From assembly GCA_946555345.1 (NCBI GenBank), contig CAMNSS010000010.1, positions 1 to 64,000 on the forward strand: 64,000 nucleotides of DNA. The letters are read 5' to 3'. The stretch is from an uncultured Eubacterium sp. (GTDB lineage Bacteria; Bacillota; Clostridia; Peptostreptococcales; Anaerovoracaceae). The notes under the pieces were generated by a model that was given only the letters and a program-made list of their open reading frames with translations, was not told where the DNA came from and made no database searches. Shown here in pieces: positions 1 to 64,000 of the stretch. Positions within the stretch are counted from its first letter, which is position 1. Each line of letters begins with the position of its first letter. The translations under genes and the position numbers were made by a program.

Positions 1-187
1 ATATTACCATCCCCCGCCCCCTTTGTCAACTCCTTTTTTGCCTTTTTTTCACTTTTTTCTCTCGTTTTGCTTTTCCATTCGTTCCCTACCTTAATAATAT
101 AATACAACGCTCTTGGCCTGTTTGATTATGCAATGTTTTGCATGAAAAACCTTTTTACTTTGTTTCCAACTAAAAAACCTAGTTTGA

Positions 188-216
188 TTGACTTTTCTGT
201 AAATTAAAGCTATAAT
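188..216 (+). promoter_or_regulatory. Sigma-70-type promoter of nhaC
   Basis: A TTGACT -35 box at 188-193 and a TATAAT -10 box at 211-216 are separated by exactly 17 bases. The start would fall near 223, giving a leader of about 80 bases before the antiporter gene. The flanking region 1-187 is AT-rich and I see no gene in it. Confidence 0.75.
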
Positions 217-302
217 CTATATTGATATTAAATGTATGGTGGTGTTTAGTACATTTGAATCATCGCATTCATTTTTTGCTTATTTAGTGAGGAGGAATTA
301 TT

Positions 303-1781
303 ATGGGTAAAAAAATTCCAATGTGGCAATGCGTCCTCGTAATGATCGTGCTAGTCGCACTCATCTTCTGGGGCGTAATGATTGACACAGACGCAGGCGA
401 AGCCCACGTTATGCTGATCTTTGCCGGCGGATTCGCTGCAATCGTCGCCATTCTTAACGGTTGGAAATGGAAGGTTCTTGAACAGGGTATCCTGGCAGCC
501 ATCAACAGAACCATGCAAGCAATATTGATTCTGGCAGTTGTAGGCCTGATGATTGCTTCGTGGATGGCCGGCGGCGTAATCCCGTCCATGATGTACTTTG
601 GTATCAAAGTTATCGCGCCTTCTATCTTCTTGTTCACAGCTTGTATCCTGTGCGGCATCGTATCGCTGGCAACGGGTTCATCCTGGTCAACAGCTGGCTC
701 TATGGGCGTAGCGCTCATCGGCGTCGGCACGGCCCTCGGTTTTCCGGCAGCCATGACGGCTGGCGCAGTTGTTTCCGGTGCATATTTCGGAGACAAAATG
801 TCGCCGTTATCGGATACGACAAACTTAGCTCCGGCAGTTGCAGGGTCTAACCTGTTCGACCATATCAAGCATATGATCTGGACGACAGGTCCATCTCTGG
901 TAATCGCACTGATTATATATCTGTTGCTCGGGTTCTTCGGAGATCACTCCGGCAATGCAGATACGCAGACGATCGATATGATCTTATCTTTCATCACAGA
1001 TAATTACAATGTAAGCCTGCTGTGCTTAATCCCACCGATATTCGTAATCGTAGCGGTAGCATTGAAGTTGCCTGCGCTGCCTGCACTGATCGGCGGCGTT
1101 GTGCTGGGCTGCCCGTTCTTCTTTATGCAGGGCAACAGCCTGGCTAAGATTCCGTCAATCCTAAACTATGGTATCGGCGTTGAAGTCGCAGAAGATGCAG
1201 ATTCCGTAATCCAGGAGCTGGCAAGCCTTCTTTCCTGCGATGGTATGCAGGGAATGATGTGGACGATTTCCCTCATCATGTGCGCTATGGTATTCGGCGG
1301 CATCGTTGACTGCACTGGCATGATGGGAGCGATTGCAGAGGCCCTGCTCAAGCTGGCAAGAGGTACGAGAGGCGGCCTGGTAACAGTTACCGTATTCTCG
1401 GCAATCGTCGTAAACATCCTTTGCTCCGACCAGTACCTGTCGATCATCCTGCCTGGAAGAATGTACAAAGAAGCATTCGAAGACAGGAGGCTCAAGCCAC
1501 AAAACCTTTCGAGAGCGTTGGAAGACTCCGGTACGCTTACATCCAACTTCATCCCTTGGAACACCTGCGGCGCTACAATGAGCAGCTTCTTACAGTGTCC
1601 ACAATGGGGAGCAGGCGGATATGCACCGTATGCGTTCCTTAACTACATGAATCCTATCATCTCGATCTTCTACGGGTTCACCGGCATCTCCATGAAGGAA
1701 ATGACGGAAGAAGAATACCAGAAGGTATTGGAAGAAAGAAAATCAGAAAAGGAAGCGGCTGCAAAGGCAATGGAAGCTTAA
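303..1781 (+). CDS. nhaC: Na+/H+ antiporter, NhaC family
   Basis: This 492-residue inner-membrane protein belongs to the NhaC family of secondary antiporters, which exchange Na+ for H+ (some members exchange malate/lactate or other solutes). The sequence shows about a dozen hydrophobic segments. It has the family's central stretch TGSSWSTAGSMGVALIG near residue 120, followed by GAYFGDKMSPLSDTTNLAPAV near 160, where the conserved D, K, S and TTNLAP residues of the transport core lie. A cytosolic Lys/Glu-rich tail ends the protein. The start is set by a GAGGAGG site about 8 bases upstream. It stands alone between its own promoter and a terminator. The ion specificity cannot be read from sequence. 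Confidence 0.93.
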   Translation: MGKKIPMWQCVLVMIVLVALIFWGVMIDTDAGEAHVMLIFAGGFAAIVAILNGWKWKVLEQGILAAINRTMQAILILAVVGLMIASWMAGGVIPSMMYFGIKVIAPSIFLFTACILCGIVSLATGSSWSTAGSMGVALIGVGTALGFPAAMTAGAVVSGAYFGDKMSPLSDTTNLAPAVAGSNLFDHIKHMIWTTGPSLVIALIIYLLLGFFGDHSGNADTQTIDMILSFITDNYNVSLLCLIPPIFVIVAVALKLPALPALIGGVVLGCPFFFMQGNSLAKIPSILNYGIGVEVAEDADSVIQELASLLSCDGMQGMMWTISLIMCAMVFGGIVDCTGMMGAIAEALLKLARGTRGGLVTVTVFSAIVVNILCSDQYLSIILPGRMYKEAFEDRRLKPQNLSRALEDSGTLTSNFIPWNTCGATMSSFLQCPQWGAGGYAPYAFLNYMNPIISIFYGFTGISMKEMTEEEYQKVLEERKSEKEAAAKAMEA

Positions 1782-1812
1782 TCGGTTGCGGCCTGATACA
1801 TAAACACCAAAC

Positions 1813-1848
1813 AAAAAGAGCTGCCTGCATCATGCGGCGGCTCTTTTT
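1813..1848 (+). terminator. Rho-independent terminator after nhaC
   Basis: An 11-base stem (AAAGAGCTGCC paired with GGCGGCTCTTT, one G-T wobble) is followed by a T run. It lies 30 bases after the antiporter stop codon. Confidence 0.85.
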
Positions 1849-2276
1849 CATTATATAGGGAATATCGTTTTCGATATTTCCGGCTTGCCCCGGACATCCA
1901 GTGGACATTCTGGGGAATATCAACAGAACCTGCTTCTAACCGGAAATCGGCTAATTCGGCGTTGTTCTTGGCAAAACGATTGGGTGCGGTTTTATTATCC
2001 CGGGGGCAGTTTCCTGCAAGTTTCCACAAACAGCCAAAAACAAAAAACCGGCGGCTTCAGCTTTCATCCTCCAACCATGCCTTTTTCAAAAATCCACTGT
2101 TTTAATCCCGCTGGATATGATAAGATACATTTTATCAAGGCAATGCGTAGAAAACAAAACCTGGCGGCGCCAACAAATTTGCTTGTGCGCAGGCCGCCAC
2201 CCCGAATCGGCATTTCGCAGGAAAAACAATTCTTAACAGCATACCTTATAACACTATAATCTTTCAGGAGGTTTCT
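1849..2276. other. Gap with hairpins, no gene seen
   Basis: About 430 bases between the nhaC terminator and the next start. A perfect AATATCG/CGATATT hairpin lies at 1861-1877 and overlaps a longer possible fold using GATATTTCC and GGGGAATATC up to 1920. The open frame at 1885-2259 on the plus strand has no ribosome site and atypical composition, so I do not call it. I see no consensus promoter for the small gene at 2277. Confidence 0.5.
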
Positions 2277-2462
2277 ATGTCATTTAAAAACAACAGCTCC
2301 CAATGGGATATCAAGAAAATTTTCGCCGCAATCATGTGCGCCCTCATCGCACTCATGTTTTTATCATCACTGATTCGGATGGGATTTGCTTTATTACGCT
2401 TATTGTTTGGGCTTTTTTGCTTTTACCTCGCCTTCGCTTTTTTCAAATCCTCAAAGAAATAG
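2277..2462 (+). CDS. Small membrane protein, function unknown
   Basis: This is a 61-residue protein with a polar N-terminus of about 12 residues, a hydrophobic stretch from about residue 14 to 56, long enough for two membrane spans, and a short basic end FFKSSKK. An AGGAGG ribosome site 7 bases before the ATG supports translation. I recognise no family. It converges on the U32 gene: its stop is 4 bases from the end of that gene. The translated sequence and ribosome site look real, but I have no functional evidence. Confidence 0.6.
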   Translation: MSFKNNSSQWDIKKIFAAIMCALIALMFLSSLIRMGFALLRLLFGLFCFYLAFAFFKSSKK

Positions 2463-2466
2463 CGGA

Positions 2467-4863
2467 TCATCGTTCCTTGTCCTGCAAAAAGAGCAGATAT
2501 TTATCCCGCGAACTTGCCTGCAAAACCGTATACTGCTGTCCTTTCCGATCGGTCAGCCGCTTTGCATCAACCGGATGTTCTGTTATCATGAGCGGAATAT
2601 TCCCGAAAGAAACTGCCTCCGCTTCGTGGGAGAACTGTAAAACCTCCACGCCGATTTCTGCAAACGCTTTCAAGCTTTGGCTGTTATACACATTAAGCCC
2701 GTAATCCCCATAAACCCGGATACCCGCCGCTTGAAACTTTTCGATCCATCCGGGATTTCCAATCAAAATACCTGTGTCTGCAATCCGCCTGCATATCCTG
2801 GAAAAATTCACTTCTATATATCGATCTAAGCTTCCCTTGGAGACATTCAGGATATACGGCATCACACTGCAAATTTTCCCGTCAGCAAATCGATCCAAAA
2901 CATTCCTTAACTGCCTGGACGTTTCATCATCCATATAAAGTTCCAATGGAATGCAAAGTGTTACGTTTTCGTATTTCACAAGCAGTTTCGCAAGCGCCTC
3001 AGCGGCAGGCAATTCACTGCCGTATAAATGAATGAGCTTTCCGCCTTGGCGATGAGTAAGCGTCCGGGCTTTGCGTGCAGGTTCTATCTCCCCGCTTCTT
3101 ATTTCCGCCAGTTTTTCTTCCGTAAGCCCCATGCGGCTGTTCTGGCATTTTGCCTCCATCAAACGTTTGACCGCTTGCCGCCGCATATCATTCAACACGG
3201 ACACTGGCACAGAAACGCCCTGCGCCAGATCGGCTTCTATCTTTTTCGCCATAAACACGGTATTTCCCAGCTTGCAAAGCTGGCTTTTAACTCGCGCTTC
3301 ATCCAACGGCTTATGAATCGCTTTTTCGGAAATGCGGCTTCCACGAACCGTAATCCATCCATCTTTCCTTTGCTGGAATCCCCCTTGCTTTTTCTTCAAA
3401 CCGCCCTGCCCTTGCGGCAATTTTTCCTGTTTTTCCAATAAACCATCTTGCCCCTGCCGCGAGCCGCCTTGTTTTTTCGCCAAACCGCCCTGTTTCTGCT
3501 GCGGGCCTCCTTGCTTCTGCGGCAAATCATCCTGTCCCTGCGGCAAATCGCCCTTGCCGTCAGCCCCCACCGCCTCCCGGATCGAGAGAACCGGCACTTT
3601 GCCCAGCTCTGCGGCAAATTTCATTTCCACTGGAATGCGGCGGATAAAATCACTCGCATATGATTGTTCCGCCTCTGCCAACAGCCGCTTGTCCGTCACC
3701 TTATAAACGCAGTCGCCAGGGTTTACCTTGCCCTTGATATCGCCAATCCGCAGACAGCCACCCGACAGTGGTTTCAGATAAGAGATCACGTTTCCCACCG
3801 TTTTCCTGCCGTAAATTTCCACGCCATCCCCCAGGGAAAGGCTGCCGCCATCAAGCTTCACATCCACCAAGGTGCATCCGTTCCGTACAGATGCCACCCG
3901 GCCGACATACGTTCCCTGGTTTTTCGGGCTATTCCCCGACAAAAGCGCACGGCCGGGGTTTCCGTAAAAGTACCCTTTGCTAAACCCACCCCGATTGAAA
4001 ATCTGCGTAAGCCGCTGCATATCGTCCGCTTGCACTGTTACACTGCCCGTTTTTTGATACTGATCCAGGTACTTGCGGTAAACCGATGTGACGATCGCCA
4101 CGTATTGCGGCGATTTTAGCCGCCCTTCTATCTTGAAGGAATCAACCCCTGCCTTGCAAAGCTGCGGAATATCCGCAAGCAAGCAAATATCCTTAGGACT
4201 GAGCAGGAAAGCTTTTTCCCCTTTCTCATTTTCGTAAGGAAGCCTGCACGGCTGCGCACAAAGCCCGCGGTTGCCGCTGCGCCCGTTCGCTCCGCCTAGG
4301 ATTCTGCTCATTTGGCACTGTCCTGAATAACACATACACAACGCGCCATGGACGAAAACCTCTACCTCGCACGGTTTGTCCGCCCCATGGCAGACCGCAG
4401 CCAAATCCCCTAATTCGGCAAGGCTGAGTTCCCGCGCGGGGACGATTCGGCAAAACCCCAGCTTTCGCACTGTATCCAGCGCCCACTTGTTGTATATCGT
4501 TCCCTGCGTTGACAAATGCATTGGCAAATCCGGAAGGTATTCCCGGACGAGCCGCGCCAGCCCCATGTCTTGGAGAATGACTGCATCGGCGCCCGCCTTG
4601 TAGAGAAAATGAACGTATGAAAAAGCCTCAAAAAGTTCATCATCCCTGATGAGCGTATTGATGGTAATATAGGCTTTCACATTCCTGGCATGCGCATAAT
4701 CGATCGCCTGTTGCATATCGCCAGCCTTAAAATTATCCGCTTTTATGCGTGCATTAAACAAAGAGCCTCCCATGTAAACAGCATCCGCTCCATTTTGCAC
4801 TGCCGCCGAAAGCTGCGGAAAGCCGCCTACAGGCGCTAAAAGCTCTGGAATACGATAGCTCAT
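2467..4863 (-). CDS. U32 family peptidase-like protein (RlhA-like), with internal heptad repeat
   Basis: Members of the U32 family include collagenase-like peptidases and RlhA/TrhP-type enzymes for RNA hydroxylation; this length and architecture (U32 domain plus a DUF3656-like middle) resemble RlhA, which makes 5-hydroxycytidine in 23S rRNA. The N-terminus ELLAPVGG, the ADAVYMGG loop and the hallmark EVEVFVHGALCMCYSGQC followed by NRGLCAQPCR are clear. I chose the ATG at 4863 because AAAGGA lies about 8 bases upstream; the frame is open further to 5067 but that extension is not family-like. The product is about 798 residues. Unusual: residues about 435-500 hold nine imperfect seven-residue repeats of the type LxxKQGG that are not part of the family. 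Peptidase versus RNA-modification role is undecided. Confidence 0.85.
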   Translation of the reverse strand: MSYRIPELLAPVGGFPQLSAAVQNGADAVYMGGSLFNARIKADNFKAGDMQQAIDYAHARNVKAYITINTLIRDDELFEAFSYVHFLYKAGADAVILQDMGLARLVREYLPDLPMHLSTQGTIYNKWALDTVRKLGFCRIVPARELSLAELGDLAAVCHGADKPCEVEVFVHGALCMCYSGQCQMSRILGGANGRSGNRGLCAQPCRLPYENEKGEKAFLLSPKDICLLADIPQLCKAGVDSFKIEGRLKSPQYVAIVTSVYRKYLDQYQKTGSVTVQADDMQRLTQIFNRGGFSKGYFYGNPGRALLSGNSPKNQGTYVGRVASVRNGCTLVDVKLDGGSLSLGDGVEIYGRKTVGNVISYLKPLSGGCLRIGDIKGKVNPGDCVYKVTDKRLLAEAEQSYASDFIRRIPVEMKFAAELGKVPVLSIREAVGADGKGDLPQGQDDLPQKQGGPQQKQGGLAKKQGGSRQGQDGLLEKQEKLPQGQGGLKKKQGGFQQRKDGWITVRGSRISEKAIHKPLDEARVKSQLCKLGNTVFMAKKIEADLAQGVSVPVSVLNDMRRQAVKRLMEAKCQNSRMGLTEEKLAEIRSGEIEPARKARTLTHRQGGKLIHLYGSELPAAEALAKLLVKYENVTLCIPLELYMDDETSRQLRNVLDRFADGKICSVMPYILNVSKGSLDRYIEVNFSRICRRIADTGILIGNPGWIEKFQAAGIRVYGDYGLNVYNSQSLKAFAEIGVEVLQFSHEAEAVSFGNIPLMITEHPVDAKRLTDRKGQQYTVLQASSRDKYLLFLQDKER
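3358..3556 (-). repeat. 21-bp tandem repeat inside the U32 gene
   Basis: About nine imperfect 21-base units are read in frame as LPQGQDD, LPQKQGG, PQQKQGG, LAKKQGG, SRQGQDG, LLEKQEK, LPQGQGG, LKKKQGG and FQQRKDG. The insert is hydrophilic and probably disordered. Confidence 0.85.
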
Positions 4864-4897
4864 CTTGCTGGATTCCTTTCTCTGGAAATTTGCTCGG

Positions 4898-4926
4898 TTG
4901 ATAACCATTCTATCATAGTATATAAT
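4898..4926 (+). promoter_or_regulatory. Sigma-70-type promoter of the AI-2E family gene
   Basis: A TTGATA -35 box at 4898-4903 and a TATAAT -10 box at 4921-4926 are spaced by 17 bases, in the divergent space between the U32 gene and the transporter gene. On the minus strand TTGTCC-18-TATACT overlaps it and may serve the U32 gene, but less clearly. Confidence 0.75.
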
Positions 4927-4999
4927 AGATTGAGGCTTGCGGACAAGACCGTTGCGGGCCGTTTCACAAATTGACGAAATAAATACGGGAGACTGGGAT

Positions 5000-6364
5000 A
5001 TGAATAAAGTAAAAGATATGATGAAGGACAATTCTTTTATTAGGGGAAGTTTTTTCATTCTTTTCAATGCGGCGCTTCTCTATGCAATGTATTTCATCAT
5101 CAAAAACATCGGCTGGATTTCGGAGAAATTTTTCTTCGCCATAGACGCCCTGATCGCTGCATTTTGGCCGCTTATCATCGGCTTGATTTTAGCATACCTT
5201 TTAAATCCGCTTTCGGAATTTATCGATGACAAGCTCGTAACGAGGCTGATCCGTATGCCGGAGGACCCCATTAAGGCAGAAAAGAGACAAAATTTAAGCC
5301 ATTTTATCAGCGTTGTCCTGACGATCCTGATCGTGATCGCAGCGATTATCGCCATCATATACGGGTTTACGGTACTGCTGATCGGAAAAGTCGTGTTCAG
5401 CGACCTCTCTACTTTGATTCATGACTTTATGACGGCGGCTCTCAGCTATGAAAACACGCTGCGGAACTGGATTGCGACCAACGTTCCGAACGACATGCTT
5501 TCCGAAAAGCTGGGACAGGCCGCAAATATGCTGATCGGCTGGATCGGCGACAACATCAGTTTTGCCTCCGTCCTCGGCACGTTCACCAATATCGGTGGAA
5601 GCCTGCTGAACGTCCTGATCGGCGTCATTGTCGCCATTTACTTAATGAAAGACAAGAAATTTTTCCTCGGGCTTTGGCGGAAATTCCTCCATCTGACGCT
5701 GCCGCAAAAAGGCAATGCCATCATCACGGAAACGTTGAGCGAGGTCAACGACGTCCTGTCCAAGTTCATCCGGGGCGCTCTGCTGGATGCTTTAATCATC
5801 GCAATCCTGTCCTCCATCGGGCTGACGCTCATGGGGCTTGAGGCGGCCGTCCTGATCGGGGTATTTGCAGGCATCTGCAATGTGATTCCTTATTTCGGGC
5901 CGGTACTTGGCATGATCCCCGCATTTCTCATGGGACTGTTCACGGAAGGGCTGTGGAAGGGGGTTCTTGCCATCATCATACTGTTTGTCATCCAGCAAAT
6001 TGATGCGAATTTCATCTATCCGAGAATTGTCGGCTCTTCCACGGGGCTTCACCCGCTTATGGTTCTGCTGGCAATCAGCGTATTTGGTTATTTCGGCGGT
6101 ATTTTGGGGATGCTGCTGGCCGTGCCGATTGCGGGCATCATTCAAGTCTTCATCCTGAAATGGGCGACTGGAAAGGAACAGCGGATCAGCAGGAAAAAGG
6201 GCGATACGGGAGCAAGTGCGGATTCTGGCGCAAGTGCAAATGCGGCTATGGGTGCGAATACAGACGCAGATGTGAGTGCGGGTGCATTAGTTGGGGCTGA
6301 TACAGATATGAATGTGGATGCAGGCGGGCACACGAGTGCAAATGCAGATGCTGCGAAGGAATGA
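5000..6364 (+). CDS. AI-2E family transporter (PerM/YtvI-like membrane protein)
   Basis: This 454-residue membrane protein belongs to the AI-2E/UPF0118 family, whose members are proposed exporters or Na+-coupled carriers; few substrates are known. It has two to three N-terminal membrane spans, a central soluble loop, then a run of spans ending in the family core GICNVIPYFGPVLGMIPA and ANFIYPRIVGSSTGLHPL, with GYFGGILGMLLAVPIAGI near the end. The ATG at 5000 follows a GGGAG site; an upstream ATG at 4937 lacks one. After residue about 400 comes a tail of some 50 residues made almost only of Ala, Gly, Asp, Ser and Asn. That tail is not family-like and looks like a simple-sequence expansion. Confidence 0.85.
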   Translation: MNKVKDMMKDNSFIRGSFFILFNAALLYAMYFIIKNIGWISEKFFFAIDALIAAFWPLIIGLILAYLLNPLSEFIDDKLVTRLIRMPEDPIKAEKRQNLSHFISVVLTILIVIAAIIAIIYGFTVLLIGKVVFSDLSTLIHDFMTAALSYENTLRNWIATNVPNDMLSEKLGQAANMLIGWIGDNISFASVLGTFTNIGGSLLNVLIGVIVAIYLMKDKKFFLGLWRKFLHLTLPQKGNAIITETLSEVNDVLSKFIRGALLDALIIAILSSIGLTLMGLEAAVLIGVFAGICNVIPYFGPVLGMIPAFLMGLFTEGLWKGVLAIIILFVIQQIDANFIYPRIVGSSTGLHPLMVLLAISVFGYFGGILGMLLAVPIAGIIQVFILKWATGKEQRISRKKGDTGASADSGASANAAMGANTDADVSAGALVGADTDMNVDAGGHTSANADAAKE

Positions 6365-6573
6365 ACACATGAGGCGAAAACAATAGGTTACGTATGCTAC
6401 TGCGCATTCAAAAACGAATAAAAAGCGCCTTTTGCATCAAAAGCAAGCGAAAGCTTCACCAAATTCCACATAAATATAGTCAGAAAGCGAATGCACGAAA
6501 TCAGCTCGATTAGAAACGCTTACATCGAATTGGCCTGGCTGGAAATACAAATCGTTAATTGAAAACGCCTTAC

Positions 6574-6621
6574 AAACTCTGTATAAATGAAAATTTTCAT
6601 CTCATTTACACAGAGTTTTTT
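6574..6621 (+). terminator. Rho-independent terminator
   Basis: A 17-base stem beginning AAACTCTGT and closing ACAGAGTTT, with one mismatch, is followed by TTTTTT. It lies 210 bases downstream of the AI-2E gene and can end that transcript. Confidence 0.8.
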
Positions 6622-7403
6622 GTTCTAATCTGATTCTTGTATCCTTGCAGATGAAAACCAAGACCTTGGGAATCATTTTACGAAAAATAGCAACAAATAA
6701 ATATAATACCATTGCATTGCAAATAAATACAAAATTTCTTGATATCCTCTTTCTTGACAGCCTGTTGCTGCTATAAATTCTGTATTTTGCAGCAAAAACA
6801 ACAAAATATACAGGGTTTGCGGTTTTTGCAAATATGGCGTGGAATCAATTAACAAAAAAAGCCGCCGCATCAAATATTTCCTGATGCCGGCGGCCGCCTT
6901 TTTATAGTGGCTGCATAACTTCATGCTTCGCACTTTACGCATCAACCGGGTTTCCTGATTCCACGGTTCTCCATTTTCTAAATTGCTACAGAAGGGCAAT
7001 TTGCAGGAAAGCTTCATAGCCCCGTTCCATTCATTTATCAATTTAGCGGCTGGCGGTTTCATAAATTATCAAATTCATCTTCATCAACTTATATGATAAG
7101 CTTTCCAATTCATGATTTCATCAATCGGCGGTTCTGGCAAACCGCCGATTTCTAAGTTACAATTTTTTCTCCGCTGGCCCGCACTTTCACCAATCCATGC
7201 ATCCATCAATCTACAAGCCCCTTAAATCACGCATCTATCTTTATAAATCTGCGCTTCTTGCGGCTTTGCTTGCCTGCGCTTCCCGCCGGTTTGCAAGCCT
7301 GCGCCTCCATGGCTTTCGCCGCTCCACAAAATCGCAGTCCCGCCGGCTTATGATTCCTTCTGTTCATGATTCCGCCAATCCACGCTCCCAACGTCTTGCA
7401 GTC
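6622..7403. other. Long gap with hairpins and short tandem repeats, no gene seen
   Basis: About 780 bases without a credible gene. A GC-rich hairpin (GCCGCCGCATCA against TGATGCCGGCGGC, one bulge) lies at 6861-6895, followed by CGCCTTTTT, and can act as a second terminator on the plus strand. A perfect 11-base hairpin AATCGGCGGTT/AACCGCCGATT is at 7123-7150. Two imperfect 24-base copies of a CTTTGC-TTGCCTGCGC-TTCC-type unit lie side by side at 7261-7308. The open minus frame at 6673-7062 runs through the hairpin and has no ribosome site. Confidence 0.5.
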
Positions 7404-8144
7404 TTATGCCTCCGCTGATTCAGCCGATTCGCCCGAATCCGTTTCCACCCGAATTGTTTTCACTTGAATTTTCCTGGCGATATAAACCGCTGGCGTATCG
7501 GCAATGCTCGTCACGATAAAAACAGCATAACAGCCAATACATATGCTGACGAGGGTCGAAGCATCGTAAATGCCCCAAAAGGCAGCCAAATTGTACAGCA
7601 CCGTATTCAACGCCTGCGAAACCAGCGTGGAAAAATTATTCCTCACCCACAAAAACCGCGTCGCATCACCGCAAAGCTTCGTCGTAAACGCCCACCACTT
7701 ATGGTAGAGCCATACGTCGAACCGCTGGCAGATCGCATATACGATCAGGCTTGCCAGGATAATCCGCGGCGTATTGGAAAAGATCACGGTAAAGCTTTCC
7801 CCTGCCCAGTCGCTGTCAGACGGCGTATATAAGAGCCAGCTTTGGGAAATAACGATAAACACAACGGATGCCGTAATCCCCAGCATGACCGATTTATTCG
7901 CCGTCCTTTTGCCTTCCCGCTCGCTCAAAATATCCGTCACCAGAAACGTCGAAGCGAACAGCACATTTCCCAGCGTCTGCTCGATTCCAAAGGCTTCCAC
8001 TACACGCAATACCTCGATGTTCGCAAGGATCGTGGCGATCGCCGTCCAGCAAAAAAGGCCGGCAACGCCAAAGAACCGATACATCAATATCACCGCACTG
8101 TAAATTACAACGATTGATCCCACCAGTAAAATTTCATTATTCAT
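7404..8144 (-). CDS. Queuosine precursor transporter (YhhQ/VUT family)
   Basis: This 246-residue inner-membrane protein has about six spans and matches the VUT/YhhQ family, which imports queuosine precursors such as preQ0/preQ1 for tRNA wobble-base modification. Family-typical features are the conserved NVLFASTFLVTDILSE segment near residue 60, a central WAFTTKLCGDATRFLWVRNN region near 155-170, and the late STLVSQALNT helix start. The start is fixed by AAGGAGA just upstream. A likely preQ1-I riboswitch overlaps that ribosome site, which fits the proposed substrate and argues for repression when preQ1 is abundant. No other queuosine gene is nearby. Confidence 0.88.
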   Translation of the reverse strand: MNNEILLVGSIVVIYSAVILMYRFFGVAGLFCWTAIATILANIEVLRVVEAFGIEQTLGNVLFASTFLVTDILSEREGKRTANKSVMLGITASVVFIVISQSWLLYTPSDSDWAGESFTVIFSNTPRIILASLIVYAICQRFDVWLYHKWWAFTTKLCGDATRFLWVRNNFSTLVSQALNTVLYNLAAFWGIYDASTLVSICIGCYAVFIVTSIADTPAVYIARKIQVKTIRVETDSGESAESAEA

Positions 8145-8152
8145 TTTTTATT

Positions 8153-8196
8153 CTCCTTAGTTTTGTTTTAAGACAGGATGGTTTCGAACTGTCTTT
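8153..8196 (-). promoter_or_regulatory. Probable preQ1-I riboswitch in the leader of the queuosine transporter gene
   Basis: On the minus strand a hairpin AGACAG/CTGTCT (8189-8194 and 8171-8176) encloses a 12-base loop with TTCGAAACCATC. It is followed by an A-rich tail containing AAAACAAAACTAAGG that runs into the ribosome site at 8153-8160. This is the small H-type pseudoknot layout of preQ1-I aptamers: P1 stem, C-containing loop, A-rich tail, and an anti-SD pairing of loop CC with GG of the tail. The call rests on pattern recognition plus the gene it controls. Confidence 0.72.
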
Positions 8197-8224
8197 TTGT
8201 GTGAGGCGAGTTTCCCCGCACACG

Positions 8225-8390
8225 TGTTGTCCTCGCCCGCTAGCACACACTGTTTTCGCCTGTGCGCCAAGGGAACAATACGCTGTGCGATAGCCGCCCG
8301 CGCGGGATGTCGATTGACTGAGGGCTGTTTGCATAAGTTGCAGGTTGTCTGCGCCTTCTGCCTTCGCATATGTTGTCCTCGCCCCGCTAG
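8225..8390. repeat. Duplicated 20-bp element downstream of the malic enzyme gene
   Basis: TGTTGTCCTCGCCCGCTAGC at 8225-8244 and the same word with one extra C at 8370-8390 flank the gap; the second copy covers the malic enzyme stop codon. The rest of the gap holds no gene that I can see. Confidence 0.6.
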
Positions 8391-9547
8391 CCCTGCGCTT
8401 TCCACGCCTTGCTGACCGCTTCGGCTACGATGTCCGCCGCGCCCGGATAAAATGCGCTCGGGATGATGTAATCCGCGCGTAATTCATCCTCCTTAATGAT
8501 TCCCGCCAGCGCAAAAGCCGCCGCCGTCTTCATTTCCTCTGTAATCCGCTTCGCCCGCGCCGCCAAAGCACCTTTGAACAGACCAGGGAAAATCAGCACA
8601 TTGTTTATTTGGTTCGGATAATCCGACCGTCCCGTCCCCACGACCGCTGCCCCGGCTGCTACCGCCAGATCCGGCAAAATCTCAGGTTCGGGGTTCGCCA
8701 TGGCAAAAATCATTGGGTTTTGGTTCATCGCCCTGACCATATCCTGGGTAAGCGCCCGCGCGGCGGAAACGCCGATGAACAAATCCCTGCCCAAAACAGC
8801 ATCCGCCAAGCTGCCGCTGATCTGGCTGTCATTGGTAATTGTGGCAAGCCGCTTCTTCGCTTCATTCAAGTCCGTCCGCGTCCTGGTTAAAATCCCCTTG
8901 CTGTCACAGGCCACGATATCCTTGATCCCCAGATTGAGGAGCATCCGCGCGATCGCCGTCCCGGCCGCTCCGGCCCCGTTAATCACAGCTTTGATCGAGC
9001 CAAGGCTCCTGCCCGTCAGCTTCGCCGCATTGATTACCGCCGCTGAAACTACGACAGCCGTGCCATGCTGGTCGTCGTGAAACACGGGGATATCCAGCTC
9101 CGCTTGCAGCTTTTCTTCTATCTCAAAGCATCTCGGCGCTGAAATGTCCTCCAGGTTAATCCCGCCCAACGTCGGCGCAATGTTTTTCACGATGTTGACA
9201 ATCTCATCCACATCCTGCGTTTCAAGGCATATTGGAAATGCATCAATCCCAGCAAATTCCTTGAAGAGAAGCGCTTTCCCGTCCATGACCGGGATGGACG
9301 CCAGCCCGCCGATATTTCCAAGCCCCAGCACGGCCGAGCCGTCCGATACGACGGCTACCGTGTTCTGCTTGTTCGTATATTTATAGACATCCTCCGGGTT
9401 TTGGTGAATTTTCCTGCACGGTTCGGCAACGCCCGGCGTATACGCAGTCGAAAGGTCATCCGCATTCTCGACCTTCACCTTGCTAGTGACCGCCATCTTT
9501 CCTTTGTTGCTCTCATGCATCGCAAGCGATGCTTTGTAATAGTCCAT
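8387..9547 (-). CDS. Malic enzyme (oxaloacetate-decarboxylating malate dehydrogenase)
   Basis: This 386-residue cytosolic enzyme converts malate to pyruvate and CO2 with NAD(P)+. The N-terminal malic domain shows TAYTPGVAEPC with the catalytic Tyr, a Lys in DGKALLFKEFAG, and the metal-binding NLEDISAPRCFEIE and PVFHDDQHGTA stretches. The Rossmann domain has the nucleotide loop INGAGAAGTAIARML, then FAMANPEPEILPD near the end. The length matches the short bacterial form without a phosphotransacetylase-like tail. It follows glnS by 9 bases with its own AGAGGTGG site, so the two form an operon. Cofactor preference is not resolved by sequence alone. Confidence 0.93.
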   Translation of the reverse strand: MDYYKASLAMHESNKGKMAVTSKVKVENADDLSTAYTPGVAEPCRKIHQNPEDVYKYTNKQNTVAVVSDGSAVLGLGNIGGLASIPVMDGKALLFKEFAGIDAFPICLETQDVDEIVNIVKNIAPTLGGINLEDISAPRCFEIEEKLQAELDIPVFHDDQHGTAVVVSAAVINAAKLTGRSLGSIKAVINGAGAAGTAIARMLLNLGIKDIVACDSKGILTRTRTDLNEAKKRLATITNDSQISGSLADAVLGRDLFIGVSAARALTQDMVRAMNQNPMIFAMANPEPEILPDLAVAAGAAVVGTGRSDYPNQINNVLIFPGLFKGALAARAKRITEEMKTAAAFALAGIIKEDELRADYIIPSAFYPGAADIVAEAVSKAWKAQG

Positions 9548-9556
9548 CTGCCACCT

Positions 9557-11233
<1,677 letters not shown>

Positions 11234-11683
11234 AATGCTCCTTTCATGCATGGGTTCGTTAATTCAATCTACAGCGTTTATTTTACTACAATTTACCGCA
11301 TAAATGCAATGGGATGGCAGAAAATCGTTCGGAGGGGGTGGGATGGGATGAGGGCGCGGGGTGGATATAAGCGAACGCACGCGGCAAAAGACACGGCGGG
11401 GTGCAAAGTGCGGGAGGCGTGAACGCGCGGACGGAGCGGGGTGAGGGCGCGGCGAGGAATGCACAATGTGCCAAATCACCAAATTGGCTAAATTTGAGTA
11501 ACGCTTGCCCATTTTGCATAAATTCCCAGTTTTGGAACGGTGCATACCGCCCAAAAACGTCCTGCAAGCAAATCACGCCGCAATCCAGCATTATACAAAG
11601 ACTGATAATTTGCGTCTGTTACCTCTGTTTACACTCGCTTTCATTTATAAAAATATAATTTTCTGAATAAAGCGACACTTCGA
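11234..11683. other. Gap upstream of glnS and the C39 lipoprotein gene, no gene seen
   Basis: This divergent space contains the glnS ribosome site at its left end and a G-rich stretch around 11330-11460. Open frames on both strands lack ribosome sites and have biased composition. I cannot place a glnS promoter with confidence. Confidence 0.45.
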
Positions 11684-11712
11684 TTGAAATCACGCACCTT
11701 TTACGATATAAT
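11684..11712 (+). promoter_or_regulatory. Sigma-70-type promoter of the C39 lipoprotein gene
   Basis: TTGAAA at 11684-11689 and TATAAT at 11707-11712 are spaced by 17 bases. The start near 11719 gives a leader of about 105 bases, which contains the repeated word ATGCCCGCATA. Confidence 0.78.
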
Positions 11713-11824
11713 AGGATACAAGGTTCTTAGATGCCCGCATATATGATACATATAGCGCATATGCCCGCATACGAACCTGCACGAACAGATTATCAAACAT
11801 GATACAAAAAGGAGGGCTAGAAAA

Positions 11825-13843
11825 ATGAAAAAACTTTTGGCGGCAGCGTGCGCCCTTGCGATGGTACTAACCTTCACGCTCAGCGGCTGCGGCGGCAAAG
11901 ATACCAAAGAAGCGGCGGTTGATACGACAGCGCCAGAGCATTTTATCCTCACTGGCGAATATAGCGGCGGCGTGATCAACAACACGCCGGTCAGCGAGGA
12001 AGCCGAGGTTGTGATGTGGAATGCAGAAAACGGAAAATTTGAAGCGAGCGAGCTTTCAGAGGAAACCGTTATCGGCAATTTTACAAAGCTGTCCAAGAAG
12101 GATGACAGCGGCGTTGCCGGAAAGGTCGAAATCGTCCCTTACGAGGCAAAAGCCGAATACTGGGATGAAAACGCTTCCTGGATCGAGGGCGCAGGAGCGG
12201 AATCTGACCCAGCTGTGGATGATGCGCTGGGACAGGCGGTATATTCCGCAGAGTATCGAATCCCGATGGGAGAACGCATCCTCGCTGGATTTAAGCTGGG
12301 CGACTACAGCGGGACGACCGATTTCCAAAACCAGCAGACCAGCACATACTGGACAGACAACGACTACTACACGGCGGCTTCAAACGACACTTTGACAATG
12401 CTGACAGGATACAAGACGTATCTGCAAACGACAGGCTGGACTTGCGGCCTTGCTTCCATTGCGACCGTGTTGGAATGGTACGGCGTCAGGGATGGGCTGA
12501 ACGACATGGATTTAGCGGCGCTGCGGGGTTCGTCGGAAAATGACGGCTTTGCACGCGGCACGGAAATCAGCGAAATGGAAAAGGTCTTCAACAAGCTCAC
12601 GGAGCTTGGGATTACGGGTGAGTGGGAAATCACTTCATCCGACCAGAAAAAGAATGCCGACCTTCTCTTCGACCATCAATGGCTACAGAATGAGCTAAAA
12701 GCCGGCCATCCCGTGATCGTCGGCTGGAACTCCTATGGATGGCATTACCAAACGATCATCGGATATGACAACATGGGAACAGAAGATACGTTAGACGATG
12801 TCTTGATCATGATGGACCCTTACGACACCACCGACCATGACAACAATGGTTATGCTGTCGAATCGTATGAACGTGTTGCAAATGGCACATGCACGTCGCC
12901 TTATTCCGGCGTTACTGGCACGAAATTCATCACGGCTGCACCTGCGGAAGGCTGGGCATACGAACCTGTGATGGGTACAGGCATAAAGAACGATGCGGAC
13001 AATGCGGGCGTATTTGCCGACGACAATAAAATGACATATGGCAAAACTGCCGAGGATCTGCAAAAATACTATCCTGATACTGAATACTTAGGCGAAAACG
13101 GCTTGGCGGGCGCAGCTACGGCTGGCTATGAGCGTTCCGGAGACCACAAAAATTCGCCTTACTACAAGACGTTTGATTTCTTCAATATGGAAAACACTGA
13201 AACTTTAAAGATCCTGACCCACTTCCAGACCTTGCAGCAGTCAACCGAATGGTCCTGCGGCATGGCTTCCGCAGCGATGGTAATGAACTGGTACGGGATG
13301 CTTGAAGACGAAACGGAAATCAGCCTCGCCACCCAGAGAAAGGAAAAAGAATATCCTGGCACGCTGCTAGCGGACATGGAAGATGTTTTCGCTTATATGA
13401 ACAAAGAACATAAACAGGATTGGGTTTGGTTCACCAACAAGGATCTGGATGATCCGGAGGGCGAAGAATCCTATATCGGCGATTACTGCTTGCAGGCAGG
13501 AACGATGGAAGACTGGTATGGCCTGATTCCTTATCTTTTGGAAAACAACATTCCGATCATGATCGGCTGGGATGAATGGGGCGGTCACTGGCAGGTTATC
13601 GTCGGATACGATGATATGGGAACGCCGGAAGCAACACAGGACGATGTCCTGATCCTGGCAGACCCTTATGACACGACGGACCACAACCAGGACGGATATG
13701 TGATCGAAAGCTTTGAACGCCTCGTATACGGATGGTATACGAGCTATGATGAAGATAACCTCCACAATGAGTTTATCGTCGCATTTCCTGCAAAGGATCA
13801 CGGAGATGTGATCAAAGCGTTAGGCTTGAAAGAAAAGAAATAG
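11825..13843 (+). CDS. Lipoprotein with two C39-like papain-fold protease domains
   Basis: This 672-residue protein starts with a lipoprotein signal: basic N-terminus, hydrophobic core and lipobox LSGC at about residue 20, so it should be anchored outside the membrane. It carries two copies of a peptidase C39-like (papain-fold) module. Copy one has TTGWTCGLASIATVLEWYG near residue 205, a His in GWHYQTIIGYDN near 305 and Asp in MMDPYDTTDH near 330. Copy two has STEWSCGMASAAMVMNWYG near 470, GGHWQVIVGYDD near 585 and LADPYDTTDH near 615. Cys, His and Asp are present in both. The DTTDHxxxGY stretches resemble calcium loops. The protease target is unknown. An AGGAGGG site fixes the start, and promoter and terminator make it monocistronic. 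Confidence 0.85.
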   Translation: MKKLLAAACALAMVLTFTLSGCGGKDTKEAAVDTTAPEHFILTGEYSGGVINNTPVSEEAEVVMWNAENGKFEASELSEETVIGNFTKLSKKDDSGVAGKVEIVPYEAKAEYWDENASWIEGAGAESDPAVDDALGQAVYSAEYRIPMGERILAGFKLGDYSGTTDFQNQQTSTYWTDNDYYTAASNDTLTMLTGYKTYLQTTGWTCGLASIATVLEWYGVRDGLNDMDLAALRGSSENDGFARGTEISEMEKVFNKLTELGITGEWEITSSDQKKNADLLFDHQWLQNELKAGHPVIVGWNSYGWHYQTIIGYDNMGTEDTLDDVLIMMDPYDTTDHDNNGYAVESYERVANGTCTSPYSGVTGTKFITAAPAEGWAYEPVMGTGIKNDADNAGVFADDNKMTYGKTAEDLQKYYPDTEYLGENGLAGAATAGYERSGDHKNSPYYKTFDFFNMENTETLKILTHFQTLQQSTEWSCGMASAAMVMNWYGMLEDETEISLATQRKEKEYPGTLLADMEDVFAYMNKEHKQDWVWFTNKDLDDPEGEESYIGDYCLQAGTMEDWYGLIPYLLENNIPIMIGWDEWGGHWQVIVGYDDMGTPEATQDDVLILADPYDTTDHNQDGYVIESFERLVYGWYTSYDEDNLHNEFIVAFPAKDHGDVIKALGLKEKK

Positions 13844-13910
13844 TGCAACGTGATTTTGCTAACTCTGTTTCATCAATGAGCATTGTTACATTTCCTTCAT
13901 GATGAATAAT

Positions 13911-13956
13911 GAGCCTGGGGCATCGGATTTGACTCTGATGCCCCAGGCTCGTTTTT
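13911..13956 (+). terminator. Rho-independent terminator after the C39 lipoprotein gene
   Basis: A perfect 14-base stem (GAGCCTGGGGCATC / GATGCCCCAGGCTC) is followed by GTTTTTGTTTG. Confidence 0.92.
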
Positions 13957-14061
13957 GTTTGTTTCGGATTCTATTGTCTAACGCCTCATGCCGTTTTGTT
14001 TGCGACCGCTTTCCGCATACGCTTTGTAGCTAAAATGGACGCATGAAAGCTGATTCGCCTT

Positions 14062-14143
14062 CTAGCGTTTCATTTTTTAACGCTTTAACGCTTCGCATTC
14101 CGCGTTCCAGCGTTAAACATTCTGGCATTTAGCGTTCAACGAT
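14062..14143. repeat. AGCGTT/AACGCT repeat cluster downstream of the thiolase gene
   Basis: Seven copies of AGCGTT or AACGCT words lie between 14062 and 14140. TTTAACGCT (14084-14092) and AGCGTTAAA (14109-14117) form a perfect 9-base hairpin. The word AGCGTTAAACATTC also occurs almost unchanged in the duplicated element between the two FlgG-family genes near 52,770 and 52,850. Confidence 0.6.
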
Positions 14144-15307
14144 AACTGTAGTTCCCTGTCCGCCGCCGATGCAAAGGGTAGCCAGACCGGTCTTAGCGTC
14201 CCTCTTAATCATTTCATAAATCAGCGTAATCAGGATTCTTGCGCCGGATGCCCCGATCGGATGTCCCAGTGCGATTGCGCCGCCGTTTACATTGAGTTTT
14301 TCAGGATCAAATCCCAGATCCTTTCCAACTGCTACGGACTGTGCTGCGAAAGCTTCGTTTGCTTCGATCAGGTCGATCTGGTCAATCGTCATGCCAGCTT
14401 TATCCAGCGCTTTCTGGCAAGCAGGTACAGGACCAACGCCCATGATGCTTGGGTCTACGCCTGCTGATGCATATGATTTGATCGTGCAGAGCGGCTTGAT
14501 TCCCAGCTCGTCAGCCTTTTCCTTCGACATAACGATCAGCGCTGCTGCTGCATCGTTGATGCCAGAAGCGTTCGCTGCCGTTACCATTCCGTCTTTCTTG
14601 AATGCAGGGCGAAGCTTAGCAATGCTTTCTGCCGTTACGCCGTCTTTCGGATATTCGTCCGTATCAAATACGATTGGATCGCCTTTTCTCTGCGGGATTT
14701 CTACTGGCACGATTTCATCCTTGAACTTGCCAGCCTTTACAGCTGCAACAGCTTTCTGCTGTGAGCTTGCTGCAAATGCATCCAGTTCTTCCCTCGTAAG
14801 CCCCCACTGTTCTGCTACGTTTTCCGCAGTAATGCCCATGTGGTAATTATTGAACGCACAAGTCAGACCGTCGTTTGTCATCATGTCGATGATCTTGTTA
14901 TCGTTCATTCTTGCGCCCCATCTTGCCGTCGGAATCGCATAACCCGTTGCCGACATATTTTCCGTACCGCCAGCTACAATGATATCAGCATCGCCAGCTT
15001 TGATCATCTGCGCTGCCATGGAAACGGTCCTTAATCCGGAACCGCATACTTTATTTACTGTCATAGCGGGAACTTCCTTTGGAATCCCCGCATCCAAAGC
15101 TGCCTGCCTTGCAACGTTCTGTCCAAGGCCGCCCTGCAACACGCACCCGTATACGACTTCATCGATCGTAGCTGGATCAATGCCTGCTCTTTTGATGGCT
15201 TCTTTGATGGCAATCGCACCCAGTGTCCTTGCCGAAGTATTCTTCAGGCTGCCCCCGAAACTGCCGATAGGAGTTCTGACTGCGCTCGCAATTACAACAT
15301 CTTTCAT
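14129..15307 (-). CDS. thlA: Acetyl-CoA acetyltransferase (thiolase)
   Basis: This 392-residue cytosolic enzyme condenses two acetyl-CoA to acetoacetyl-CoA, the entry step of butyrate-type fermentation, or runs in reverse. The nucleophile Cys is in [11 protein letters not shown] near residue 88, the His in [19 protein letters not shown] near 348, and the second Cys in LCIGGGQGT near 378. Length and all active-site loops match the biosynthetic thiolase family. The start has a perfect AAGGAGG site. No other butyrate-pathway gene adjoins it, so the pathway role is inferred. Confidence 0.95.
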
Positions 15308-15321
15308 AATAAATTTCCTCC

Positions 15322-15739
15322 TTATATAATATGTTAACTTAATTATTGCAACAACTTACATAAATATAATATATTTGCCCGCATATGCCAATGCATTTCG
15401 CAAAATTTAATGAAATTGCAACGAAACTTTCATCAGGCTGCTTCCACAAAGCCAATTTCCAGAAACCGATTTTTCAAAATCCATTTTGGAAAAACAATTT
15501 ACGAAACTCATTTTGCGCGGCAACTGTTTCCAAACCATGCTCTCGAAATCAAGTTTGCAAAACTGATTTCATGAAAGCAATTTTACGGGATTTATTTTGC
15601 ATCGCGCCTTTTGCAAAGCCAATCCCACGACGATGCCCAGACTTTCACAAAACCCGGCGTTTTGCATCTTTTCCCGCTGCTCCCATGAAAAGGAAGCGGC
15701 GCAGCCCATAGGCCGAAAGGATGCAAAAACGAAAGCATA
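15322..15739. other. Gap upstream of the thiolase gene, quasi-repeats only
   Basis: The left end holds the AT-rich leader of the thiolase gene; TTGTTG-17-TATTAT is possible on the minus strand but sits too close to the ribosome site. From 15,400 to 15,600 the sequence is built of degenerate units such as CAATTTNACG and CATTTTGN with no coding logic. I see no gene. Confidence 0.4.
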
Positions 15740-16285
15740 TTACTTTACGATAGCCGAGATTTCTTTGAAACCTTCTGCCTTGGAGTCCCGCAACAGCTCA
15801 TATAAAACCGCTTCGTATGTGGTAATCACTGCTCCTGCTTCCCCCATCCTCGTGATGCTCCAAAGTTTATCTTCTTCGCTTCTGGAAGAAATGCAGTCAA
15901 CGATCAGGTATACGTTATATCCTGCGTCCAAAAGTTCCAGGACGGTCTGCTGTACGCAAATATGCGCTTCGATGCCGCACACTACGATATTCTCTTTTCC
16001 CAGTCCTTTGATGCGGGATGCGAACTCCTCATTCGCCATACAGCTAAAGGTGTTTTTTTCTATGTGCTGAAATTCTCCCAGCGCTTCCGCAATGGATGGA
16101 ACAGTCGCGCCAAGACCCTTGGTGTACTGCTGCGTCACCACTGCTGGAATGTTGAGGACTTTCATGCCCTTTGCCAGCCGTACCGTAAGTTCCTCTAAAA
16201 GTTCCGCCCCGCTCATCACTGGCATGAGCTTTTCCTGAAAATCGATTGCAACAAATGCCGTGTTATCTCTTGAAATCAAACGCAT
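15740..16285 (-). CDS. Isochorismatase family hydrolase
   Basis: This is a 181-residue cytosolic hydrolase of the cysteine amidohydrolase fold, which includes nicotinamidases and isochorismatases. The triad is visible as Asp in TAFVAIDFQEKLMP near residue 14, Lys in QQYTKGLG near 61, and Cys in VVCGIEAHICVQQTV near 112. The start at 16285 is preferred because GGAGG lies 8 bases upstream; the ATG at 16300 overlaps that site. The gene overlaps surE by 10 bases, so they are translationally linked. Substrate unknown. Confidence 0.88.
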   Translation of the reverse strand: MRLISRDNTAFVAIDFQEKLMPVMSGAELLEELTVRLAKGMKVLNIPAVVTQQYTKGLGATVPSIAEALGEFQHIEKNTFSCMANEEFASRIKGLGKENIVVCGIEAHICVQQTVLELLDAGYNVYLIVDCISSRSEEDKLWSITRMGEAGAVITTYEAVLYELLRDSKAEGFKEISAIVK

Positions 16286-17046
16286 CCGCCTATCCTCCAT
16301 TCTTTTATTTTATCCATTAAACGATAATCTGTCAAATCCCGGTGAAGCGGTGTAATCGTTGCGTATCCCGCCTGCATCGCAATGACATCTATGGTATCGG
16401 GAAGCCCTTCGTAGACTACTGGTTCGCCCGTATACTGATAGGCCGTCCGGCCGTCTTCTGTGCGGAATGGCTTGAAGAACTCCTTATATTCCCGATTGCC
16501 TAACGTGGTATATTTCAGTCCTTTGATTTCTTCCCTTGGCAAATTCGGCACGTTGATATTGAGCACCGTATCAGGGGACATCTTGCCGCCTGCTTTTTCT
16601 AAAGCCTCCACTGCAAGATGGCAAGCATAATCAAAATGCTCCGCCTCATGGCTGTTAACCGACACCGCTACCGATGGCAGTCCGCATATCGTGCCTTCGA
16701 TCGCAGCCGACACCGTCCCCGAATATAACGTATCCGTTCCGTAATTTCCTCCATGGTTGATGCCGGAAAAGACCATATCGATTTTGATGCCTTTATCCGC
16801 TAAGATCTTGACGCCGAGTTTCACGCAATCGGCAGGCGTACCCGAAAAACTGATTGCCAAAACCGCATTTTCAAATGTCACTTCTTCCGCTACGATCGGC
16901 TTTGAAACGGTGATCCCATGTCCGCTGGCGCTCCTCTGGCTTTCCGGCGCACAGACGTATACATCCGCCTTCTGCGAAAGCGCTTTTACCAGTTCTTTGA
17001 TTCCCTGTGCCTTGATGCCGTCATCATTGGCGACTAATACATTCAT
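16276..17046 (-). CDS. surE: 5'/3'-nucleotidase SurE
   Basis: This 256-residue metal-dependent phosphatase removes phosphate from nucleoside monophosphates and is linked to stationary-phase survival. The start MNVLVANDDGIKAQGI carries the two catalytic Asp. SGTPADCVKLGV is near residue 92 and SGINHGGNYGTDTLYSGTVSAA near 115, which supplies the metal-binding Asn and the tetramer arm. Length and motifs are typical. It is the first gene of a pair with the downstream isochorismatase-family gene. Confidence 0.95.
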   Translation of the reverse strand: MNVLVANDDGIKAQGIKELVKALSQKADVYVCAPESQRSASGHGITVSKPIVAEEVTFENAVLAISFSGTPADCVKLGVKILADKGIKIDMVFSGINHGGNYGTDTLYSGTVSAAIEGTICGLPSVAVSVNSHEAEHFDYACHLAVEALEKAGGKMSPDTVLNINVPNLPREEIKGLKYTTLGNREYKEFFKPFRTEDGRTAYQYTGEPVVYEGLPDTIDVIAMQAGYATITPLHRDLTDYRLMDKIKEWRIGGCV

Positions 17047-17736
17047 ATTCTATCCCTCATTATCGCCGCCTTGACGGCAGCTCGTTATTATCTGTGCTTG
17101 CTGGCAGTTTATCGCTGGCAGTCTGTTAGCATCCGTGCTTGCTGGCAGTTCATCGCTGGCAACATATTATTGCCGGCTCGTTGCCAGCAATTTGCATCTT
17201 GTGATTGACTGCCGATAGCCCAGCATTATCTGCTCATTGCCAGCAATTCGCCGCTTCCGGCGGTTCATCGCTGGCAACGCATCAGGATTACTCGATTACT
17301 GATCACCTGCTTGCGATTGCTGCACCGCTTAATTGTCATTGCTGCATTGCTTAATCGTGTCATTTATTTTACCATAAAACAATCGAAAAAATCAAATGTA
17401 TCATTGATTTTCCAGGCAGTTTTCACCTGCGAAACATAATCACTGCCACGCCGTAATAAATTGCGGATATTAAAATGTTCGACGACCTTTTCCTTGTATA
17501 CAGAATACACTATGGCGGCATGACGGTCAATGCCTTACTGCACATTTTTATCTGAAATCACGCTGTCTTTCCGTAATTTTTCTTCACTAGATTTTAGAAT
17601 GGCAATCTATCAACACTGTCTGTTACAAATCCATCCCGCAAATATGCCGCCTTCACTTCTGCATAAAAAATTGACAAAAAATCCGATAAAATAAAGCCGC
17701 CTTCGCCGCATCTTTTTCTGCGGCAGGTTTTGTTAC
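17047..17736. other. Long repeat-rich gap, no gene seen
   Basis: Two 26-base copies of TGCTTGCTGGCAGTTYATCG followed by CTGGCA lie at about 17095-17120 and 17137-17162, within a field of CTGGCA/TTGCCAGC words up to 17,280. Two 26-base units of TTGCTGCANNGCTTAAT type follow at 17315-17365. A 38-base word around GAAAAATCAAATNTATCATTGA at 17384-17421 recurs at 17818-17853 inside the downstream terminator. None of the open frames has a ribosome site. Confidence 0.5.
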
Positions 17737-17769
17737 ATTTCCTGGATATCCAATAGATATCCAGGAAAT
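17737..17769. repeat. Perfect 14-bp inverted repeat
   Basis: ATTTCCTGGATATC and GATATCCAGGAAAT flank a 5-base loop CAATA. There is no T run on either side, so a simple terminator is unlikely. Function unknown. Confidence 0.8.
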
Positions 17770-17805
17770 CCGTTATGCCGCCTACAGCGATATCCCCTGC
17801 CTGAT

Positions 17806-17854
17806 AAAAAACTGACAGAAAAATCAAATATATCATTGACCTTTCTGTCAGTTT
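17806..17854 (-). terminator. Terminator downstream of the sirtuin gene
   Basis: Read on the minus strand, AACTGACAGAAA pairs with TTTCTGTCAGTT across a 20-base loop that has its own TCAA/TTGA pairing, and the stem runs into TTTTTTATC. It lies about 160 bases after the sirtuin stop codon. Confidence 0.7.
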
Positions 17855-18010
17855 CCGTCTCCCGAGCCGCCCATCCATTTTCTGGTTTTCCGCATCCTAA
17901 ACGCCTTGCATCAAACGCCATATGTTTCAGCGGCTTCACTTTAAAGCCCTGACAACTTTTTTCCTAACAGCCCTAGCCCTATAGCCAGCGCATCAAACTT
18001 ACTCTGTCCT

Positions 18011-18736
18011 TCAATCGCCAAGCACTTTTCCAATTGAATCATTGATGACCAGTGTCGCCTCGCTATCATAGCCAGTTTCCGATTTATTGATCAAAATTAA
18101 GTTCTTGCCTTTGAAGTAATGAATCAGCCCTGCGGCGGGATACACCACGAGCGAAGTCCCGCCTACGATAAGCGTATCCGCAGCGCTGATAGCGTCAACT
18201 GCACCCATCACAACGGAATCATCCAGCGGCTCTTCATAAAGCACCACGTCTGGCTTTACCGTGCCGCCGCATTTACGGCATACAGGGATTCCATGCGGGC
18301 AATTCCCCTCATCCATGATATAAGCTAAATCATGCCTTTCCCCACACTCCATGCAGGTATTGCGCAGAATAGAGCCGTGAAGCTCATACACGTTCTTGCT
18401 GCCCGCCTTCTGGTGAAGCCCGTCGATATTCTGCGTCACCACGGCGGTGAGCTTTCCTTCCTGTTCGAGCTGCGCTAACGCGAGGTGCGCTTTATTCGGC
18501 TGCGCATCCGCATAGACGAGATTATTCTTATAATAGTCAAAGAATTTCTCCGTGTGACTCATAAAAAAGGTTCTGGAAAGCATATGCTCCGGAGAATAAC
18601 CATATTCGTTCATCGCCTTATATAATCCCGATTCGGAACGAAAATCCGGAATATTGCTTTCCGTGGAAACGCCTGCACCACCGAAGAAAACCACTTTTTT
18701 GCTATCTTCTAAAATTGCTTTTACCCTATGATCCAT
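18011..18736 (-). CDS. NAD-dependent protein deacylase, Sir2 family
   Basis: This sirtuin of about 241 residues removes acyl groups from lysines using NAD+. The NAD-binding FFGGAGVSTESNIPDFRS is near residue 20, TQNIDGLHQKAG near 105, and the catalytic His in YELHGSI follows. The zinc site is formed by CMECG and CPHGIPVCRKCGG. VYPAAGLI and LILINKSET close the Rossmann domain. I chose the ATG at 18736, 8 bases after GGGGAG; an upstream ATG at 18772 adds 12 residues. The gene is followed by a terminator and looks monocistronic. Confidence 0.94.
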   Translation of the reverse strand: MDHRVKAILEDSKKVVFFGGAGVSTESNIPDFRSESGLYKAMNEYGYSPEHMLSRTFFMSHTEKFFDYYKNNLVYADAQPNKAHLALAQLEQEGKLTAVVTQNIDGLHQKAGSKNVYELHGSILRNTCMECGERHDLAYIMDEGNCPHGIPVCRKCGGTVKPDVVLYEEPLDDSVVMGAVDAISAADTLIVGGTSLVVYPAAGLIHYFKGKNLILINKSETGYDSEATLVINDSIGKVLGD

Positions 18737-18963
18737 ACCGCTCACTCCCCTTCCTTTGCTCGATTTGTCCATTTCGCTTGATGGATTTAACCGAGTTTAA
18801 TCCATCCATGCTCGCGCCGCCTGTCTGCGTTTTGGCGCACATTTGCTCGCATGGCACAAGGCGGCTCAACCCGCATACCTCCGCCACGCTTACGTTTTTG
18901 TGTTCTATTTGCTTACTGCCCGTGGGTTCGCCAACCCATCTGGCCCGATATCCGTTTTCCTGC

Positions 18964-19644
18964 TTACTTGCTGCTTACGAAATACGGCCGCAACACGCCT
19001 GCCACATTCGATAACGGCATGGTCTGAAGCCAAACATGCCCCGGACCTGTAACGATCGTGTTAAAAAATCCTTCTCCGCCCAAAAATTTATTCTTCATGC
19101 CTGCCACGGTTTTGATTTCCATGCGGCAAGTCGCAGACATCGCTGCCAAATGACCTGTATCAATGACCATCTGTTGCCCATCCTTCAATTCATATTCCAC
19201 AATATGGCCGTCAAATTCCCCAAATGCAATCCCATTGCCGCTCAATCTCTGCATGATAAAACCCTCGCCGCCAAACAAGCCGGCGCCGAGCTTTTTATTA
19301 AAATGCACGGAAAGCTGTACGCTTGCTTCCCCTGCCAAAAACACGCTCTTCTGGCATATGATCTCATTGTCAGCAGAAATTTCAAAAGCCCTGATCGAAC
19401 CCGGAAAGCTCGATGCGAAAGCGATCAAGCCTCTGCCGCCTAGCGCTGTATAGTTATTCTGGAAAATCGCCTCTCCTGCGAACATTCTTCCTAGCGCTTT
19501 ACCGACGCCGCCGTTGCTGCTAGTCTCCATCTGCATATTCGGGGACATCCACGACATTCCGCCGCCTTCCGTAATCATCGTTTCGCCTTCCTCTAGCTGA
19601 CAAATAACCACCGGCAGCGTGCCGCCTTTGATTTCATATTTCAT
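18964..19644 (-). CDS. AIM24 family protein (TIGR00266-like)
   Basis: This 226-residue soluble protein has the AIM24 beta-barrel pattern: GETMITEGGGMSWMSPNM near residue 20, RMFAGEAIFQNNYTALGGRGLIAF near 53, then glycine-rich strands GAGLFGGEGFIMQRLSG and FLGGEGFFNTIVTGPGHVWLQT. The biochemical role of the bacterial members is unknown; the yeast homologue is a mitochondrial inner-membrane protein. The last 10 residues, YFVSSK, are short compared with longer homologues that end in a zinc-ribbon-like segment. It stands alone between the sirtuin gene and the DNA-metabolism pair. Confidence 0.85.
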   Translation of the reverse strand: MKYEIKGGTLPVVICQLEEGETMITEGGGMSWMSPNMQMETSSNGGVGKALGRMFAGEAIFQNNYTALGGRGLIAFASSFPGSIRAFEISADNEIICQKSVFLAGEASVQLSVHFNKKLGAGLFGGEGFIMQRLSGNGIAFGEFDGHIVEYELKDGQQMVIDTGHLAAMSATCRMEIKTVAGMKNKFLGGEGFFNTIVTGPGHVWLQTMPLSNVAGVLRPYFVSSK

Positions 19645-19886
19645 GCTGTCTCACCTTGCCTTTCTTTTCATGGCCAAAGCGCATGGCTGACACGCATGGC
19701 CAAAACTTTCTATTGTCGATTTCACGCTTTCATCAGTTACTATAAATTATACAATTTTTGCCTGTGATATTCAATAAAAAGGAAATGAAAGATCAGGCAA
19801 TTACTGCAACCCAGCTGCCAAGCTACTGTAGGAAAGGAGCAGGCAAAACCGCCAATGCGGCCATCAATCATGCCAAACGACTGGGG

Positions 19887-20636
19887 TCAAGGTGCATTGA
19901 CCGTGGTCATCTCCGTCAGATGCTTCCAATATCTTACCGGCATGAAATTTTTCTGGCATCGTGGATTGATTCGTTCCTTTATGGATATATTTTCAAAATA
20001 TTGCTTCCAAAGGTGGCGATACGCCTGTTCATCAGGTGAATAGACCGGAATGTCTTCCATATGAAAATCCGACAAATACCACTTCGTCTGGTAAGCGATG
20101 AGCGCTTTATTCCTGCCGACGTCATGGATGATGAACGGATCGTTGCGAAACCGGTCGCAAAAATGGTGATGCAGCAATTCGACCACATCGTTATCTGGCT
20201 CAATAGCGGCGTACAACACTTGGTTTTCCATCACGGAAAACCTGACGAACTGCAACATTCTTTCCGCCTCCACATTGATTTTTTTCTCGATGGACTGGAT
20301 GTCAAAAACGATGGGATTTCCATGCAAAAGCGATACCGCAGACCCCTTCTGAAAGCCAAGAACCACATATTTTAAAATTTTGGTTTCTTTGTCAGGGTCG
20401 TTGGAAAGATATGCTTTATAAATCCGCCTCAAATCATAAGACGAGATTTTTCTCTCAATGGCTTCATATACGGTCGTCGCTTTCAGCTCATCCGTTTCTA
20501 TTTCCATGTATCCACCCAGCAGGCTTGACTGATATTCATTTTTATGAAAAATACCCGATGCTTTTTCCGTATAATAATGGTGATGAATACAGGTCAATAT
20601 CCCCTCAAATGTTCCATCATATAGATAATCTATCAT
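19887..20636 (-). CDS. Probable DNA metabolism protein, TIGR03915 family (DUF4130)
   Basis: This protein of about 249 residues starts YLYDGTFEGILTCIHHHY, the conserved N-terminus of the TIGR03915 family, which occurs next to or fused with a uracil-DNA-glycosylase-like domain and beside a radical-SAM partner. The end FENISIKERINPRCQKNFMPVRYWKHLTEM is also typical. The ATG at 20636 follows GAGGAG; the frame stays open upstream to 20855 without family similarity. The partner radical-SAM gene lies directly upstream on the same strand. A role in DNA modification or repair is assumed from this pairing only. Confidence 0.85.
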   Translation of the reverse strand: MIDYLYDGTFEGILTCIHHHYYTEKASGIFHKNEYQSSLLGGYMEIETDELKATTVYEAIERKISSYDLRRIYKAYLSNDPDKETKILKYVVLGFQKGSAVSLLHGNPIVFDIQSIEKKINVEAERMLQFVRFSVMENQVLYAAIEPDNDVVELLHHHFCDRFRNDPFIIHDVGRNKALIAYQTKWYLSDFHMEDIPVYSPDEQAYRHLWKQYFENISIKERINPRCQKNFMPVRYWKHLTEMTTVNAP

Positions 20637-20982
20637 ATCGGTTTCTCCTCGAAATGGCGGCCGGCGAGCCAATATCCTTCTGCAACATTTGCTAACAGGC
20701 GAGCAGGCGTCCGGCACCTTCATGTGAAGCTGGCTGGCAGACGAGCCTACAGCAAAACAAAAAGGAATTATGCTTTCATAAAAATAAACTTCCCCGGCGA
20801 AATTCCCCCGACTGTCTGCCGGACAGCCTCCTCCACTCGCTTTACGGCAAGACATTTACTTCATGGGAAGCGAAAACCATTCACTTGGCAAAATCCCCTG
20901 GTTACACCAAAAGAAAGCGGCAAAGCGCACTGGAAACAAAATATGCAAAGGCCAAACAATACCCTCCATCGACGATATCTCA
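20637..20982. other. Spacer inside the TIGR03916-TIGR03915 pair
   Basis: These 346 bases separate two genes that are usually close together. The minus-strand frame of the downstream gene remains open through much of it, which could be a relic of a fused or longer reading frame, but the translation is not family-like. I see no terminator or promoter. Confidence 0.4.
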
Positions 20983-22851
20983 TCAAATAATCCCTGCCTC
21001 CGACAATTTTTCCTGTCTTGCGCCCTCCTCCAATTTATTCCAGTTGTTATCAAACATTGATATCTGCAATCCATTTTCCATCTGGAGCAAGGAATGCTTA
21101 ATGCTTTCTGGTTCAAACCGCCTTGCACCGTAATAGCGTCCACAACAGGTAAGAAAATATTTTGCACGTTTTACCACAACGCCCATCTTCTTTAAATCAT
21201 CAAACCTGACCGCCGCCACTTTCCTCTGCCGTACGATGCGCTTGGCGGAAACCGCACCGATTCCAGGAATCCGCATCAACATTCCGTAGGAGGCTTTGTT
21301 GACTTCTACGGGAAATTGCTCCAGATTCCGCAATGCCCAAGTGACCTTAGGATCAAGATCCGGATCGAGGTTCGGGTTGCTCCCATTAAACAGCTCCTTC
21401 ACGGCAAATCCATAAAACCGCAACAGCCAGTCGGCCTGATAAATCCGGTGTTCCCTGGCAAGGGGCGGCGCAGCCGTAAGGGCAGGAAGAAGGGGCGACT
21501 CCACAACAGGAATGTAGGCGGAATAATATACCCGTTTCATTTTGAATGTCCTGTAAAGGTTCTCGCTGGTCGTCAAAATGCTCTGATCCGTCTCTCCGCC
21601 CGCACCGATGATCATCTGGGTGGTCTGTCCAGAGGGAGCGAAACGCTCTTTTTTTCTGTCTTTTTTCATCAGAGAGCCGCTTTGGCTGCCCTGTCCGCTG
21701 GCAATAATGCGTGATGCATCATCGAACGCTTGATCAGCGGGCGATATGCCCTTTCTGCCAATTCCTCCCTGACCGCTGGCGTATATTAAGGCATCCTCTG
21801 CCATCATGCCGCTTTGTGCAGAAAACGCCTGTGAAAGCAAGCCTGTGGCTTGAAACGATGCTGGAGGCTGGCAAAAATCCCCATTGGAAGCTGGCGCAAT
21901 ACCCTGGGCAGTTTTCTTCCCTGCATATCCGCCATTTTGGTTGCGGAAATTTTGAGCAACAGATCCGCCATTTGAATTTCGACTATTTAAGGCGGCAGGT
22001 CCGTTGCCTGAACCGGCAAATATTTTTGCGTCGTTTTTATCCGCTGATCCAGCAGATGCTTTTGCATCATTTTTTCCTGCTGAGCCAGCGAGGCTTGGCG
22101 AAGGCTTTCTTGCGTCCTGCACAGGATGTTTTCGGCTAAGATTGCCGCCAGGCGTTTCAGATGCTTTCCGCACGTCCTGCGCGGAAAGATAATTTTCCGC
22201 TGTGTTGAGCTTTTGCCCTTGAAACATCGTTCCCGGCCCGATCAAGGCGTTCCGTTCGATTAGGGAATTGGTAATCTGTCTCATCGGCGCAAAGATTTGC
22301 TTTGGTTTTTTCTGTGGCGCAAACGTGGCAAGGCTTTTGGATGTAGGCATTTCAATGTTCACGCTGAGACGGTCGGCCACCAGCCCGATTTGGTGCAGGA
22401 TTTCCGCTGAAACGCCGGGAATTATTTTCGCATGGATATAGCCCGCAAAGCCATATTGATTCCGCAGCAAAGTAAGCGCTGCCAAAATCCGCTCAGCGGT
22501 ATAATCAGGGGACACCTCCACCGCTGAGCTTAAAAAAAGCCCTTCGATATAATTCCTTCTGTAAAATTCAATGGTAAGCCGCGCCAGCTCTTCCGGTTCA
22601 AAGGACGCCCGCGGAAAATCATTGCTCCGCCTGTTAACGCAATACGCACAATCATATACGCATTTATTGGTAAACAAAATTTTCAATAATGAGATGCACC
22701 TGCCGTCGGCGCCCCACGAATGACAGATCCCCGAAGCATACACATTGCCGAGTTTGCCGTCATTCTCCCTGCCAACGCCGCTGCTGGAACAAGATACGTC
22801 GTATTTCGCACTATCGGCTAAAATTTTTAACTTTTCCATCATTGCTTCCAT
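20983..22851 (-). CDS. Radical SAM DNA modification/repair-linked protein (TIGR03916) with large insert
   Basis: The protein of about 622 residues has the radical-SAM cluster motif CVYDCAYC (CX3CX2C) near residue 55, preceded by the family start ADSAKYDVSCSSSGV and GICHSWGADGRCISLLKILFTN. LSVNIEMPT, FAPQKKPKQIFAPM and FAPSGQTTQMIIGAGGETD follow, and the C-terminus ends in a helix-hairpin-helix LMRIPGIGAVSAKRIVRQR, a DNA-binding element. Between MFQGQKLN and the FAPSGQTTQ block lies an insert of about 180 residues rich in Gly, Ser, Asn, Ala and Gln that relatives of about 420-440 residues lack. I took the ATG at 22851; AAAGGAG is 13 bases upstream, and an ATG at 22839 is also possible. It works with TIGR03915. 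Confidence 0.85.
   Translation of the reverse strand: MEAMMEKLKILADSAKYDVSCSSSGVGRENDGKLGNVYASGICHSWGADGRCISLLKILFTNKCVYDCAYCVNRRSNDFPRASFEPEELARLTIEFYRRNYIEGLFLSSAVEVSPDYTAERILAALTLLRNQYGFAGYIHAKIIPGVSAEILHQIGLVADRLSVNIEMPTSKSLATFAPQKKPKQIFAPMRQITNSLIERNALIGPGTMFQGQKLNTAENYLSAQDVRKASETPGGNLSRKHPVQDARKPSPSLAGSAGKNDAKASAGSADKNDAKIFAGSGNGPAALNSRNSNGGSVAQNFRNQNGGYAGKKTAQGIAPASNGDFCQPPASFQATGLLSQAFSAQSGMMAEDALIYASGQGGIGRKGISPADQAFDDASRIIASGQGSQSGSLMKKDRKKERFAPSGQTTQMIIGAGGETDQSILTTSENLYRTFKMKRVYYSAYIPVVESPLLPALTAAPPLAREHRIYQADWLLRFYGFAVKELFNGSNPNLDPDLDPKVTWALRNLEQFPVEVNKASYGMLMRIPGIGAVSAKRIVRQRKVAAVRFDDLKKMGVVVKRAKYFLTCCGRYYGARRFEPESIKHSLLQMENGLQISMFDNNWNKLEEGARQEKLSEAGII
21651..22202 (-). repeat. 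Low-complexity in-frame insert in the radical SAM gene
   Basis: About 184 codons of Gly/Ser/Asn/Gln/Ala-rich sequence with internal echoes (AGSAGKNDAKA, AGSADKNDAKI; NSRNSNGG, NFRNQNGG; YASGQGG, IASGQGS). It splits two conserved blocks of the enzyme without breaking the frame. Confidence 0.75.
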
Positions 22852-23485
22852 TCTTTCGCACCTGCTCCTTTCTCCATTTCGCATCCTTGTACCGAGTTTG
22901 TCCCCTCTCGTATTAGCGGCATTATTGCTTGCTCATGAACCTTGATGCGGAATCGTCCCCATGAAACTTGGCTCTGTCCCCTGTGCATAAGCCTTGGCTT
23001 GCTTTTGCCTCGGCTCTGGGCATACTCCCGCCCTGACCTTTTCCCCTGGCTTTGTTTTTCATTCTCTTACGGCGGGTAAATGAGCTAGTTTCGGAGTTGC
23101 CATCGATTTGATTTTATTTTACCACATTGCAAACGTTTGTTCAAGAACTAATGTTTGGCATTATTTTTTTACGATTGAAAAAAGAGTGCAATAAGAAACC
23201 TGCCAAAGCCACATATAAGGCAAACGATACATTTTACAAAACGCTTCTTAAAACATTAAAATGAAGCATCGTTTTTCCAATGCTTCATTCACCCACTTCA
23301 CATCAATCAAAAACTTTCCAGCAACCCGCTTTGGTTGAGTCAATTCATCCAATATCGTTCACTTTTGCCATACCGAAAAAACAGCGTTACAGCCATCAAT
23401 CAAGCCATAACCCTGCTTTTTAACGAAAACAATGCCGCCCCCTCAAAATCAATTGGTACAACCCGCCTCTTTCAAATCAGTTCAT
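22852..23485. other. Gap between antitoxin-like and radical SAM genes
   Basis: I see no gene here. A perfect 10-base hairpin AATGAAGCAT/ATGCTTCATT at 23260-23289 is followed, on the minus strand, by TTAATGTTTT and may terminate the antitoxin-like gene. The rest is featureless to my eye. Confidence 0.45.
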
Positions 23486-23713
23486 CTAACTCGCCTTCGC
23501 ATAGTCTATAATCGAAATATCCTGCAACAAATTCTTCGATGCCTCTATCATTTTTTCTAATCTCCAGGCAACATCTGCGGTATATGTCACCTCGTCACAT
23601 TCCGCACATTTGAAACACGGAACATTTCTTATAATAACGAGGCAATCCCCCAAATCTGTCACGCTTGTAGTGAATCCCTTTTCTACTGCTATCCCACATT
23701 TTAAGCACATCAT
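23486..23713 (-). CDS. MqsA/YgiT-type zinc-finger antitoxin-like protein (orphan)
   Basis: This 75-residue protein has two CxxC pairs, MMCLKCG at the start and CFKCAEC near residue 34, and then TYTADVAWRLEKMIE, the pattern of YgiT-type zinc fingers that form the N-terminal domain of MqsA antitoxins. The usual helix-turn-helix is absent; the protein ends shortly after the linker helix, as in the short YgiT forms paired with DUF4258 toxins. An AAGGGAG site precedes tandem ATG codons at 23713 and 23710. No toxin gene adjoins it on either side, so it looks orphaned. Confidence 0.72.
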   Translation of the reverse strand: MMCLKCGIAVEKGFTTSVTDLGDCLVIIRNVPCFKCAECDEVTYTADVAWRLEKMIEASKNLLQDISIIDYAKAS

Positions 23714-23900
23714 ATCTTACCGCTCCCTTCAATATATCATACATCTTTAGCAGAAATCATTTCAAAAATCGTTCAATGCGATGATTAGCAGAAAAGCGCT
23801 AAAGCGCCATCTCCCAGCACTCCCCACACCGCCACAGGAAGAGAATACAAAAACGCAGTGCACCGCCGCTTCTCCCTAAAACATCCACTCCCAAGCACAC

Positions 23901-23933
23901 AAAAAAGAAAGCGGCAGATAGCCAGCTTTCTCT
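23901..23933 (-). terminator. Terminator downstream of the GntR gene
   Basis: On the minus strand AGAAAGC-T-GGC pairs with GCC-GCTTTCT around a TATCT loop and is followed by TTTTTTG. It ends the aconitase-dehydrogenase-GntR unit about 65 bases after the regulator's stop. Confidence 0.75.
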
Positions 23934-23996
23934 TCATTCATCAAATGCTGCGCACCACTCCCTGCACCGCTGAAAAAACGCCACATTCCCTCTTCA

Positions 23997-24662
23997 TCAC
24001 TCCCCGCACCGCCGCTCCTTTGCACGATTAATGTGAATCTCCATCGCCAGCGCACCGCCCTTTACATCCTTATCCATAAATGCCTTAAAAATCGCGCGGT
24101 GTTCTTCCAGCACGGTCGCCAAATAATTATCGTCGTAGATCGATTCCATCCCCTTATACTTCAAAAACCCCTGATAAGAAGACAACAACTTATGAAGCAT
24201 CCTGTTGTGCGCCGCCCCGTAAATCACCTGATGGAATTTGCTGTTGATCGTCAGCATCTTGTCGATGTCGTTGCGCAGCGTATAGAACTCCATAAATTCA
24301 AACGTTTCCTCGAGGCGGTCCATTTCCTCCTCGGTAATGCGCTCGATGGCCCATTTCACCGCCTGGATCTCGTAAATCTTGCGGAGTTCAAACATATCCT
24401 CATAATCCTGCTCCGTCATGCCGACCACGAAAGCCCCGCGATTTAAGACATTTTCCACCAGCCCGTCCGTTTCCAGCTGCCGCAAAGCCTCCCGCACCGG
24501 GGTCCTGCTAACGCCGTAGGTTTTGCAAAGCTCCTGTTCCGTCAGCTTCTGCCCCGGTTTTAGCTTTCCCGTCAAAATATCCTTCTGCACCTTTCCGAGA
24601 AGGCTCGTGGAAAGCGGCGCATTGTTGAGTTCCATCCCATCGGCAAACTTCTGTATTACCAT
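23997..24662 (-). CDS. GntR family transcriptional regulator (FCD domain)
   Basis: This 221-residue DNA-binding regulator belongs to the FadR/FCD subgroup. The winged helix covers residues about 15-75 with LKPGQKLTEQELCKTYGVSRTPVREALRQLE, the textbook GntR recognition region. The all-helical FCD ligand domain follows, with metal-binding candidates in NSKFHQVIYGAAHN near residue 145 and EEHRAIFKAFMDKD near 190. It begins 12 bases after the isocitrate dehydrogenase gene, so it is part of that operon and probably senses a TCA intermediate. The ligand is not shown by sequence. Confidence 0.93.
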   Translation of the reverse strand: MVIQKFADGMELNNAPLSTSLLGKVQKDILTGKLKPGQKLTEQELCKTYGVSRTPVREALRQLETDGLVENVLNRGAFVVGMTEQDYEDMFELRKIYEIQAVKWAIERITEEEMDRLEETFEFMEFYTLRNDIDKMLTINSKFHQVIYGAAHNRMLHKLLSSYQGFLKYKGMESIYDDNYLATVLEEHRAIFKAFMDKDVKGGALAMEIHINRAKERRCGE

Positions 24663-24674
24663 TTTCGGTTCACC

Positions 24675-25805
24675 TTACGAAAGCCTTTCCAAAACGAACG
24701 CAGTAAAATCCGTAGCCGTGTTGCCCGTGCCGTCGCCCGGAAGGCTAAGTGCCTCCTGAGCCGCATCCAGCGCTTTTTCCAAAATAGCTGCCTTTTGCAC
24801 AAAACCGATATGCTTCAACATCATCACCGCCGCCCTGTTTATGCTGGCCGGGTTGGCATATTCGCCGATTCCATCCTCCATCATCCGTGGTGCAGAACCG
24901 TGAATCGCTTCAAACATCGCATACCGCCCGCCGATATTGGCGCTCCCGGCCGTCCCGACGCCGCCTTGCAGCTGTGCCGCCTCGTCCGTGATGATATCGC
25001 CGTAAAGATTTGGCAGGATCACGACATTGAACTGGCTATTGATCTGGTCGTTCACCAAATTGGCCGCCATGATGTCCACATACCAGTCGTCCACCTTGAT
25101 ACCCGGATAATCTTTGGCAACCTCCTGGCAAAGGCTGAGGAATTTTCCGTCCGTTTTTTTCATGATGTTCGCCTTAGTGACGATGGAAACATTCTTGTTG
25201 CCGTTGTTTTTCGCATATTCAAACGCCGCCCGCGCGAGCCGCTTCGTCCCGATCGTGGTCGTCACCTTGAAATCGATGGAAATATCTTCGTTGATATCGA
25301 CGCCCCTGCTGCCCAGCGCGTATTCGCCTTCGGTGTTTTCCCGGTAAAAAATCCAGTCGATGTTTTTTTCTGGAATCACTACGGGCCTTACGTTTGCAAA
25401 GAGATCAAGTTCCCTTCGGAGCGTAACGTTGGCGCTTTCGATGTTCGGCAGGTTGTCGCCTTTGCCCGGCGTGGTCGTCGGTCCTTTGAGCAGCAAATCG
25501 CACTCCTTGATTGCCGCCAGGACGTCTTGCGGGACGGTTTCCATCTTGGCAATGCGGTTTTCAAGCGTGAGGCCGTCAATCGTCCGAAGCTCGATTTTTC
25601 CCGATGCGATTTCGTCCGCCAAAAGCTTTTCTAAGATCTTGCGGCAGGAATCCATGATGATCGGGCCGATGCCGTCGCCGTCGATCGTGCCGATAATGAT
25701 TTTTTCTTTTTTGGAAAAATCAGTCATTTCGGAGGACGCCAAAAGCCGCTCCACCCTGGCCAACTGATCCTTTACGATTTGTTCAAAATGTTCTGTATAT
25801 GTCAT
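24675..25805 (-). CDS. NAD-type isocitrate/isopropylmalate dehydrogenase family, likely isocitrate dehydrogenase
   Basis: This 376-residue enzyme of the beta-decarboxylating dehydrogenase family most likely oxidises isocitrate to 2-oxoglutarate. It shows GTIDGDGIGPIIMDS near residue 40, the substrate loop FYRENTEGEYALGSRG near 155, TKANIMKKTDGKF, the metal Asp pair in PNLYGDIITDEAAQLQGG, and the nucleotide loop EAIHGSAPRMMEDGIGEYANPAS. About 35 residues precede the first strand, an N-terminal extension not needed for the fold. Isocitrate rather than isopropylmalate is favoured because aconitase lies upstream on the same strand and no leu gene is present. An AAGGAGA site fixes the start. Confidence 0.85.
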   Translation of the reverse strand: MTYTEHFEQIVKDQLARVERLLASSEMTDFSKKEKIIIGTIDGDGIGPIIMDSCRKILEKLLADEIASGKIELRTIDGLTLENRIAKMETVPQDVLAAIKECDLLLKGPTTTPGKGDNLPNIESANVTLRRELDLFANVRPVVIPEKNIDWIFYRENTEGEYALGSRGVDINEDISIDFKVTTTIGTKRLARAAFEYAKNNGNKNVSIVTKANIMKKTDGKFLSLCQEVAKDYPGIKVDDWYVDIMAANLVNDQINSQFNVVILPNLYGDIITDEAAQLQGGVGTAGSANIGGRYAMFEAIHGSAPRMMEDGIGEYANPASINRAAVMMLKHIGFVQKAAILEKALDAAQEALSLPGDGTGNTATDFTAFVLERLS

Positions 25806-26196
25806 GTTCTATCTCCTTGGATTTTATCGTACAAACGCGCTGCGGCTCGAATGCCCCAGCGCTCTGTTTTGTTTGTTTTTGTGTTCGGGGGTTATATTTG
25901 GTTTTCATTTTTGGGGAGTGACAACAGCGAACTGCTCCCCAACGAACCGTCGCCTCCGTGCATACAAAGTGCAATCTGCTGATACGTCCAGCCGTCACAC
26001 TTAGGCGAGCGGTTTGCGTATTATGAATGCGGACTCTGCACACTGCTTTCCGACAAGCAAACTCCCCGCTGCATATACGGACGCAGCCCACGCACTTATG
26101 CGGCTCGTCAGCAATGCCCGCAATCTATGCATACGGCAGGCTGCTTTGTACACCAGTAATCTGCGCACATACGGCGAATCGCCTCGTCAAAACCCG
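25806..26196. other. Gap between aconitase and isocitrate dehydrogenase genes
   Basis: These 391 bases carry open frames on both strands that lack ribosome sites and have arginine- and cysteine-rich, non-protein-like translations. I see no clear terminator, so read-through from the aconitase gene is possible. Confidence 0.4.
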
Positions 26197-28116
26197 CTAG
26201 CCCTTAATTGCGTTAATCTTTCCACCCTTTAAAATCATATCCTTTTCCTGTTCCGAAAGGTTCGCCCTCGTTCGATAAGATGCGCCGCGCGTCACATTCA
26301 TGACCTCTATAATGTCTCCCGTTACCTGCTGCGGCGCATTTTCGATCGCCAGCTCATCGCCCAGCTTAAAAGCATCATAATCGGCAGGGTTTTCAAATAC
26401 GAGCGGCAAAATCCCGCTGTTGATCAAGTTTGAACGGTGTATCCTGGCAAACGATTTTGCCACCACGAACTTAACGCCCAGATAGAGCGGCGCAAGCGCA
26501 GCGTGCTCGCGGCTGCTTCCCTGCCCATAATTTTCACCGCCGATGATCGCACATTCGCCCGCCTCTTTGCATCTCGTTGAAAACTCTGCGTCGATTTTCT
26601 CAAAGCAGTAATTGGAAAGGTGCGGAATGTTCGAGCGGTAAGGCAAAAGCCTCGAATCGGACGGCATGATATCATCCGTCGTGATGTTGTCGCCCGCATG
26701 GAGAACCACCTTGGCCTCCAGGTTTTCCGGCAGGCTCGTGTTGCGCGGGAACGGCTTGATGTTCGGTCCCATGGCAACCTCCGTATTCGTCTTATCGTGA
26801 CCCTGCGGATATACCACGAAATTGTCATTTGGCGTAAAGTCTGCCGCCGCAACCTCTGGCAGCATCTCCCCAGAGACCATGCCATCGGTCAGCACGCCTT
26901 TTACAGCTGAAATCGCTGCGGTTTCAGGGCTTACCAGATATACATTGGCATCCAGCGTCCCGCTTCTTCCTTTGAAATTTCGATTAAACGTCCGAAGCGA
27001 TACTGCGCCCGACTTCGGCGACTGCCCCATGCCGATGCAAGGACCGCAAGCGTTTTCAATCACCCTTGCGCCGGCATTGATGATATCCGTCAGCGCGCCG
27101 TTTTCAGCCATCTTTGCCATAATTTTGCTAGAACCCGGTGAAATCACAAGGCTGACGTCCGGGTGAACCTTCCTGCCTTTGAGGATGGCGGCCACTTTCA
27201 TCAAATCCGTATAAGACGAATTGGTGCAACTTCCGATCGCCACCTGGTCCACCTTAATTTCCCCGATATGCTTAACGCTGTCAACATTGTCAGGGCTGTG
27301 CGGCATAGCGGCCAGCGGGGTCAGTTCATTCAGGTCAACGGAAAGCTCTTCATCATAAGCCGCGTCCGCATCCGCCGCCATTGGGGTGTAGTCGCCTTCC
27401 CTGCCCTGCGATTTCAAATAGGCCAGCGTATTTTCATCGCTTGGGAAAATCGACGTGGTCGCACCCAGCTCAGCACCCATATTGGTAATCGTCGCCCGAT
27501 CCGTCACGGAAAGGTTCTTGACCCCGTCGCCCGTGTATTCGATGATTTTGCCAACGCCGCCTTTTACCGTAAGCTGTTTCAGCACATAAAGGATAACGTC
27601 CTTGGCGGAAACCCAATCTTTTAATGCGCCCGTCAGTTCCACCTTGACCACTTTCGGCGCAGTAAGGCTGTATGTCCCTTTCGCCATTGCCACCGCAACG
27701 TCAAGACCGCCCGCACCAATTGCAATCATGCCCAGGCCGCCGCCCGTCGGCGTATGGCTGTCCGAACCGATCAGGGTTTTGCCCGGTTTTCCGTAATTTT
27801 CCAGATGAAGCTGGTGGCAGATCCCGTTTCCTGGCTTGGAAAAAAGCACGCCATGCCTCTGCGCCACGCTCTTGATAAATTCGTGGTCGTCTGCGTTTTC
27901 AAACCCGGTCTGCAAGGTATTATGATCGATGTAAGCCACGGAAAGCTCTGTTTGAACGCTGTTCACTTCCATCGCTTCCAGCTGCAAATACACCATTGTC
28001 CCGGTGGAATCCTGGGTAAGCGTCTGATCTATCTTAATGGTAATTTCTTCACCCGGCGATAACGTTCCCGCTACCAGGTGCTGTTCTAAAATCTTATAAG
28101 CAAGTGTTTTTCCCAT
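26197..28116 (-). CDS. Aconitate hydratase
   Basis: This 639-residue cytosolic enzyme isomerises citrate to isocitrate. It has the [4Fe-4S] ligands in VAIGSCTNSSYTDLMK near residue 300 and NACGPCIGMGQSPKSG near 365, the substrate loops SDSHTPTGGGLGMIAIGAGG near 117 and GGENYGQGSSREHAALAPLYLG near 545. Length fits the short putative-aconitase group of Clostridia. An AGGAGGT site fixes the start. With the downstream dehydrogenase it gives the oxidative half-branch to 2-oxoglutarate for glutamate synthesis; citrate synthase is not in the window. Confidence 0.94.
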   Translation of the reverse strand: MGKTLAYKILEQHLVAGTLSPGEEITIKIDQTLTQDSTGTMVYLQLEAMEVNSVQTELSVAYIDHNTLQTGFENADDHEFIKSVAQRHGVLFSKPGNGICHQLHLENYGKPGKTLIGSDSHTPTGGGLGMIAIGAGGLDVAVAMAKGTYSLTAPKVVKVELTGALKDWVSAKDVILYVLKQLTVKGGVGKIIEYTGDGVKNLSVTDRATITNMGAELGATTSIFPSDENTLAYLKSQGREGDYTPMAADADAAYDEELSVDLNELTPLAAMPHSPDNVDSVKHIGEIKVDQVAIGSCTNSSYTDLMKVAAILKGRKVHPDVSLVISPGSSKIMAKMAENGALTDIINAGARVIENACGPCIGMGQSPKSGAVSLRTFNRNFKGRSGTLDANVYLVSPETAAISAVKGVLTDGMVSGEMLPEVAAADFTPNDNFVVYPQGHDKTNTEVAMGPNIKPFPRNTSLPENLEAKVVLHAGDNITTDDIMPSDSRLLPYRSNIPHLSNYCFEKIDAEFSTRCKEAGECAIIGGENYGQGSSREHAALAPLYLGVKFVVAKSFARIHRSNLINSGILPLVFENPADYDAFKLGDELAIENAPQQVTGDIIEVMNVTRGASYRTRANLSEQEKDMILKGGKINAIKG

Positions 28117-28179
28117 TCTGTTATGTACCTCCTGTGGTCTTCGTCATATCCTTTTGTTCTGGTTTATAAACTAATCCGA

Positions 28180-28208
28180 TCTATAAATCGTTCCAGTTCA
28201 CCAATCAA
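28180..28208 (-). promoter_or_regulatory. Possible promoter of the aconitase operon
   Basis: On the minus strand TTGATT at 28203-28208 and TATAGA at 28180-28185 are spaced by 17 bases, about 64 bases before the aconitase start. The -10 box is a weak match. Confidence 0.4.
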
Positions 28209-28461
28209 GCCAATCCGTAGCCTGTTCTATCTGACCGGGCCGGGGCAGAAACTGGATCGGTTCATCAATTAGCATTTGCTGTATCGCATCAATTCTGTAT
28301 ACAATTATACAATTTATGTTGTGCAGGGTCAAGGGGTTTCGCAGGGATTTGGCAGATAAGGCTGAATGGACGGGGCAGAAGCAGAAGCTGATCCTTAGAT
28401 AAACAGGACATGGTTCGACAAATGGCTATTGCTTGCACCCTTTGTACGGTTGCTATAGAAA

Positions 28462-28708
28462 TTTCACCGTTTAAGCATCCATGCTCTCTCGAAACGGTGA
28501 AGCCCGCATAGCACACCACATCCCCTTATGCGAAACAAGGACCGCACTCCCTTTCTTTCACCGTTTCGACCCCCAAATCCTTCTAAAACGGTGAAACAAT
28601 AAGAAATACGGAATCAAATTGCCAAATAAACCTGCTCACCCTAATTCTTTCCTCGGGCTGTTTCATCGGTTAAGCATCCATGCCCGCTCGAAACGGTGAA
28701 GCCCGCAC
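28462..28708. repeat. Three spaced copies of a TTTCACCGTTT/AAACGGTGAAA hairpin element
   Basis: Copy 1 at 28462-28501 and copy 2 at 28556-28596 each have a perfect 10-11 base stem (TTTCACCGTTT / AAACGGTGAAA) around an 18-19 base loop. Copy 3 at 28660-28708 repeats copy 1 (loop AAGCATCCATGC, right arm CTCGAAACGGTGAAGCCCGC) with a mutated left arm. Starts are 94-104 bases apart. The surrounding 28117-28788 region holds no gene that I can see. Confidence 0.8.
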
Positions 28709-28953
28709 AATAAAAACCTAAGCCGTTTGCCTAGCCGGACGTTTTCTGTTATACTGCTATCAAGCCAGGGGGCGATTAATAAAAATATATGCAAAACGAA
28801 ACCTTAGATTTCCCTGCACATAAGCTGCCTGCTTTGGGCAGCGCGGCAGAAGCTTCTTTGCACACAAAGCAAACCTGTATCAAAACATATTTTCTGTATC
28901 AACAGCGCCCCCGCCGATTTAAAAATTTGGGGATTGGAGGATCATGGAAACAG

Positions 28954-29739
28954 ATGGCTAATATCTTTCAAAAGAAGATTTTGATTCTTGCGGTTTATGC
29001 CGCAGAAATCATGATGAAAAACGGTGCGGAAATCTACCGGGTAGAGGATACCGTTACCCGCATATGCAAAGCCTGCGGGATCAACTATGTTGAAGTCTTT
29101 GCCATGCCTACAGGGATTTTCGTATCCTTGGATAAGGGCGGGAGGGCAGACGACACCCAGACGTATGTAAAAAGAATCAAGGGTACAAACACCAATCTTT
29201 CCAAAATATCAAAAGTAAACCAATTTTCCAGGGAATTTACGACCACTGACCTATCTGTGGACGACGGCATGAAAATATTGAAATCCATCGATGAAGAACT
29301 GCCGTACCCAATGCCGGTGCGGCTTCTGGGCGCCGCCATGGTCTGTTCCTTCTTCTGTGTCGTATTCGGCGGCGGTCCTATTGATTTTTGCGTTGCATTT
29401 ATTTCAGGCGTTATTTGTTATTCCTTTTCCGCTTTACTGACAAAGCTCGATATTAATTTTTTCATCCGGGGGTTTTGCTGCTGCGGAATTGCCGCCTTTA
29501 TTGCATTGACTGCGGCAGCGTCTATTGCGCAAGCGTCTTATGACCCCATCATCATCGGCTCGATCATGTTATTCGTGCCAGGGGTAGCAATCACCAACTC
29601 CATCCGGGATTTTCTGTCCGGCGATATGGTATCGGGCCTTGCACGCCTTGCAGAAGCGCTTTTAACTGCCGTCTCCCTGGCGTCGGGCGCCGGCGTCATG
29701 CTGAAAATATGGGACATGATAGGAGGTGTTGTCATATGA
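28954..29739 (+). CDS. ThrE-type threonine/serine exporter, N-terminal half (DUF1212)
   Basis: The protein of about 261 residues is the DUF1212 half of a split threonine/serine exporter. The soluble start carries AAEIMMKNGAEIYRVEDTVTRIC and VEVFAMPTGIFVSL, typical of this domain, followed by five or six membrane spans from about residue 110 on, with FVPGVAITNSIRDFLSGDMVSGLARLAEALL near the end. The ATG at 28954 matches the family start, but its GGAGG is 13 bases upstream; a five-codon ORF beginning at 28944 lies between and ends over the start, so coupling is possible. The frame is open to 28789. Its stop overlaps the next gene. Confidence 0.82.
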   Translation: MANIFQKKILILAVYAAEIMMKNGAEIYRVEDTVTRICKACGINYVEVFAMPTGIFVSLDKGGRADDTQTYVKRIKGTNTNLSKISKVNQFSREFTTTDLSVDDGMKILKSIDEELPYPMPVRLLGAAMVCSFFCVVFGGGPIDFCVAFISGVICYSFSALLTKLDINFFIRGFCCCGIAAFIALTAAASIAQASYDPIIIGSIMLFVPGVAITNSIRDFLSGDMVSGLARLAEALLTAVSLASGAGVMLKIWDMIGGVVI

Positions 29740-30188
29740 GCGTACTCCTGCTCCAATTTCTCTATATCCTGTTTCCTACCTGCGGATTTTGCATCCTGTT
29801 CAAAGTGCCGGCGAAACAGTTTCCGGTCTGCATTCTGGTAGGTGCGTGCAGTTGGACCTCCTATCAGATTTTACTCTATTTGGAAGCCTCCGCTATACTA
29901 GCCTGTTTCATAGCGGCATGCCTTGTCGGGCTTTTGAGCGACATCTGCTCCCGCATCTTTAAAGAGGCCGCCACCATATTTATCATTCCCGGCATTCTAT
30001 GCCTTGTTCCCGGCGCCGGTATGTACCGCACCATGCTGTCTCTGTTACAGCATGACATGGATGGTTTTGCTTCCAATGCTACCACGACGCTCAGCTTGGC
30101 GGGAGCGATTGCTGTCGGCCTTCTGGTTACGGGTTCCCTGATTCGCGTCATTTTGTCTGTCATCAGGAAGCTGCCCCAGCCCCGCTAA
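29736..30188 (+). CDS. ThrE-type threonine/serine exporter, C-terminal half (DUF3815)
   Basis: This 150-residue protein with four predicted membrane spans matches the DUF3815 partner of DUF1212 proteins. PTCGFCILFKVPAK, AACLVGLLSDICSRIFKEAATIFIIPGILCLVPGAGMYRTM and the final helix are typical. The ATG at 29736 follows a perfect AGGAGGT and overlaps the upstream stop as ATGA, so both halves are made together and probably form one transporter that exports small amino acids. Confidence 0.88.
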   Translation: MSVLLLQFLYILFPTCGFCILFKVPAKQFPVCILVGACSWTSYQILLYLEASAILACFIAACLVGLLSDICSRIFKEAATIFIIPGILCLVPGAGMYRTMLSLLQHDMDGFASNATTTLSLAGAIAVGLLVTGSLIRVILSVIRKLPQPR

Positions 30189-30624
30189 ACGGATGGGCAG
30201 GAACAAAAAAAGCCCGATATCCCAAGAAGGGGATACAGAGCCTTTCCCTGCAAATCCAGGGGCAATGCTTCGTGTGCATACTGCCCCGCTTCCATATTTC
30301 ATGCGGTTTCCTGCAAAAATTCCTTTAAAAAGTTTTTAAAGACTTTCTCTCAGCGCTGCGTTATTACTGCACATTGTTATCACATCATAGCGTTGCTGCA
30401 TTTATATGTTTCTGCATTGCCATGGCCAACAGCGCCGCACATGACATTGTCATGTTGCCGCATTGCTACATTGCTATGTTAATCCATTGCTGCATTTATA
30501 TGTTATCGCACCGCTACAACACTGTATTGCTGCACCGCCGTGTTAATATGCGAATACGCCGCTATGCAAGCATACATCATATTACAACATTGCAGCATAC
30601 CTGCCTTCATGCCGGCTTTCACCA
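30189..30624. other. Gap with ATTGCTGCA-type word repeats
   Basis: TTGCTGCATTTATATGTT occurs at 30393-30410 and again at 30488-30505, among many CATTGCTNCA/GCCGCA words. A partial hairpin with TATCCC/GGGATA at 30207-30245 may end the exporter transcript. I see no gene. Confidence 0.45.
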
Positions 30625-31503
30625 TTACAGCGTTTCCAGCTTCTTCGCCGCAGCAGAAAACCAATCGCCTTCAAACAATTCGATCATGCCCTTGTCGCAG
30701 GCCGCCGCCAGCTTCGGATCGATCGGAAGCTTTCCGAGAACGTCAACGCCATACTCCTTTGCGACCGCTTCCACCTTGCTGGGTCCGAAAACAGAAATCT
30801 CCTTGCCGCAATCCGGGCAGGTAAAGTAAGACATATTCTCCACGATGCCCAGAATCGGAATGTTCATCATTTCCGCCATCTTGACAGCCTTGCCGACGAT
30901 CATCGAAACCAGCTCCTGCGGGGAAGTCACGACGATGATCCCGTCAACCGGCAGCGACTGGAACACCGTGAGCGGCACATCGCCCGTTCCCGGCGGCATA
31001 TCCACAAAGAGGTAATCCACCTCGCCCCACAATACGTCTGTCCAGAACTGCTTCACCGTGCCAGCAATTACCGGACCTCTCCAGACAACCGGGTCGGTAT
31101 CGTTTTCCAAAAGATTATTGACAGACATCGTGCCGATTCCCGTCTTGGTCTGAATCGGGAAAATCCCCAGTTCATTCGCCGAAGCTTTTTCGGTAATCCC
31201 AAACGCCTTCGGAATCGACGGGCCGGTAATGTCCGCATCGAGGATAGACGTGTTATAACCCATCCGTTTCATCGTCACCGCCATCAGGGACGTCACCATG
31301 GATTTCCCTACGCCGCCTTTGCCGCTGACAACGGCAATCACCTTCTTGATATCATTGAAATCGTTGGTCTTTTCTAAAAAGCTCCGCGGCTGGCTGCTGC
31401 AATTTCCCGCACTAGCACAGTTTGAACAATCGGAATCACAGCCGGAATCACAATTACAATCGCAGTCTGCTGGCTGCCCTACATTCTTATCTTTTTCATC
31501 CAT
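30625..31503 (-). CDS. Mrp/NBP35-family Fe-S cluster carrier ATPase
   Basis: This 292-residue P-loop ATPase carries Fe-S clusters to target proteins. The N-terminal 35 residues hold eight Cys in a CDCNCDSGCDSDCSNC-type array, a likely metal-binding tail. The deviant Walker A AVVSGKGGVGKSMV is near residue 40, PPGTGDVPLTVFQSLP near 170, and the bridging CxxC in YFTCPDCGKEISVFG near 240. The frame uses the ATG at 31503. It is monocistronic as far as I can see. Confidence 0.93.
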   Translation of the reverse strand: MDEKDKNVGQPADCDCNCDSGCDSDCSNCASAGNCSSQPRSFLEKTNDFNDIKKVIAVVSGKGGVGKSMVTSLMAVTMKRMGYNTSILDADITGPSIPKAFGITEKASANELGIFPIQTKTGIGTMSVNNLLENDTDPVVWRGPVIAGTVKQFWTDVLWGEVDYLFVDMPPGTGDVPLTVFQSLPVDGIIVVTSPQELVSMIVGKAVKMAEMMNIPILGIVENMSYFTCPDCGKEISVFGPSKVEAVAKEYGVDVLGKLPIDPKLAAACDKGMIELFEGDWFSAAAKKLETL

Positions 31504-31969
31504 TTGATTTACCTCTTTTCTTTATTCTCATTTTGTCTTCCAGGCACCATTTTCATACATCAATTCGATTATACTCGGATGGATGCGGGAAAGCAAGAGG
31601 TGAAATCGAGCGCAGCAGGCAAAATACTGCGAGCCGCTTTGGGGCGCAAGGGCGGTGAAAAGGGCTGCGGCGGTCAAGCAAGGAAAAGCGGTACGCAAAG
31701 CGCAGGATGACGCCCAGGCAAAGAGGGGCAGGATATGCAAAGGCGCTACGCACACCGCCAACACGGCCAAAGAGCAAACCGATACAGCGAAGCGCTACGC
31801 TCACGCCCGCATAACATGGCGCAATCGCTACGCCAGCTAGTTACCGCATCAATCCCAGCCACGCATCGCCACGCATTTCTGCCCCCCCAGCGCATTTCAG
31901 CGAACTTCACTGGCAAGCCATGCATCAAGCCGCACGCCTCCTAAAAATCTGCCTTTTTATCCCAAACCA
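31504..31969. other. Gap, no gene seen
   Basis: These 466 bases have open frames on both strands without ribosome sites and with Arg/Ala-rich translations. No convincing promoter, terminator or repeat. Confidence 0.4.
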
Positions 31970-33277
31970 CTATATCAATTTTTCTTCATATATCTTCTCC
32001 AGCCCATACCGCTTAATGCGCTTTCCGATCTCCTCCGGGTCGATCGAATAAAGGCCTTTTTCCTTCATCCGCCTGAAATACTCAGCCCCGGCAAACGTGT
32101 AGCGCGTCATCAGCCCGTCTTCCGTATCCATGTTCTGGTTAGCGAAGGAAATCAAGTCGCCGACCGCAATGCCGATCGGAAGCTCCAGCGGTTTCATGCC
32201 TTTCAAGTACCGCACTGCATTATGCCCGGCAAGGCTTCCCGTGGAAATGGCCTCCGTATGCCCTACGAAAAGACCTGACTTTTCCCCGCCGCAGAACAAG
32301 TTGCGGATATTTGCCACTTTCATGGAATTTTCCCGCTCCGCCACGGAAAGATAACGGATAGAATTTCCCTTGCCGCCTGCATACGGGTCTACATAACGGG
32401 CATTTTCAAAGCCCGGGACTTGGCGCAAAGTCTCCAAATCGAAGAACGGCGTCATGATTTTCGCATATCCTGTATCCAGCAAAATAATGTTTTCTGCGTA
32501 TTCGTCCAGAGCGTACTGCTTGCAGACCTTCATGTCCAGTTTTTCTTTTTTGACAGCCTTTTTCGGCAGTGGCACAACCGCAACGCCCGTCTCATTCAAA
32601 AGCTGCTGCAATTCTTGTGAAAGCGATTGCTTTTCCAGCTTCCCGCTTCCGCTGAACGCGCCGAATGCGCCGTCTTTTCTCTTGCCCATGATATCGCTTC
32701 CGCCAGCTTTCGCACTGATGCTAACGCGCGGTCCAAAGGCAGGACAGCGCAGGATGCACATACAGCATCCGTTTCCATATGTAAGGCAATTCCCCGGTCC
32801 GCCTGTGCTTCCCGTCGTCTCAACGAAAACGTCCCCTTCGATTTCCCCGCCGCCTGCCAGCACGATTTTTTCAATCACTGTTTCATCCCCATCCTGCCAG
32901 CTTCCGGATTTTCGAAGGACAACATCCACCGCCCGGCTCATCACCTTAATCTCAATTCCTTTTTCCCGCAAAAGCCGCCTGACATTCGGCTCTACCTTAG
33001 TCACGTCATAAAGGCTGGCGTGCTTGTGTCCAGGAAAATCAACATTAATGTGGCGGGAACACTTGTCGGTGATCGCAAAAAGGTCATCCGCTCCCAGGGC
33101 GATATTTTCTTCGGCCGCCGTAAACCTTCCGTTGTTCCGCATGATGCCGCCTACATTCCCAAGGCCGAGGAGAAGATCCGTCTTTTCCAGAAGCGTCACC
33201 TCTGCCCCTGCTTTTCTGGCGGTAAGAGCCGCTGCACAACCGGACCATCCCCCGCCGATGATTACTACTCGATACAA
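31970..33277 (-). CDS. FAD-dependent oxidoreductase with Cys cluster
   Basis: This 435-residue flavoprotein has the dinucleotide-binding start VVIIGGGWSGCAAALTARKAGAEVTLLEK and a second FAD-contact region NLFCGGEKSGLFVGHTEAISTGSLAGHNA near residue 350, as in the GidA/thioredoxin-reductase-like group. Between them lies GNGCCMCILRCPAFGPR near 175, four Cys in CCxCxxxC spacing that could bind a metal cluster. Translation appears to start at a TTG at 33277 with GGAGGG 7 bases upstream. Substrate and partner are unknown. It lies downstream of the TrpB-like gene on the same strand, separated by 340 bases. Confidence 0.85.
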   Translation of the reverse strand: MYRVVIIGGGWSGCAAALTARKAGAEVTLLEKTDLLLGLGNVGGIMRNNGRFTAAEENIALGADDLFAITDKCSRHINVDFPGHKHASLYDVTKVEPNVRRLLREKGIEIKVMSRAVDVVLRKSGSWQDGDETVIEKIVLAGGGEIEGDVFVETTGSTGGPGNCLTYGNGCCMCILRCPAFGPRVSISAKAGGSDIMGKRKDGAFGAFSGSGKLEKQSLSQELQQLLNETGVAVVPLPKKAVKKEKLDMKVCKQYALDEYAENIILLDTGYAKIMTPFFDLETLRQVPGFENARYVDPYAGGKGNSIRYLSVAERENSMKVANIRNLFCGGEKSGLFVGHTEAISTGSLAGHNAVRYLKGMKPLELPIGIAVGDLISFANQNMDTEDGLMTRYTFAGAEYFRRMKEKGLYSIDPEEIGKRIKRYGLEKIYEEKLI

Positions 33278-33616
33278 ATTAAATCCCTCCCTACTATATT
33301 CTATTTAGAATATGAAACAAGAAAGGGTTTTGTTCTTGCACGAAAAGACCTTGCACGAAAAGGCTCTTATGCTTTTACGTTTTTATGAGGTTTTTTAGCG
33401 TGCAGAAGTTGCTAAAAAACAAATATGCGGATGCGCCGATTATCCAAACCAACGCATCCGCTGTCAATTCTGCTTTTTCTATCTGTTTCGCTTCTTCCGC
33501 CTGCTCTTGCGCTTCCAAAATTTTAGGAAATACACCAATCTATTCCCACATCCCCGAAAGCTTTAGGGAGCGAACCGATTTGCGCCCATTCCCAAAACGC
33601 CTGGAAACACATCGAT
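33278..33616. other. Gap with a symmetric hairpin
   Basis: GTTTTTTAGC at 33390-33399 and GCTAAAAAAC at 33411-33420 form a perfect 10-base hairpin that may slow or end transcription from either side. No gene seen. Confidence 0.5.
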
Positions 33617-35002
33617 CTATTCCTGCACGCCTGGAATCTTCGGAAGCGCATTGATGGACTTTTGCAAATCTGCGTCGGATGGAATATAGTCACTCATGTT
33701 GCCTTCGTTATATGCGGCATAAGCTGTCATATCAAAGTATCCCGTTCCCGTAAGGCCGAAGAGGATCGTCTTTTCTTCCCCTGTTTCCTTGCATTTCAGC
33801 GCTTCATCGATCGCACCCCTGATCGCATGGGCCGATTCAGGCGCAGGAAGGATTGTCTCCAGCTTCGCAAACTGTACGGCTGCTTCAAATACCTTCGTCT
33901 GCTCATAAGCCACGGCATCCATATACTTATCGTGATACAGCTTGGAAAGGATCGGCGACATTCCGTGGTAACGCAGGCCGCCCGCATGGTTTGCCGATGG
34001 CTTGAACGTGCATCCCAGCGTATACATTTTCGCCATCGGCGTAATCTTACCCGTGTCGCAGAAGTCGTATTTGTAAACGCCCCTGGTAAATGATGGACAA
34101 GAGGCTGGCTCTACTGCAATGATCTGCGGGCCGGCTTTCCCTGTCAGTTTATCCTGCATGAACGGTGCGATCAGCCCGCCCAGGTTTGACCCGCCGCCGG
34201 CACAGCCCACGATGATATCGGGATACGCATCCAGCATTTCCATCGCTTTTTTTGCTTCCAGCCCGATAATGGATTGATGCAGCAATACCTGGTTCAAGAC
34301 AGAACCCAGCACATACCTGTATCCTTCACTGGTAACAGCCCGTTCCACCGCCTCGGAAATCGCACAACCCAGGCTGCCGCTGTTTTCCGGATCTTCTGCC
34401 AGGATTTTTCTGCCCGCCTCGGTCCGCTCCGACGGTGAAGCGAAGACATTGGCGCCAAATGTTTTCATAATGTCTTTTCTGAACGGCTTCTGGTTAAAGG
34501 ACACCTTGACCATGTATACTTCCAGATCCAGCCCGAAATAGGAGCAAGCCTCCGAAAGCGCCGTTCCCCATTGGCCTGCGCCGGTTTCAGTAGTCACGCC
34601 CTTCAAGCCTTCTTGCTTCGCATAATAAGCCTGCGCTACCGCTGAATTGAGCTTATGGCTGCCCGACGTATTGTTCCCTTCAAATTTATAATAAATCTTC
34701 GCCGGCGTCCCAAGCGCTTTTTCCAAATTATATGCCCTGCAAAGAGGCGACGGCCTGTAAATTTTATAAATGTCGAGTACCTCGTCAGGGATATCAAAAT
34801 ACCTGGTTTCACTGTCCATTTCCTGTGCGGCCAATTCTTTGCAAAATACAGGATAAAGGTCTTCCACGGCAGCCGGTTTTCCAGTTCCCGGATTGATGAT
34901 CGGATCTGGCTGTTCCTTCATGTCCGCCCTCAGATTGTACCATTGTTTTGGCATCTGTTCCTCTGTAAGATATAGCCTGTGGGGTACTTTTTTCGTTGTC
35001 AT
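33617..35002 (-). CDS. TrpB-like PLP-dependent enzyme (TrpB2 type)
   Basis: This 461-residue pyridoxal-phosphate enzyme belongs to the TrpB2 group, longer than classical TrpB and often without TrpA. Catalytic Lys is in NNTSGSHKLNSAVAQAYYA near residue 113, the indole-site region in TETGAGQWGTALS, the phosphate-binding loop in IIVGCAGGGSNLGGL near 265, and SGLRYHGMSP-like AGGLRYHGMSPI near 340. No trpA or other trp gene is in the window, so it may make Trp from indole and serine or have another role. AAGGAG precedes the ATG. A terminator and small ORF lie upstream on the same strand. Confidence 0.9.
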   Translation of the reverse strand: MTTKKVPHRLYLTEEQMPKQWYNLRADMKEQPDPIINPGTGKPAAVEDLYPVFCKELAAQEMDSETRYFDIPDEVLDIYKIYRPSPLCRAYNLEKALGTPAKIYYKFEGNNTSGSHKLNSAVAQAYYAKQEGLKGVTTETGAGQWGTALSEACSYFGLDLEVYMVKVSFNQKPFRKDIMKTFGANVFASPSERTEAGRKILAEDPENSGSLGCAISEAVERAVTSEGYRYVLGSVLNQVLLHQSIIGLEAKKAMEMLDAYPDIIVGCAGGGSNLGGLIAPFMQDKLTGKAGPQIIAVEPASCPSFTRGVYKYDFCDTGKITPMAKMYTLGCTFKPSANHAGGLRYHGMSPILSKLYHDKYMDAVAYEQTKVFEAAVQFAKLETILPAPESAHAIRGAIDEALKCKETGEEKTILFGLTGTGYFDMTAYAAYNEGNMSDYIPSDADLQKSINALPKIPGVQE

Positions 35003-35239
35003 TTTTTTCTCCTTTCTTGTCTACCGAATCCAAAAGGCTAACTGAATTAAACTGGCGTCCTGCCAGCAAAGGTTTTGCCCTGCAGCAAAGATCTTCGTAA
35101 TATCGCCGCTTGTTCCCGGCGCTAAGGAATATCTGGGAATCCTTAACAGATCCTGCTACTGGAAAATAAAGAGGCGGATTTAACCAATTTTGCTCCTTAG
35201 CTAGCAGTTATTTCTCCATTAAGTTTTTGCTTCCTGGCG
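35003..35239 (-). other. Structured leader of the TrpB-like gene
   Basis: Read on the minus strand, the 240 bases before the TrpB-like gene hold small hairpins AAGGA/TCCTT, GCCG/CGGC and CTGGC/GCCAG, and two related words ATCTTTGCTGCAGGGC and ACCTTTGCTGGCAGGAC. I find no clear promoter, so transcription may arrive from the promoter at 35,600 past the terminator. I do not recognise a T-box. Confidence 0.4.
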
Positions 35240-35283
35240 AAAAAATAAACGCTTCTGTCCTCTAGCTATGGGACAAAAGCGTT
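35240..35283 (-). terminator. Strong terminator between the small ORF and the TrpB-like gene
   Basis: On the minus strand AACGCTTTTGTCC (35271-35283) pairs with GGACAGAAGCGTT (35248-35260), one wobble, and is followed by TATTTTTT. It starts 9 bases after the stop codon of the small ORF and about 240 bases before the TrpB-like gene. Confidence 0.88.
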
Positions 35284-35292
35284 GCTCTTGTT

Positions 35293-35478
35293 TTAATGCC
35301 ACCCAAGATATCCGAATTCCGAATCAGTAATTTTCCAATCAAAATCCTCGCATCTCATTGCCTCCGTGTACAGCTGTTGATACACGCTCCCTTTGTAACA
35401 GGTGGAGTTCCCGTCAGTTTCTACTAAGCGCATTGCCACGGCATCGCACTGTTCGTCTGCCCTCATAAGTCCATTCAA
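35293..35478 (-). CDS. Small 61-codon ORF of unknown function
   Basis: The ORF starts with TTG at 35478 (GGGAGAG 5 bases upstream) or ATG at 35466 and encodes a soluble acidic peptide of 61 or 57 residues with three Cys and two late Trp (DFDWK and the end GYLGWH). I recognise no family. It is credible because a consensus promoter lies about 115 bases upstream and a strong terminator begins 9 bases after its stop, making a complete small transcription unit. It may be an independent small protein or a leader ORF acting on the TrpB-like gene. Nothing in the sequence proves translation. Confidence 0.5.
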   Translation of the reverse strand: MNGLMRADEQCDAVAMRLVETDGNSTCYKGSVYQQLYTEAMRCEDFDWKITDSEFGYLGWH

Positions 35479-35592
35479 TTCAGCTCTCCCTGCCGCAATC
35501 CCACCGCCTGCAGCTCTCTTTTAGGTTAATGCCAAACCTACTACTCTTAATCATCGGTTTAAAATGTTATTGAATTGTTTTATCTGGGTATC

Positions 35593-35621
35593 AGTATATG
35601 CGGTTTCTTTCTATTTGTCAA
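35593..35621 (-). promoter_or_regulatory. Consensus sigma-70-type promoter of the small ORF unit
   Basis: On the minus strand TTGACA at 35616-35621 and TATACT at 35593-35598 are spaced by exactly 17 bases. The start would be near 35586, giving a leader of about 110 bases. Confidence 0.8.
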
Positions 35622-35905
35622 TACTTTTTTGTGCAATTTTATAATTTTTATTAAAAACATTGTGCTTTTTCACAAGTTTATATGATTACCCAACAGGATT
35701 CTCCGGCATCGAAGCCGTGCACCGTTAACGAACAACCTCCAGCCATAATATGGCTGGAGGTCAAAAATTCTATTTTCTGCGGCTATTCGTTCCCGCTTTT
35801 TGCATTAGCCGGCAACAATCGATCATGATCTCCTGCCGATCTGCCATCGCCGCTAATGATTAACGATTATCTTGTCGGTTAGCTTGAATCTGCCTGACGG
35901 CGTCA
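35622..35905. other. Gap after csrA with a perfect hairpin
   Basis: ACCTCCAGCCATA and TATGGCTGGAGGT at 35735-35761 form a perfect 13-base stem with a minimal loop, 145 bases after the csrA stop. The T content after it is low on both strands, so it is only a possible end point for the motility transcript. Confidence 0.55.
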
Positions 35906-36163
35906 TCAGTGTTCCCGTTTTTTCAAAATCGCACTCATCTGCCGAAGCGTCTCTTTCTTATCATCGAGATGATAACCGATGTCGCTTTCGGCAGCTTCCT
36001 GGTTCGCCCGAACGGCTTCCATAAGCTCTTTTCGCATGATTGGAATCGATCGCGGCGCATCTATCGCAAGCCGGACACCATCCGCTCCGCTCTCTACCAC
36101 GGATACCGTGACATCTTCCCCAATAACAATCGCTTCGCCTTTCCTACGATAAAGAATCAGCAT
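35906..36163 (-). CDS. csrA: Carbon storage regulator CsrA
   Basis: This 85-residue RNA-binding protein blocks translation of target mRNAs, in Bacillota chiefly flagellin. It begins MLILYRRKGEAIVIGEDVTV and has the RNA-contact region APRSIPIMRKELMEAVR near residue 40. It differs a little from the common MLVLxRKxGE start. The C-terminal 30 residues are a polar helix longer than in many homologues. A strong AAGGAGG site lies inside the end of fliW, and the genes overlap by 7 bases, so the regulator and its antagonist are made together. Confidence 0.95.
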   Translation of the reverse strand: MLILYRRKGEAIVIGEDVTVSVVESGADGVRLAIDAPRSIPIMRKELMEAVRANQEAAESDIGYHLDDKKETLRQMSAILKKREH

Positions 36164-36609
36164 ACTGCCCCCTCCTTATCCGCAAGCTCCCGTAAAGTAT
36201 GATGCAGCCCATACTTGCTGTCATCCAATACGACCTGCCTTGCCTGTCTGGTTTTCACGTTAATCACAACAGGGCATTTGAGATTCACTGTGCTAGCTTC
36301 GGGTGTTTCCTTAATGACACACAGTGCATAATAAGCCAAGTCTTCTTCATGCTCTGCGGCCAATGCCTTTTCATCGGCGTCAACCAGCACAGGATGATAG
36401 TCCTCTTTCAGCAGAAACGGATTGATTACAAGAAAGGACAGGTGGGATTCATCCACGCTTTGCAGATACAACATATCGCCACCCTCATCCTCCTCGTCTA
36501 CCGCAAGGGGAATAAAACGCTTGTAATCTTCAAATCCAAAAATCCCTTCCTCAAAAAGAATCAGATCTTTTTCTTCGTAAGCAATTTCCTGCTGTTTTTC
36601 TTCACTCAT
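36157..36609 (-). CDS. fliW: Flagellar assembly factor FliW
   Basis: This 150-residue cytosolic protein binds CsrA and flagellin in turn, linking flagellin secretion to its translation. It has DLILFEEGIFGFEDYKRFIPL near residue 15, SFLVINPFLLKEDYHPVL near 65 and LKCPVVINVKTRQARQVVLDDSKYGLHHTL near 115, all typical. CAGGAGG precedes the ATG. It overlaps csrA and follows the DUF6470 gene by 15 bases. Confidence 0.95.
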   Translation of the reverse strand: MSEEKQQEIAYEEKDLILFEEGIFGFEDYKRFIPLAVDEEDEGGDMLYLQSVDESHLSFLVINPFLLKEDYHPVLVDADEKALAAEHEEDLAYYALCVIKETPEASTVNLKCPVVINVKTRQARQVVLDDSKYGLHHTLRELADKEGAVC

Positions 36610-36624
36610 CGACAGCCTCCTGCA

Positions 36625-37245
36625 TTAAGCCTGGACATCTACATTCTGTCCGCTTGCCTTTTCAAAAGCGCCCGGCGGCACATAAATAGGCCCGCCGATA
36701 TATTCAATATTCACATGAGGACGCTGGGAGATTATCATTTCAATATCCCCTGGCACAAACTCTACCTGTCCCTGTGCGACTTTAAGGTCAAAATTCAATT
36801 TATCCATTTCGTACTCGATTGACAATGTCGGCGGAACCCAATCCATTTTCGGTTTCGCAGTCGGGGTGAATCCCAGGTTGAAATCCCCCACCGGTTCTGC
36901 CGTACGCTGTGCCAAAATGCGGTCAATCGCCTGAGACCCTTCACCAATCTGCGTCTGGAGCATCAGCTTCCCTTCTCTGGCAGACTGAGCCGACGCAGCA
37001 TAAGCCGCTGATTTTCCTTTTCCCGCCGCTTGGTTGACCGCCTGCATCGGGGATGGTGAAATAGAGTTCCATGCATCAAAAGAATCCAGTTTCAGTTGGA
37101 TCGGGCGGCTCTTCATCTTAAGCCCCCCGCCGCTGCTTTTTCTTATTTCCAGTTCCGCAGTACCATTGTGTTGCTCAAGTTTGGCATGATTTACCTTTAA
37201 TTCGTAGCGAATCGGAACTGACGTGATTTGAATTAACTGTTCCAC
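36625..37245 (-). CDS. DUF6470 family flagellar-locus protein
   Basis: This protein of about 206 residues matches the DUF6470 family found between flgL and fliW in many Bacillota (YviE in Bacillus). It shows the paired start strands LIQITSVPIRYELKVNHAKLEQ, the middle IGEGSQAIDRILAQR, and the conserved end VEFVPGDIEMIISQRPHVNIEYIGGPIYVPPG. The function is unknown. I prefer the GTG at 37245, because AGAGAGG is 8 bases upstream; the GTG at 37254 would overlap that site. Confidence 0.85.
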   Translation of the reverse strand: MEQLIQITSVPIRYELKVNHAKLEQHNGTAELEIRKSSGGGLKMKSRPIQLKLDSFDAWNSISPSPMQAVNQAAGKGKSAAYAASAQSAREGKLMLQTQIGEGSQAIDRILAQRTAEPVGDFNLGFTPTAKPKMDWVPPTLSIEYEMDKLNFDLKVAQGQVEFVPGDIEMIISQRPHVNIEYIGGPIYVPPGAFEKASGQNVDVQA

Positions 37246-37305
37246 GCAAGTCACCTCTCTTTTATCTTCTTCTTTCTTTTAACACCCTACACTAGTCGAT
37301 TTACC

Positions 37306-38379
37306 CTATCCTCGTATAAAATCCAGCAGTGATGGCGTAATGATGCTCGTTCCCACCTTCAGTGCGCTGTTATATGCATAATTCGCCCATGAATAATTCA
37401 TAATCGCTTCCGCAGGCTCAATGTTAACCGTCGAATCGAATTGTGTTTCGATATTCAGCTTTTCGTTTTCCAAACGCTCCAGCGTGGATTTGAGAAGCTG
37501 TGTCTTCGTGCCAAGAATAGATACCTGGTCCCTCAAATCATTCGCAGTATCTTCAAACTGCGTCCACTTCGCTTTATACTCATCGGTCAGCTCGAAATCA
37601 GGATTTTTAAGTTCCTTCGCCAGTTGTCCCGCCAGATTTACTAAATTATTGCTCACGGTAACTTTGGTACCGTCTTCCAATTCCACTTCCGTCGTGCCAT
37701 ATCCGACCAGCTTCGCACCCGGAAGCGCTGAATCAAAGGCGCTGGAAGAAGTCACTTCATCGCCTCCGCCCGCAGGTTGTGTAATTTCAAGACCGAAACC
37801 CAAATCGACATAAGAATGTTCATTGACCAACGGACTGTCCGCCGTCAGGTCATCTACCCGCTGCCCTCTATAATAGAGTTCTTTATAGCCTAAACTGTCT
37901 CCATTCGCATCCTTCGCATCTTCAAGGGTAAACGGCGGTTTCTTTCCTTCGTTTCCAGCAAATACGAAGGTTTCGCCATATTTTGAATTTAATGCGGTGA
38001 CCATGGACTCTTGCAACTGTTCGATTGCGGTCGCATAGGCCATCCGCGATTCCAAGTCATTCGTCCCATTCACTGCGGAAATGTTATAATTTTTAACAAT
38101 CGTCGTCGCATACCCGCTGACAGCCATAGCCGCATCCTCTTGCGTATTCTGCCAATTCTGGATATCCTCCGCATTGCTGATATAATCTTTTACACGCGCA
38201 TAGCGCTTCTCCAGGATTGCCGCTTTTGCTGCTGCCGTCGGGTCTTCATAGGAGTATTGAAAACGCCTCCCCGTTTCAACCTGTTTTCTGGCAGCCTCCA
38301 GGCCTCCCATATTGGAGCTAAGATTTGTCTCATAATTTCTCCGGATCATCCCCGTTGTAATTCGCGTCATAGCACCCAT
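37306..38379 (-). CDS. flgL: Flagellar hook-filament junction protein FlgL
   Basis: This 357-residue secreted structural protein joins hook to filament. The N-terminus TRITTGMIRRNYETNLSSNM and the C-terminal helices with LNIETQFDSTVNIEPAEAIMNYSWANYAYNSALKV are the flagellin-like D0/D1 ends. GGAGGT lies 9 bases before the ATG at 38379. It follows flgK by 18 bases in the sigma-28 type late operon. Confidence 0.95.
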   Translation of the reverse strand: MGAMTRITTGMIRRNYETNLSSNMGGLEAARKQVETGRRFQYSYEDPTAAAKAAILEKRYARVKDYISNAEDIQNWQNTQEDAAMAVSGYATTIVKNYNISAVNGTNDLESRMAYATAIEQLQESMVTALNSKYGETFVFAGNEGKKPPFTLEDAKDANGDSLGYKELYYRGQRVDDLTADSPLVNEHSYVDLGFGLEITQPAGGGDEVTSSSAFDSALPGAKLVGYGTTEVELEDGTKVTVSNNLVNLAGQLAKELKNPDFELTDEYKAKWTQFEDTANDLRDQVSILGTKTQLLKSTLERLENEKLNIETQFDSTVNIEPAEAIMNYSWANYAYNSALKVGTSIITPSLLDFIRG

Positions 38380-38397
38380 ATGATGTTACCTCCAATC

Positions 38398-39957
38398 CTA
38401 ACGTTTAATCCCCAAAAGGGTAATCAGCATCTCATCCAACGTACTCATTAACTGCGCAGCAGCACTATATGATTTCTGGAACTGCATCAGATCCATAACC
38501 TCTTCATCCATCCACACGCCAGATACGGAATCTTTGTCATTGGCAATGTCGTTTAAAACAGCATTTCTCGTCTGTAAAACGGAAGCGCTCGCTTTCTTGT
38601 CGATCGCCTGCGTATCCCGCAAGTTGCCATAAGCGTCAAAACAATTACCGCTGAAAGTTAAGACATTTCCTGCTGCGTCTGTATAATTAAAGTCATGGAT
38701 ATCTGTCGACATGATGTTCACCAGTTTTAACACGTTAAGGTTTCCTGTATCGCTATCACTGTCGCCTTCCGTTCCGGTAATAATCTTCGCTGTCCCGTTC
38801 ATCCACTTTTCGGAAACCTTAATGTTCGCCGCAGTAAAAACGCCGCTGCCATCCACTGTTTCAAACAGGTCGTATTCACCATTTGTTGTCCCGGCGGCAG
38901 CATTATTCGCTTCGTTCATTTTCGTTGCAAACACATTAATAAAAGAATCGAACATCTTCTCATAAAAGCCAATGCCCCTGAACGGGTCTGTTTCGTTGCC
39001 GATCTTATTCAAGGAATCCAGCGTTCCTTTCAGTACGCCTTCGCCCAATTTGTCCGCATCTTCCCCGATAAAATCCGTTGTATTGCTATCGGTATCCGTA
39101 ACTGATACGCCATACTTCGATTTGCTTCCGTCATCCGGAATGTATGCCAAAGAGCCAAACTTCGTGTCATCCACCAGCTTATGCTTTACTTTGTCGCTAT
39201 CGGTGAAGCTGATTTCCAGCGTATCTACGGTGATTCCTGCCCCTAAATTCAATTCATGATAAGAAACGCTGATCGGCAGATACGTTGCCAGCTCATCAAT
39301 CAGCTCGTTTCTGTCATCCTGCAATTCCAGCGCCGCTCCGCCTAAAACCTGTGCATTCTTAATCGATTCATTGAGAATGGAAATAGATTCCAGGCATTTA
39401 TTGATATTCGCAATATCGGAATCTTCCAGCTTCGTTTCCTTATCCGTACGCACATCTGCCAGCTTCGTAGCATTTTCATGAATGACGTTCAGCAGGACTT
39501 CCATCGAAGAGCGGACCAATGTGTCGGAAGAACCTTGATTGGCGTTATCTGGCCTGGCCATGATATTAAGCTGTGATACCACATCGTTCATCGCCGCCAG
39601 CACCGCAGTCTTGTCAATCTCATCAAAGATTGCGCCAATGTCAGACAAAGTGGAATCCTTTGCATCGATCGTCCCCACCTTGGAAAGCTGGGTTCTGTAT
39701 TGAACATCCAAAAACGGATCCCGAATCTGTATCACGCCCGTCATCAAGACGCCCTGCCCCACGCGGTTATCCGTCTGCATCATCGCATAGCTAGCGCCTG
39801 TCGGGCTGATGCTTGCCAAATCAATTCTCTGCCTCGTATAACCCTTCGTGTTAACGTTTGAAATATTCTGACCTACAGCATCTATGGATCTCTGGCTTGC
39901 GGCTAACGCAAGCTGCGCAGTCGTAAATCCTGCAAATGTGGAACGAACCATCGCCAT
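38398..39957 (-). CDS. flgK: Flagellar hook-associated protein FlgK
   Basis: This 519-residue secreted protein is the first hook-filament junction ring. It starts with STFAGFTTAQLALAASQRSIDAVGQNISNVNTKGYTRQ, the rod-type D0 signature with the N-N-T-G-Y/T-R core, and ends in VWMDEEVMDLMQFQKSYSAAAQLMSTLDEMLITLLGI. The middle domain is variable. A perfect AAGGAGG site precedes the start. Confidence 0.96.
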   Translation of the reverse strand: MAMVRSTFAGFTTAQLALAASQRSIDAVGQNISNVNTKGYTRQRIDLASISPTGASYAMMQTDNRVGQGVLMTGVIQIRDPFLDVQYRTQLSKVGTIDAKDSTLSDIGAIFDEIDKTAVLAAMNDVVSQLNIMARPDNANQGSSDTLVRSSMEVLLNVIHENATKLADVRTDKETKLEDSDIANINKCLESISILNESIKNAQVLGGAALELQDDRNELIDELATYLPISVSYHELNLGAGITVDTLEISFTDSDKVKHKLVDDTKFGSLAYIPDDGSKSKYGVSVTDTDSNTTDFIGEDADKLGEGVLKGTLDSLNKIGNETDPFRGIGFYEKMFDSFINVFATKMNEANNAAAGTTNGEYDLFETVDGSGVFTAANIKVSEKWMNGTAKIITGTEGDSDSDTGNLNVLKLVNIMSTDIHDFNYTDAAGNVLTFSGNCFDAYGNLRDTQAIDKKASASVLQTRNAVLNDIANDKDSVSGVWMDEEVMDLMQFQKSYSAAAQLMSTLDEMLITLLGIKR

Positions 39958-39994
39958 AAGCTAATCCTCCTTCATAAGTTCCTATTATCTATCT

Positions 39995-40447
39995 CTATAC
40001 TCTGCGATTTGTAAGGTTACGGTCTGCCGCCGCCGGATTCCCCTCCGGGCCGTATGCACCCTCATTGGATTTTATCTTCATCACCCGCTGCATATCCCGC
40101 AGGTGTACCTCCATTGCCGTCATCGCTTCTTTATTCGTTTCCGAAAAAACCGTTACGATGCTGGTCAACTGGCCAAACAGCTCCCGAAGCGCCTGCCTGT
40201 CTTCCGCAGGGACTTCTTCAACAATTTCCCGAAAAGACTTTCCTTCCCAGCCAAGCTCCTTCTGGATACTCTCCCGTTTACGGTCAAGCCCCCTGAGCTT
40301 TAGGGTTAAAGCCTGTTCCTGCTTCATGCATTCTTCGACGCCTGCTACATCGTCATGCTGAATCGCCTCAAGCTTCCTCTGCTCCAGCGGCATATGTTCC
40401 TCAAACAAGGCGATCAAGTCCCGGATGATTTTCTGAAACTGTTCCAT
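39995..40447 (-). CDS. flgN: Flagellar export chaperone FlgN
   Basis: This is a 150-residue helical cytosolic protein of the FlgN family, which keeps FlgK and FlgL export-competent. It has the LIALFEEHMPLEQRKLEAIQHDD start and long coiled-coil helices with VFSETNKEAMTAMEVHLRDMQRVM near the end. The flgM stop TAG is followed at once by its ATG. Placement between flgM and flgK is the standard Bacillota order. Confidence 0.9.
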   Translation of the reverse strand: MEQFQKIIRDLIALFEEHMPLEQRKLEAIQHDDVAGVEECMKQEQALTLKLRGLDRKRESIQKELGWEGKSFREIVEEVPAEDRQALRELFGQLTSIVTVFSETNKEAMTAMEVHLRDMQRVMKIKSNEGAYGPEGNPAAADRNLTNRRV

Positions 40448-40759
40448 CTACTGATCTCCTCCAAAGAACATGATCTTGCCCGCAATAGCGTCTGGATCGA
40501 TCTGATACGTACCCTGTGCAACTTGTTCTTTTAGAGCCCCCACCTTATCTGCGGAAGCTTGCTGGAAAACAGCGCTGCTGACATCCTTCTTCGCAGCAGA
40601 CGCAAGCTGTTCTTCGGCTGCTTTCCTGGAATTGGCGCTGATCATGAGGCGGTCAAAATTCCTTCCCGTTTCATTGACCGATGCCGGCTGCCTGTTTTTC
40701 ACGTCTATATTGACTTTATTTAAATAGCTTGTCGCAGCAGCTTCACGCGTAATTTTCAT
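40448..40759 (-). CDS. flgM: Anti-sigma-28 factor FlgM
   Basis: This protein of about 103 residues holds sigma-28 inactive until it is exported through the finished hook. It has the family pattern of a disordered start (SYLNKVNIDVKNRQPAS), then DRLMISANSRKAAEEQLASAAKKDV, and the sigma-binding end VGALKEQVAQGTYQIDPDAIAGKIMFF. The ATG at 40759 follows a perfect AGGAGG; an open extension to 40789 has no ribosome site. Confidence 0.93.
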   Translation of the reverse strand: MKITREAAATSYLNKVNIDVKNRQPASVNETGRNFDRLMISANSRKAAEEQLASAAKKDVSSAVFQQASADKVGALKEQVAQGTYQIDPDAIAGKIMFFGGDQ

Positions 40760-40808
40760 ATATACCTCCTGCGAGGCTCGATACGCCAATCGAAAACCTC
40801 TCTATTAT

Positions 40809-40835
40809 CTATCGTCATTTCCACCTAAAATATTA
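40809..40835 (-). promoter_or_regulatory. Sigma-28-like promoter before flgM
   Basis: On the minus strand TAAT at 40832-40835 is followed after 15 bases by GACGATAG at 40809-40816, compared with the sigma-D consensus TAAA-N15-GCCGATAT. It overlaps the last codon of the upstream gene and lies about 50 bases before the flgM start. Confidence 0.5.
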
Positions 40836-42086
40836 AGCGTTATCTTCATCCTCTTTTCTTTTCATGAACTTTTTCCTTATTTTTTGATGGGTTTCACGAA
40901 ATTTCTCCCTGATCTTCGACCGCCTGGCTTTCATGCGGTTTCCAATCCTGCCAAAAAAATACTTTACCTTCCGCGTTTGGCGGCTTATTAAACGAGCCAC
41001 CCAGCAAAACGGCAACAATACGGCTGTCTTTGAAAGCACGGGATAAATGGCTTCCATGTAAGCTCTTTCCGGAAAGAGCATTTCCATGGTTCGCTTGCGC
41101 TTTTCTTTTTTCAGGTTCCTCTGGCGAATGTCCGCCACTTCCTTAACCAAAGGAAGGATCTTCTCATTTTCTTCCCGCTCATCCGCACCCTTGGATATGA
41201 TATACCGTTCCATGGACATGAGGATAATAGAATCTTCATCAAAGCCCTCGAAATTGCCAAACCATGTAGCTGCCAGCTTCACGATCAAATCGCCAAAAAC
41301 GTCTATTTCCAGGCGTTTCAATTCTTTGTTAATGACCTTCCACTCCATCTGCTCATAGCAGAGCTGGTAATACTGCCACAGATCCATCACATCGCGCAGT
41401 TCCAGGTTGCCGCGCGCATATTTTTCAGCAAGCGTAGCAATGTAGTATATGTAAAAATCATCGATATCCTGGACATGGATAAACTTGCAGCCTTTTTGTT
41501 TCCGGAAGGGCTGCGGCGGCATAGAGAAATACTTGCTCGCTTTCCGGTTTGTAAACGGCATTCTCTCATAAAAAATAGCGTCCACGCCTGTCGGCTTATG
41601 GAAATGATGTTTGCCGTTTTCGGCCTCGTCATCATCCTTCTGTTTCGGCGCAAAGCCGATCTTTTTCATCGCATCCAAAATCCGGTCTGCTTTGCCCGGC
41701 TCTACCAGAAAGCCGAGCGGCATCGGGTAATGATGCTCCTTCTTCGCGTAACATCCATATATGACCTTCTCTTCTAAATAAAGGCAATGCACCCCGGCTT
41801 TTTCCATTGACTTTAGGATCAAGCTTTCTTCCTCGCGATATTTTTCATGCATCACCACGCAATAATGGAAACGCTCCTCGAAGTTTCCTTTCCATCTCGC
41901 GAGTTTTGGGTCATCGACTCCAATTATCATGCCGTAAACGGCATTGGCAACATGATGATAGTCCGCAAGCCTGTACAGATCGCCCCAGTTGGGATACCTT
42001 GGCCACTCAGGGCGCGTTTCCTTATTGACTGCCGCAGAAAGGAGTTCCAAAAGGCATTGCATTTCATATTCTCTGTTTCTGTTCAT
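40833..42086 (-). CDS. Nucleotidyltransferase-fold protein (NTP_transf_5-like), probably inactive
   Basis: This is a 417-residue protein similar to the uncharacterised nucleotidyltransferase family PF14907. The helical start (LYRLADYHHVANAVYGMI) and the beta strands around HCLYLEEKVIYGCYAKK and FLVEPGKADRILDAMKKIGF near residue 105-150 follow the family, as does the helical DFYIYYIATLAEKYARGNLELRDVMDLWQYYQ block. The strand that usually carries the catalytic DxD reads PMPLGFLV and has no Asp. The last 80 residues are very basic with a hydrophobic stretch (TAVLLPFCWVARLIS), so it may touch the membrane. Its role in the flagellar operon is unknown. It overlaps the FtsE-like gene by 23 bases. 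Confidence 0.68.
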   Translation of the reverse strand: MNRNREYEMQCLLELLSAAVNKETRPEWPRYPNWGDLYRLADYHHVANAVYGMIIGVDDPKLARWKGNFEERFHYCVVMHEKYREEESLILKSMEKAGVHCLYLEEKVIYGCYAKKEHHYPMPLGFLVEPGKADRILDAMKKIGFAPKQKDDDEAENGKHHFHKPTGVDAIFYERMPFTNRKASKYFSMPPQPFRKQKGCKFIHVQDIDDFYIYYIATLAEKYARGNLELRDVMDLWQYYQLCYEQMEWKVINKELKRLEIDVFGDLIVKLAATWFGNFEGFDEDSIILMSMERYIISKGADEREENEKILPLVKEVADIRQRNLKKEKRKRTMEMLFPERAYMEAIYPVLSKTAVLLPFCWVARLISRQTRKVKYFFGRIGNRMKARRSKIREKFRETHQKIRKKFMKRKEDEDNA

Positions 42087-42810
42087 TGCGTATTCGCCTC
42101 TCCTCTATTGCATCAACGCCTTTATAATTATATGCTGCGTTTTTCTCATCAGCGACAAGCCTGCCCGCCGATAACGTCAGCACCCGTTTTCTCATAATGG
42201 AAACCATCTCTTTATCATGGCTTCCCACAATGATCGTAACGCCCAGCCTGTTCAGCTCATCCAAAAGGCGCATCAAATCATATGCTTTATCTGCATCCAA
42301 ATTAGCGGTAGGCTCATCTGCAATTAAGATTCCAGGGTTTACCACCAAGGCTCTCGCCAGCAGCACCCTCGCTTCCTCCCCTACAGAAATTTCCCCCGGG
42401 AAGGCATCCTTCCGATGTAAAACGCCTACCGTCTGCAAGGTCTGCATGACGCGTTTTTTGTAAAGTTTTTGCGGCTGTCCTGTCGCGCGCATAGCGATTT
42501 CCACGTTTTCATATACGCTTTTATCCCGCAAAAGACCGTATTCTGCCTGCATCATGCCTATTTTGCGGCGGAAAAACGGAATTTCCCGGTCCTTCAATGC
42601 CGTCACTTCCGTCCCCAGCGCCCATATATGGCCCTCGGTCGGCGCAAGCTGCCTGCTGATCAATTTTAGCAATGTGCTTTTGCCTGCGCCGCTCCTGCCG
42701 ATCACAAAAACAAACTCGCCTGCTTTCACGGAAAAGGATACATGCTCTAGGGCATACTCACCTTTGCCATATTCTTTACTCACGTTTTGAAAAACGATTG
42801 CCTGTGCCAT
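42064..42810 (-). CDS. FtsE-like ABC transporter ATPase without FtsX
   Basis: This 248-residue ABC ATPase is closest to FtsE. The Walker A GRSGAGKSTLLKLI is near residue 38, the Q loop in RKIGMMQAEYGLL near 83, Walker B ILIADEPTANLDADKAYDL near 160, and the His switch in IVGSHDKEM near 195. The signature expected as LSGGEQQR reads ISVGEEAR, a clear departure. No membrane partner (FtsX or another permease) lies in the window, and the last 25 residues are a charged tail. It sits between the FliT-like gene and the nucleotidyltransferase-fold gene in the fliD operon. A role in motility is inferred from position only. Confidence 0.82.
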   Translation of the reverse strand: MAQAIVFQNVSKEYGKGEYALEHVSFSVKAGEFVFVIGRSGAGKSTLLKLISRQLAPTEGHIWALGTEVTALKDREIPFFRRKIGMMQAEYGLLRDKSVYENVEIAMRATGQPQKLYKKRVMQTLQTVGVLHRKDAFPGEISVGEEARVLLARALVVNPGILIADEPTANLDADKAYDLMRLLDELNRLGVTIIVGSHDKEMVSIMRKRVLTLSAGRLVADEKNAAYNYKGVDAIEERRIRNEQKQRI

Positions 42811-42860
42811 ACCTTATCCTTGAAAAAGGGAATCACAGTCTTGCCGGATTCCCTCTGTTG

Positions 42861-43283
42861 TTATTCTTTATAAAATGAATCTGCGCCCGCTACATGGCGG
42901 CTCATGCGCTTATCGATCGCTATGATATCCTGCAATAACCTCTGGCATCTGCCCGCAGCGCTTGCAATTTTGCCCATTTCGGGGCTTTGTTCCTGAAGCT
43001 CCTGCCCCTTCATGAGCTGGTCAAGCTCTTGCTGCGCCGACGGATGAAGTTGTTCCTTGAACCGTTCCAGGCTGATAATCGTTTTATCGATCCCTTCCAG
43101 CTCAGTTGCCCGCATACCCAGGAGCATCTGCACCGACACCCTGTCGTTGCGGTCAAGCGCCTCGCTGATCTCTCTGGTAATCCGCAAGGTCTCCTCAAAA
43201 TGGTTTTTTTTCCGCACCATAAGTTTCAGCGCTTCAAGCGTCCATTCCTTGCGGTAGGTTTCATCATACGTATGATCACTCAT
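42861..43283 (-). CDS. FliT-like flagellar protein (putative chaperone)
   Basis: This helical protein of about 140 residues lies directly after fliS, where FliT normally lies, and its start overlaps the fliS stop by 8 bases. The sequence is mostly long amphipathic helices (LEALKLMVRKKNHFEETLRITREISEAL) of the kind seen in flagellar chaperones. Similarity to known FliT is too weak to call by sequence alone. If FliT, it would bind the cap protein FliD. The start at 43283 is chosen because of this overlap; an ATG at 43307 adds eight residues. Confidence 0.6.
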   Translation of the reverse strand: MSDHTYDETYRKEWTLEALKLMVRKKNHFEETLRITREISEALDRNDRVSVQMLLGMRATELEGIDKTIISLERFKEQLHPSAQQELDQLMKGQELQEQSPEMGKIASAAGRCQRLLQDIIAIDKRMSRHVAGADSFYKE

Positions 43284-43650
43284 TAACAGCTTTCCCCGCT
43301 TCTTCAAAAGTATCCCGTAAATCTTTGACCAGGGGCTTCAATTCCCCGATCACATCTTTCCTGCGCCCAGCCTCAATGCGGCTAAGCTCGTAGAGGAAAA
43401 AATCATACATACGGCGCAATTCCCTGCTGATCGCATATTGGTAATCCAAAGAGTTCTTCAAATACCGCACGATATCCTTGCTCCTTGTAATCGACGCTGT
43501 GAAAAGCTCATAATCTTCTTTCTCCAAAGCCAGCTCCGCACGCTTCAGCCGTTTCAGCAATTCGTCATAGAGCAGCAGCAGCATCTCGCTGCTCGTCATC
43601 GTCATGACTGCCTGTTCTTTGTATTGCGTATATCCTCGATTTGCATTCAT
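43276..43650 (-). CDS. fliS: Flagellin export chaperone FliS
   Basis: This 124-residue cytosolic chaperone binds the end of flagellin and prevents early assembly. It begins ANRGYTQYKEQAVMTMTSSEMLLLLYDELLKRLKRA, the signature of the family, and has SLDYQYAISRELRRMYDFFLYEL near residue 70. It follows fliD by 45 bases with an AAAGAGG site. It is the second gene of the sigma-28 driven unit. Confidence 0.95.
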   Translation of the reverse strand: MNANRGYTQYKEQAVMTMTSSEMLLLLYDELLKRLKRAELALEKEDYELFTASITRSKDIVRYLKNSLDYQYAISRELRRMYDFFLYELSRIEAGRRKDVIGELKPLVKDLRDTFEEAGKAVNE

Positions 43651-43694
43651 AGGTTTCCTCTTTCTCCGGTATGCGTTAAACCGCTGCGCATTGC

Positions 43695-46052
43695 TTAATA
43701 ATTATTGAGCGAAGACAAGTAGCTGCTCTGGCTGTTCATCTGCGAAATCAGCGTTTCCAGTGAAGTAAACTGCTTGATATAGCGGTCTTCCTCCGATTCC
43801 AGCCGGTCTAAGAGCTTTTCGATGTAATCATCGATTTCATCCATCTGATCCTTCATGGTGTTTTGCAACAAGGAAAGCGGGGAATGTTCGGAACCAGCTC
43901 TTTCCACCAATGCGCCTTTGGTTGCGCCCACTGTGCCGCAGTATTTATTCATAACATCCTTGATGTTCGTCATAAGGCCTGCCGTAGCGCCATTTTCGCT
44001 TTTCCCATTAAAGAGCTTATCGATGTTTTCTGGATCTTTTTCCAATGCATCCCTAAACTTTTGTTCATCGAATACCAGCTTTCCGTTATCCGAATATTCG
44101 GTTGATTCAGAAATTCCAATCTGGGCGAGTGCAAAAGCATTTCCGCCGGAAATCGTAAAGCGTAAATCGTCCGCAAAACGCCTCAGATCATTATCGCCAA
44201 ATAACAATCCTTGTTTCGCCTTTGCTTCATACTCTTCGATTTCCTTATCCGACAGCTCCTTCTTCTGCTCCGAGGTTAGCAGGTTTTTATAAGCCTTGTC
44301 TGGCTTCGCCCGCAGCTCGCTGTTGACCATCGCCAGGATTTCATTATAAGCATCGATCATGCCCTTAACAGCTTCAACTGCCCTATCTGCATCTACCGAA
44401 GCCTCGATCTCAACGGCTTCGGAATCAGCCTTGAGCGCCTGCTTCACATTTCCATTGGAATCCTTGATCACATTTCCATCTGCATCTTTCACGTCCTCAA
44501 AGCCGAACGTGCCTTTCACTTGCACATTAAGGCCGTCTACCGTGAAGCTGTTGCTGTTCCGGTAAATCATCGTTTCCTCATCATCGCCTGCATAACGTAC
44601 AGCGATCACCGCATCCTGTCCTTGAATGCTGACTTTCCCTTCTGCCGCAAAATCATCTGCGCCAAAGAAAGCCTCAGCGATCGATCCGGACATCTCTATT
44701 TTCCCGCTTGCGCCTTTTTCATTGGAAACAATGCTGAACTTATCCGCATTGCTCGAATAAGAGATTTTAACGCCTGCACCGGACTGGTTAATTGTATTCA
44801 AGACTTCCTGCACCGACGCACTCTTGTCAAATGAGAAAGTTCTATCGTTAATCGTAATGGAGGCTTTTCCGTCTGCATCAAAAGCAATCCCGCTTCCAAG
44901 ACCTGCTGTCTCAAGCGATTTTGCCGTATCCACCCGGTTTGTCGTTCCTACAGCAACGCCGAAGACCCCGGTTTTCCCGACAACGCCATAGCTTCCGCCA
45001 GCAAGCGTCAGGGTGGACGTATTGTCGACGCCGCCGTCCTGCACGTTCATCGTCGTAAAGGATAGTCCTTTCCCGGATTGTTCAACCTTAATACGTCCTT
45101 TGCCGAACGCCTCGTTCATCTTGTCCTGCAAATCCTTCTGTAATTTATCCAGCGTATCAACGTCTTTGCCCAAAGTAATGGTCTTGCTCGTGCCGTTGTA
45201 CACGAAGGTCATCGTCTTGCCTGCCAAAAAATCGCCTGTCTTCTGCTCGGTAACGACTTTATTTACGATATCGTCGCTTATTGCAACGGATTTGCCAGTG
45301 ATCTCCTGTTTCTCAAGCCCCAGCACTTTCATGGCAGTGCCGCCTGACAGTTTTACCTTATTGCCGCCGATTCCCATGATCTCCAGCTTGCCATCTTTCA
45401 CGCCTGCCTGGATCGCTGTCGCCAGCGATTTGCCATTGCTCAGCTTCTTATCGGCAAAAGCCTTATTCAGGGCATCCGCAATCGCCTTCTGCGGATCTTC
45501 CTTGAATGCCTTGGCATCGACATTGGAAATATCCGCACTATAAAGCGTGTTTCCTACCTGTACCGACAAATAGGTTCCCCGCAGGCTGTCAACCGATACC
45601 ATTTTGTCAAAATCGATCTCCCCTGTCGAAAATGCAGAGGAAGAAGCTACGCTTCCCGTATACTTCGCATCGCTTGCTAACTGTCTCACGCCTAAAATCG
45701 AAAAAGGATCTCCGCTGCTGATGCTGCCCGATACGTTGACATACTTGCTGTATTCCCCGCTCACGGACAGCTTCGTTCGTGAAAACAAGGCCGATGACGT
45801 CAAGTTAGAAGACGACGTATAAGATGCATATGTGTTCGTGAAATTATATGCTTTATCGATAATGCCACGCAGCGTTGTCTGTGTCCAGCCTAATTTTGTT
45901 TTTTTCGTATTCTGTGCTTCGATTTTCGTCCTCGTGCCATAAGTGAGCGATTCGATCAGGGTATCCCTGTCCATCCCGCTGGCTAATCCGCCATACCCCC
46001 GAAGCGATGATGTCGAGCTTAACGTCCCTGTAATTGAGTTTAATGATGCCAT
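43695..46052 (-). CDS. fliD: Flagellar filament cap protein FliD
   Basis: This 785-residue secreted protein caps the filament and helps flagellin polymerise. The N-terminal region SLRGYGGLASGMDRDTLIESLTYGTRTKIEAQNTKKTKLGW is typical, a long variable middle holds repeated beta domains, and the C-terminal coiled coil ends YIEKLLDRLESEEDRYIKQFTSLETLISQMNSQSSYLSSL. It is longer than many Bacillota FliD because of the middle domains. A sigma-28 promoter lies 75 bases upstream and AAAGGAGAG precedes the ATG. Confidence 0.95.
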   Translation of the reverse strand: MASLNSITGTLSSTSSLRGYGGLASGMDRDTLIESLTYGTRTKIEAQNTKKTKLGWTQTTLRGIIDKAYNFTNTYASYTSSSNLTSSALFSRTKLSVSGEYSKYVNVSGSISSGDPFSILGVRQLASDAKYTGSVASSSAFSTGEIDFDKMVSVDSLRGTYLSVQVGNTLYSADISNVDAKAFKEDPQKAIADALNKAFADKKLSNGKSLATAIQAGVKDGKLEIMGIGGNKVKLSGGTAMKVLGLEKQEITGKSVAISDDIVNKVVTEQKTGDFLAGKTMTFVYNGTSKTITLGKDVDTLDKLQKDLQDKMNEAFGKGRIKVEQSGKGLSFTTMNVQDGGVDNTSTLTLAGGSYGVVGKTGVFGVAVGTTNRVDTAKSLETAGLGSGIAFDADGKASITINDRTFSFDKSASVQEVLNTINQSGAGVKISYSSNADKFSIVSNEKGASGKIEMSGSIAEAFFGADDFAAEGKVSIQGQDAVIAVRYAGDDEETMIYRNSNSFTVDGLNVQVKGTFGFEDVKDADGNVIKDSNGNVKQALKADSEAVEIEASVDADRAVEAVKGMIDAYNEILAMVNSELRAKPDKAYKNLLTSEQKKELSDKEIEEYEAKAKQGLLFGDNDLRRFADDLRFTISGGNAFALAQIGISESTEYSDNGKLVFDEQKFRDALEKDPENIDKLFNGKSENGATAGLMTNIKDVMNKYCGTVGATKGALVERAGSEHSPLSLLQNTMKDQMDEIDDYIEKLLDRLESEEDRYIKQFTSLETLISQMNSQSSYLSSLNNY

Positions 46053-46125
46053 AATATACTCTCCTTTTATCTGAACTGCTGAAATATAAAATGTTCCTAT
46101 TTTAAAAGATTGATTTCTAAAATTT

Positions 46126-46152
46126 ATATCGGCATTTTTCGGCGGGAAATTA
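46126..46152 (-). promoter_or_regulatory. Sigma-28 promoter of the fliD operon
   Basis: On the minus strand TAAT at 46149-46152 is followed after exactly 15 bases by GCCGATAT at 46126-46133, a perfect match to the -10 element of sigma-D/sigma-28. The start falls about 65 bases before the fliD ATG. Confidence 0.85.
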
Positions 46153-46154
46153 AT

Positions 46155-46181
46155 AGAGAAAGCTGAAAAATCGCTTTCTCT
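46155..46181 (-). terminator. Possible terminator after the comFB-domain gene
   Basis: AGAGAAAGC pairs perfectly with GCTTTCTCT across a 9-base T-rich loop and is followed by ATTAATTT on the minus strand. It would separate the upstream operon from fliD. Confidence 0.5.
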
Positions 46182-46191
46182 TCATGTTTTC

Positions 46192-47634
46192 TTAATGCTT
46201 TGGCGACCCGTTTACGATCATGGTCGCCTTTGTAATCTCAACGATTAGCTGGCCTGCATATCGTTTCTCATAAAAACTCAGCATTGGCGATACGGCATGC
46301 TTGTCGATCACCACGTATTTAGCTGGCAAATGCGTCAATGTCAGCGCTATGGTATCTTCTATGCAACGGTCGCAGTCACAGTGGCCAAATTGGCGGACAT
46401 ACTTAGGGACTTGGTCGCGCACAAGATGTTCCATGACGTTCAAAATCATATAATCCTTTTCGGCAGCGCCCTGCTCGTTTCCAGCTTCGGCGGCTTGTGG
46501 CCCAGCAGTGGCTAACATAGATGGCTCTGGCGCATCCGCTTGCTGTTCAGGCGCAGATTCCGACGCGCCTTGTTCGGTTTCGGCGGGATCTGGCGGCATC
46601 TCCGCATGACCAGCCCCCGGCTCGTCCAGCGTTCGTTCTGCTGCTGATGTATCTGCAGCAGCCTCTGTTGCCTCATCTTGCGATTCAGGCACGGCATCCG
46701 TTTCCGGAGGCGTCCCCTCAGCAACAACTGGCTCTGGCGCAGATTCCACAGCATTCATCCTGGCATCTGCCGATGGTTCAGAAGCATTCGATCCTGCTGC
46801 CGGCGTTTCAATCGCATCCGGCACCGCTTGTGGCTCTATGGCATCCGCTTGTGGCGCAGCAACGATACCTGTTTCCAGCTTCCCTCCGTCCGGCTGCTGT
46901 TCATCAACAGATGTACCGCCTGAAACTGCATCAGGCGCTGATTCTGGCATAGCCCCTGCCGGCTGTGACTCCGCTGTAACGTGCGCTTCACCTGGCATTT
47001 CAGCGGCTGTATCCGATGGCGCAGGCGTTTTTTCCTCCTCATCTGCCGCACCTAGAAGCTCAGAAACATTAATGCTCTTTTCTGCCCGCGGCTCAGGTTT
47101 TGCCGTCTTCTTTTCCTTTTCTTGCTGATGCGGCTGTTTTTTTTGCTCCATATATGCATCAAGCTCTGCTTCCAAAGAATTTTTCACTGCATCCGCAATG
47201 GGATTTTCCTCCCCTGACGTATGCACAACCGAAATGGTCGGCGTTTCGGCAGATGGGACAGCAATCGTTTTCGTTTCCGCCTTCGCTTGTTCCAGCTTAT
47301 CCGTTCCGCTTGGGTTTTGTGCGCCAGCCGTTTTCTGCGGGGAATCTTCATCCAGGCCTTGCGTTGTTTTCACGTCCGGCAACGCCTCTTCCCCAGCTCC
47401 CGCTCGCCCGGAAGCGGCTTCGGCTGATGGCTCTGCTTCCGCTGCTGCCGCATTTTCCGCCACATCCGTTTCGGCAGGCGGCTGCCCTTCATCCGGCTCT
47501 GCCTGTATATTCGGTTTTTTTGGTTTCAAATCTACTGGCGGTGTATCGTTATCATCTTTTTTCGGGCTTGCCTTTTTCCCGCCAGAGGAGAGCAAATTCA
47601 GCACATGGTCCGTTTTATTGGTCTTCCTAGCCAT
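46192..47634 (-). CDS. ComFB-domain protein with long disordered N-terminus
   Basis: This 480-residue protein ends in a ComFB domain of about 90 residues: YMILNVMEHLVRDQVPKYV, then the Cys-rich GHCDCDRCIEDTIALTLTHLPAKYV. ComFB proteins have been described as late-competence proteins and, more recently, as cyclic dinucleotide receptors linked to motility. The first 390 residues are low complexity, dominated by Ala, Glu, Pro, Asp and Ser, with a basic start (ARKTNKTDHVLNLLSSGGKKASPKK). GGGAGGG precedes its ATG, which overlaps the upstream ParA stop as TAATG, so translation is coupled. Nucleotide binding by this copy is inferred. Confidence 0.82.
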   Translation of the reverse strand: MARKTNKTDHVLNLLSSGGKKASPKKDDNDTPPVDLKPKKPNIQAEPDEGQPPAETDVAENAAAAEAEPSAEAASGRAGAGEEALPDVKTTQGLDEDSPQKTAGAQNPSGTDKLEQAKAETKTIAVPSAETPTISVVHTSGEENPIADAVKNSLEAELDAYMEQKKQPHQQEKEKKTAKPEPRAEKSINVSELLGAADEEEKTPAPSDTAAEMPGEAHVTAESQPAGAMPESAPDAVSGGTSVDEQQPDGGKLETGIVAAPQADAIEPQAVPDAIETPAAGSNASEPSADARMNAVESAPEPVVAEGTPPETDAVPESQDEATEAAADTSAAERTLDEPGAGHAEMPPDPAETEQGASESAPEQQADAPEPSMLATAGPQAAEAGNEQGAAEKDYMILNVMEHLVRDQVPKYVRQFGHCDCDRCIEDTIALTLTHLPAKYVVIDKHAVSPMLSFYEKRYAGQLIVEITKATMIVNGSPKH

Positions 47635-48410
47635 TACTTACCCTCCCGTGGTTCTATCTTCCTGTACACTTCATCAATAAAAGCACGGTAATCCCACGCC
47701 GGATTTGAATCTGGCGCATAGTCTAAAATGCACATTCCATGCGCTGGCGCTTCGGCTGCCACAACACTGCTCCTGATCTTCGCATTAAAAACAACGGAGC
47801 CTGCCTGGTCGGCAATCGTTTCAGCCATCTCAAGCACATCCCTGGACAAATTCGTATTTTTATTGAATTTCGTCAATAAAATGCCCAGGACATTCAATGC
47901 AGGATTAACGGAATCCTTGACGGCCTCCACCGTTTCTTGCAGCTGCACGAGCCCTACGAGGCTGAGTATTTCCGATGACATCGGAATAATCAGGTGATCC
48001 GCCATCGTATATCCGTTTAAAGTCAGGATATTCAAGGCAGGCGGCGTATCGATTACGATATAGTCGTATTGCGCCATAACCGGGCGCAGCGCATTCTTTA
48101 GCAGCATCTGCCGGTTGTTTCCCTGAAAAACGATTTCTGCCTGGCTCAGCAGGATATTGGACGGGATCAGGTCACAATTATCTGCCTGCTGGATTGCAGC
48201 GGTAACAGGTACATCATTCGCTAAAACATCGTAAATATTATAGCCTTCATCAATATCCAGTCCAAGGCTGAACCCTAGGTTTCCCTGTGGGTCCAAATCG
48301 ATTGCCAGAACCTTTTTTCCTCTTTTCCCTAAGCCTGCCGCCAGTGCGCCAGTCGTAGTCGTCTTGCCTACGCCGCCTTTCTGGTTTGTCAGTACGATCG
48401 TTATCGCCAC
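47634..48410 (-). CDS. ParA family ATPase
   Basis: This 258-residue P-loop ATPase has the deviant Walker A LTNQKGGVGKTTTTGALA near residue 8, the Walker A' region VLAIDLDPQGNLGFSLG near 35 and Walker B YDYIVIDTPPALNILTLNG near 115. It is Soj/ParA-like rather than FlhG/MinD-like, with no membrane-targeting helix or FlhG-type start. ParA proteins place cargo such as chromosome origins or chemoreceptor arrays. No parB lies near it, so a cellular positioning role in motility is possible. GTG start at 48410 with GGAGGG upstream. Confidence 0.9.
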   Translation of the reverse strand: MAITIVLTNQKGGVGKTTTTGALAAGLGKRGKKVLAIDLDPQGNLGFSLGLDIDEGYNIYDVLANDVPVTAAIQQADNCDLIPSNILLSQAEIVFQGNNRQMLLKNALRPVMAQYDYIVIDTPPALNILTLNGYTMADHLIIPMSSEILSLVGLVQLQETVEAVKDSVNPALNVLGILLTKFNKNTNLSRDVLEMAETIADQAGSVVFNAKIRSSVVAAEAPAHGMCILDYAPDSNPAWDYRAFIDEVYRKIEPREGK

Positions 48411-48448
48411 GTTGATCCCTCCATCTATCTATTCTTTAAAATTCTAAT

Positions 48449-48483
48449 GCGGAAGCCGCGCTCATCACCTGCGCTGCTTCCGC
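48449..48483 (-). terminator. Hairpin between the EAL-HDOD and ParA genes
   Basis: GCGGAAGC and GCTTCCGC form a perfect outer stem extended by an inner GCGC pairing; AATTTT follows on the minus strand. It may attenuate transcription into the ParA gene. The surrounding 200-base space (48411-48622) holds no gene. Confidence 0.45.
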
Positions 48484-48622
48484 CTTGCTTATCGTATCGG
48501 AAACACCGCCTCCGGTTTTTCCGTATGCTTTAAAAAACATTTTGCAAAACGCCGCCCCGAAACAGGCAATATGCGTGCAAAAAAATCCCTGCCTCCATCT
48601 TATGCACATTTTTGTAAAATGC

Positions 48623-49876
48623 TTAATCTTCATCCGGTCTTGGGAAATCGGTCGTCAGGTTATCCCAAATGCTATTTACTTCCTCCACGCAATTAATATA
48701 AGTCTGTGACAAGATTGAAATCTTCACATCAAGATCATCCGCCAGAACCCGGCACTTTTTCCAGTCTGCCTTTTCGTAACAAATGACCAGCTGGTACAGC
48801 TTGCCTGCCCCGCCTTCTCCCGTGAGCAGGGCATCTTTAATCGCAGCGTTGATCGGAATTTCCGCCAAAAGCTCTTCCAGGGGCGCATCCACCATATAAT
48901 TTAAGGTAGAAAACATTCCCATCATATACGCTTCCGTCTTCGTGATCGGGCAATCCGCAACATACTGTGATAAATCCCGGGCAAAATTTGCCCGCAAGAA
49001 GGAAAGCTTCAGCATTTCTTCCGATCCATCCGATTCATCCTGCCGGAAACTGAGCATATATACCCATTGCCGCAACTGGCCGATTCCCAAGGTAACAAGC
49101 GCCTGCCTGATGGATGCTGTCCGGCGCCTGAGCGCAAAGTACGCTGAGTTTACAAGCTTTAGGATTGCGTATGTAAGACCGGCGTCCCTGCTGACGATTG
49201 CTTCAATCTCAACCATGTCAGGTTCATCCTTCGCTACCGCTGCTACGAGCTGGAAGAAGTTGCCTTGCATATAGGTAATTTTTTCGGCCTTTGTCGTCAA
49301 TGTCTCCGCAATATAAGCGCCTTCCAGGTAATCCATGCCCAGTGCAAGTGCCTGGTCATAAGCGCCCTTCGTATCTAAATCCGTCGCCACGCACTTTTTC
49401 TTGAAGCCCTTTGCCATCTGCAAAATATTTTCAATAGACTTGATTTCCTGTTCTGATAAATCCTCGTTTATTTTAAGGCGCACATATTCCGCATATTCAA
49501 GGAAGCTCAAATATTTCGGCGTGAACTGAAAATCGTTGATTGCAAAAACATAACCTTCGTTATAATATTTTTTTACAATCGGCATCGCCAGCGGGTGTAC
49601 GATCAAGTTATCCTCAATCTGGATCACGACCTTGTCCTTATCAAAGACCCTGGCGATATTGCGAAACAACAGGGAAGGCGTCAGCGTGATAAAAATTTTC
49701 TTATCCCTGAAAATTTTATGGCTGTTATTCATAAAAAAATCAGAAATCGTATCCGCAGCCACGCTTTCGGACTGTGCATACAAATCGTCTCCATCGCTTT
49801 GAAAAAACAATTCATAGCCGATGATTTTCTCCGTTTCTGCCTCCTTAATAGCACGCCTTACTACGCATTTTTCCAT
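48623..49876 (-). CDS. EAL-HDOD signalling protein (YuxH type), EAL degenerate
   Basis: This 417-residue cytosolic protein pairs an EAL-like domain (residues about 1-200) with an HDOD domain (about 200-405). The EAL signature reads IGYELFFQ and the DDFGTG loop reads INDFQFTPKYLSF, so key metal ligands are missing and phosphodiesterase activity is unlikely. It may bind cyclic di-GMP without cutting it. The HDOD part has VEIEAIVSRDAGLTYAILKLVNSAYFALRRRTASIRQALVTLGIGQLRQWV, characteristic of that fold. It follows cheV by 2 bases. A regulator of motility is inferred from context. Confidence 0.88.
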   Translation of the reverse strand: MEKCVVRRAIKEAETEKIIGYELFFQSDGDDLYAQSESVAADTISDFFMNNSHKIFRDKKIFITLTPSLLFRNIARVFDKDKVVIQIEDNLIVHPLAMPIVKKYYNEGYVFAINDFQFTPKYLSFLEYAEYVRLKINEDLSEQEIKSIENILQMAKGFKKKCVATDLDTKGAYDQALALGMDYLEGAYIAETLTTKAEKITYMQGNFFQLVAAVAKDEPDMVEIEAIVSRDAGLTYAILKLVNSAYFALRRRTASIRQALVTLGIGQLRQWVYMLSFRQDESDGSEEMLKLSFLRANFARDLSQYVADCPITKTEAYMMGMFSTLNYMVDAPLEELLAEIPINAAIKDALLTGEGGAGKLYQLVICYEKADWKKCRVLADDLDVKISILSQTYINCVEEVNSIWDNLTTDFPRPDED

Positions 49877-49878
49877 TC

Positions 49879-50790
49879 TTATTCTCCCTTCTCAAGAAGA
49901 CGGTCAATTACTTCCACGAGATGTCCAATCTCAGGCTTTGACATCTGTTCATCAGCGCCTAAGTTTCTGCCTTTAATCTCCATTTCAGGGTTGATCAGGG
50001 ATGAGAAAATGATTACCGGAATCTCCTTCAACCTGGAGTCCTCTTTCACCAGCTTCGTCAGCCTGTGTCCATCCATCTCGGGCATTTCGATATCGGTAAT
50101 GAGGATGCTGGCCTTCTCGTAAAGGTCGCTGTCGTTTTTGATGCTGGAAAGGAAATCCCAGCAATCTTTCCCGTTATTAAACTTGCGGATATTCACGTAT
50201 CCGGCTTTTTTCAGCGACTGCTCGATCATCATGCCGAGAAGCACGGAATCTTCTGCCAAGACGACGGAACGCTCGCTGATTTCACGTTCGCCCAGCTCAT
50301 CGATCTCAGACATCTGAATCCCCGTTTCCGGCGCAATTTCCGTCACGATTTTCTCAAAGTCCAAAATCGTGATCAGCTTATTATTGTACTGTGCGATTCC
50401 CGTCGCCACGCCTTCTTCCCCGCGCGTCAGCGTCTTATCCGGCTTCTGGATATCCTGCCAGGAAATTCGCTGAATCCCCACTACGGAATGTACCCGGAAC
50501 GCAATGTTCAGCTTATTGAAATTAGTGATGATAAATAAATCTTTGTCTTCCTTCTCGGACTGCCTGTCTGTAAGATATTTCGGCAGATCCACAACAGTCA
50601 GGACGACGTCGCGCGGTTTAAAAATCCCCTCTACGCATTCATGCGAATGCGGAACGGGCTTTACCGGCTCTGACATCAGGATTTCCTTGACTTTTGCCAC
50701 ATTGATCCCATACGCTTCACCGAAAACGGTAAACTCCATGATTTCCATTTCATTCGTTCCAGATTCTAACAAAATTTCAGTTTCTGCCAT
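49879..50790 (-). CDS. cheV: Chemotaxis coupling protein CheV
   Basis: This 303-residue protein fuses a CheW-like coupling domain (residues about 10-165) to a receiver domain (about 175-300). The CheW part shows FTVFGEAYGINVAKVKEIL and VVLTVVDLPKYLT. The receiver has VVLAEDSVLLGMM, the phospho-Asp in ILITDIEMPEMDG, the switch Ser in VIIFSSL and Lys in MSKPE. CheV joins receptors to CheA and takes part in adaptation. AGGAAGTGAGG precedes the start. Confidence 0.93.
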   Translation of the reverse strand: MAETEILLESGTNEMEIMEFTVFGEAYGINVAKVKEILMSEPVKPVPHSHECVEGIFKPRDVVLTVVDLPKYLTDRQSEKEDKDLFIITNFNKLNIAFRVHSVVGIQRISWQDIQKPDKTLTRGEEGVATGIAQYNNKLITILDFEKIVTEIAPETGIQMSEIDELGEREISERSVVLAEDSVLLGMMIEQSLKKAGYVNIRKFNNGKDCWDFLSSIKNDSDLYEKASILITDIEMPEMDGHRLTKLVKEDSRLKEIPVIIFSSLINPEMEIKGRNLGADEQMSKPEIGHLVEVIDRLLEKGE

Positions 50791-50817
50791 AATGATACCT
50801 CACTTCCTCTTTACAAT

Positions 50818-51303
50818 TTACAGAATTTTCTCCGGCTTGCCGATGGTTCTCAATTTTACAGTCCCGGTCTCCAGTTCAATCAGCATGGTCCTGGCGGAGT
50901 TTCCGCCCACATCCTGATTCTTAATCCTGATCCCCTCAGCCTGTAGCGTTTTCTTTACAATTTCCACATTTCTTTCGCCGATATGCCCCAAATCGCCTTC
51001 GCCGCCCATGGCAAACATCTGCGCGCCGCCTGCGATTTTGCATATGTACCTGCTCTTCACGCCGCCAAAAGCGGATAGCTTCCTGAGCGTTTCCCTGATT
51101 CCTGTATCAGCAAACTTAAATACATTGGTTTCCCTGCCATTGGACTGCGGAAGCATAACGTGAAGCAATGCCCCCAGCTTGATTGCTGGATCGTAAAAGG
51201 TAACGCCAACGCAGGAGCCTAAGGCATAGGTTATGATGATTCCCTCCTGTCTGCCAAATTTCATATCTCCAATTCCTACCTTAGTATCAATGATTTTATT
51301 CAT
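50818..51303 (-). CDS. cheD: Chemoreceptor glutamine deamidase CheD
   Basis: This 161-residue enzyme deamidates receptor glutamines and in Bacillota also boosts CheC. The active-site Cys lies in YALGSCVGVTFYDPAIKLGALLHVMLPQS with the His of LHVMLP 17 residues later. GVKSRYICKIAGGAQMFAM and IGERNVEIVKKTLQAEGI follow, then the Gly-Gly-Asn-Ser-Ala-Arg end. It overlaps cheC by 8 bases, so the two are made in step. Confidence 0.95.
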   Translation of the reverse strand: MNKIIDTKVGIGDMKFGRQEGIIITYALGSCVGVTFYDPAIKLGALLHVMLPQSNGRETNVFKFADTGIRETLRKLSAFGGVKSRYICKIAGGAQMFAMGGEGDLGHIGERNVEIVKKTLQAEGIRIKNQDVGGNSARTMLIELETGTVKLRTIGKPEKIL

Positions 51304-51922
51304 AATTATCCACCAGTCTATTCATCAATTTATTCAGTGATTCAATATCAGGCAGCATCAGCAAGGTGCTATCGTGATGTTCGTCTTTTAAAACTAATTG
51401 ACCGTTAATCAGCATCAGGCTATCGGTTTCATATCCCATTTCCGCCATCGGAACCGACATGATCCCGCCCAGCATATTGACCGCAATCGCCGGGACCGAA
51501 AGCTGGATATCCATTCCCGCCAGCGTGGAAAGTGCGTTCACATAAGAAGAAATCATGATATTCCCCACCTCTGACAAGACGGAAATTTCCATCTCATAAA
51601 GCTGTGTGTAATCGTCTATCTTCTTATGCAGGATGCGGCTTAACACGGCGTTTACAAATTCCATTCGCAACAAAAACAGCATCGTACCTTTCATGTCTCC
51701 GCTCATTTTTACCAAAACCGCAGCGACGACATCTTCCGGTCCGCCCATCAGCGTGATCGCATCGTTAAAATTCTTAATTTCAATCTTAGGCACTGTCATC
51801 CGCACCTGCTCCCCGATCAGGCTGGAAAGGGCAGTTGCTGCGCTTCCCGTTCCAATGCTTCCAATTTCCCGCATGACGTCGAGCGCCATGGTATCCATAT
51901 CTTCATAACTTTTAATACCCAT
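51296..51922 (-). CDS. cheC: CheY-P phosphatase CheC, first active site altered
   Basis: This 208-residue protein removes phosphate from CheY-P. CheC has two pseudo-symmetric sites, each with Glu and Asn. The second, EISVLSEVGNIMISSYVNALS near residue 115, keeps both. The first reads VMREIGSIGTGSAATALS near residue 20: the Glu is present but the Asn is Ser. This copy therefore probably has a single working site. CheD, its partner, is the next gene. Confidence 0.93.
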   Translation of the reverse strand: MGIKSYEDMDTMALDVMREIGSIGTGSAATALSSLIGEQVRMTVPKIEIKNFNDAITLMGGPEDVVAAVLVKMSGDMKGTMLFLLRMEFVNAVLSRILHKKIDDYTQLYEMEISVLSEVGNIMISSYVNALSTLAGMDIQLSVPAIAVNMLGGIMSVPMAEMGYETDSLMLINGQLVLKDEHHDSTLLMLPDIESLNKLMNRLVDNYE

Positions 51923-51936
51923 CCGTATTTCCTTCC

Positions 51937-52653
51937 TTATGCTCTGAGTGAGTTGATGGTCTGCTCTACCTCATCTGAGGTCTGGACCATCTTCAATGCG
52001 TACGAATACGCCCGGGAGGACTCTACCATCTTCGCAAATTCCTCCGCCAGATCCGCATTGGACATTTCTAAATGCCCGCTTCTCATATTCGGGTTTGTCA
52101 CCAGGATCGGAGCGCCGTTTTTCGGCACTGGTGAAAACTCATTTGTTCCCACGGCCTCCATGCCATTTTTATTCGCAAAGGTGTAAACCGCAGGATCTGT
52201 CGTCGCCCGGCCGTCCTCGCCTACCGTAATCGGGTTTCCGGAAGCGTCCAGCACCAGCTTGCCATAGTCCGTAATCAGCAGCATAATGCCGCTCGCCTGC
52301 ACAGAAGCCTGAAAATGCCCGTCCCTGGTATACGTGATATCGCCGCTTGCCGGATCGCGCAGGACGAAAAACCCGTCCCCCAAAAGCGCATAATCCAAAG
52401 GTTGCCCGGTCGGTGATGCCGCCGTCGCCGAAAAGTCGATATCGGTCCGCTCCTGCATCACGCCTGTCCCCGCCTGCAAGGTCGTTAAAGCGGTCTCCGG
52501 CTGCCGCATATTATAGTACATCAGATCCATAAATGCGGCGCTATGCATCTTGTAGCCTGTCGTGTTGAGATTCGCAATATTATTGGAAATCACATTCGTG
52601 CGTTCCTGCTGCGTCCTTACACCCCGTGCCGCCGTATAAAATGAAGTATCCAT
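51937..52653 (-). CDS. Flagellar rod/hook-basal body protein, FlgG/FlgF family
   Basis: This 238-residue structural protein of the FlgE/F/G family has FYTAARGVRTQQERTNVISNNIANLNTTGYK at the start, PLDYALLGDGFFVLRD near residue 90, and the C-terminal helix SNADLAEEFAKMVESSRAYSYALKMVQTSDEV. These are the FlgF/FlgG D0 ends. Paired with the next gene upstream it resembles flhO-flhP of Bacillus, the distal rod proteins. I cannot tell FlgF from FlgG with certainty. Confidence 0.9.
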   Translation of the reverse strand: MDTSFYTAARGVRTQQERTNVISNNIANLNTTGYKMHSAAFMDLMYYNMRQPETALTTLQAGTGVMQERTDIDFSATAASPTGQPLDYALLGDGFFVLRDPASGDITYTRDGHFQASVQASGIMLLITDYGKLVLDASGNPITVGEDGRATTDPAVYTFANKNGMEAVGTNEFSPVPKNGAPILVTNPNMRSGHLEMSNADLAEEFAKMVESSRAYSYALKMVQTSDEVEQTINSLRA

Positions 52654-52726
52654 AATTTGTTACCTCCTGTTGCTTTATATCGTTCTCATCTTTATCCTCT
52701 ATGCCATGCCAGCTTGCCTGCGCATA

Positions 52727-52859
52727 TTTCAATAAACGCTTCCCTGCGGCAACGCCGTTGGAATGTTTAACGTTCATTATAACGAGCAAGCGCACCGCAG
52801 CGAGTTTCAATGAACGCTTCCCCCCGGCAACGCCGTTGGAATGTTTAGCGTTCATTATA
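52727..52859. repeat. Tandem 55-bp hairpin element between the two FlgG-family genes
   Basis: Two 55-base copies (52727-52781 and 52805-52859) differ at only about five positions and have a period of 78 bases. Read on the minus strand each starts ATAATGAACGYTAAACATTCC, contains the palindrome AACGGCGTT, and closes with AAGCGTTYATT, so AATGAACGYT and AGCGTTYATT form a stem of about 10 bases. The right-hand copy includes the stop codon of the upstream FlgG-family gene. Confidence 0.9.
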
Positions 52860-53610
52860 CCACGCCAAGCTGCGATACGATCTTACCCATCAATGTGTCG
52901 TACATTTTCAATACCTGGGAAGAACTCTGTAACGCCCTCTGCCCGCTCATCATGTCTACCATCTGGGCGACAGCGTCCACGTTAGAGCCTTCCAGCGCAT
53001 AATTTACGACCTTTGCATCGCTGGCCGTAGCACCTCCGTTTGGCGCAATGAATACGTTGCCTGTGGACTTGATCAGTTGTTCGTTCGGATTGGCGAAATT
53101 GACAATGCTCAGCGTGCCAAAATAGCGGTCGTCCTCATTGGAGAAGATCTCGCCGGTAGAATTTACCCGGATATTATCCGTCGCTAGCTGGATCGGTCCA
53201 GCCTCCCCCAACACTCTGCCGATGGTCGGAAGATAGAGATATCCCTGGTCATCCAGCGTGAAAGAACCGTTTCTCGTATACACCGTTCCGCCCTCTCCCT
53301 GAATGCAGAACCAGCCATCCCCGCTTAATGCAAAGTCCAGCGCATTTCGCGTCGGCGCATAGTACTGCGTGGAAAAATCCGTCACGGTCTCATCCGACGC
53401 CCTGATTTTAGAGGTCGTTCCGATAGGAGAATATGAGGTTTTATCCTTATTCCCGATTCTTGACATCAACTCTTCCCGGAATGTTGTCGCCATGTATTTA
53501 TCACTGCGAAAGCCCGGCGTCGATACATTCCCCATGTTGTTGCTGATCACGTTCAGATTCCGGCTCTGTGTCAGCATTCCCGATGTTGCCATGTAAAATC
53601 CCTGAAACAT
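52855..53610 (-). CDS. Flagellar rod/hook-basal body protein, FlgG/FlgF family
   Basis: This 251-residue protein is a second member of the FlgE/F/G family, starting FQGFYMATSGMLTQSRNLNVISNNMGNVSTPGFRSDKY. ALDFALSGDGWFCIQGEGGTVYTRNGSFTLDDQGYL is near residue 90, and the C-terminal helix YALEGSNVDAVAQMVDMMSGQRALQSSSQVLKMYDTLM closes it. It follows fliA by 4 bases. The gene ends inside a duplicated hairpin element. Likely the proximal partner of the following gene in rod assembly. Confidence 0.9.
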   Translation of the reverse strand: MFQGFYMATSGMLTQSRNLNVISNNMGNVSTPGFRSDKYMATTFREELMSRIGNKDKTSYSPIGTTSKIRASDETVTDFSTQYYAPTRNALDFALSGDGWFCIQGEGGTVYTRNGSFTLDDQGYLYLPTIGRVLGEAGPIQLATDNIRVNSTGEIFSNEDDRYFGTLSIVNFANPNEQLIKSTGNVFIAPNGGATASDAKVVNYALEGSNVDAVAQMVDMMSGQRALQSSSQVLKMYDTLMGKIVSQLGVV

Positions 53611-53614
53611 ATTG

Positions 53615-54415
53615 TTATTCTCCCTTCATGTCTATCTGCATTTCCCGTGCGATATATTCCTGCAATTTACGGATCGCGCCGGAATGGATCTGCGAGATTC
53701 TCGGCTCGCTTACCTCCATGACCTCTGCGATCTGCTTCATATTCAGCTCTTCTATATAATACAGCGATACGACCATCTGCTCCTTTTTCTTGAGCGATCG
53801 TATTCCGTCGGACAGCACTTTTTTAAATTCCTTTTCCATGTACTGTTCTTCCGGCTGTTCGCTGCTCACATCCGATGGAATCGAAACAGACTGCTTATTT
53901 TCACCTGCCCCATCTAATATCATATCTAAAGACAGCACTGAAAACAAATTAATTTTTGCATTTATCGCATGATATTTTTCCAGGGGCATATCCAAGTGCT
54001 CCGCTACCTCGTGTTCCTCCGGCATCCTGCCTTTTTTGGCGGCCAATTCGTCCGTCGCTTCCTGGATCGTCCTCGCATTCCTTCTTGTGCTGCGCGGAAT
54101 CCAGTCCTGCTTTCTCGCCAGATCGATGATCATGCCGCGAATCCGCTTTGAAACATAGGTTTCAAATTTCACGTTCATCTTCGGGTCAAACTTGTCGATG
54201 GTATTCATCAATACGAGAACGCCTTCGTTGACAATATCCTCCATCTGCGCAAAGCTCAGATATACATCCCTCATGCGAATTGCTGCGCTTTTGACCACGT
54301 ACAGATACCGGAGCGCCAGCTCTTGTTTGATTTCAAGCTGGCCAGTCTTCCCGTACTGCTCAAGAAGCTCTTCATTCGATTTGTCGGCAAACTGCCTGTG
54401 TGCCTGCAATTCCAT
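53615..54415 (-). CDS. fliA: RNA polymerase sigma factor FliA (sigma-28)
   Basis: This sigma factor of about 266 residues directs late flagellar genes. Region 2 has DVYLSFAQMEDIVNEGVLVLMNTIDKFDPKMNVKFETYVSKRIRGMIIDLARKQDW, region 3 RKNARTIQEATDELAAKKGR-like sequence, and region 4 EQMVVSLYYIEELNMKQIAEVMEVSEPRISQIHSGAI with the helix-turn-helix. The ATG at 54415 is chosen; a TTG at 54442 directly after flhA is also possible. It serves the sigma-28 promoters seen before fliD and flgM. Confidence 0.95.
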   Translation of the reverse strand: MELQAHRQFADKSNEELLEQYGKTGQLEIKQELALRYLYVVKSAAIRMRDVYLSFAQMEDIVNEGVLVLMNTIDKFDPKMNVKFETYVSKRIRGMIIDLARKQDWIPRSTRRNARTIQEATDELAAKKGRMPEEHEVAEHLDMPLEKYHAINAKINLFSVLSLDMILDGAGENKQSVSIPSDVSSEQPEEQYMEKEFKKVLSDGIRSLKKKEQMVVSLYYIEELNMKQIAEVMEVSEPRISQIHSGAIRKLQEYIAREMQIDMKGE

Positions 54416-54443
54416 GCCGCCCCTCGCTTTGTGTTTAAACAAA

Positions 54444-56504
54444 CTAACTAATATTTCCTACGGCCTGTATCTGGATGTTGCTGGAAATCTCATTGAACGA
54501 AAGCACGTAGATATTCGGATAAAAAGGTTCCAGCATCCTGTATATATATATGCGGATTACCTGGCTTGTCAGAATCACCGGATCCTGTGCAAGCTCATTA
54601 AATTTCTTCAGCTCTTCTCCAATCTGCGTGATCACCCGCTGCATGACATCCGGGCTGAGCGCTAAATATGCGCCCTGCTCGCTCTTGGCCATGCTTTCAA
54701 CCATCTGCTTTTCAAGCTCCGCATCCAGCGTAAGCACACGCATCTGCCCGCCAATGGCGAACTTTCTCGTAATCGTGCGCTTGAGCGCCATGCGAACCTG
54801 CTCGATCACCATCGTAATATCGCTTCCCTTGGCTGCATTGTCCGAAATGACTTCCAGAATGGTCTCCATGTCCTTGATCGGAATCCCTTCCTTCAAAAGG
54901 CTCATGAGGATCTTTTGCAGGTTTCCGTATGTCACGATATTCGGTATGCTTTCCTCCACCAGCTCCGGCGACGTCCGCTTGAGGCTTTCCACAAGCTGTA
55001 CCACCTCTTGGCGGCTTAAAAGCTCATATGCATGCTGCTTGATCGTTTCCGACAGATGCGTCAGCATAACGGAGAGCGGGTCGATAACCGTATATCCGTA
55101 AATTTCCGCCAGTTCCTTGTTCTCCGGCAAAATCCACTTGCTCGGAATGCCATAAGCCGGCTCTACCGTCTCAATGCCGTCCACCTCCGCTGTCGGCGTG
55201 ACAGGCTCTAAGGCCAGGTAATGGTCTACCAGGATTTCGCCCCTGGCAACCTCTTCTCCCTTTACCTTGATCACATACTGATTGGCATTCAGGCTGGAGC
55301 TGTCCCGAAGACGTACCGATGGGATTACCAATCCCATCTCCTGGGCGTACTGCCGCCTGAATATGACGATCCTGTTGAGCATCTTGCCGCCGCTGGATTC
55401 ATCCACCAGCGGGATCAGGCTGTATCCAAATTCCATCTCGATCGGTTCGACGCCGATGAGGGAATAAACATTATTGATATCCTTATAATATTCCTCTTCG
55501 GTCAAAGGTTGTTCCTGTTGCCCCATATCCGCCGCAAGCCCTGTTTCAAGTTCTTCTGTTTCCGCCTGCATCTTCCGCATGAGGTACAGCCCTCCGAGAA
55601 TCAGGAACAGCGCTAATACGGCAATCTGAAGCTTCGGCATTCCCGGCACGAAGAACAGTACCAGAAGCACGAAACCAGTCATTACAATGGCCTTTGGCTG
55701 TGCCAGGAATTGCCTGGACACATCCTCATTGAGGCTACCATCCGATACGGCCCTCGTTACCATCATGCCCGTCGCCGTGGAAATCAAAAGGGCCGGTATC
55801 TGTGAAACGAGTCCGTCGCCTACCGTCGCAATGGAATACACGCTGAGCACCGACGACAAATCCATGCCGCCCATCAGCATCCCGATCGCGCATCCTCCGA
55901 GAAGGTTAACCGCAGTAATGACGAGGGACATGATCGCATCACCTTTTACGATTTTGGTCGCACCATCCATCGCCCCATAAAAGTCAGCTTCCCGCTGAAT
56001 CTTGTCACGGCGTTCCCTGGCTTCATCCTCCGTGATAAGGCCTGTGCTCAAATCTGCGTCGATGGCCATCTGCTTACCAGGCATTGCGTCCAAAGTAAAC
56101 CTGGCCGCAACCTCAGAAACACGTTCTGCGCCTTTCGTGATGACGATGAACTGCACCAGCATGATAATGATAAATATGATAAATCCTACGATTACATTCC
56201 CCTGCAATACGAATGTCCCAAAGGAAGCAATCACATTTCCCGCCTGGCCGGAATTGAGAAGGATATTCCTCGTCGAAGATACGTTGATTCCGATACGAAA
56301 CAAGGTCGTAATCAAAAGCAACGAAGGAAAAACCGAAAGCTGCAATGGTTCTCTGATATTCATGCTGATCAGGATCACGATCATCGAAATGGAAATATTC
56401 AAAAGAATCATCACATCCAGCAGGAATGGATTTAATGGTATTATCAACAGTAAAACGATGACAATTACAAACAGTGCCACCGCATTATCTACGATTTTTT
56501 TCAT
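54444..56504 (-). CDS. flhA: Flagellar type III export protein FlhA
   Basis: This 686-residue membrane protein is the core of the export gate. The N-terminal half has about eight spans with the conserved cytosolic FHIPEP-type region (GAERVSEVAARFTLDAMPGKQMAIDADLSTGLITEDEARERRDKIQREADFYGAMDGATKIVKGDAI) near residues 125-190, and the C-terminal cytosolic domain binds chaperones. Its start overlaps the flhB stop as ATGA. The gene runs straight into fliA; the usual flhF and flhG are not between them. Confidence 0.97.
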   Translation of the reverse strand: MKKIVDNAVALFVIVIVLLLIIPLNPFLLDVMILLNISISMIVILISMNIREPLQLSVFPSLLLITTLFRIGINVSSTRNILLNSGQAGNVIASFGTFVLQGNVIVGFIIFIIIMLVQFIVITKGAERVSEVAARFTLDAMPGKQMAIDADLSTGLITEDEARERRDKIQREADFYGAMDGATKIVKGDAIMSLVITAVNLLGGCAIGMLMGGMDLSSVLSVYSIATVGDGLVSQIPALLISTATGMMVTRAVSDGSLNEDVSRQFLAQPKAIVMTGFVLLVLFFVPGMPKLQIAVLALFLILGGLYLMRKMQAETEELETGLAADMGQQEQPLTEEEYYKDINNVYSLIGVEPIEMEFGYSLIPLVDESSGGKMLNRIVIFRRQYAQEMGLVIPSVRLRDSSSLNANQYVIKVKGEEVARGEILVDHYLALEPVTPTAEVDGIETVEPAYGIPSKWILPENKELAEIYGYTVIDPLSVMLTHLSETIKQHAYELLSRQEVVQLVESLKRTSPELVEESIPNIVTYGNLQKILMSLLKEGIPIKDMETILEVISDNAAKGSDITMVIEQVRMALKRTITRKFAIGGQMRVLTLDAELEKQMVESMAKSEQGAYLALSPDVMQRVITQIGEELKKFNELAQDPVILTSQVIRIYIYRMLEPFYPNIYVLSFNEISSNIQIQAVGNIS

Positions 56505-57580
56505 GCACTAATTCCAACTTTCTTGTTTAGCTTATATACATATACCAGGACTTCCGCAACAGCGCTGTAATAGTCTACCGGAATTTCCTGGTTGATTTCC
56601 GTTGTCGCATAAATCGCACGGGCAAGCGCTTTGTTTTCTATGATCGTAAGTCCATGCCGCTGGCCCTCGGCAATGATGCGTTTGGCTACCTCGTCCTGCC
56701 CTTTGGCAAGAACCACGGGCGCACTATCTATATCCATGTCATACCGCAGCGCTACCGCAAAGTGGGTTGGATTCTTGATAATGACATCCGCCTTCTCAAT
56801 GGCCTGCATCATCCTCATCCTTGACCGCTTACGCTGCATCTCCTTGATTTTTCCCTTGATCTGGGGGTTTCCTTCCGTTTGCTTATGTTCCTCTTTAATG
56901 TCCTGCTTCGACATCTTGATGCTGCGTTCGTATTCCCAGCGTTGGTACATCCAATCGAAAAAAGCGATGAACACAAACACCATGCAAAGCTTCAACACCA
57001 GCCCGAAAATGGAAAGCAGGATATGCGACAGGGACATCTTCACGTCCATGTCTAGCATCCGCACCAGGCTGACGATATTGCTCTTGAAGACCAAATACAG
57101 GATAATCCCCATGATGATGACCTTCAAAATGCCTTTTATTACTTCCACCGTATTTTTCAAAGAAAACAGCTTTTTAATTCCCTTGATCGGGCTGAGCTTG
57201 CTGAACTTCGGCTTTAACGGTTTCATCGTAAAGAGAAATTTCGTCTGTACTGCAGTAGCCAGCGATCCCAGCAATACGCAAATCAGTAGAAGCGGGAGGA
57301 GGCATTTTGCCGCAGTGAGGACAAAATCATACCCAAGCAGCTTGAGGTTTCCCAGCGATAAAGAAACAGGATTGGATATTCCTTCCACCATGCTGACCAT
57401 AAAAGCGCTGGCATTGTTGGCAATTCCCGGAAACAGTAACCGCATGGAGCAAAACGCACCGAACACAAAAACTACGCTAACGACATCTTTACTGGTAAAG
57501 ATATTACCTTTTCTTCTCTCGTCACGCCGTTTTTTGGGGGTCGCTTTTTCAGTTTTTTCGCCGGTACCACTATCTGCCAA
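56501..57580 (-). CDS. flhB: Flagellar type III export protein FlhB
   Basis: This 359-residue membrane protein switches export specificity. It starts with EKTEKATPKKRRDERRKGNIFTSKDV, has four spans, and carries the self-cleavage NPTH motif in VIIKNPTHFAVALRYD near residue 268. The end VLVYVYKLNKKVGISA is typical. The start codon appears to be TTG at 57580, 11 bases after AAAAGGAG. Confidence 0.96.
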   Translation of the reverse strand: MADSGTGEKTEKATPKKRRDERRKGNIFTSKDVVSVVFVFGAFCSMRLLFPGIANNASAFMVSMVEGISNPVSLSLGNLKLLGYDFVLTAAKCLLPLLLICVLLGSLATAVQTKFLFTMKPLKPKFSKLSPIKGIKKLFSLKNTVEVIKGILKVIIMGIILYLVFKSNIVSLVRMLDMDVKMSLSHILLSIFGLVLKLCMVFVFIAFFDWMYQRWEYERSIKMSKQDIKEEHKQTEGNPQIKGKIKEMQRKRSRMRMMQAIEKADVIIKNPTHFAVALRYDMDIDSAPVVLAKGQDEVAKRIIAEGQRHGLTIIENKALARAIYATTEINQEIPVDYYSAVAEVLVYVYKLNKKVGISA

Positions 57581-57613
57581 CAGGTCTCACTCTCCTTTTA
57601 TCCGGTACGCAAT

Positions 57614-58381
57614 TTATATCTTCTGCAATACATACTGTGCCGCATCCAGCATATCGTCGATCAAGTCGCCGATATACCCTCCGATAATCGCAGTCATAAA
57701 CATCAGCATGATGAAACCCAGCATAATCTTTAACGGAATATCTACAATAAACAGATTAATCTGTGGAATAATCTTCATCAAAATTCCTACGCCAGCATCC
57801 AGCAAAAGCACCGTTCCGACGATCGGAAGAGCCAGCTTTACTGCCAAAACCACGCAGTCCCAAAATATGTCCAAAATGGCCTGTGCCGCCTCAGGACCGA
57901 AGGCGATCGTGCCGTAAGGCGCAATATCCGCAGACGTTACCAGGATCTCCATCAGGGCCAAATGCCCGTCTACCGCAAAAAACAACAACATGAAATATAT
58001 GTTTAATATATTTCCTGTCAATGCTACCTGAATGCCGCTCTGCGCATCATATATGCTGGCCATGCCCAGCGCCATCTGAAAATCTATGATACTGCCCGCA
58101 TACGTAACGACAAATGCGAACAGGTGCATAACCATGCCTAAAAGGAATCCGATTGCAAACTCCTTGATTAACAGGAATCCGTATTCGATAGGCGTTCCCA
58201 AATCGGGAATCGCTCCTGTTTCCAGCGGAGTAATCAGTAATGCCAAGACCAGCGCCATTCCCGTCTTGGCCATAGCCGGAATATTTCTTCTCCCCAGAAT
58301 GGGATTCAGGAAAATAAACCCGCTCATCCGCATCAAGACCAAGGAAAACAGCATAAATTCCTGTGTCCCTGCTATAAGCAT
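57614..58381 (-). CDS. fliR: Flagellar type III export protein FliR
   Basis: This 255-residue membrane protein with about six spans forms the export channel with FliP and FliQ. FSLVLMRMSGFIFLNPILGRRNIPAMAKTGMALVLALLI is near the start and KEFAIGFLLGMVMHLFAF near residue 80. AAGGAG precedes the ATG. The order fliP-fliQ-fliR-flhB-flhA is the standard one. Confidence 0.95.
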   Translation of the reverse strand: MLIAGTQEFMLFSLVLMRMSGFIFLNPILGRRNIPAMAKTGMALVLALLITPLETGAIPDLGTPIEYGFLLIKEFAIGFLLGMVMHLFAFVVTYAGSIIDFQMALGMASIYDAQSGIQVALTGNILNIYFMLLFFAVDGHLALMEILVTSADIAPYGTIAFGPEAAQAILDIFWDCVVLAVKLALPIVGTVLLLDAGVGILMKIIPQINLFIVDIPLKIMLGFIMLMFMTAIIGGYIGDLIDDMLDAAQYVLQKI

Positions 58382-58391
58382 ATTCCACTCC

Positions 58392-58655
58392 TTATCCCGC
58401 TATCAATACAAAAATCCGCGTCGCAAAATCTTGTAAATTCGCCAGCATCGTGCTGCCGGTTATCAATAGGACGAGGGCTATGATAATGAGCTTCGGCACA
58501 AAGGTCAGCGTCTGCTCATGTATCTGTGTCGCCGCCTGTATGATCGATACCAATACGCCTACCATCATGCTGGTAATGAGAATCGGCCCGCCTAGCTGCA
58601 CGGCCATCAGGAACAGGTCGTACATCAGGTCCTGTACCTCGCCTGCTGTCATCAT
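58392..58655 (-). CDS. fliQ: Flagellar type III export protein FliQ
   Basis: This is an 87-residue protein with two membrane spans. DLFLMAVQLGGPILITSMMVGVLVSIIQAATQIHEQTLTFVPKLIII is the family core. It lies 21 bases after fliP and 10 bases before fliR. AAGGGAG precedes tandem ATG codons. Confidence 0.94.
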   Translation of the reverse strand: MMTAGEVQDLMYDLFLMAVQLGGPILITSMMVGVLVSIIQAATQIHEQTLTFVPKLIIIALVLLITGSTMLANLQDFATRIFVLIAG

Positions 58656-58676
58656 CAGCTAACCACTCCCTTTCCG

Positions 58677-59336
58677 TCAGAAATTAAAGCTGTTGACGAT
58701 TGCCTGGAATAAAAGCTCCCAACCGTTTACCGTCACAAAGAGCAATAACTTAAATGGCAGCGCAATCGTCGCTGGCGGCAGCATGATCATACCCATGGAC
58801 ATGAGCACGCTGGCAACGATGATATCAATCAGCAAAAATGGAATGAATATCAGAAATCCCGCCATAAACCCTCTTTTTAGTTCGCTTGTCATGAATGACG
58901 GAACTACGATGGAAAGCGGCAGTTCTTCGATATTTTCAGGTTTCTCTACATCCGCCAATTTCGTATAGAGGTTTACCGAACTCGTTTCCGTCTGCCGCAG
59001 CATAAACTGTTTGATCGGGACTTCCGCCCTGTCCAAAGCCTCTTCCTGCGTAACCGTCCCTGCAATGTACGGCTGATACGCATTTTCATTGATATCATCC
59101 ACCACAGGGCGCATGATAAACAGCGTCAGGAACAAAGCGATTCCGATTAGCACCATATTCGGGGGCGTTGCCTGGATTCCCAAGGCCTGCCGCGTAAAAG
59201 ACAAGATAATGATAATTCTCACAAAAGAGGTCATCATTATCACGATAGACGGCAGTAGCATGACTACCGTCAGCATCATCAATATTTCTAACGTTGGAAC
59301 GCTATTCCCATTTATGTTAACCAAAGCGTTATCCAT
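58677..59336 (-). CDS. fliP: Flagellar type III export protein FliP
   Basis: This 219-residue membrane protein belongs to the export channel. TLEILMMLTVVMLLPSIVIMMTSFVRIIIILSFTRQALGIQATPPNMVLIGIALFLTLFIM begins the protein and LIDIIVASVLMSMGMIMLPPATIALPFKLLLFV ends it, both family hallmarks. The length equals the short Bacillota form, which lacks the N-terminal signal of enterobacterial FliP. It overlaps fliO by 8 bases. Confidence 0.96.
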   Translation of the reverse strand: MDNALVNINGNSVPTLEILMMLTVVMLLPSIVIMMTSFVRIIIILSFTRQALGIQATPPNMVLIGIALFLTLFIMRPVVDDINENAYQPYIAGTVTQEEALDRAEVPIKQFMLRQTETSSVNLYTKLADVEKPENIEELPLSIVVPSFMTSELKRGFMAGFLIFIPFLLIDIIVASVLMSMGMIMLPPATIALPFKLLLFVTVNGWELLFQAIVNSFNF

Positions 59337-59682
59337 TGTTCTTCTTTCCTCTTCCCATCTTGTCCAAAATGTCCTTAAAGTCTATCGTTGGTTTTTCCTT
59401 ATTTTCGATAGGCGCCAACGGGATCAAATCATCCTCATCCAGTTCGGACAAAAAAGAAATTTGCGTGCCTGCGATCCCAATCAGGAAAAAGCGCGTGCCT
59501 ATTTGGACAATGGCTGCACTGCGATCTTTTCCCAAGATAAGCTGGTCTTTGATCTGCATACAGCCGGAGCGGGTTTTTAGCCCCACCCCTTTTCCGATAT
59601 ATTTCGTTGCTATATAAGCAAGGTACAGTATCGCAATAACGATGATCAGCGTACCGATTGCTGTCAGCATTCCTCTCATCAT
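59329..59682 (-). CDS. fliO: Flagellar biosynthesis protein FliO
   Basis: This protein of about 117 residues has one N-terminal span (LTAIGTLIIVIAILYLAYIATKYIGKG) and a cytosolic domain with IKDQLILGKDRSAAIVQIGTRFFLIGIAGTQISFLSEL, the FliO pattern. It helps assemble FliP. The tandem ATG codons at 59682 and 59679 follow an AGGTGAG site located at the fliY stop; the frame is open to 59784 but that part lies within fliY. Confidence 0.88.
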   Translation of the reverse strand: MMRGMLTAIGTLIIVIAILYLAYIATKYIGKGVGLKTRSGCMQIKDQLILGKDRSAAIVQIGTRFFLIGIAGTQISFLSELDEDDLIPLAPIENKEKPTIDFKDILDKMGRGKKNNG

Positions 59683-59690
59683 AAGCTCAC

Positions 59691-61184
59691 CTATGCTTCT
59701 ACTTCCAGTTCTTCCTGGATAATCTCCGTAATCCTCACGCCGAAATTGTCTTCGACAACAACGACGTCGCCCTTGGCGATGCACTGCCCGTTTACGAAGA
59801 CATCCACCTGTTCGCCGGCTAGCTTATTCAGCACGATCAGGGAGCCTTTGTTAAATTCTAAAATATCCTTTACGAGCGTCTTGGTCCTGCCGATCTCGAC
59901 CGAAACATCGAGCGGAACGCCCATGATCAGATCCAAGTTAGCATCTGGGTCTGCGCTCCCGTCGCTTTCCGTCAAATTATGCTGCGGCATCGTCCCTACC
60001 TTGATCTGCTTCGGGGCAGCCGCTGTTTTGTGCATATTCTTGAGCTGTTCCAGTTCCTGCTGCTGCAGCTCCATCTGCTGGCGCATCATCTCCATCATTT
60101 GCTGCATCATCGCAACGCTTGCTGTATCCATCGATACGGCGGCTACAGGAGCTGATGCCTGTACAGGTGCAGCAGGAACCGCTGCCGCTGCTGCTGGAGC
60201 AGAAGCCATTGCAGGCCCAGGAGCAGCCACTGTGGGGGAGGGGGTAGAGGACGCCGCCTCCGGCTCTGCCGCTGCTGGAGCTGCCGGCGCAACTTCAGCC
60301 TCTGCGCCGCCTGCCTCCGCCAGCAATTTATTGATCGCATCCTGGTCGAGGACGCCTCCATCGCCGCCCCCGGCTGTTGCTGCCGTCTCCGGCTCTGCCG
60401 CTGTAGCAGTTTCCGGCGCAGCTCCGCTCTCCGGGCCGCCGCCTGCGCCTGCTAACAGTTTATTGATCGCATCCTGGTCGAGGACGCCTCCATCGCCGCC
60501 TCCGGCTGTTGCCGCCGCCTCCGGCTCTGCCGCCGCTTCAGCTTCCGGGGCAGCTCCTGCTTTATCATCTTCAGGAAGTGTTCCTTCAGGGAAAAATCCG
60601 GATACCAATTCTTTTGCAAGCGGAATCGGCATAACGTGAAGGAACTCACTTTCCATTTCATCTCCGATTTTCAGGTTAAACCGGATCACCACCATAGGTT
60701 CGCGTTCCGCAAAATACTTGTTTTTAAAGTCTTCCGAATCGTCAACCTCAAAAGCAATCGGTGTGGAAATGTTAACCGTCCTGGACAATAATTCAGCCAG
60801 GGCTGTCGCTGACGAACCCATCATCTGGTTCATGATTTCGCAGACAGCGCTTAAATTCATCTCGTTGAGTTCAAATTCTTCATCCGGGATTTCCATTCCC
60901 ATCATCCGTTCAACGATGATTTTGACGTCTGACCGTTTCAGAAGCATCACGTTGTTTCCGGTAATGCCTTCCACATACGTGATTTCCACGCCGACCGCAG
61001 GTTCAAGATTGGAAAACTCAAACTCGTCTATGCTCTTAATTTCCACAATGGGCGTCGTGATATCCACCCTGGCATTAAGCATAGTCGAGGCCGCTGTGGC
61101 CGACGAGCCCAAGCTTATATTCATAATTTCGCCGATCGCATCTATTTCCATAGGTGAGATCTTATTTGTTCCATTCTTTGCCAT
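59691..61184 (-). CDS. fliY: Flagellar motor switch phosphatase FliY, with duplicated linker motif
   Basis: This 497-residue switch protein joins a CheC-like CheY-P phosphatase (residues about 10-200) to a FliN-type surface domain (about 410-490, LDLIMGVPLDVSVEIGRTKTLVKDILEFNKGSLIVLNKLAGEQVDVFVNG). Both phosphatase sites keep Glu and Asn (IGEIMNISLG and VCEIMNQMMG). The linker of about 200 residues is Ala/Glu/Pro-rich and holds two copies of GGVLDQDAINKLLA, close to the FliM N-terminal CheY-binding motif LSQxEIDxLL. Copies are 44 residues apart. Bacillus FliY has a related motif at its N-terminus; here the N-terminus lacks it. The linker also has Gln/Met-rich runs. Confidence 0.94.
   Translation of the reverse strand: MAKNGTNKISPMEIDAIGEIMNISLGSSATAASTMLNARVDITTPIVEIKSIDEFEFSNLEPAVGVEITYVEGITGNNVMLLKRSDVKIIVERMMGMEIPDEEFELNEMNLSAVCEIMNQMMGSSATALAELLSRTVNISTPIAFEVDDSEDFKNKYFAEREPMVVIRFNLKIGDEMESEFLHVMPIPLAKELVSGFFPEGTLPEDDKAGAAPEAEAAAEPEAAATAGGGDGGVLDQDAINKLLAGAGGGPESGAAPETATAAEPETAATAGGGDGGVLDQDAINKLLAEAGGAEAEVAPAAPAAAEPEAASSTPSPTVAAPGPAMASAPAAAAAVPAAPVQASAPVAAVSMDTASVAMMQQMMEMMRQQMELQQQELEQLKNMHKTAAAPKQIKVGTMPQHNLTESDGSADPDANLDLIMGVPLDVSVEIGRTKTLVKDILEFNKGSLIVLNKLAGEQVDVFVNGQCIAKGDVVVVEDNFGVRITEIIQEELEVEA
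60319..60512 (-). repeat. 132-bp tandem duplication in the fliY linker
   Basis: Two units with a period of 132 bases (44 codons) each encode GGGDGGVLDQDAINKLLAxAGG followed by an Ala/Glu/Pro stretch. The shared core is almost identical at DNA level, for example TTTATTGATCGC at 60327 and 60459, which points to a recent or well-conserved duplication. Confidence 0.88.
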
Positions 61185-61218
61185 GTGACAATACTACCCT
61201 TCCATTCCAGTTCTATAC

Positions 61219-61662
61219 TTACTTGCCAACATCCAGAGCCTTTTGTGCCATGAGCTTGACCGCATTGTATGCGGTAATGTTCGCCTCATATGCCCTGGTC
61301 GCTGCCATGCTGTCTGTCATTTCCTTGATCATATCGATATTTGGTATCCTGACATATCCATTCTCGTCTGCATCGGGATGCTCCGGATCGTAAACTGCCT
61401 TTAGCTCGGTCTCATCGTCTATGATGGCAGCCGCCCTTACGCCAGCATTCGTCCCAATGGATTTTCCTGCCATAGTCGTGCTCAATACATCATGAAAAGA
61501 GTTATTCTTTGCCTGAAGCACTACCATCTTCCTGCGATATGGGCCGCCTGATTCTGTTCGCGTCGTTTCGATATTTGCAATATTTTCCGCAACAACATCC
61601 AGTCTCATTCTCTGTGCCGTCATGCCTGACGCGCTAATGTTCAATGAACTTAAAAACGACAT
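61219..61662 (-). CDS. flgC: Flagellar basal-body rod protein FlgC
   Basis: This 147-residue rod protein begins SFLSSLNISASGMTAQRMRLDVVAENIANIETTRTESGGPYRR, the FlgC signature, with GYVRIPNIDMIKEMTDSMAATRAYEANITAYN near the end. It is unusual that the gene sits between cheY and fliY, away from flgB and fliE, with which it normally forms a trio. AAGGAGG precedes the ATG. Confidence 0.93.
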   Translation of the reverse strand: MSFLSSLNISASGMTAQRMRLDVVAENIANIETTRTESGGPYRRKMVVLQAKNNSFHDVLSTTMAGKSIGTNAGVRAAAIIDDETELKAVYDPEHPDADENGYVRIPNIDMIKEMTDSMAATRAYEANITAYNAVKLMAQKALDVGK

Positions 61663-61692
61663 AATATGCCTCCTTATAGTCTGTGCTTTCGC

Positions 61693-62052
61693 CTATCCTA
61701 CGATAGAGCTCACTGTTTTCAGGACGCGGTCAGGCTTAAACGGTTTTACGATAAAGTCCTTTGCACCGGATTTAATCGCATCGATAACCATGCTTTCCTG
61801 GCCCATTGCAGAACACATGACAACATTTGCCGACGGGTTAATTCCCTTAATTTCCTTCAATGCTTCCAGGCCATCCTTGTTCGGCATCGTAATATCCATG
61901 ATAACCAGGTCCGGTGAAATTTCCTTGAATTTTTCTACCGCATCCGCACCATCGACCGCCTCCGTTACATCGTCATACCCGCCCTTGTTCAGGGTATCCT
62001 TCACCATCATCCGCATGAAAGCCGCATCGTCAACAATTAATATCTTCGCCAT
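61693..62052 (-). CDS. cheY: Chemotaxis response regulator CheY
   Basis: This 119-residue single-domain receiver carries the acidic pair in ILIVDDAAFMRMM, the phospho-Asp in PDLVIMDITMPNKDG near residue 53, the switch Ser in VVMCSAMGQ near 82 and the Lys in DFIVKPFKPD near 104. When phosphorylated it binds FliM and FliY. It lies between fliM and flgC in the basal-body operon. Confidence 0.95.
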   Translation of the reverse strand: MAKILIVDDAAFMRMMVKDTLNKGGYDDVTEAVDGADAVEKFKEISPDLVIMDITMPNKDGLEALKEIKGINPSANVVMCSAMGQESMVIDAIKSGAKDFIVKPFKPDRVLKTVSSIVG

Positions 62053-62093
62053 GATTTTACCTCTTTCTTTTTTTATTTTAGATTAACTTTCTA

Positions 62094-63173
62094 TCATTCA
62101 TTAGCCTGCTCCGCTTGATCGGAAGCAACATCCGACGCTTCTGCATCTTCCGGCTGCTGGTTTTCCTCATCCTCTTCGGAGTCGATTCGTTTCTGTATCT
62201 TAATGGCAACGCTCTTTTTATGAATCCCCACGTTACCCGTAAACCAAGGTTCTTCGTCTACAAATACCGATACAGGCGTGTTCTTCGGTTTATTCAAGTC
62301 AAGCACATCGCCCACTTTCAAGCCGTATACATCCCGCAAGCTGACCTTTGCGTCGCCCAAATCTGCACTGACCGTAAGGGCGGAGTCTTTGATCTTCTGC
62401 ATGATCGCAGCCCTTGCCCGGTCGGCATCCTGTGTGTATTCGCTTTGCGTACTCTTCCGCTTGTCTATGATCGAGAAAATGTTCGCCAGCAAATTACCCG
62501 GTATGCATACGCTGATCAAGCCATCGACTTGATCCATCCGCACTTTCAGCATAACGATCACGACTGTTTCATCTAAGCTGATATCCTGGAAAAGGCTCGG
62601 ATTTTCTTCCAGCCTGGTCTCGCCCAAGGACAGCTTGATGTAGTTATTCCAAGCATCTCCGGTCGCCCCCAAAACGTAATCCATAACCCTCTGGTACAAA
62701 CTCAGTTCAATGTCCGTATAGGTATACGATGCATCGATATCCATATCATTTCCCAAACCTCCCAGCATTCTGTCTATCATATTTACCATGAGGATTTGAT
62801 TGATATGAACGATCATCGGCGGGTTTTTTGCTTCATCAGGCAGCTTTAGGTTAGACAACATGATAATATCGCTGTCGCTAAGGCCGTTGCTGAACTCATA
62901 ATACCGCTGTTCTTCTACAGCCAGTACCTCGATTTCACTGCTGACCCGCAGGATCGCATTCAGCCTGGAAGAAACGATTCTGGCATAATTTTCATAAATG
63001 CCCTGCACCATTTTCAATTTGTCTTTGGTAAATTTCTTCGGGCTATAGAAGTCGTATTTCTTGTATTCCGGCTTCTTTTCTGCCTGCTTTTCTTCCTGTT
63101 CGCCATCGGAACCGCTGCCCTGCATGGAATTCAGTAATGCGTCAATCTGACTTTGTGATAATACTTCAGCCAT
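62094..63173 (-). CDS. fliM: Flagellar motor switch protein FliM
   Basis: This 359-residue switch protein has the N-terminal CheY-binding peptide EVLSQSQIDALLNSMQ, then a charged linker, the middle CheC-like domain (YDFYSPKKFTKDKLKMVQGIYENYARIVSSRLNAILR; NQILMVNMIDRMLGG), and the FliN-like end (GDAKVSLRDVYGLKVGDVLDLNKPKNTPVSVFVD). GGGAGG precedes the start. The acidic Glu/Asp/Gln tail is not conserved. Confidence 0.96.
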   Translation of the reverse strand: MAEVLSQSQIDALLNSMQGSGSDGEQEEKQAEKKPEYKKYDFYSPKKFTKDKLKMVQGIYENYARIVSSRLNAILRVSSEIEVLAVEEQRYYEFSNGLSDSDIIMLSNLKLPDEAKNPPMIVHINQILMVNMIDRMLGGLGNDMDIDASYTYTDIELSLYQRVMDYVLGATGDAWNNYIKLSLGETRLEENPSLFQDISLDETVVIVMLKVRMDQVDGLISVCIPGNLLANIFSIIDKRKSTQSEYTQDADRARAAIMQKIKDSALTVSADLGDAKVSLRDVYGLKVGDVLDLNKPKNTPVSVFVDEEPWFTGNVGIHKKSVAIKIQKRIDSEEDEENQQPEDAEASDVASDQAEQANE

Positions 63174-63240
63174 ATCTTAGCCACCACCTCCCATGCTTTC
63201 TCCTCTGATATCCATAATCTAAAATGCCTTTCTATTAAAA

Positions 63241-64000
63241 CTACTGCACTGCATCAGCGCCGTAGATTTCTTCATAATACTCTGACAGGCTCTTTTGCGA
63301 CGCGCCGTTTTGCAAAATCAGGATTTCTGCGCGCCTGTTCTTCTCACGCCCCTCCGCCGTATCAAAGGTTGCGATCGGATGGAACTGCCCATAGCCCTCA
63401 TGGATCATGAACGCCGGGTCCATCAAATTAAGGCTCTGCAAATATATGACTACGTTAGCGGAACGGTCCGCCGACAGGATCCTGTCCTTCTGCAAGTCTA
63501 CCGCAGCATCCGGGTTCGCCTGCGTGGTATGCCCCATGACGTGGATCTCCTTGACAACATCGGCCTCAACCGCAGGCTTTGTCGCCCTCACAAATCCATC
63601 GAGAACCACCTTGCCTTCATCCCGCAACACGGGACTGTCCCCATCGAAGAAAATGCTGTCCCGGAAGGTGATAAACTGATAATCCTTTCCTTTGTGTATC
63701 GTGACCTGGTCTGCGACATCGGCTTTCTCCATTTCTTCTGACAGCGCTTCGTAAAGCTGGTCAAATGCTTCATCGGACTGTATGCTCCCCGGCACGGTTT
63801 CTTCACCCGGTTCGATATCTTGATCCTGCACGACTTGGCTGACATTGTCCACGTTAGGGTTCATGCTTCTTACGAGATTCTCCCACTTAACCTGGTCGAT
63901 GGTGGAAATACTATACAGGAGGACGAAAAAGCACAGGAGCAGGGTAACCATGTCACCGTATGTATCCATCCAGTTGGCTCCGCCGCCGGATTTTTTTCTG
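63241..64000 (-). CDS. motB: Flagellar stator protein MotB, 5' end outside the window
   Basis: The reading frame runs off the window edge. The visible part begins RKKSGGGANWMDTYGDMVTLLLCFFVLLYSIS, the single membrane span with the critical proton-carrying Asp (in TYGDM), followed by the linker and an OmpA-type peptidoglycan-binding domain (DSIFFDGDSPVLRDEGKVVLDGF and IHVMGHTTQANPDAAVDLQKDRILSADRSANVVIYL). The ATG at 63969 lies within the conserved stretch and cannot be the true start. MotA is expected just upstream, outside the window. Confidence 0.94.
   Translation of the reverse strand, partial: RKKSGGGANWMDTYGDMVTLLLCFFVLLYSISTIDQVKWENLVRSMNPNVDNVSQVVQDQDIEPGEETVPGSIQSDEAFDQLYEALSEEMEKADVADQVTIHKGKDYQFITFRDSIFFDGDSPVLRDEGKVVLDGFVRATKPAVEADVVKEIHVMGHTTQANPDAAVDLQKDRILSADRSANVVIYLQSLNLMDPAFMIHEGYGQFHPIATFDTAEGREKNRRAEILILQNGASQKSLSEYYEEIYGADAVQ

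Follow-up and report, generated by a model that had tools for sequence, protein, structure and literature searches.

Why should a flagellar phosphatase lack the CheY-binding motif expected at its N-terminus and yet carry two similar motifs in the linker between its domains? This question is raised by the fliY gene of the stretch of DNA analyzed here (64,000 nucleotides in all, hereafter the window). The N-terminus of Bacillus subtilis FliY is described as carrying a CheY-binding motif in the accessible text of one source (PMC8809382), and the EIDALL motif is said, in the available portion of another, to be present at the N-termini of FliM and FliY in all motile bacteria (PMC9126983). The latter source also presents the FliM N-terminus as a high-affinity site that increases the number of CheY-P molecules then bound by the FliM middle domain, and gives 1f4v as the structure of the FliM motif complex.

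The fliY gene and its duplicated linker motif

The product of the gene displays the features by which FliY is recognized, namely, a CheC-like domain followed by a FliN/SPOA domain in one chain and two CheC active-site motifs, each with its Glu and Asn (we take D/S-x3-E-x2-N to be the CheC active-site pattern). It is matched by the Pfam families CheC (7.1e-25) and FliMN_C (1.7e-22) and by the NCBIfam FliY family PRK08119 (325.1 bits; cut-off 218), and its best match, both by fold (Foldseek, E 2.2e-16) and by sequence, is Thermotoga FliY (4hyn). The surrounding region is a large cluster of flagellar and chemotaxis genes, in which fliY lies downstream of fliM and cheY and is separated from cheY by a gene that we name flgC-like from its sequence type (61219-61662). 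The relevant features of the window are as follows.

59691..61184, minus strand: fliY, 497 aa; CheC-like domain, long linker and FliN (SPOA) domain (Pfam, NCBIfam, Foldseek)
60585..61184, minus strand: CheC-like phosphatase domain, about residues 1-200, with no N-terminal CheY-binding motif ahead of it (sequence and fold matches)
61119..61142, minus strand: first CheC active-site motif, DAIGEIMN (E19, N22; D/S-x3-E-x2-N pattern)
60828..60851, minus strand: second CheC active-site motif, SAVCEIMN (E116, N119; sequence)
60417..60548, minus strand: repeat unit 1 of the linker, residues 213-256 (codon comparison)
60453..60482, minus strand: motif copy 1, LDQDAINKLL, CheY-docking-like, residues 235-244 (codon comparison; AlphaFold helix 237-245)
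60285..60416, minus strand: repeat unit 2 of the linker, residues 257-300 (codon comparison)
60321..60350, minus strand: motif copy 2, LDQDAINKLL, CheY-docking-like, residues 279-288 (codon comparison; AlphaFold helix 281-290)
60027..60125, minus strand: predicted long Met/Gln-rich linker helix, residues 354-386 (AlphaFold)
59718..59930, minus strand: FliN/SPOA domain, residues 419-489 (Pfam; resembles T. maritima FliN 1o6a/1yab)
61693..62052, minus strand: cheY, 119 aa, close to T. maritima CheY (match to 1tmy, E 9.6e-45)
62094..63173, minus strand: fliM, with its own N-terminal motif LSQSQIDALL at 63132-63161 (Pfam, window scan)
51296..51922, minus strand: separate CheC homologue, 30% identical to FliY residues 9-143 (sequence comparison)
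50818-51303: cheD-like gene following the separate CheC homologue (open reading frame list; presumably cheD, judging from its sequence type)

The encoded CheY is identical to that of T. maritima at 24 of 36 positions over residues 81-116 (counted by eye in the alignment), a segment that should hold alpha4-beta5-alpha5. The separate CheC homologue and the cheD-like gene, which lie outside the repeat, probably belong to the same CheY-P control system as FliY. The gene order fliM-cheY-flgC-like-fliY recurs in one related locus, L247, where the flgC-like gene occupies 3489-3938.

The linker of FliY is long and rich in Ala, Glu and Pro. The initial annotation had reported a motif duplicated within it, and this is confirmed: LDQDAINKLL occurs twice, starting at residues 235 and 279, a spacing of 44. 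The two copies lie in a tandem duplication of 132 bp (about 44 codons) whose units are 79.5% identical in DNA overall and 88.9% identical between codons -5 and +12 relative to the motif start, and the only differences within the 10 motif codons are two synonymous changes. The FliM start quoted for comparison was likewise correct. So was the remark that the N-terminus of FliY is devoid of such a motif: it reads MAKNGTNKISPMEIDAIGEIMN, and since the stop-to-stop frame contributes just three residues ahead of the Met, no N-terminal motif has been overlooked. A missed upstream start supplying one is ruled out by the same stop. The start of the first CheC helix (KISPMEIDAIG, window 61127-61162; LSSMEIDAIG in relatives) bears a superficial resemblance to EIDALL that can fool a motif scan. 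The position matrix described next did score LSSMEIDAIG in some sequences, and those matches were excluded.

To judge the copies, we derived a position matrix from the N-termini of FliM in the collected genomes, among them the FliM of the window. A single match as good as either copy was found in 4 of 20,000 shuffles of the window linker, an estimate that covers one event rather than two because the copies stem from one duplication. When all six frames of the window were scanned, the highest scores went to the FliM N-terminus (38.6; itself part of the matrix) and the two FliY copies (11.1 each), followed by a next-best score of 10.4. Among the eight near-invariant motif positions used (L1, S/T2, Q3, E/Q5, I6, D7, L9, L10), the window copies keep five (L1, Q3, I6, L9 and L10) and depart at three, with D for S, A for E/Q and Asn for Asp; the D at position 2 would presumably still cap the helix. 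Relatives often keep more of these positions, as in LSQEEIEKLL. In score, the window copies by themselves barely exceed background, and the case for the motif rests on the relatives.

Distribution and descent of the linker motif

Matches in a search for FliY were obtained in 1 of 49 genomes of the window's genus (the window's own, so that no second FliY was found within the 49 genus genomes searched), 42 of 349 of the family, 138 of 393 of the order and 144 of 391 of the class. From these, 40 of the 42 family genomes with a match, the top-scoring order and class matches and outliers picked for want of an N-terminal region were taken into a collection of FliY sequences, for which 80 further stretches were fetched; it also includes 80 loci from named genomes, the best 80 of at least 439 relatives that were confirmed for a query built from 11 motif holders. 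Left out of the counts were six FliY-like fragments without the FliN part, later fragments of this kind, L255, L256 and identical sequences. All frames were taken from stop to stop, so the absence of an N-terminal motif in the relatives is independent of start calls.

Among the resulting 243 distinct full-length FliY proteins, the N-terminal motif alone is found in 112 and linker motifs alone in 85; another 46 lack both types, and none combines them. The sample is biased toward holders, and 85 of 243 is hence not a frequency. The number of linker copies in the 85 holders is one in 11, two in 50, three in 22 and four in 2. The final count for each protein is the larger of those given by the FliM-derived matrix and a looser pattern, which disagree in 4 of the 243 (L230, L236, L240, L241). 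A stricter pattern, which misses variants such as MSQEEMDALM, recovers 74 linker holders in the 243; 15 loci from named genomes have no strict match, of which 11 contain one or more copies under the looser count and four (L181, L239, L246, L248) contain none. A few of the 184 copies admitted by the looser pattern are doubtful: four have P at position 3 and three have T at position 6. Of the 112 proteins labeled as N-terminal, 109 fit the pattern, L169 fits by eye, and L081 and L114 are doubtful. Among the linker holders are records bearing the names Lacrimispora, Oribacterium, Anaerotignum, Clostridium sp. MD294 strain ASF356, Lachnospiraceae and Oscillospiraceae. At the rank of phylum, 291 of 398 genomes gave a match, and the 30 fetched loci that were examined further comprise 17 with an N-terminal motif, nine with none by pattern (in two of these, L269 and L275, a diverged N-terminal motif can be made out by eye), the locus of the window, L254, which has linker motifs (its third match doubtful), and the fragments L255 and L256, which have one linker-type motif each.

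The proteins with linker motifs differ from those with the N-terminal motif in the length of the linker (median, 196 versus 86 residues). Both CheC active sites are intact in all 85 of them, as they are in 44 of the 46 proteins with neither motif, and FliM keeps its own N-terminal motif in all 59 readable FliM starts from linker-type loci.

In a FastTree phylogeny of the CheC and FliN domains, midpoint-rooted without an outgroup, all 85 linker holders fall in a clade of 127 members (support 1.0), none of which has the N-terminal motif; the window protein is therefore classed as a FliY variant and not as a FliY of the B. subtilis type. Within this clade, the 85 holders belong to a group of 97 (support 0.984) together with 12 members that have neither motif, and a separate subclade of 29 (support 1.0) likewise has neither. 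A tree built in the same way with 12 added sequences gives a clade of 132 (support 1.0) with 87 linker holders and no N-terminal motif, and 86 of the 87 holders lie in a group of 98 (support 0.997); the remaining one, L292, is placed outside that group with a support of 0.16. Because the N-terminal and linker types separate at one deep split, their mutual exclusion amounts to roughly a single evolutionary event. The simplest history is one in which the N-terminal motif was lost at or before the base of the clade, and the linker motif was gained either on one branch or at the base, followed by later losses and changes in copy number. In all, 42 of the 127 members retain a FliY with neither motif, indicating that the site is not essential.

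The relatives support the assignment of the repeated sequence to the FliM/FliY type of motif. Of the 184 linker copies, 173 lie nearer to the N-terminal motif of FliY than to that of FliM. This points to relocation from FliY's own N-terminus, and a loan from FliM, which we also considered, is the less likely source.

Several further observations concern individual loci. The window FliY clusters with L004 and L247, within a group where Lachnospiraceae records abound; the flagellar cluster of the window (36000-64000) could reflect acquisition by transfer or a mis-binned contig. Outside the clade, the FliY of L281 (G910; 1150-2457, minus strand) has three N-terminal motifs before the CheC domain, LSQEEIDALL in the canonical place and then LSQEDIDAML twice, indicating that the site can multiply independently of the linker clade. 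No second N-terminal array was seen among its relatives in the 8 of 10 matching loci with a readable CheC start (L281 included); the relatives from its order comprise six with a readable start and one N-terminal motif, and L292, with none there and one in the linker. In L072 (G248), the FliM frame starts almost at the core, without the N-terminal CheY-binding motif, and FliY also has no motif; the action of CheY may be altered or even absent in this case. Finally, L272 (G1156) and L276 (G960) code for FliY-like frames of 805 and 622 aa with, by eye, three and two tandem CheC-like domains, respectively, before FliN.

Selection on the motif and turnover of the repeats

The 184 linker copies yield the consensus S-S-G-G-x-L/M-S-Q-E-E-I-E-K/A/R-L/M-L/M-A-G, in which the flanking Gly residues are conserved despite lying outside the search pattern (Gly occupies the third place before the motif in 136 of 184 copies and the second place after it in 125 of 184). 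Across 99 pairs of adjacent copies, the ratio of nonsynonymous to synonymous differences is 0.37 in the motif and 2.16 in the flanks, about sixfold lower in the motif. Pairs were formed only from copies that both fitted the pattern, a choice that favors low change in the motif, and it is the control confined to positions 4, 7 and 8, nearly free in the pattern, that addresses this bias: these three have 38 nonsynonymous and 89 synonymous differences, against 693 and 251 in the flanks. Nonsynonymous changes number 0 at Q3, 1 at the acidic position 7 and 22 at position 8, as is expected of one face of a helix.

Superimposed on this constraint is a tendency of copies in the same protein to resemble each other. 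Over 36 residues, copies within a protein are identical at 0.62 of positions versus 0.34 for first copies compared between proteins, and the corresponding values for the motif are 0.90 and 0.60. Measured against nearest neighbors, the within-protein similarity is the higher in 8 of 11 cases at 70-80% domain identity, 20 of 21 at 80-90% and 15 of 42 at 90% or more. The spacing of repeats across linker arrays ranges from 18 to 65 residues. The picture matches that of repeats renewed by duplication or conversion as selection preserves the motif. The initial annotation had allowed that the motif might prove random within Ala/Glu-rich linkers; the survey points the other way, since across a large clade the motif is conserved, occurs in repeats and evolves under purifying selection.

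A putative docking array and its alternatives

The architecture, conservation, selection pattern and distribution of the linker motifs are direct observations. Going beyond them, we consider it probable, on comparative sequence grounds, that the FliY of this lineage bears a relocated, multivalent, putative docking array for CheY-P on the flagellar phosphatase. Under this proposal, FliY would have lost its single N-terminal CheY-binding motif and would now present one to four copies (in most cases two or three) along the flexible linker that joins CheC to FliN. Each copy would be a short amphipathic helix, most likely engaging the alpha4-beta5-alpha5 face of CheY (or phosphorylated CheY), as does the FliM N-terminus. 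Tethered at the C-ring next to FliM and a pair of intact CheC sites, the copies could act as a multivalent capture array, keeping CheY-P close to the switch and handing it on both to FliM, to drive switching, and to FliY, to be hydrolyzed, with selection retaining the motif while repeats in the DNA duplicate and homogenize. The initial annotation had suggested that docking might raise local CheY-P around the phosphatase domain. We advance more tentatively, as a possibility of somewhat less than even weight, that FliY in this clade, which includes many Lachnospiraceae and Oscillospiraceae, swapped its single terminal site for a comb of slightly detuned sites that recombine and homogenize within the gene, with copy number tuning the motor; as there are many copies of FliY per C-ring, it could then outnumber FliM in sites for CheY-P.

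The near-invariant Asp of the motif, found in 235 of 236 FliM and in 98 of 110 N-terminal FliY motifs, is replaced by Glu in 133 of the 184 linker copies and by Asn in the window, the position being acidic in 167 of 184 overall; change at this position could lower the affinity for CheY. An AlphaFold model of the window FliY (49 sequences; mean pLDDT 72.6, pTM 0.51) has helices at both motifs (237-245 and 281-290) with modest confidence (10-residue block means of 59, 61 and 75) in a linker that is otherwise of low confidence, and at these values it neither shows nor excludes contacts made by the linker. Some weight against a docking array comes from T. maritima FliY, which, according to the accessible part of a review (PMC7355467), binds activated CheY no better than inactive CheY.

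Among the alternatives, the nearest overlaps with the docking array and differs in its net effect: the motifs may dock CheY-P mainly to deliver substrate, making FliY a sink that shortens the lifetime of the signal rather than a reservoir for switching. This is a serious possibility, if a little short of an even chance. The position of the motifs between the phosphatase and FliN domains speaks for it, together with the retention of both CheC sites in every linker holder and of FliM's own switching site in all 59 readable cases; nevertheless, proteins with neither motif keep both sites almost as consistently (44 of 46), and sequence is neutral between sink and reservoir. It is unlikely that the repeats bind another receiver or switch partner in place of CheY, such as another CheY, FliM/FliG or the CheV-like receiver protein encoded nearby at 49879-50790. 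A change of partner would be compatible with the consistent differences from the FliM consensus (at position 7 E instead of D, M for L, and K/R at position 8). On the other hand, the other positions (LSQ, I, LL) carry the CheY-binding signature, no profile is closer than that of the FliY N-terminal motif, and position 7 stays acidic in the great majority of copies (167 of 184).

A purely structural role, with the amphipathic helix folding onto FliY's own CheC or FliN domain or aiding self-association of linkers in the C-ring, strikes us as rather improbable. The predicted helices and the length of the linker (196 against 86 residues) are compatible with it, but the motif fits the known docking signature better than it does a generic helix, and a model with a low-confidence linker and a pTM of 0.51 leaves such contacts neither shown nor excluded. 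Hardest to sustain is the view that a chance match without function, in a linker rich in Ala, Glu and Pro, was multiplied by replication slippage. Slippage does predict variable spacing (18-65 residues) and homogenization within proteins, and a single window copy scores barely above background; against this, the score was reached by only 4 of 20,000 shuffles, the motif is conserved across the clade and its nonsynonymous/synonymous ratio is about six times lower than outside it. We reject a random match on these three grounds and regard the reading as very improbable.

Comparison with known systems helps to place the proposed docking array. With the FliY of B. subtilis and T. maritima (PRK08119; 4hyn), the window protein shares the CheC-like domain with two active-site motifs, the linker, the FliN domain and a flagellar gene cluster near cheY and fliM; it differs in having no N-terminal CheY-binding motif, two FliM-like motifs and a longer linker. 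The copies resemble the FliM N-terminal motif (EIDALL), of which we take 4iga to be the T. maritima complex, in the pattern L-x-Q-x-x-I-x-x-L-L and a predicted short helix, but they are internal and repeated and have Glu or Asn for Asp, those of the window also D for S and A for E/Q. CheZ, a phosphatase of unrelated fold, has a CheY-binding peptide at its C-terminus on a flexible linker, as a single terminal copy; it is thus comparable to the window FliY as a phosphatase to which a CheY-binding (or CheY-binding-like) peptide is joined by a linker. The FliY of Helicobacter and Campylobacter apparently also has no N-terminal motif of the B. subtilis type, as the accessible text of PMC8809382 implies, but its phosphatase sites are reported as lost in the available part of PMC6946799, whereas those of the window protein are intact. 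In the open-access papers searched, we found no description of motifs in the FliY linker or of repeated CheY-binding motifs.

In this clade, the EIDALL-type motif is present in FliM and not at the N-terminus of FliY, unlike the statement made for all motile bacteria in the accessible part of PMC9126983. If the linker copies bind CheY-P, the relatives would constitute a set of natural variants with zero, one, two, three or four extra docking sites per FliY, in which the number of tethered sites, as against CheY-P concentration, could be tested for its effect on the sensitivity of the switch and the termination of the signal. Should the comb of slightly detuned sites be real, the motor itself would store, average and destroy the signal, and the number of repeats would set its sensitivity and recovery time over evolution. 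More generally, this family offers a clean example of a short linear motif that has shifted its place in a protein, multiplied and come to evolve in concert.
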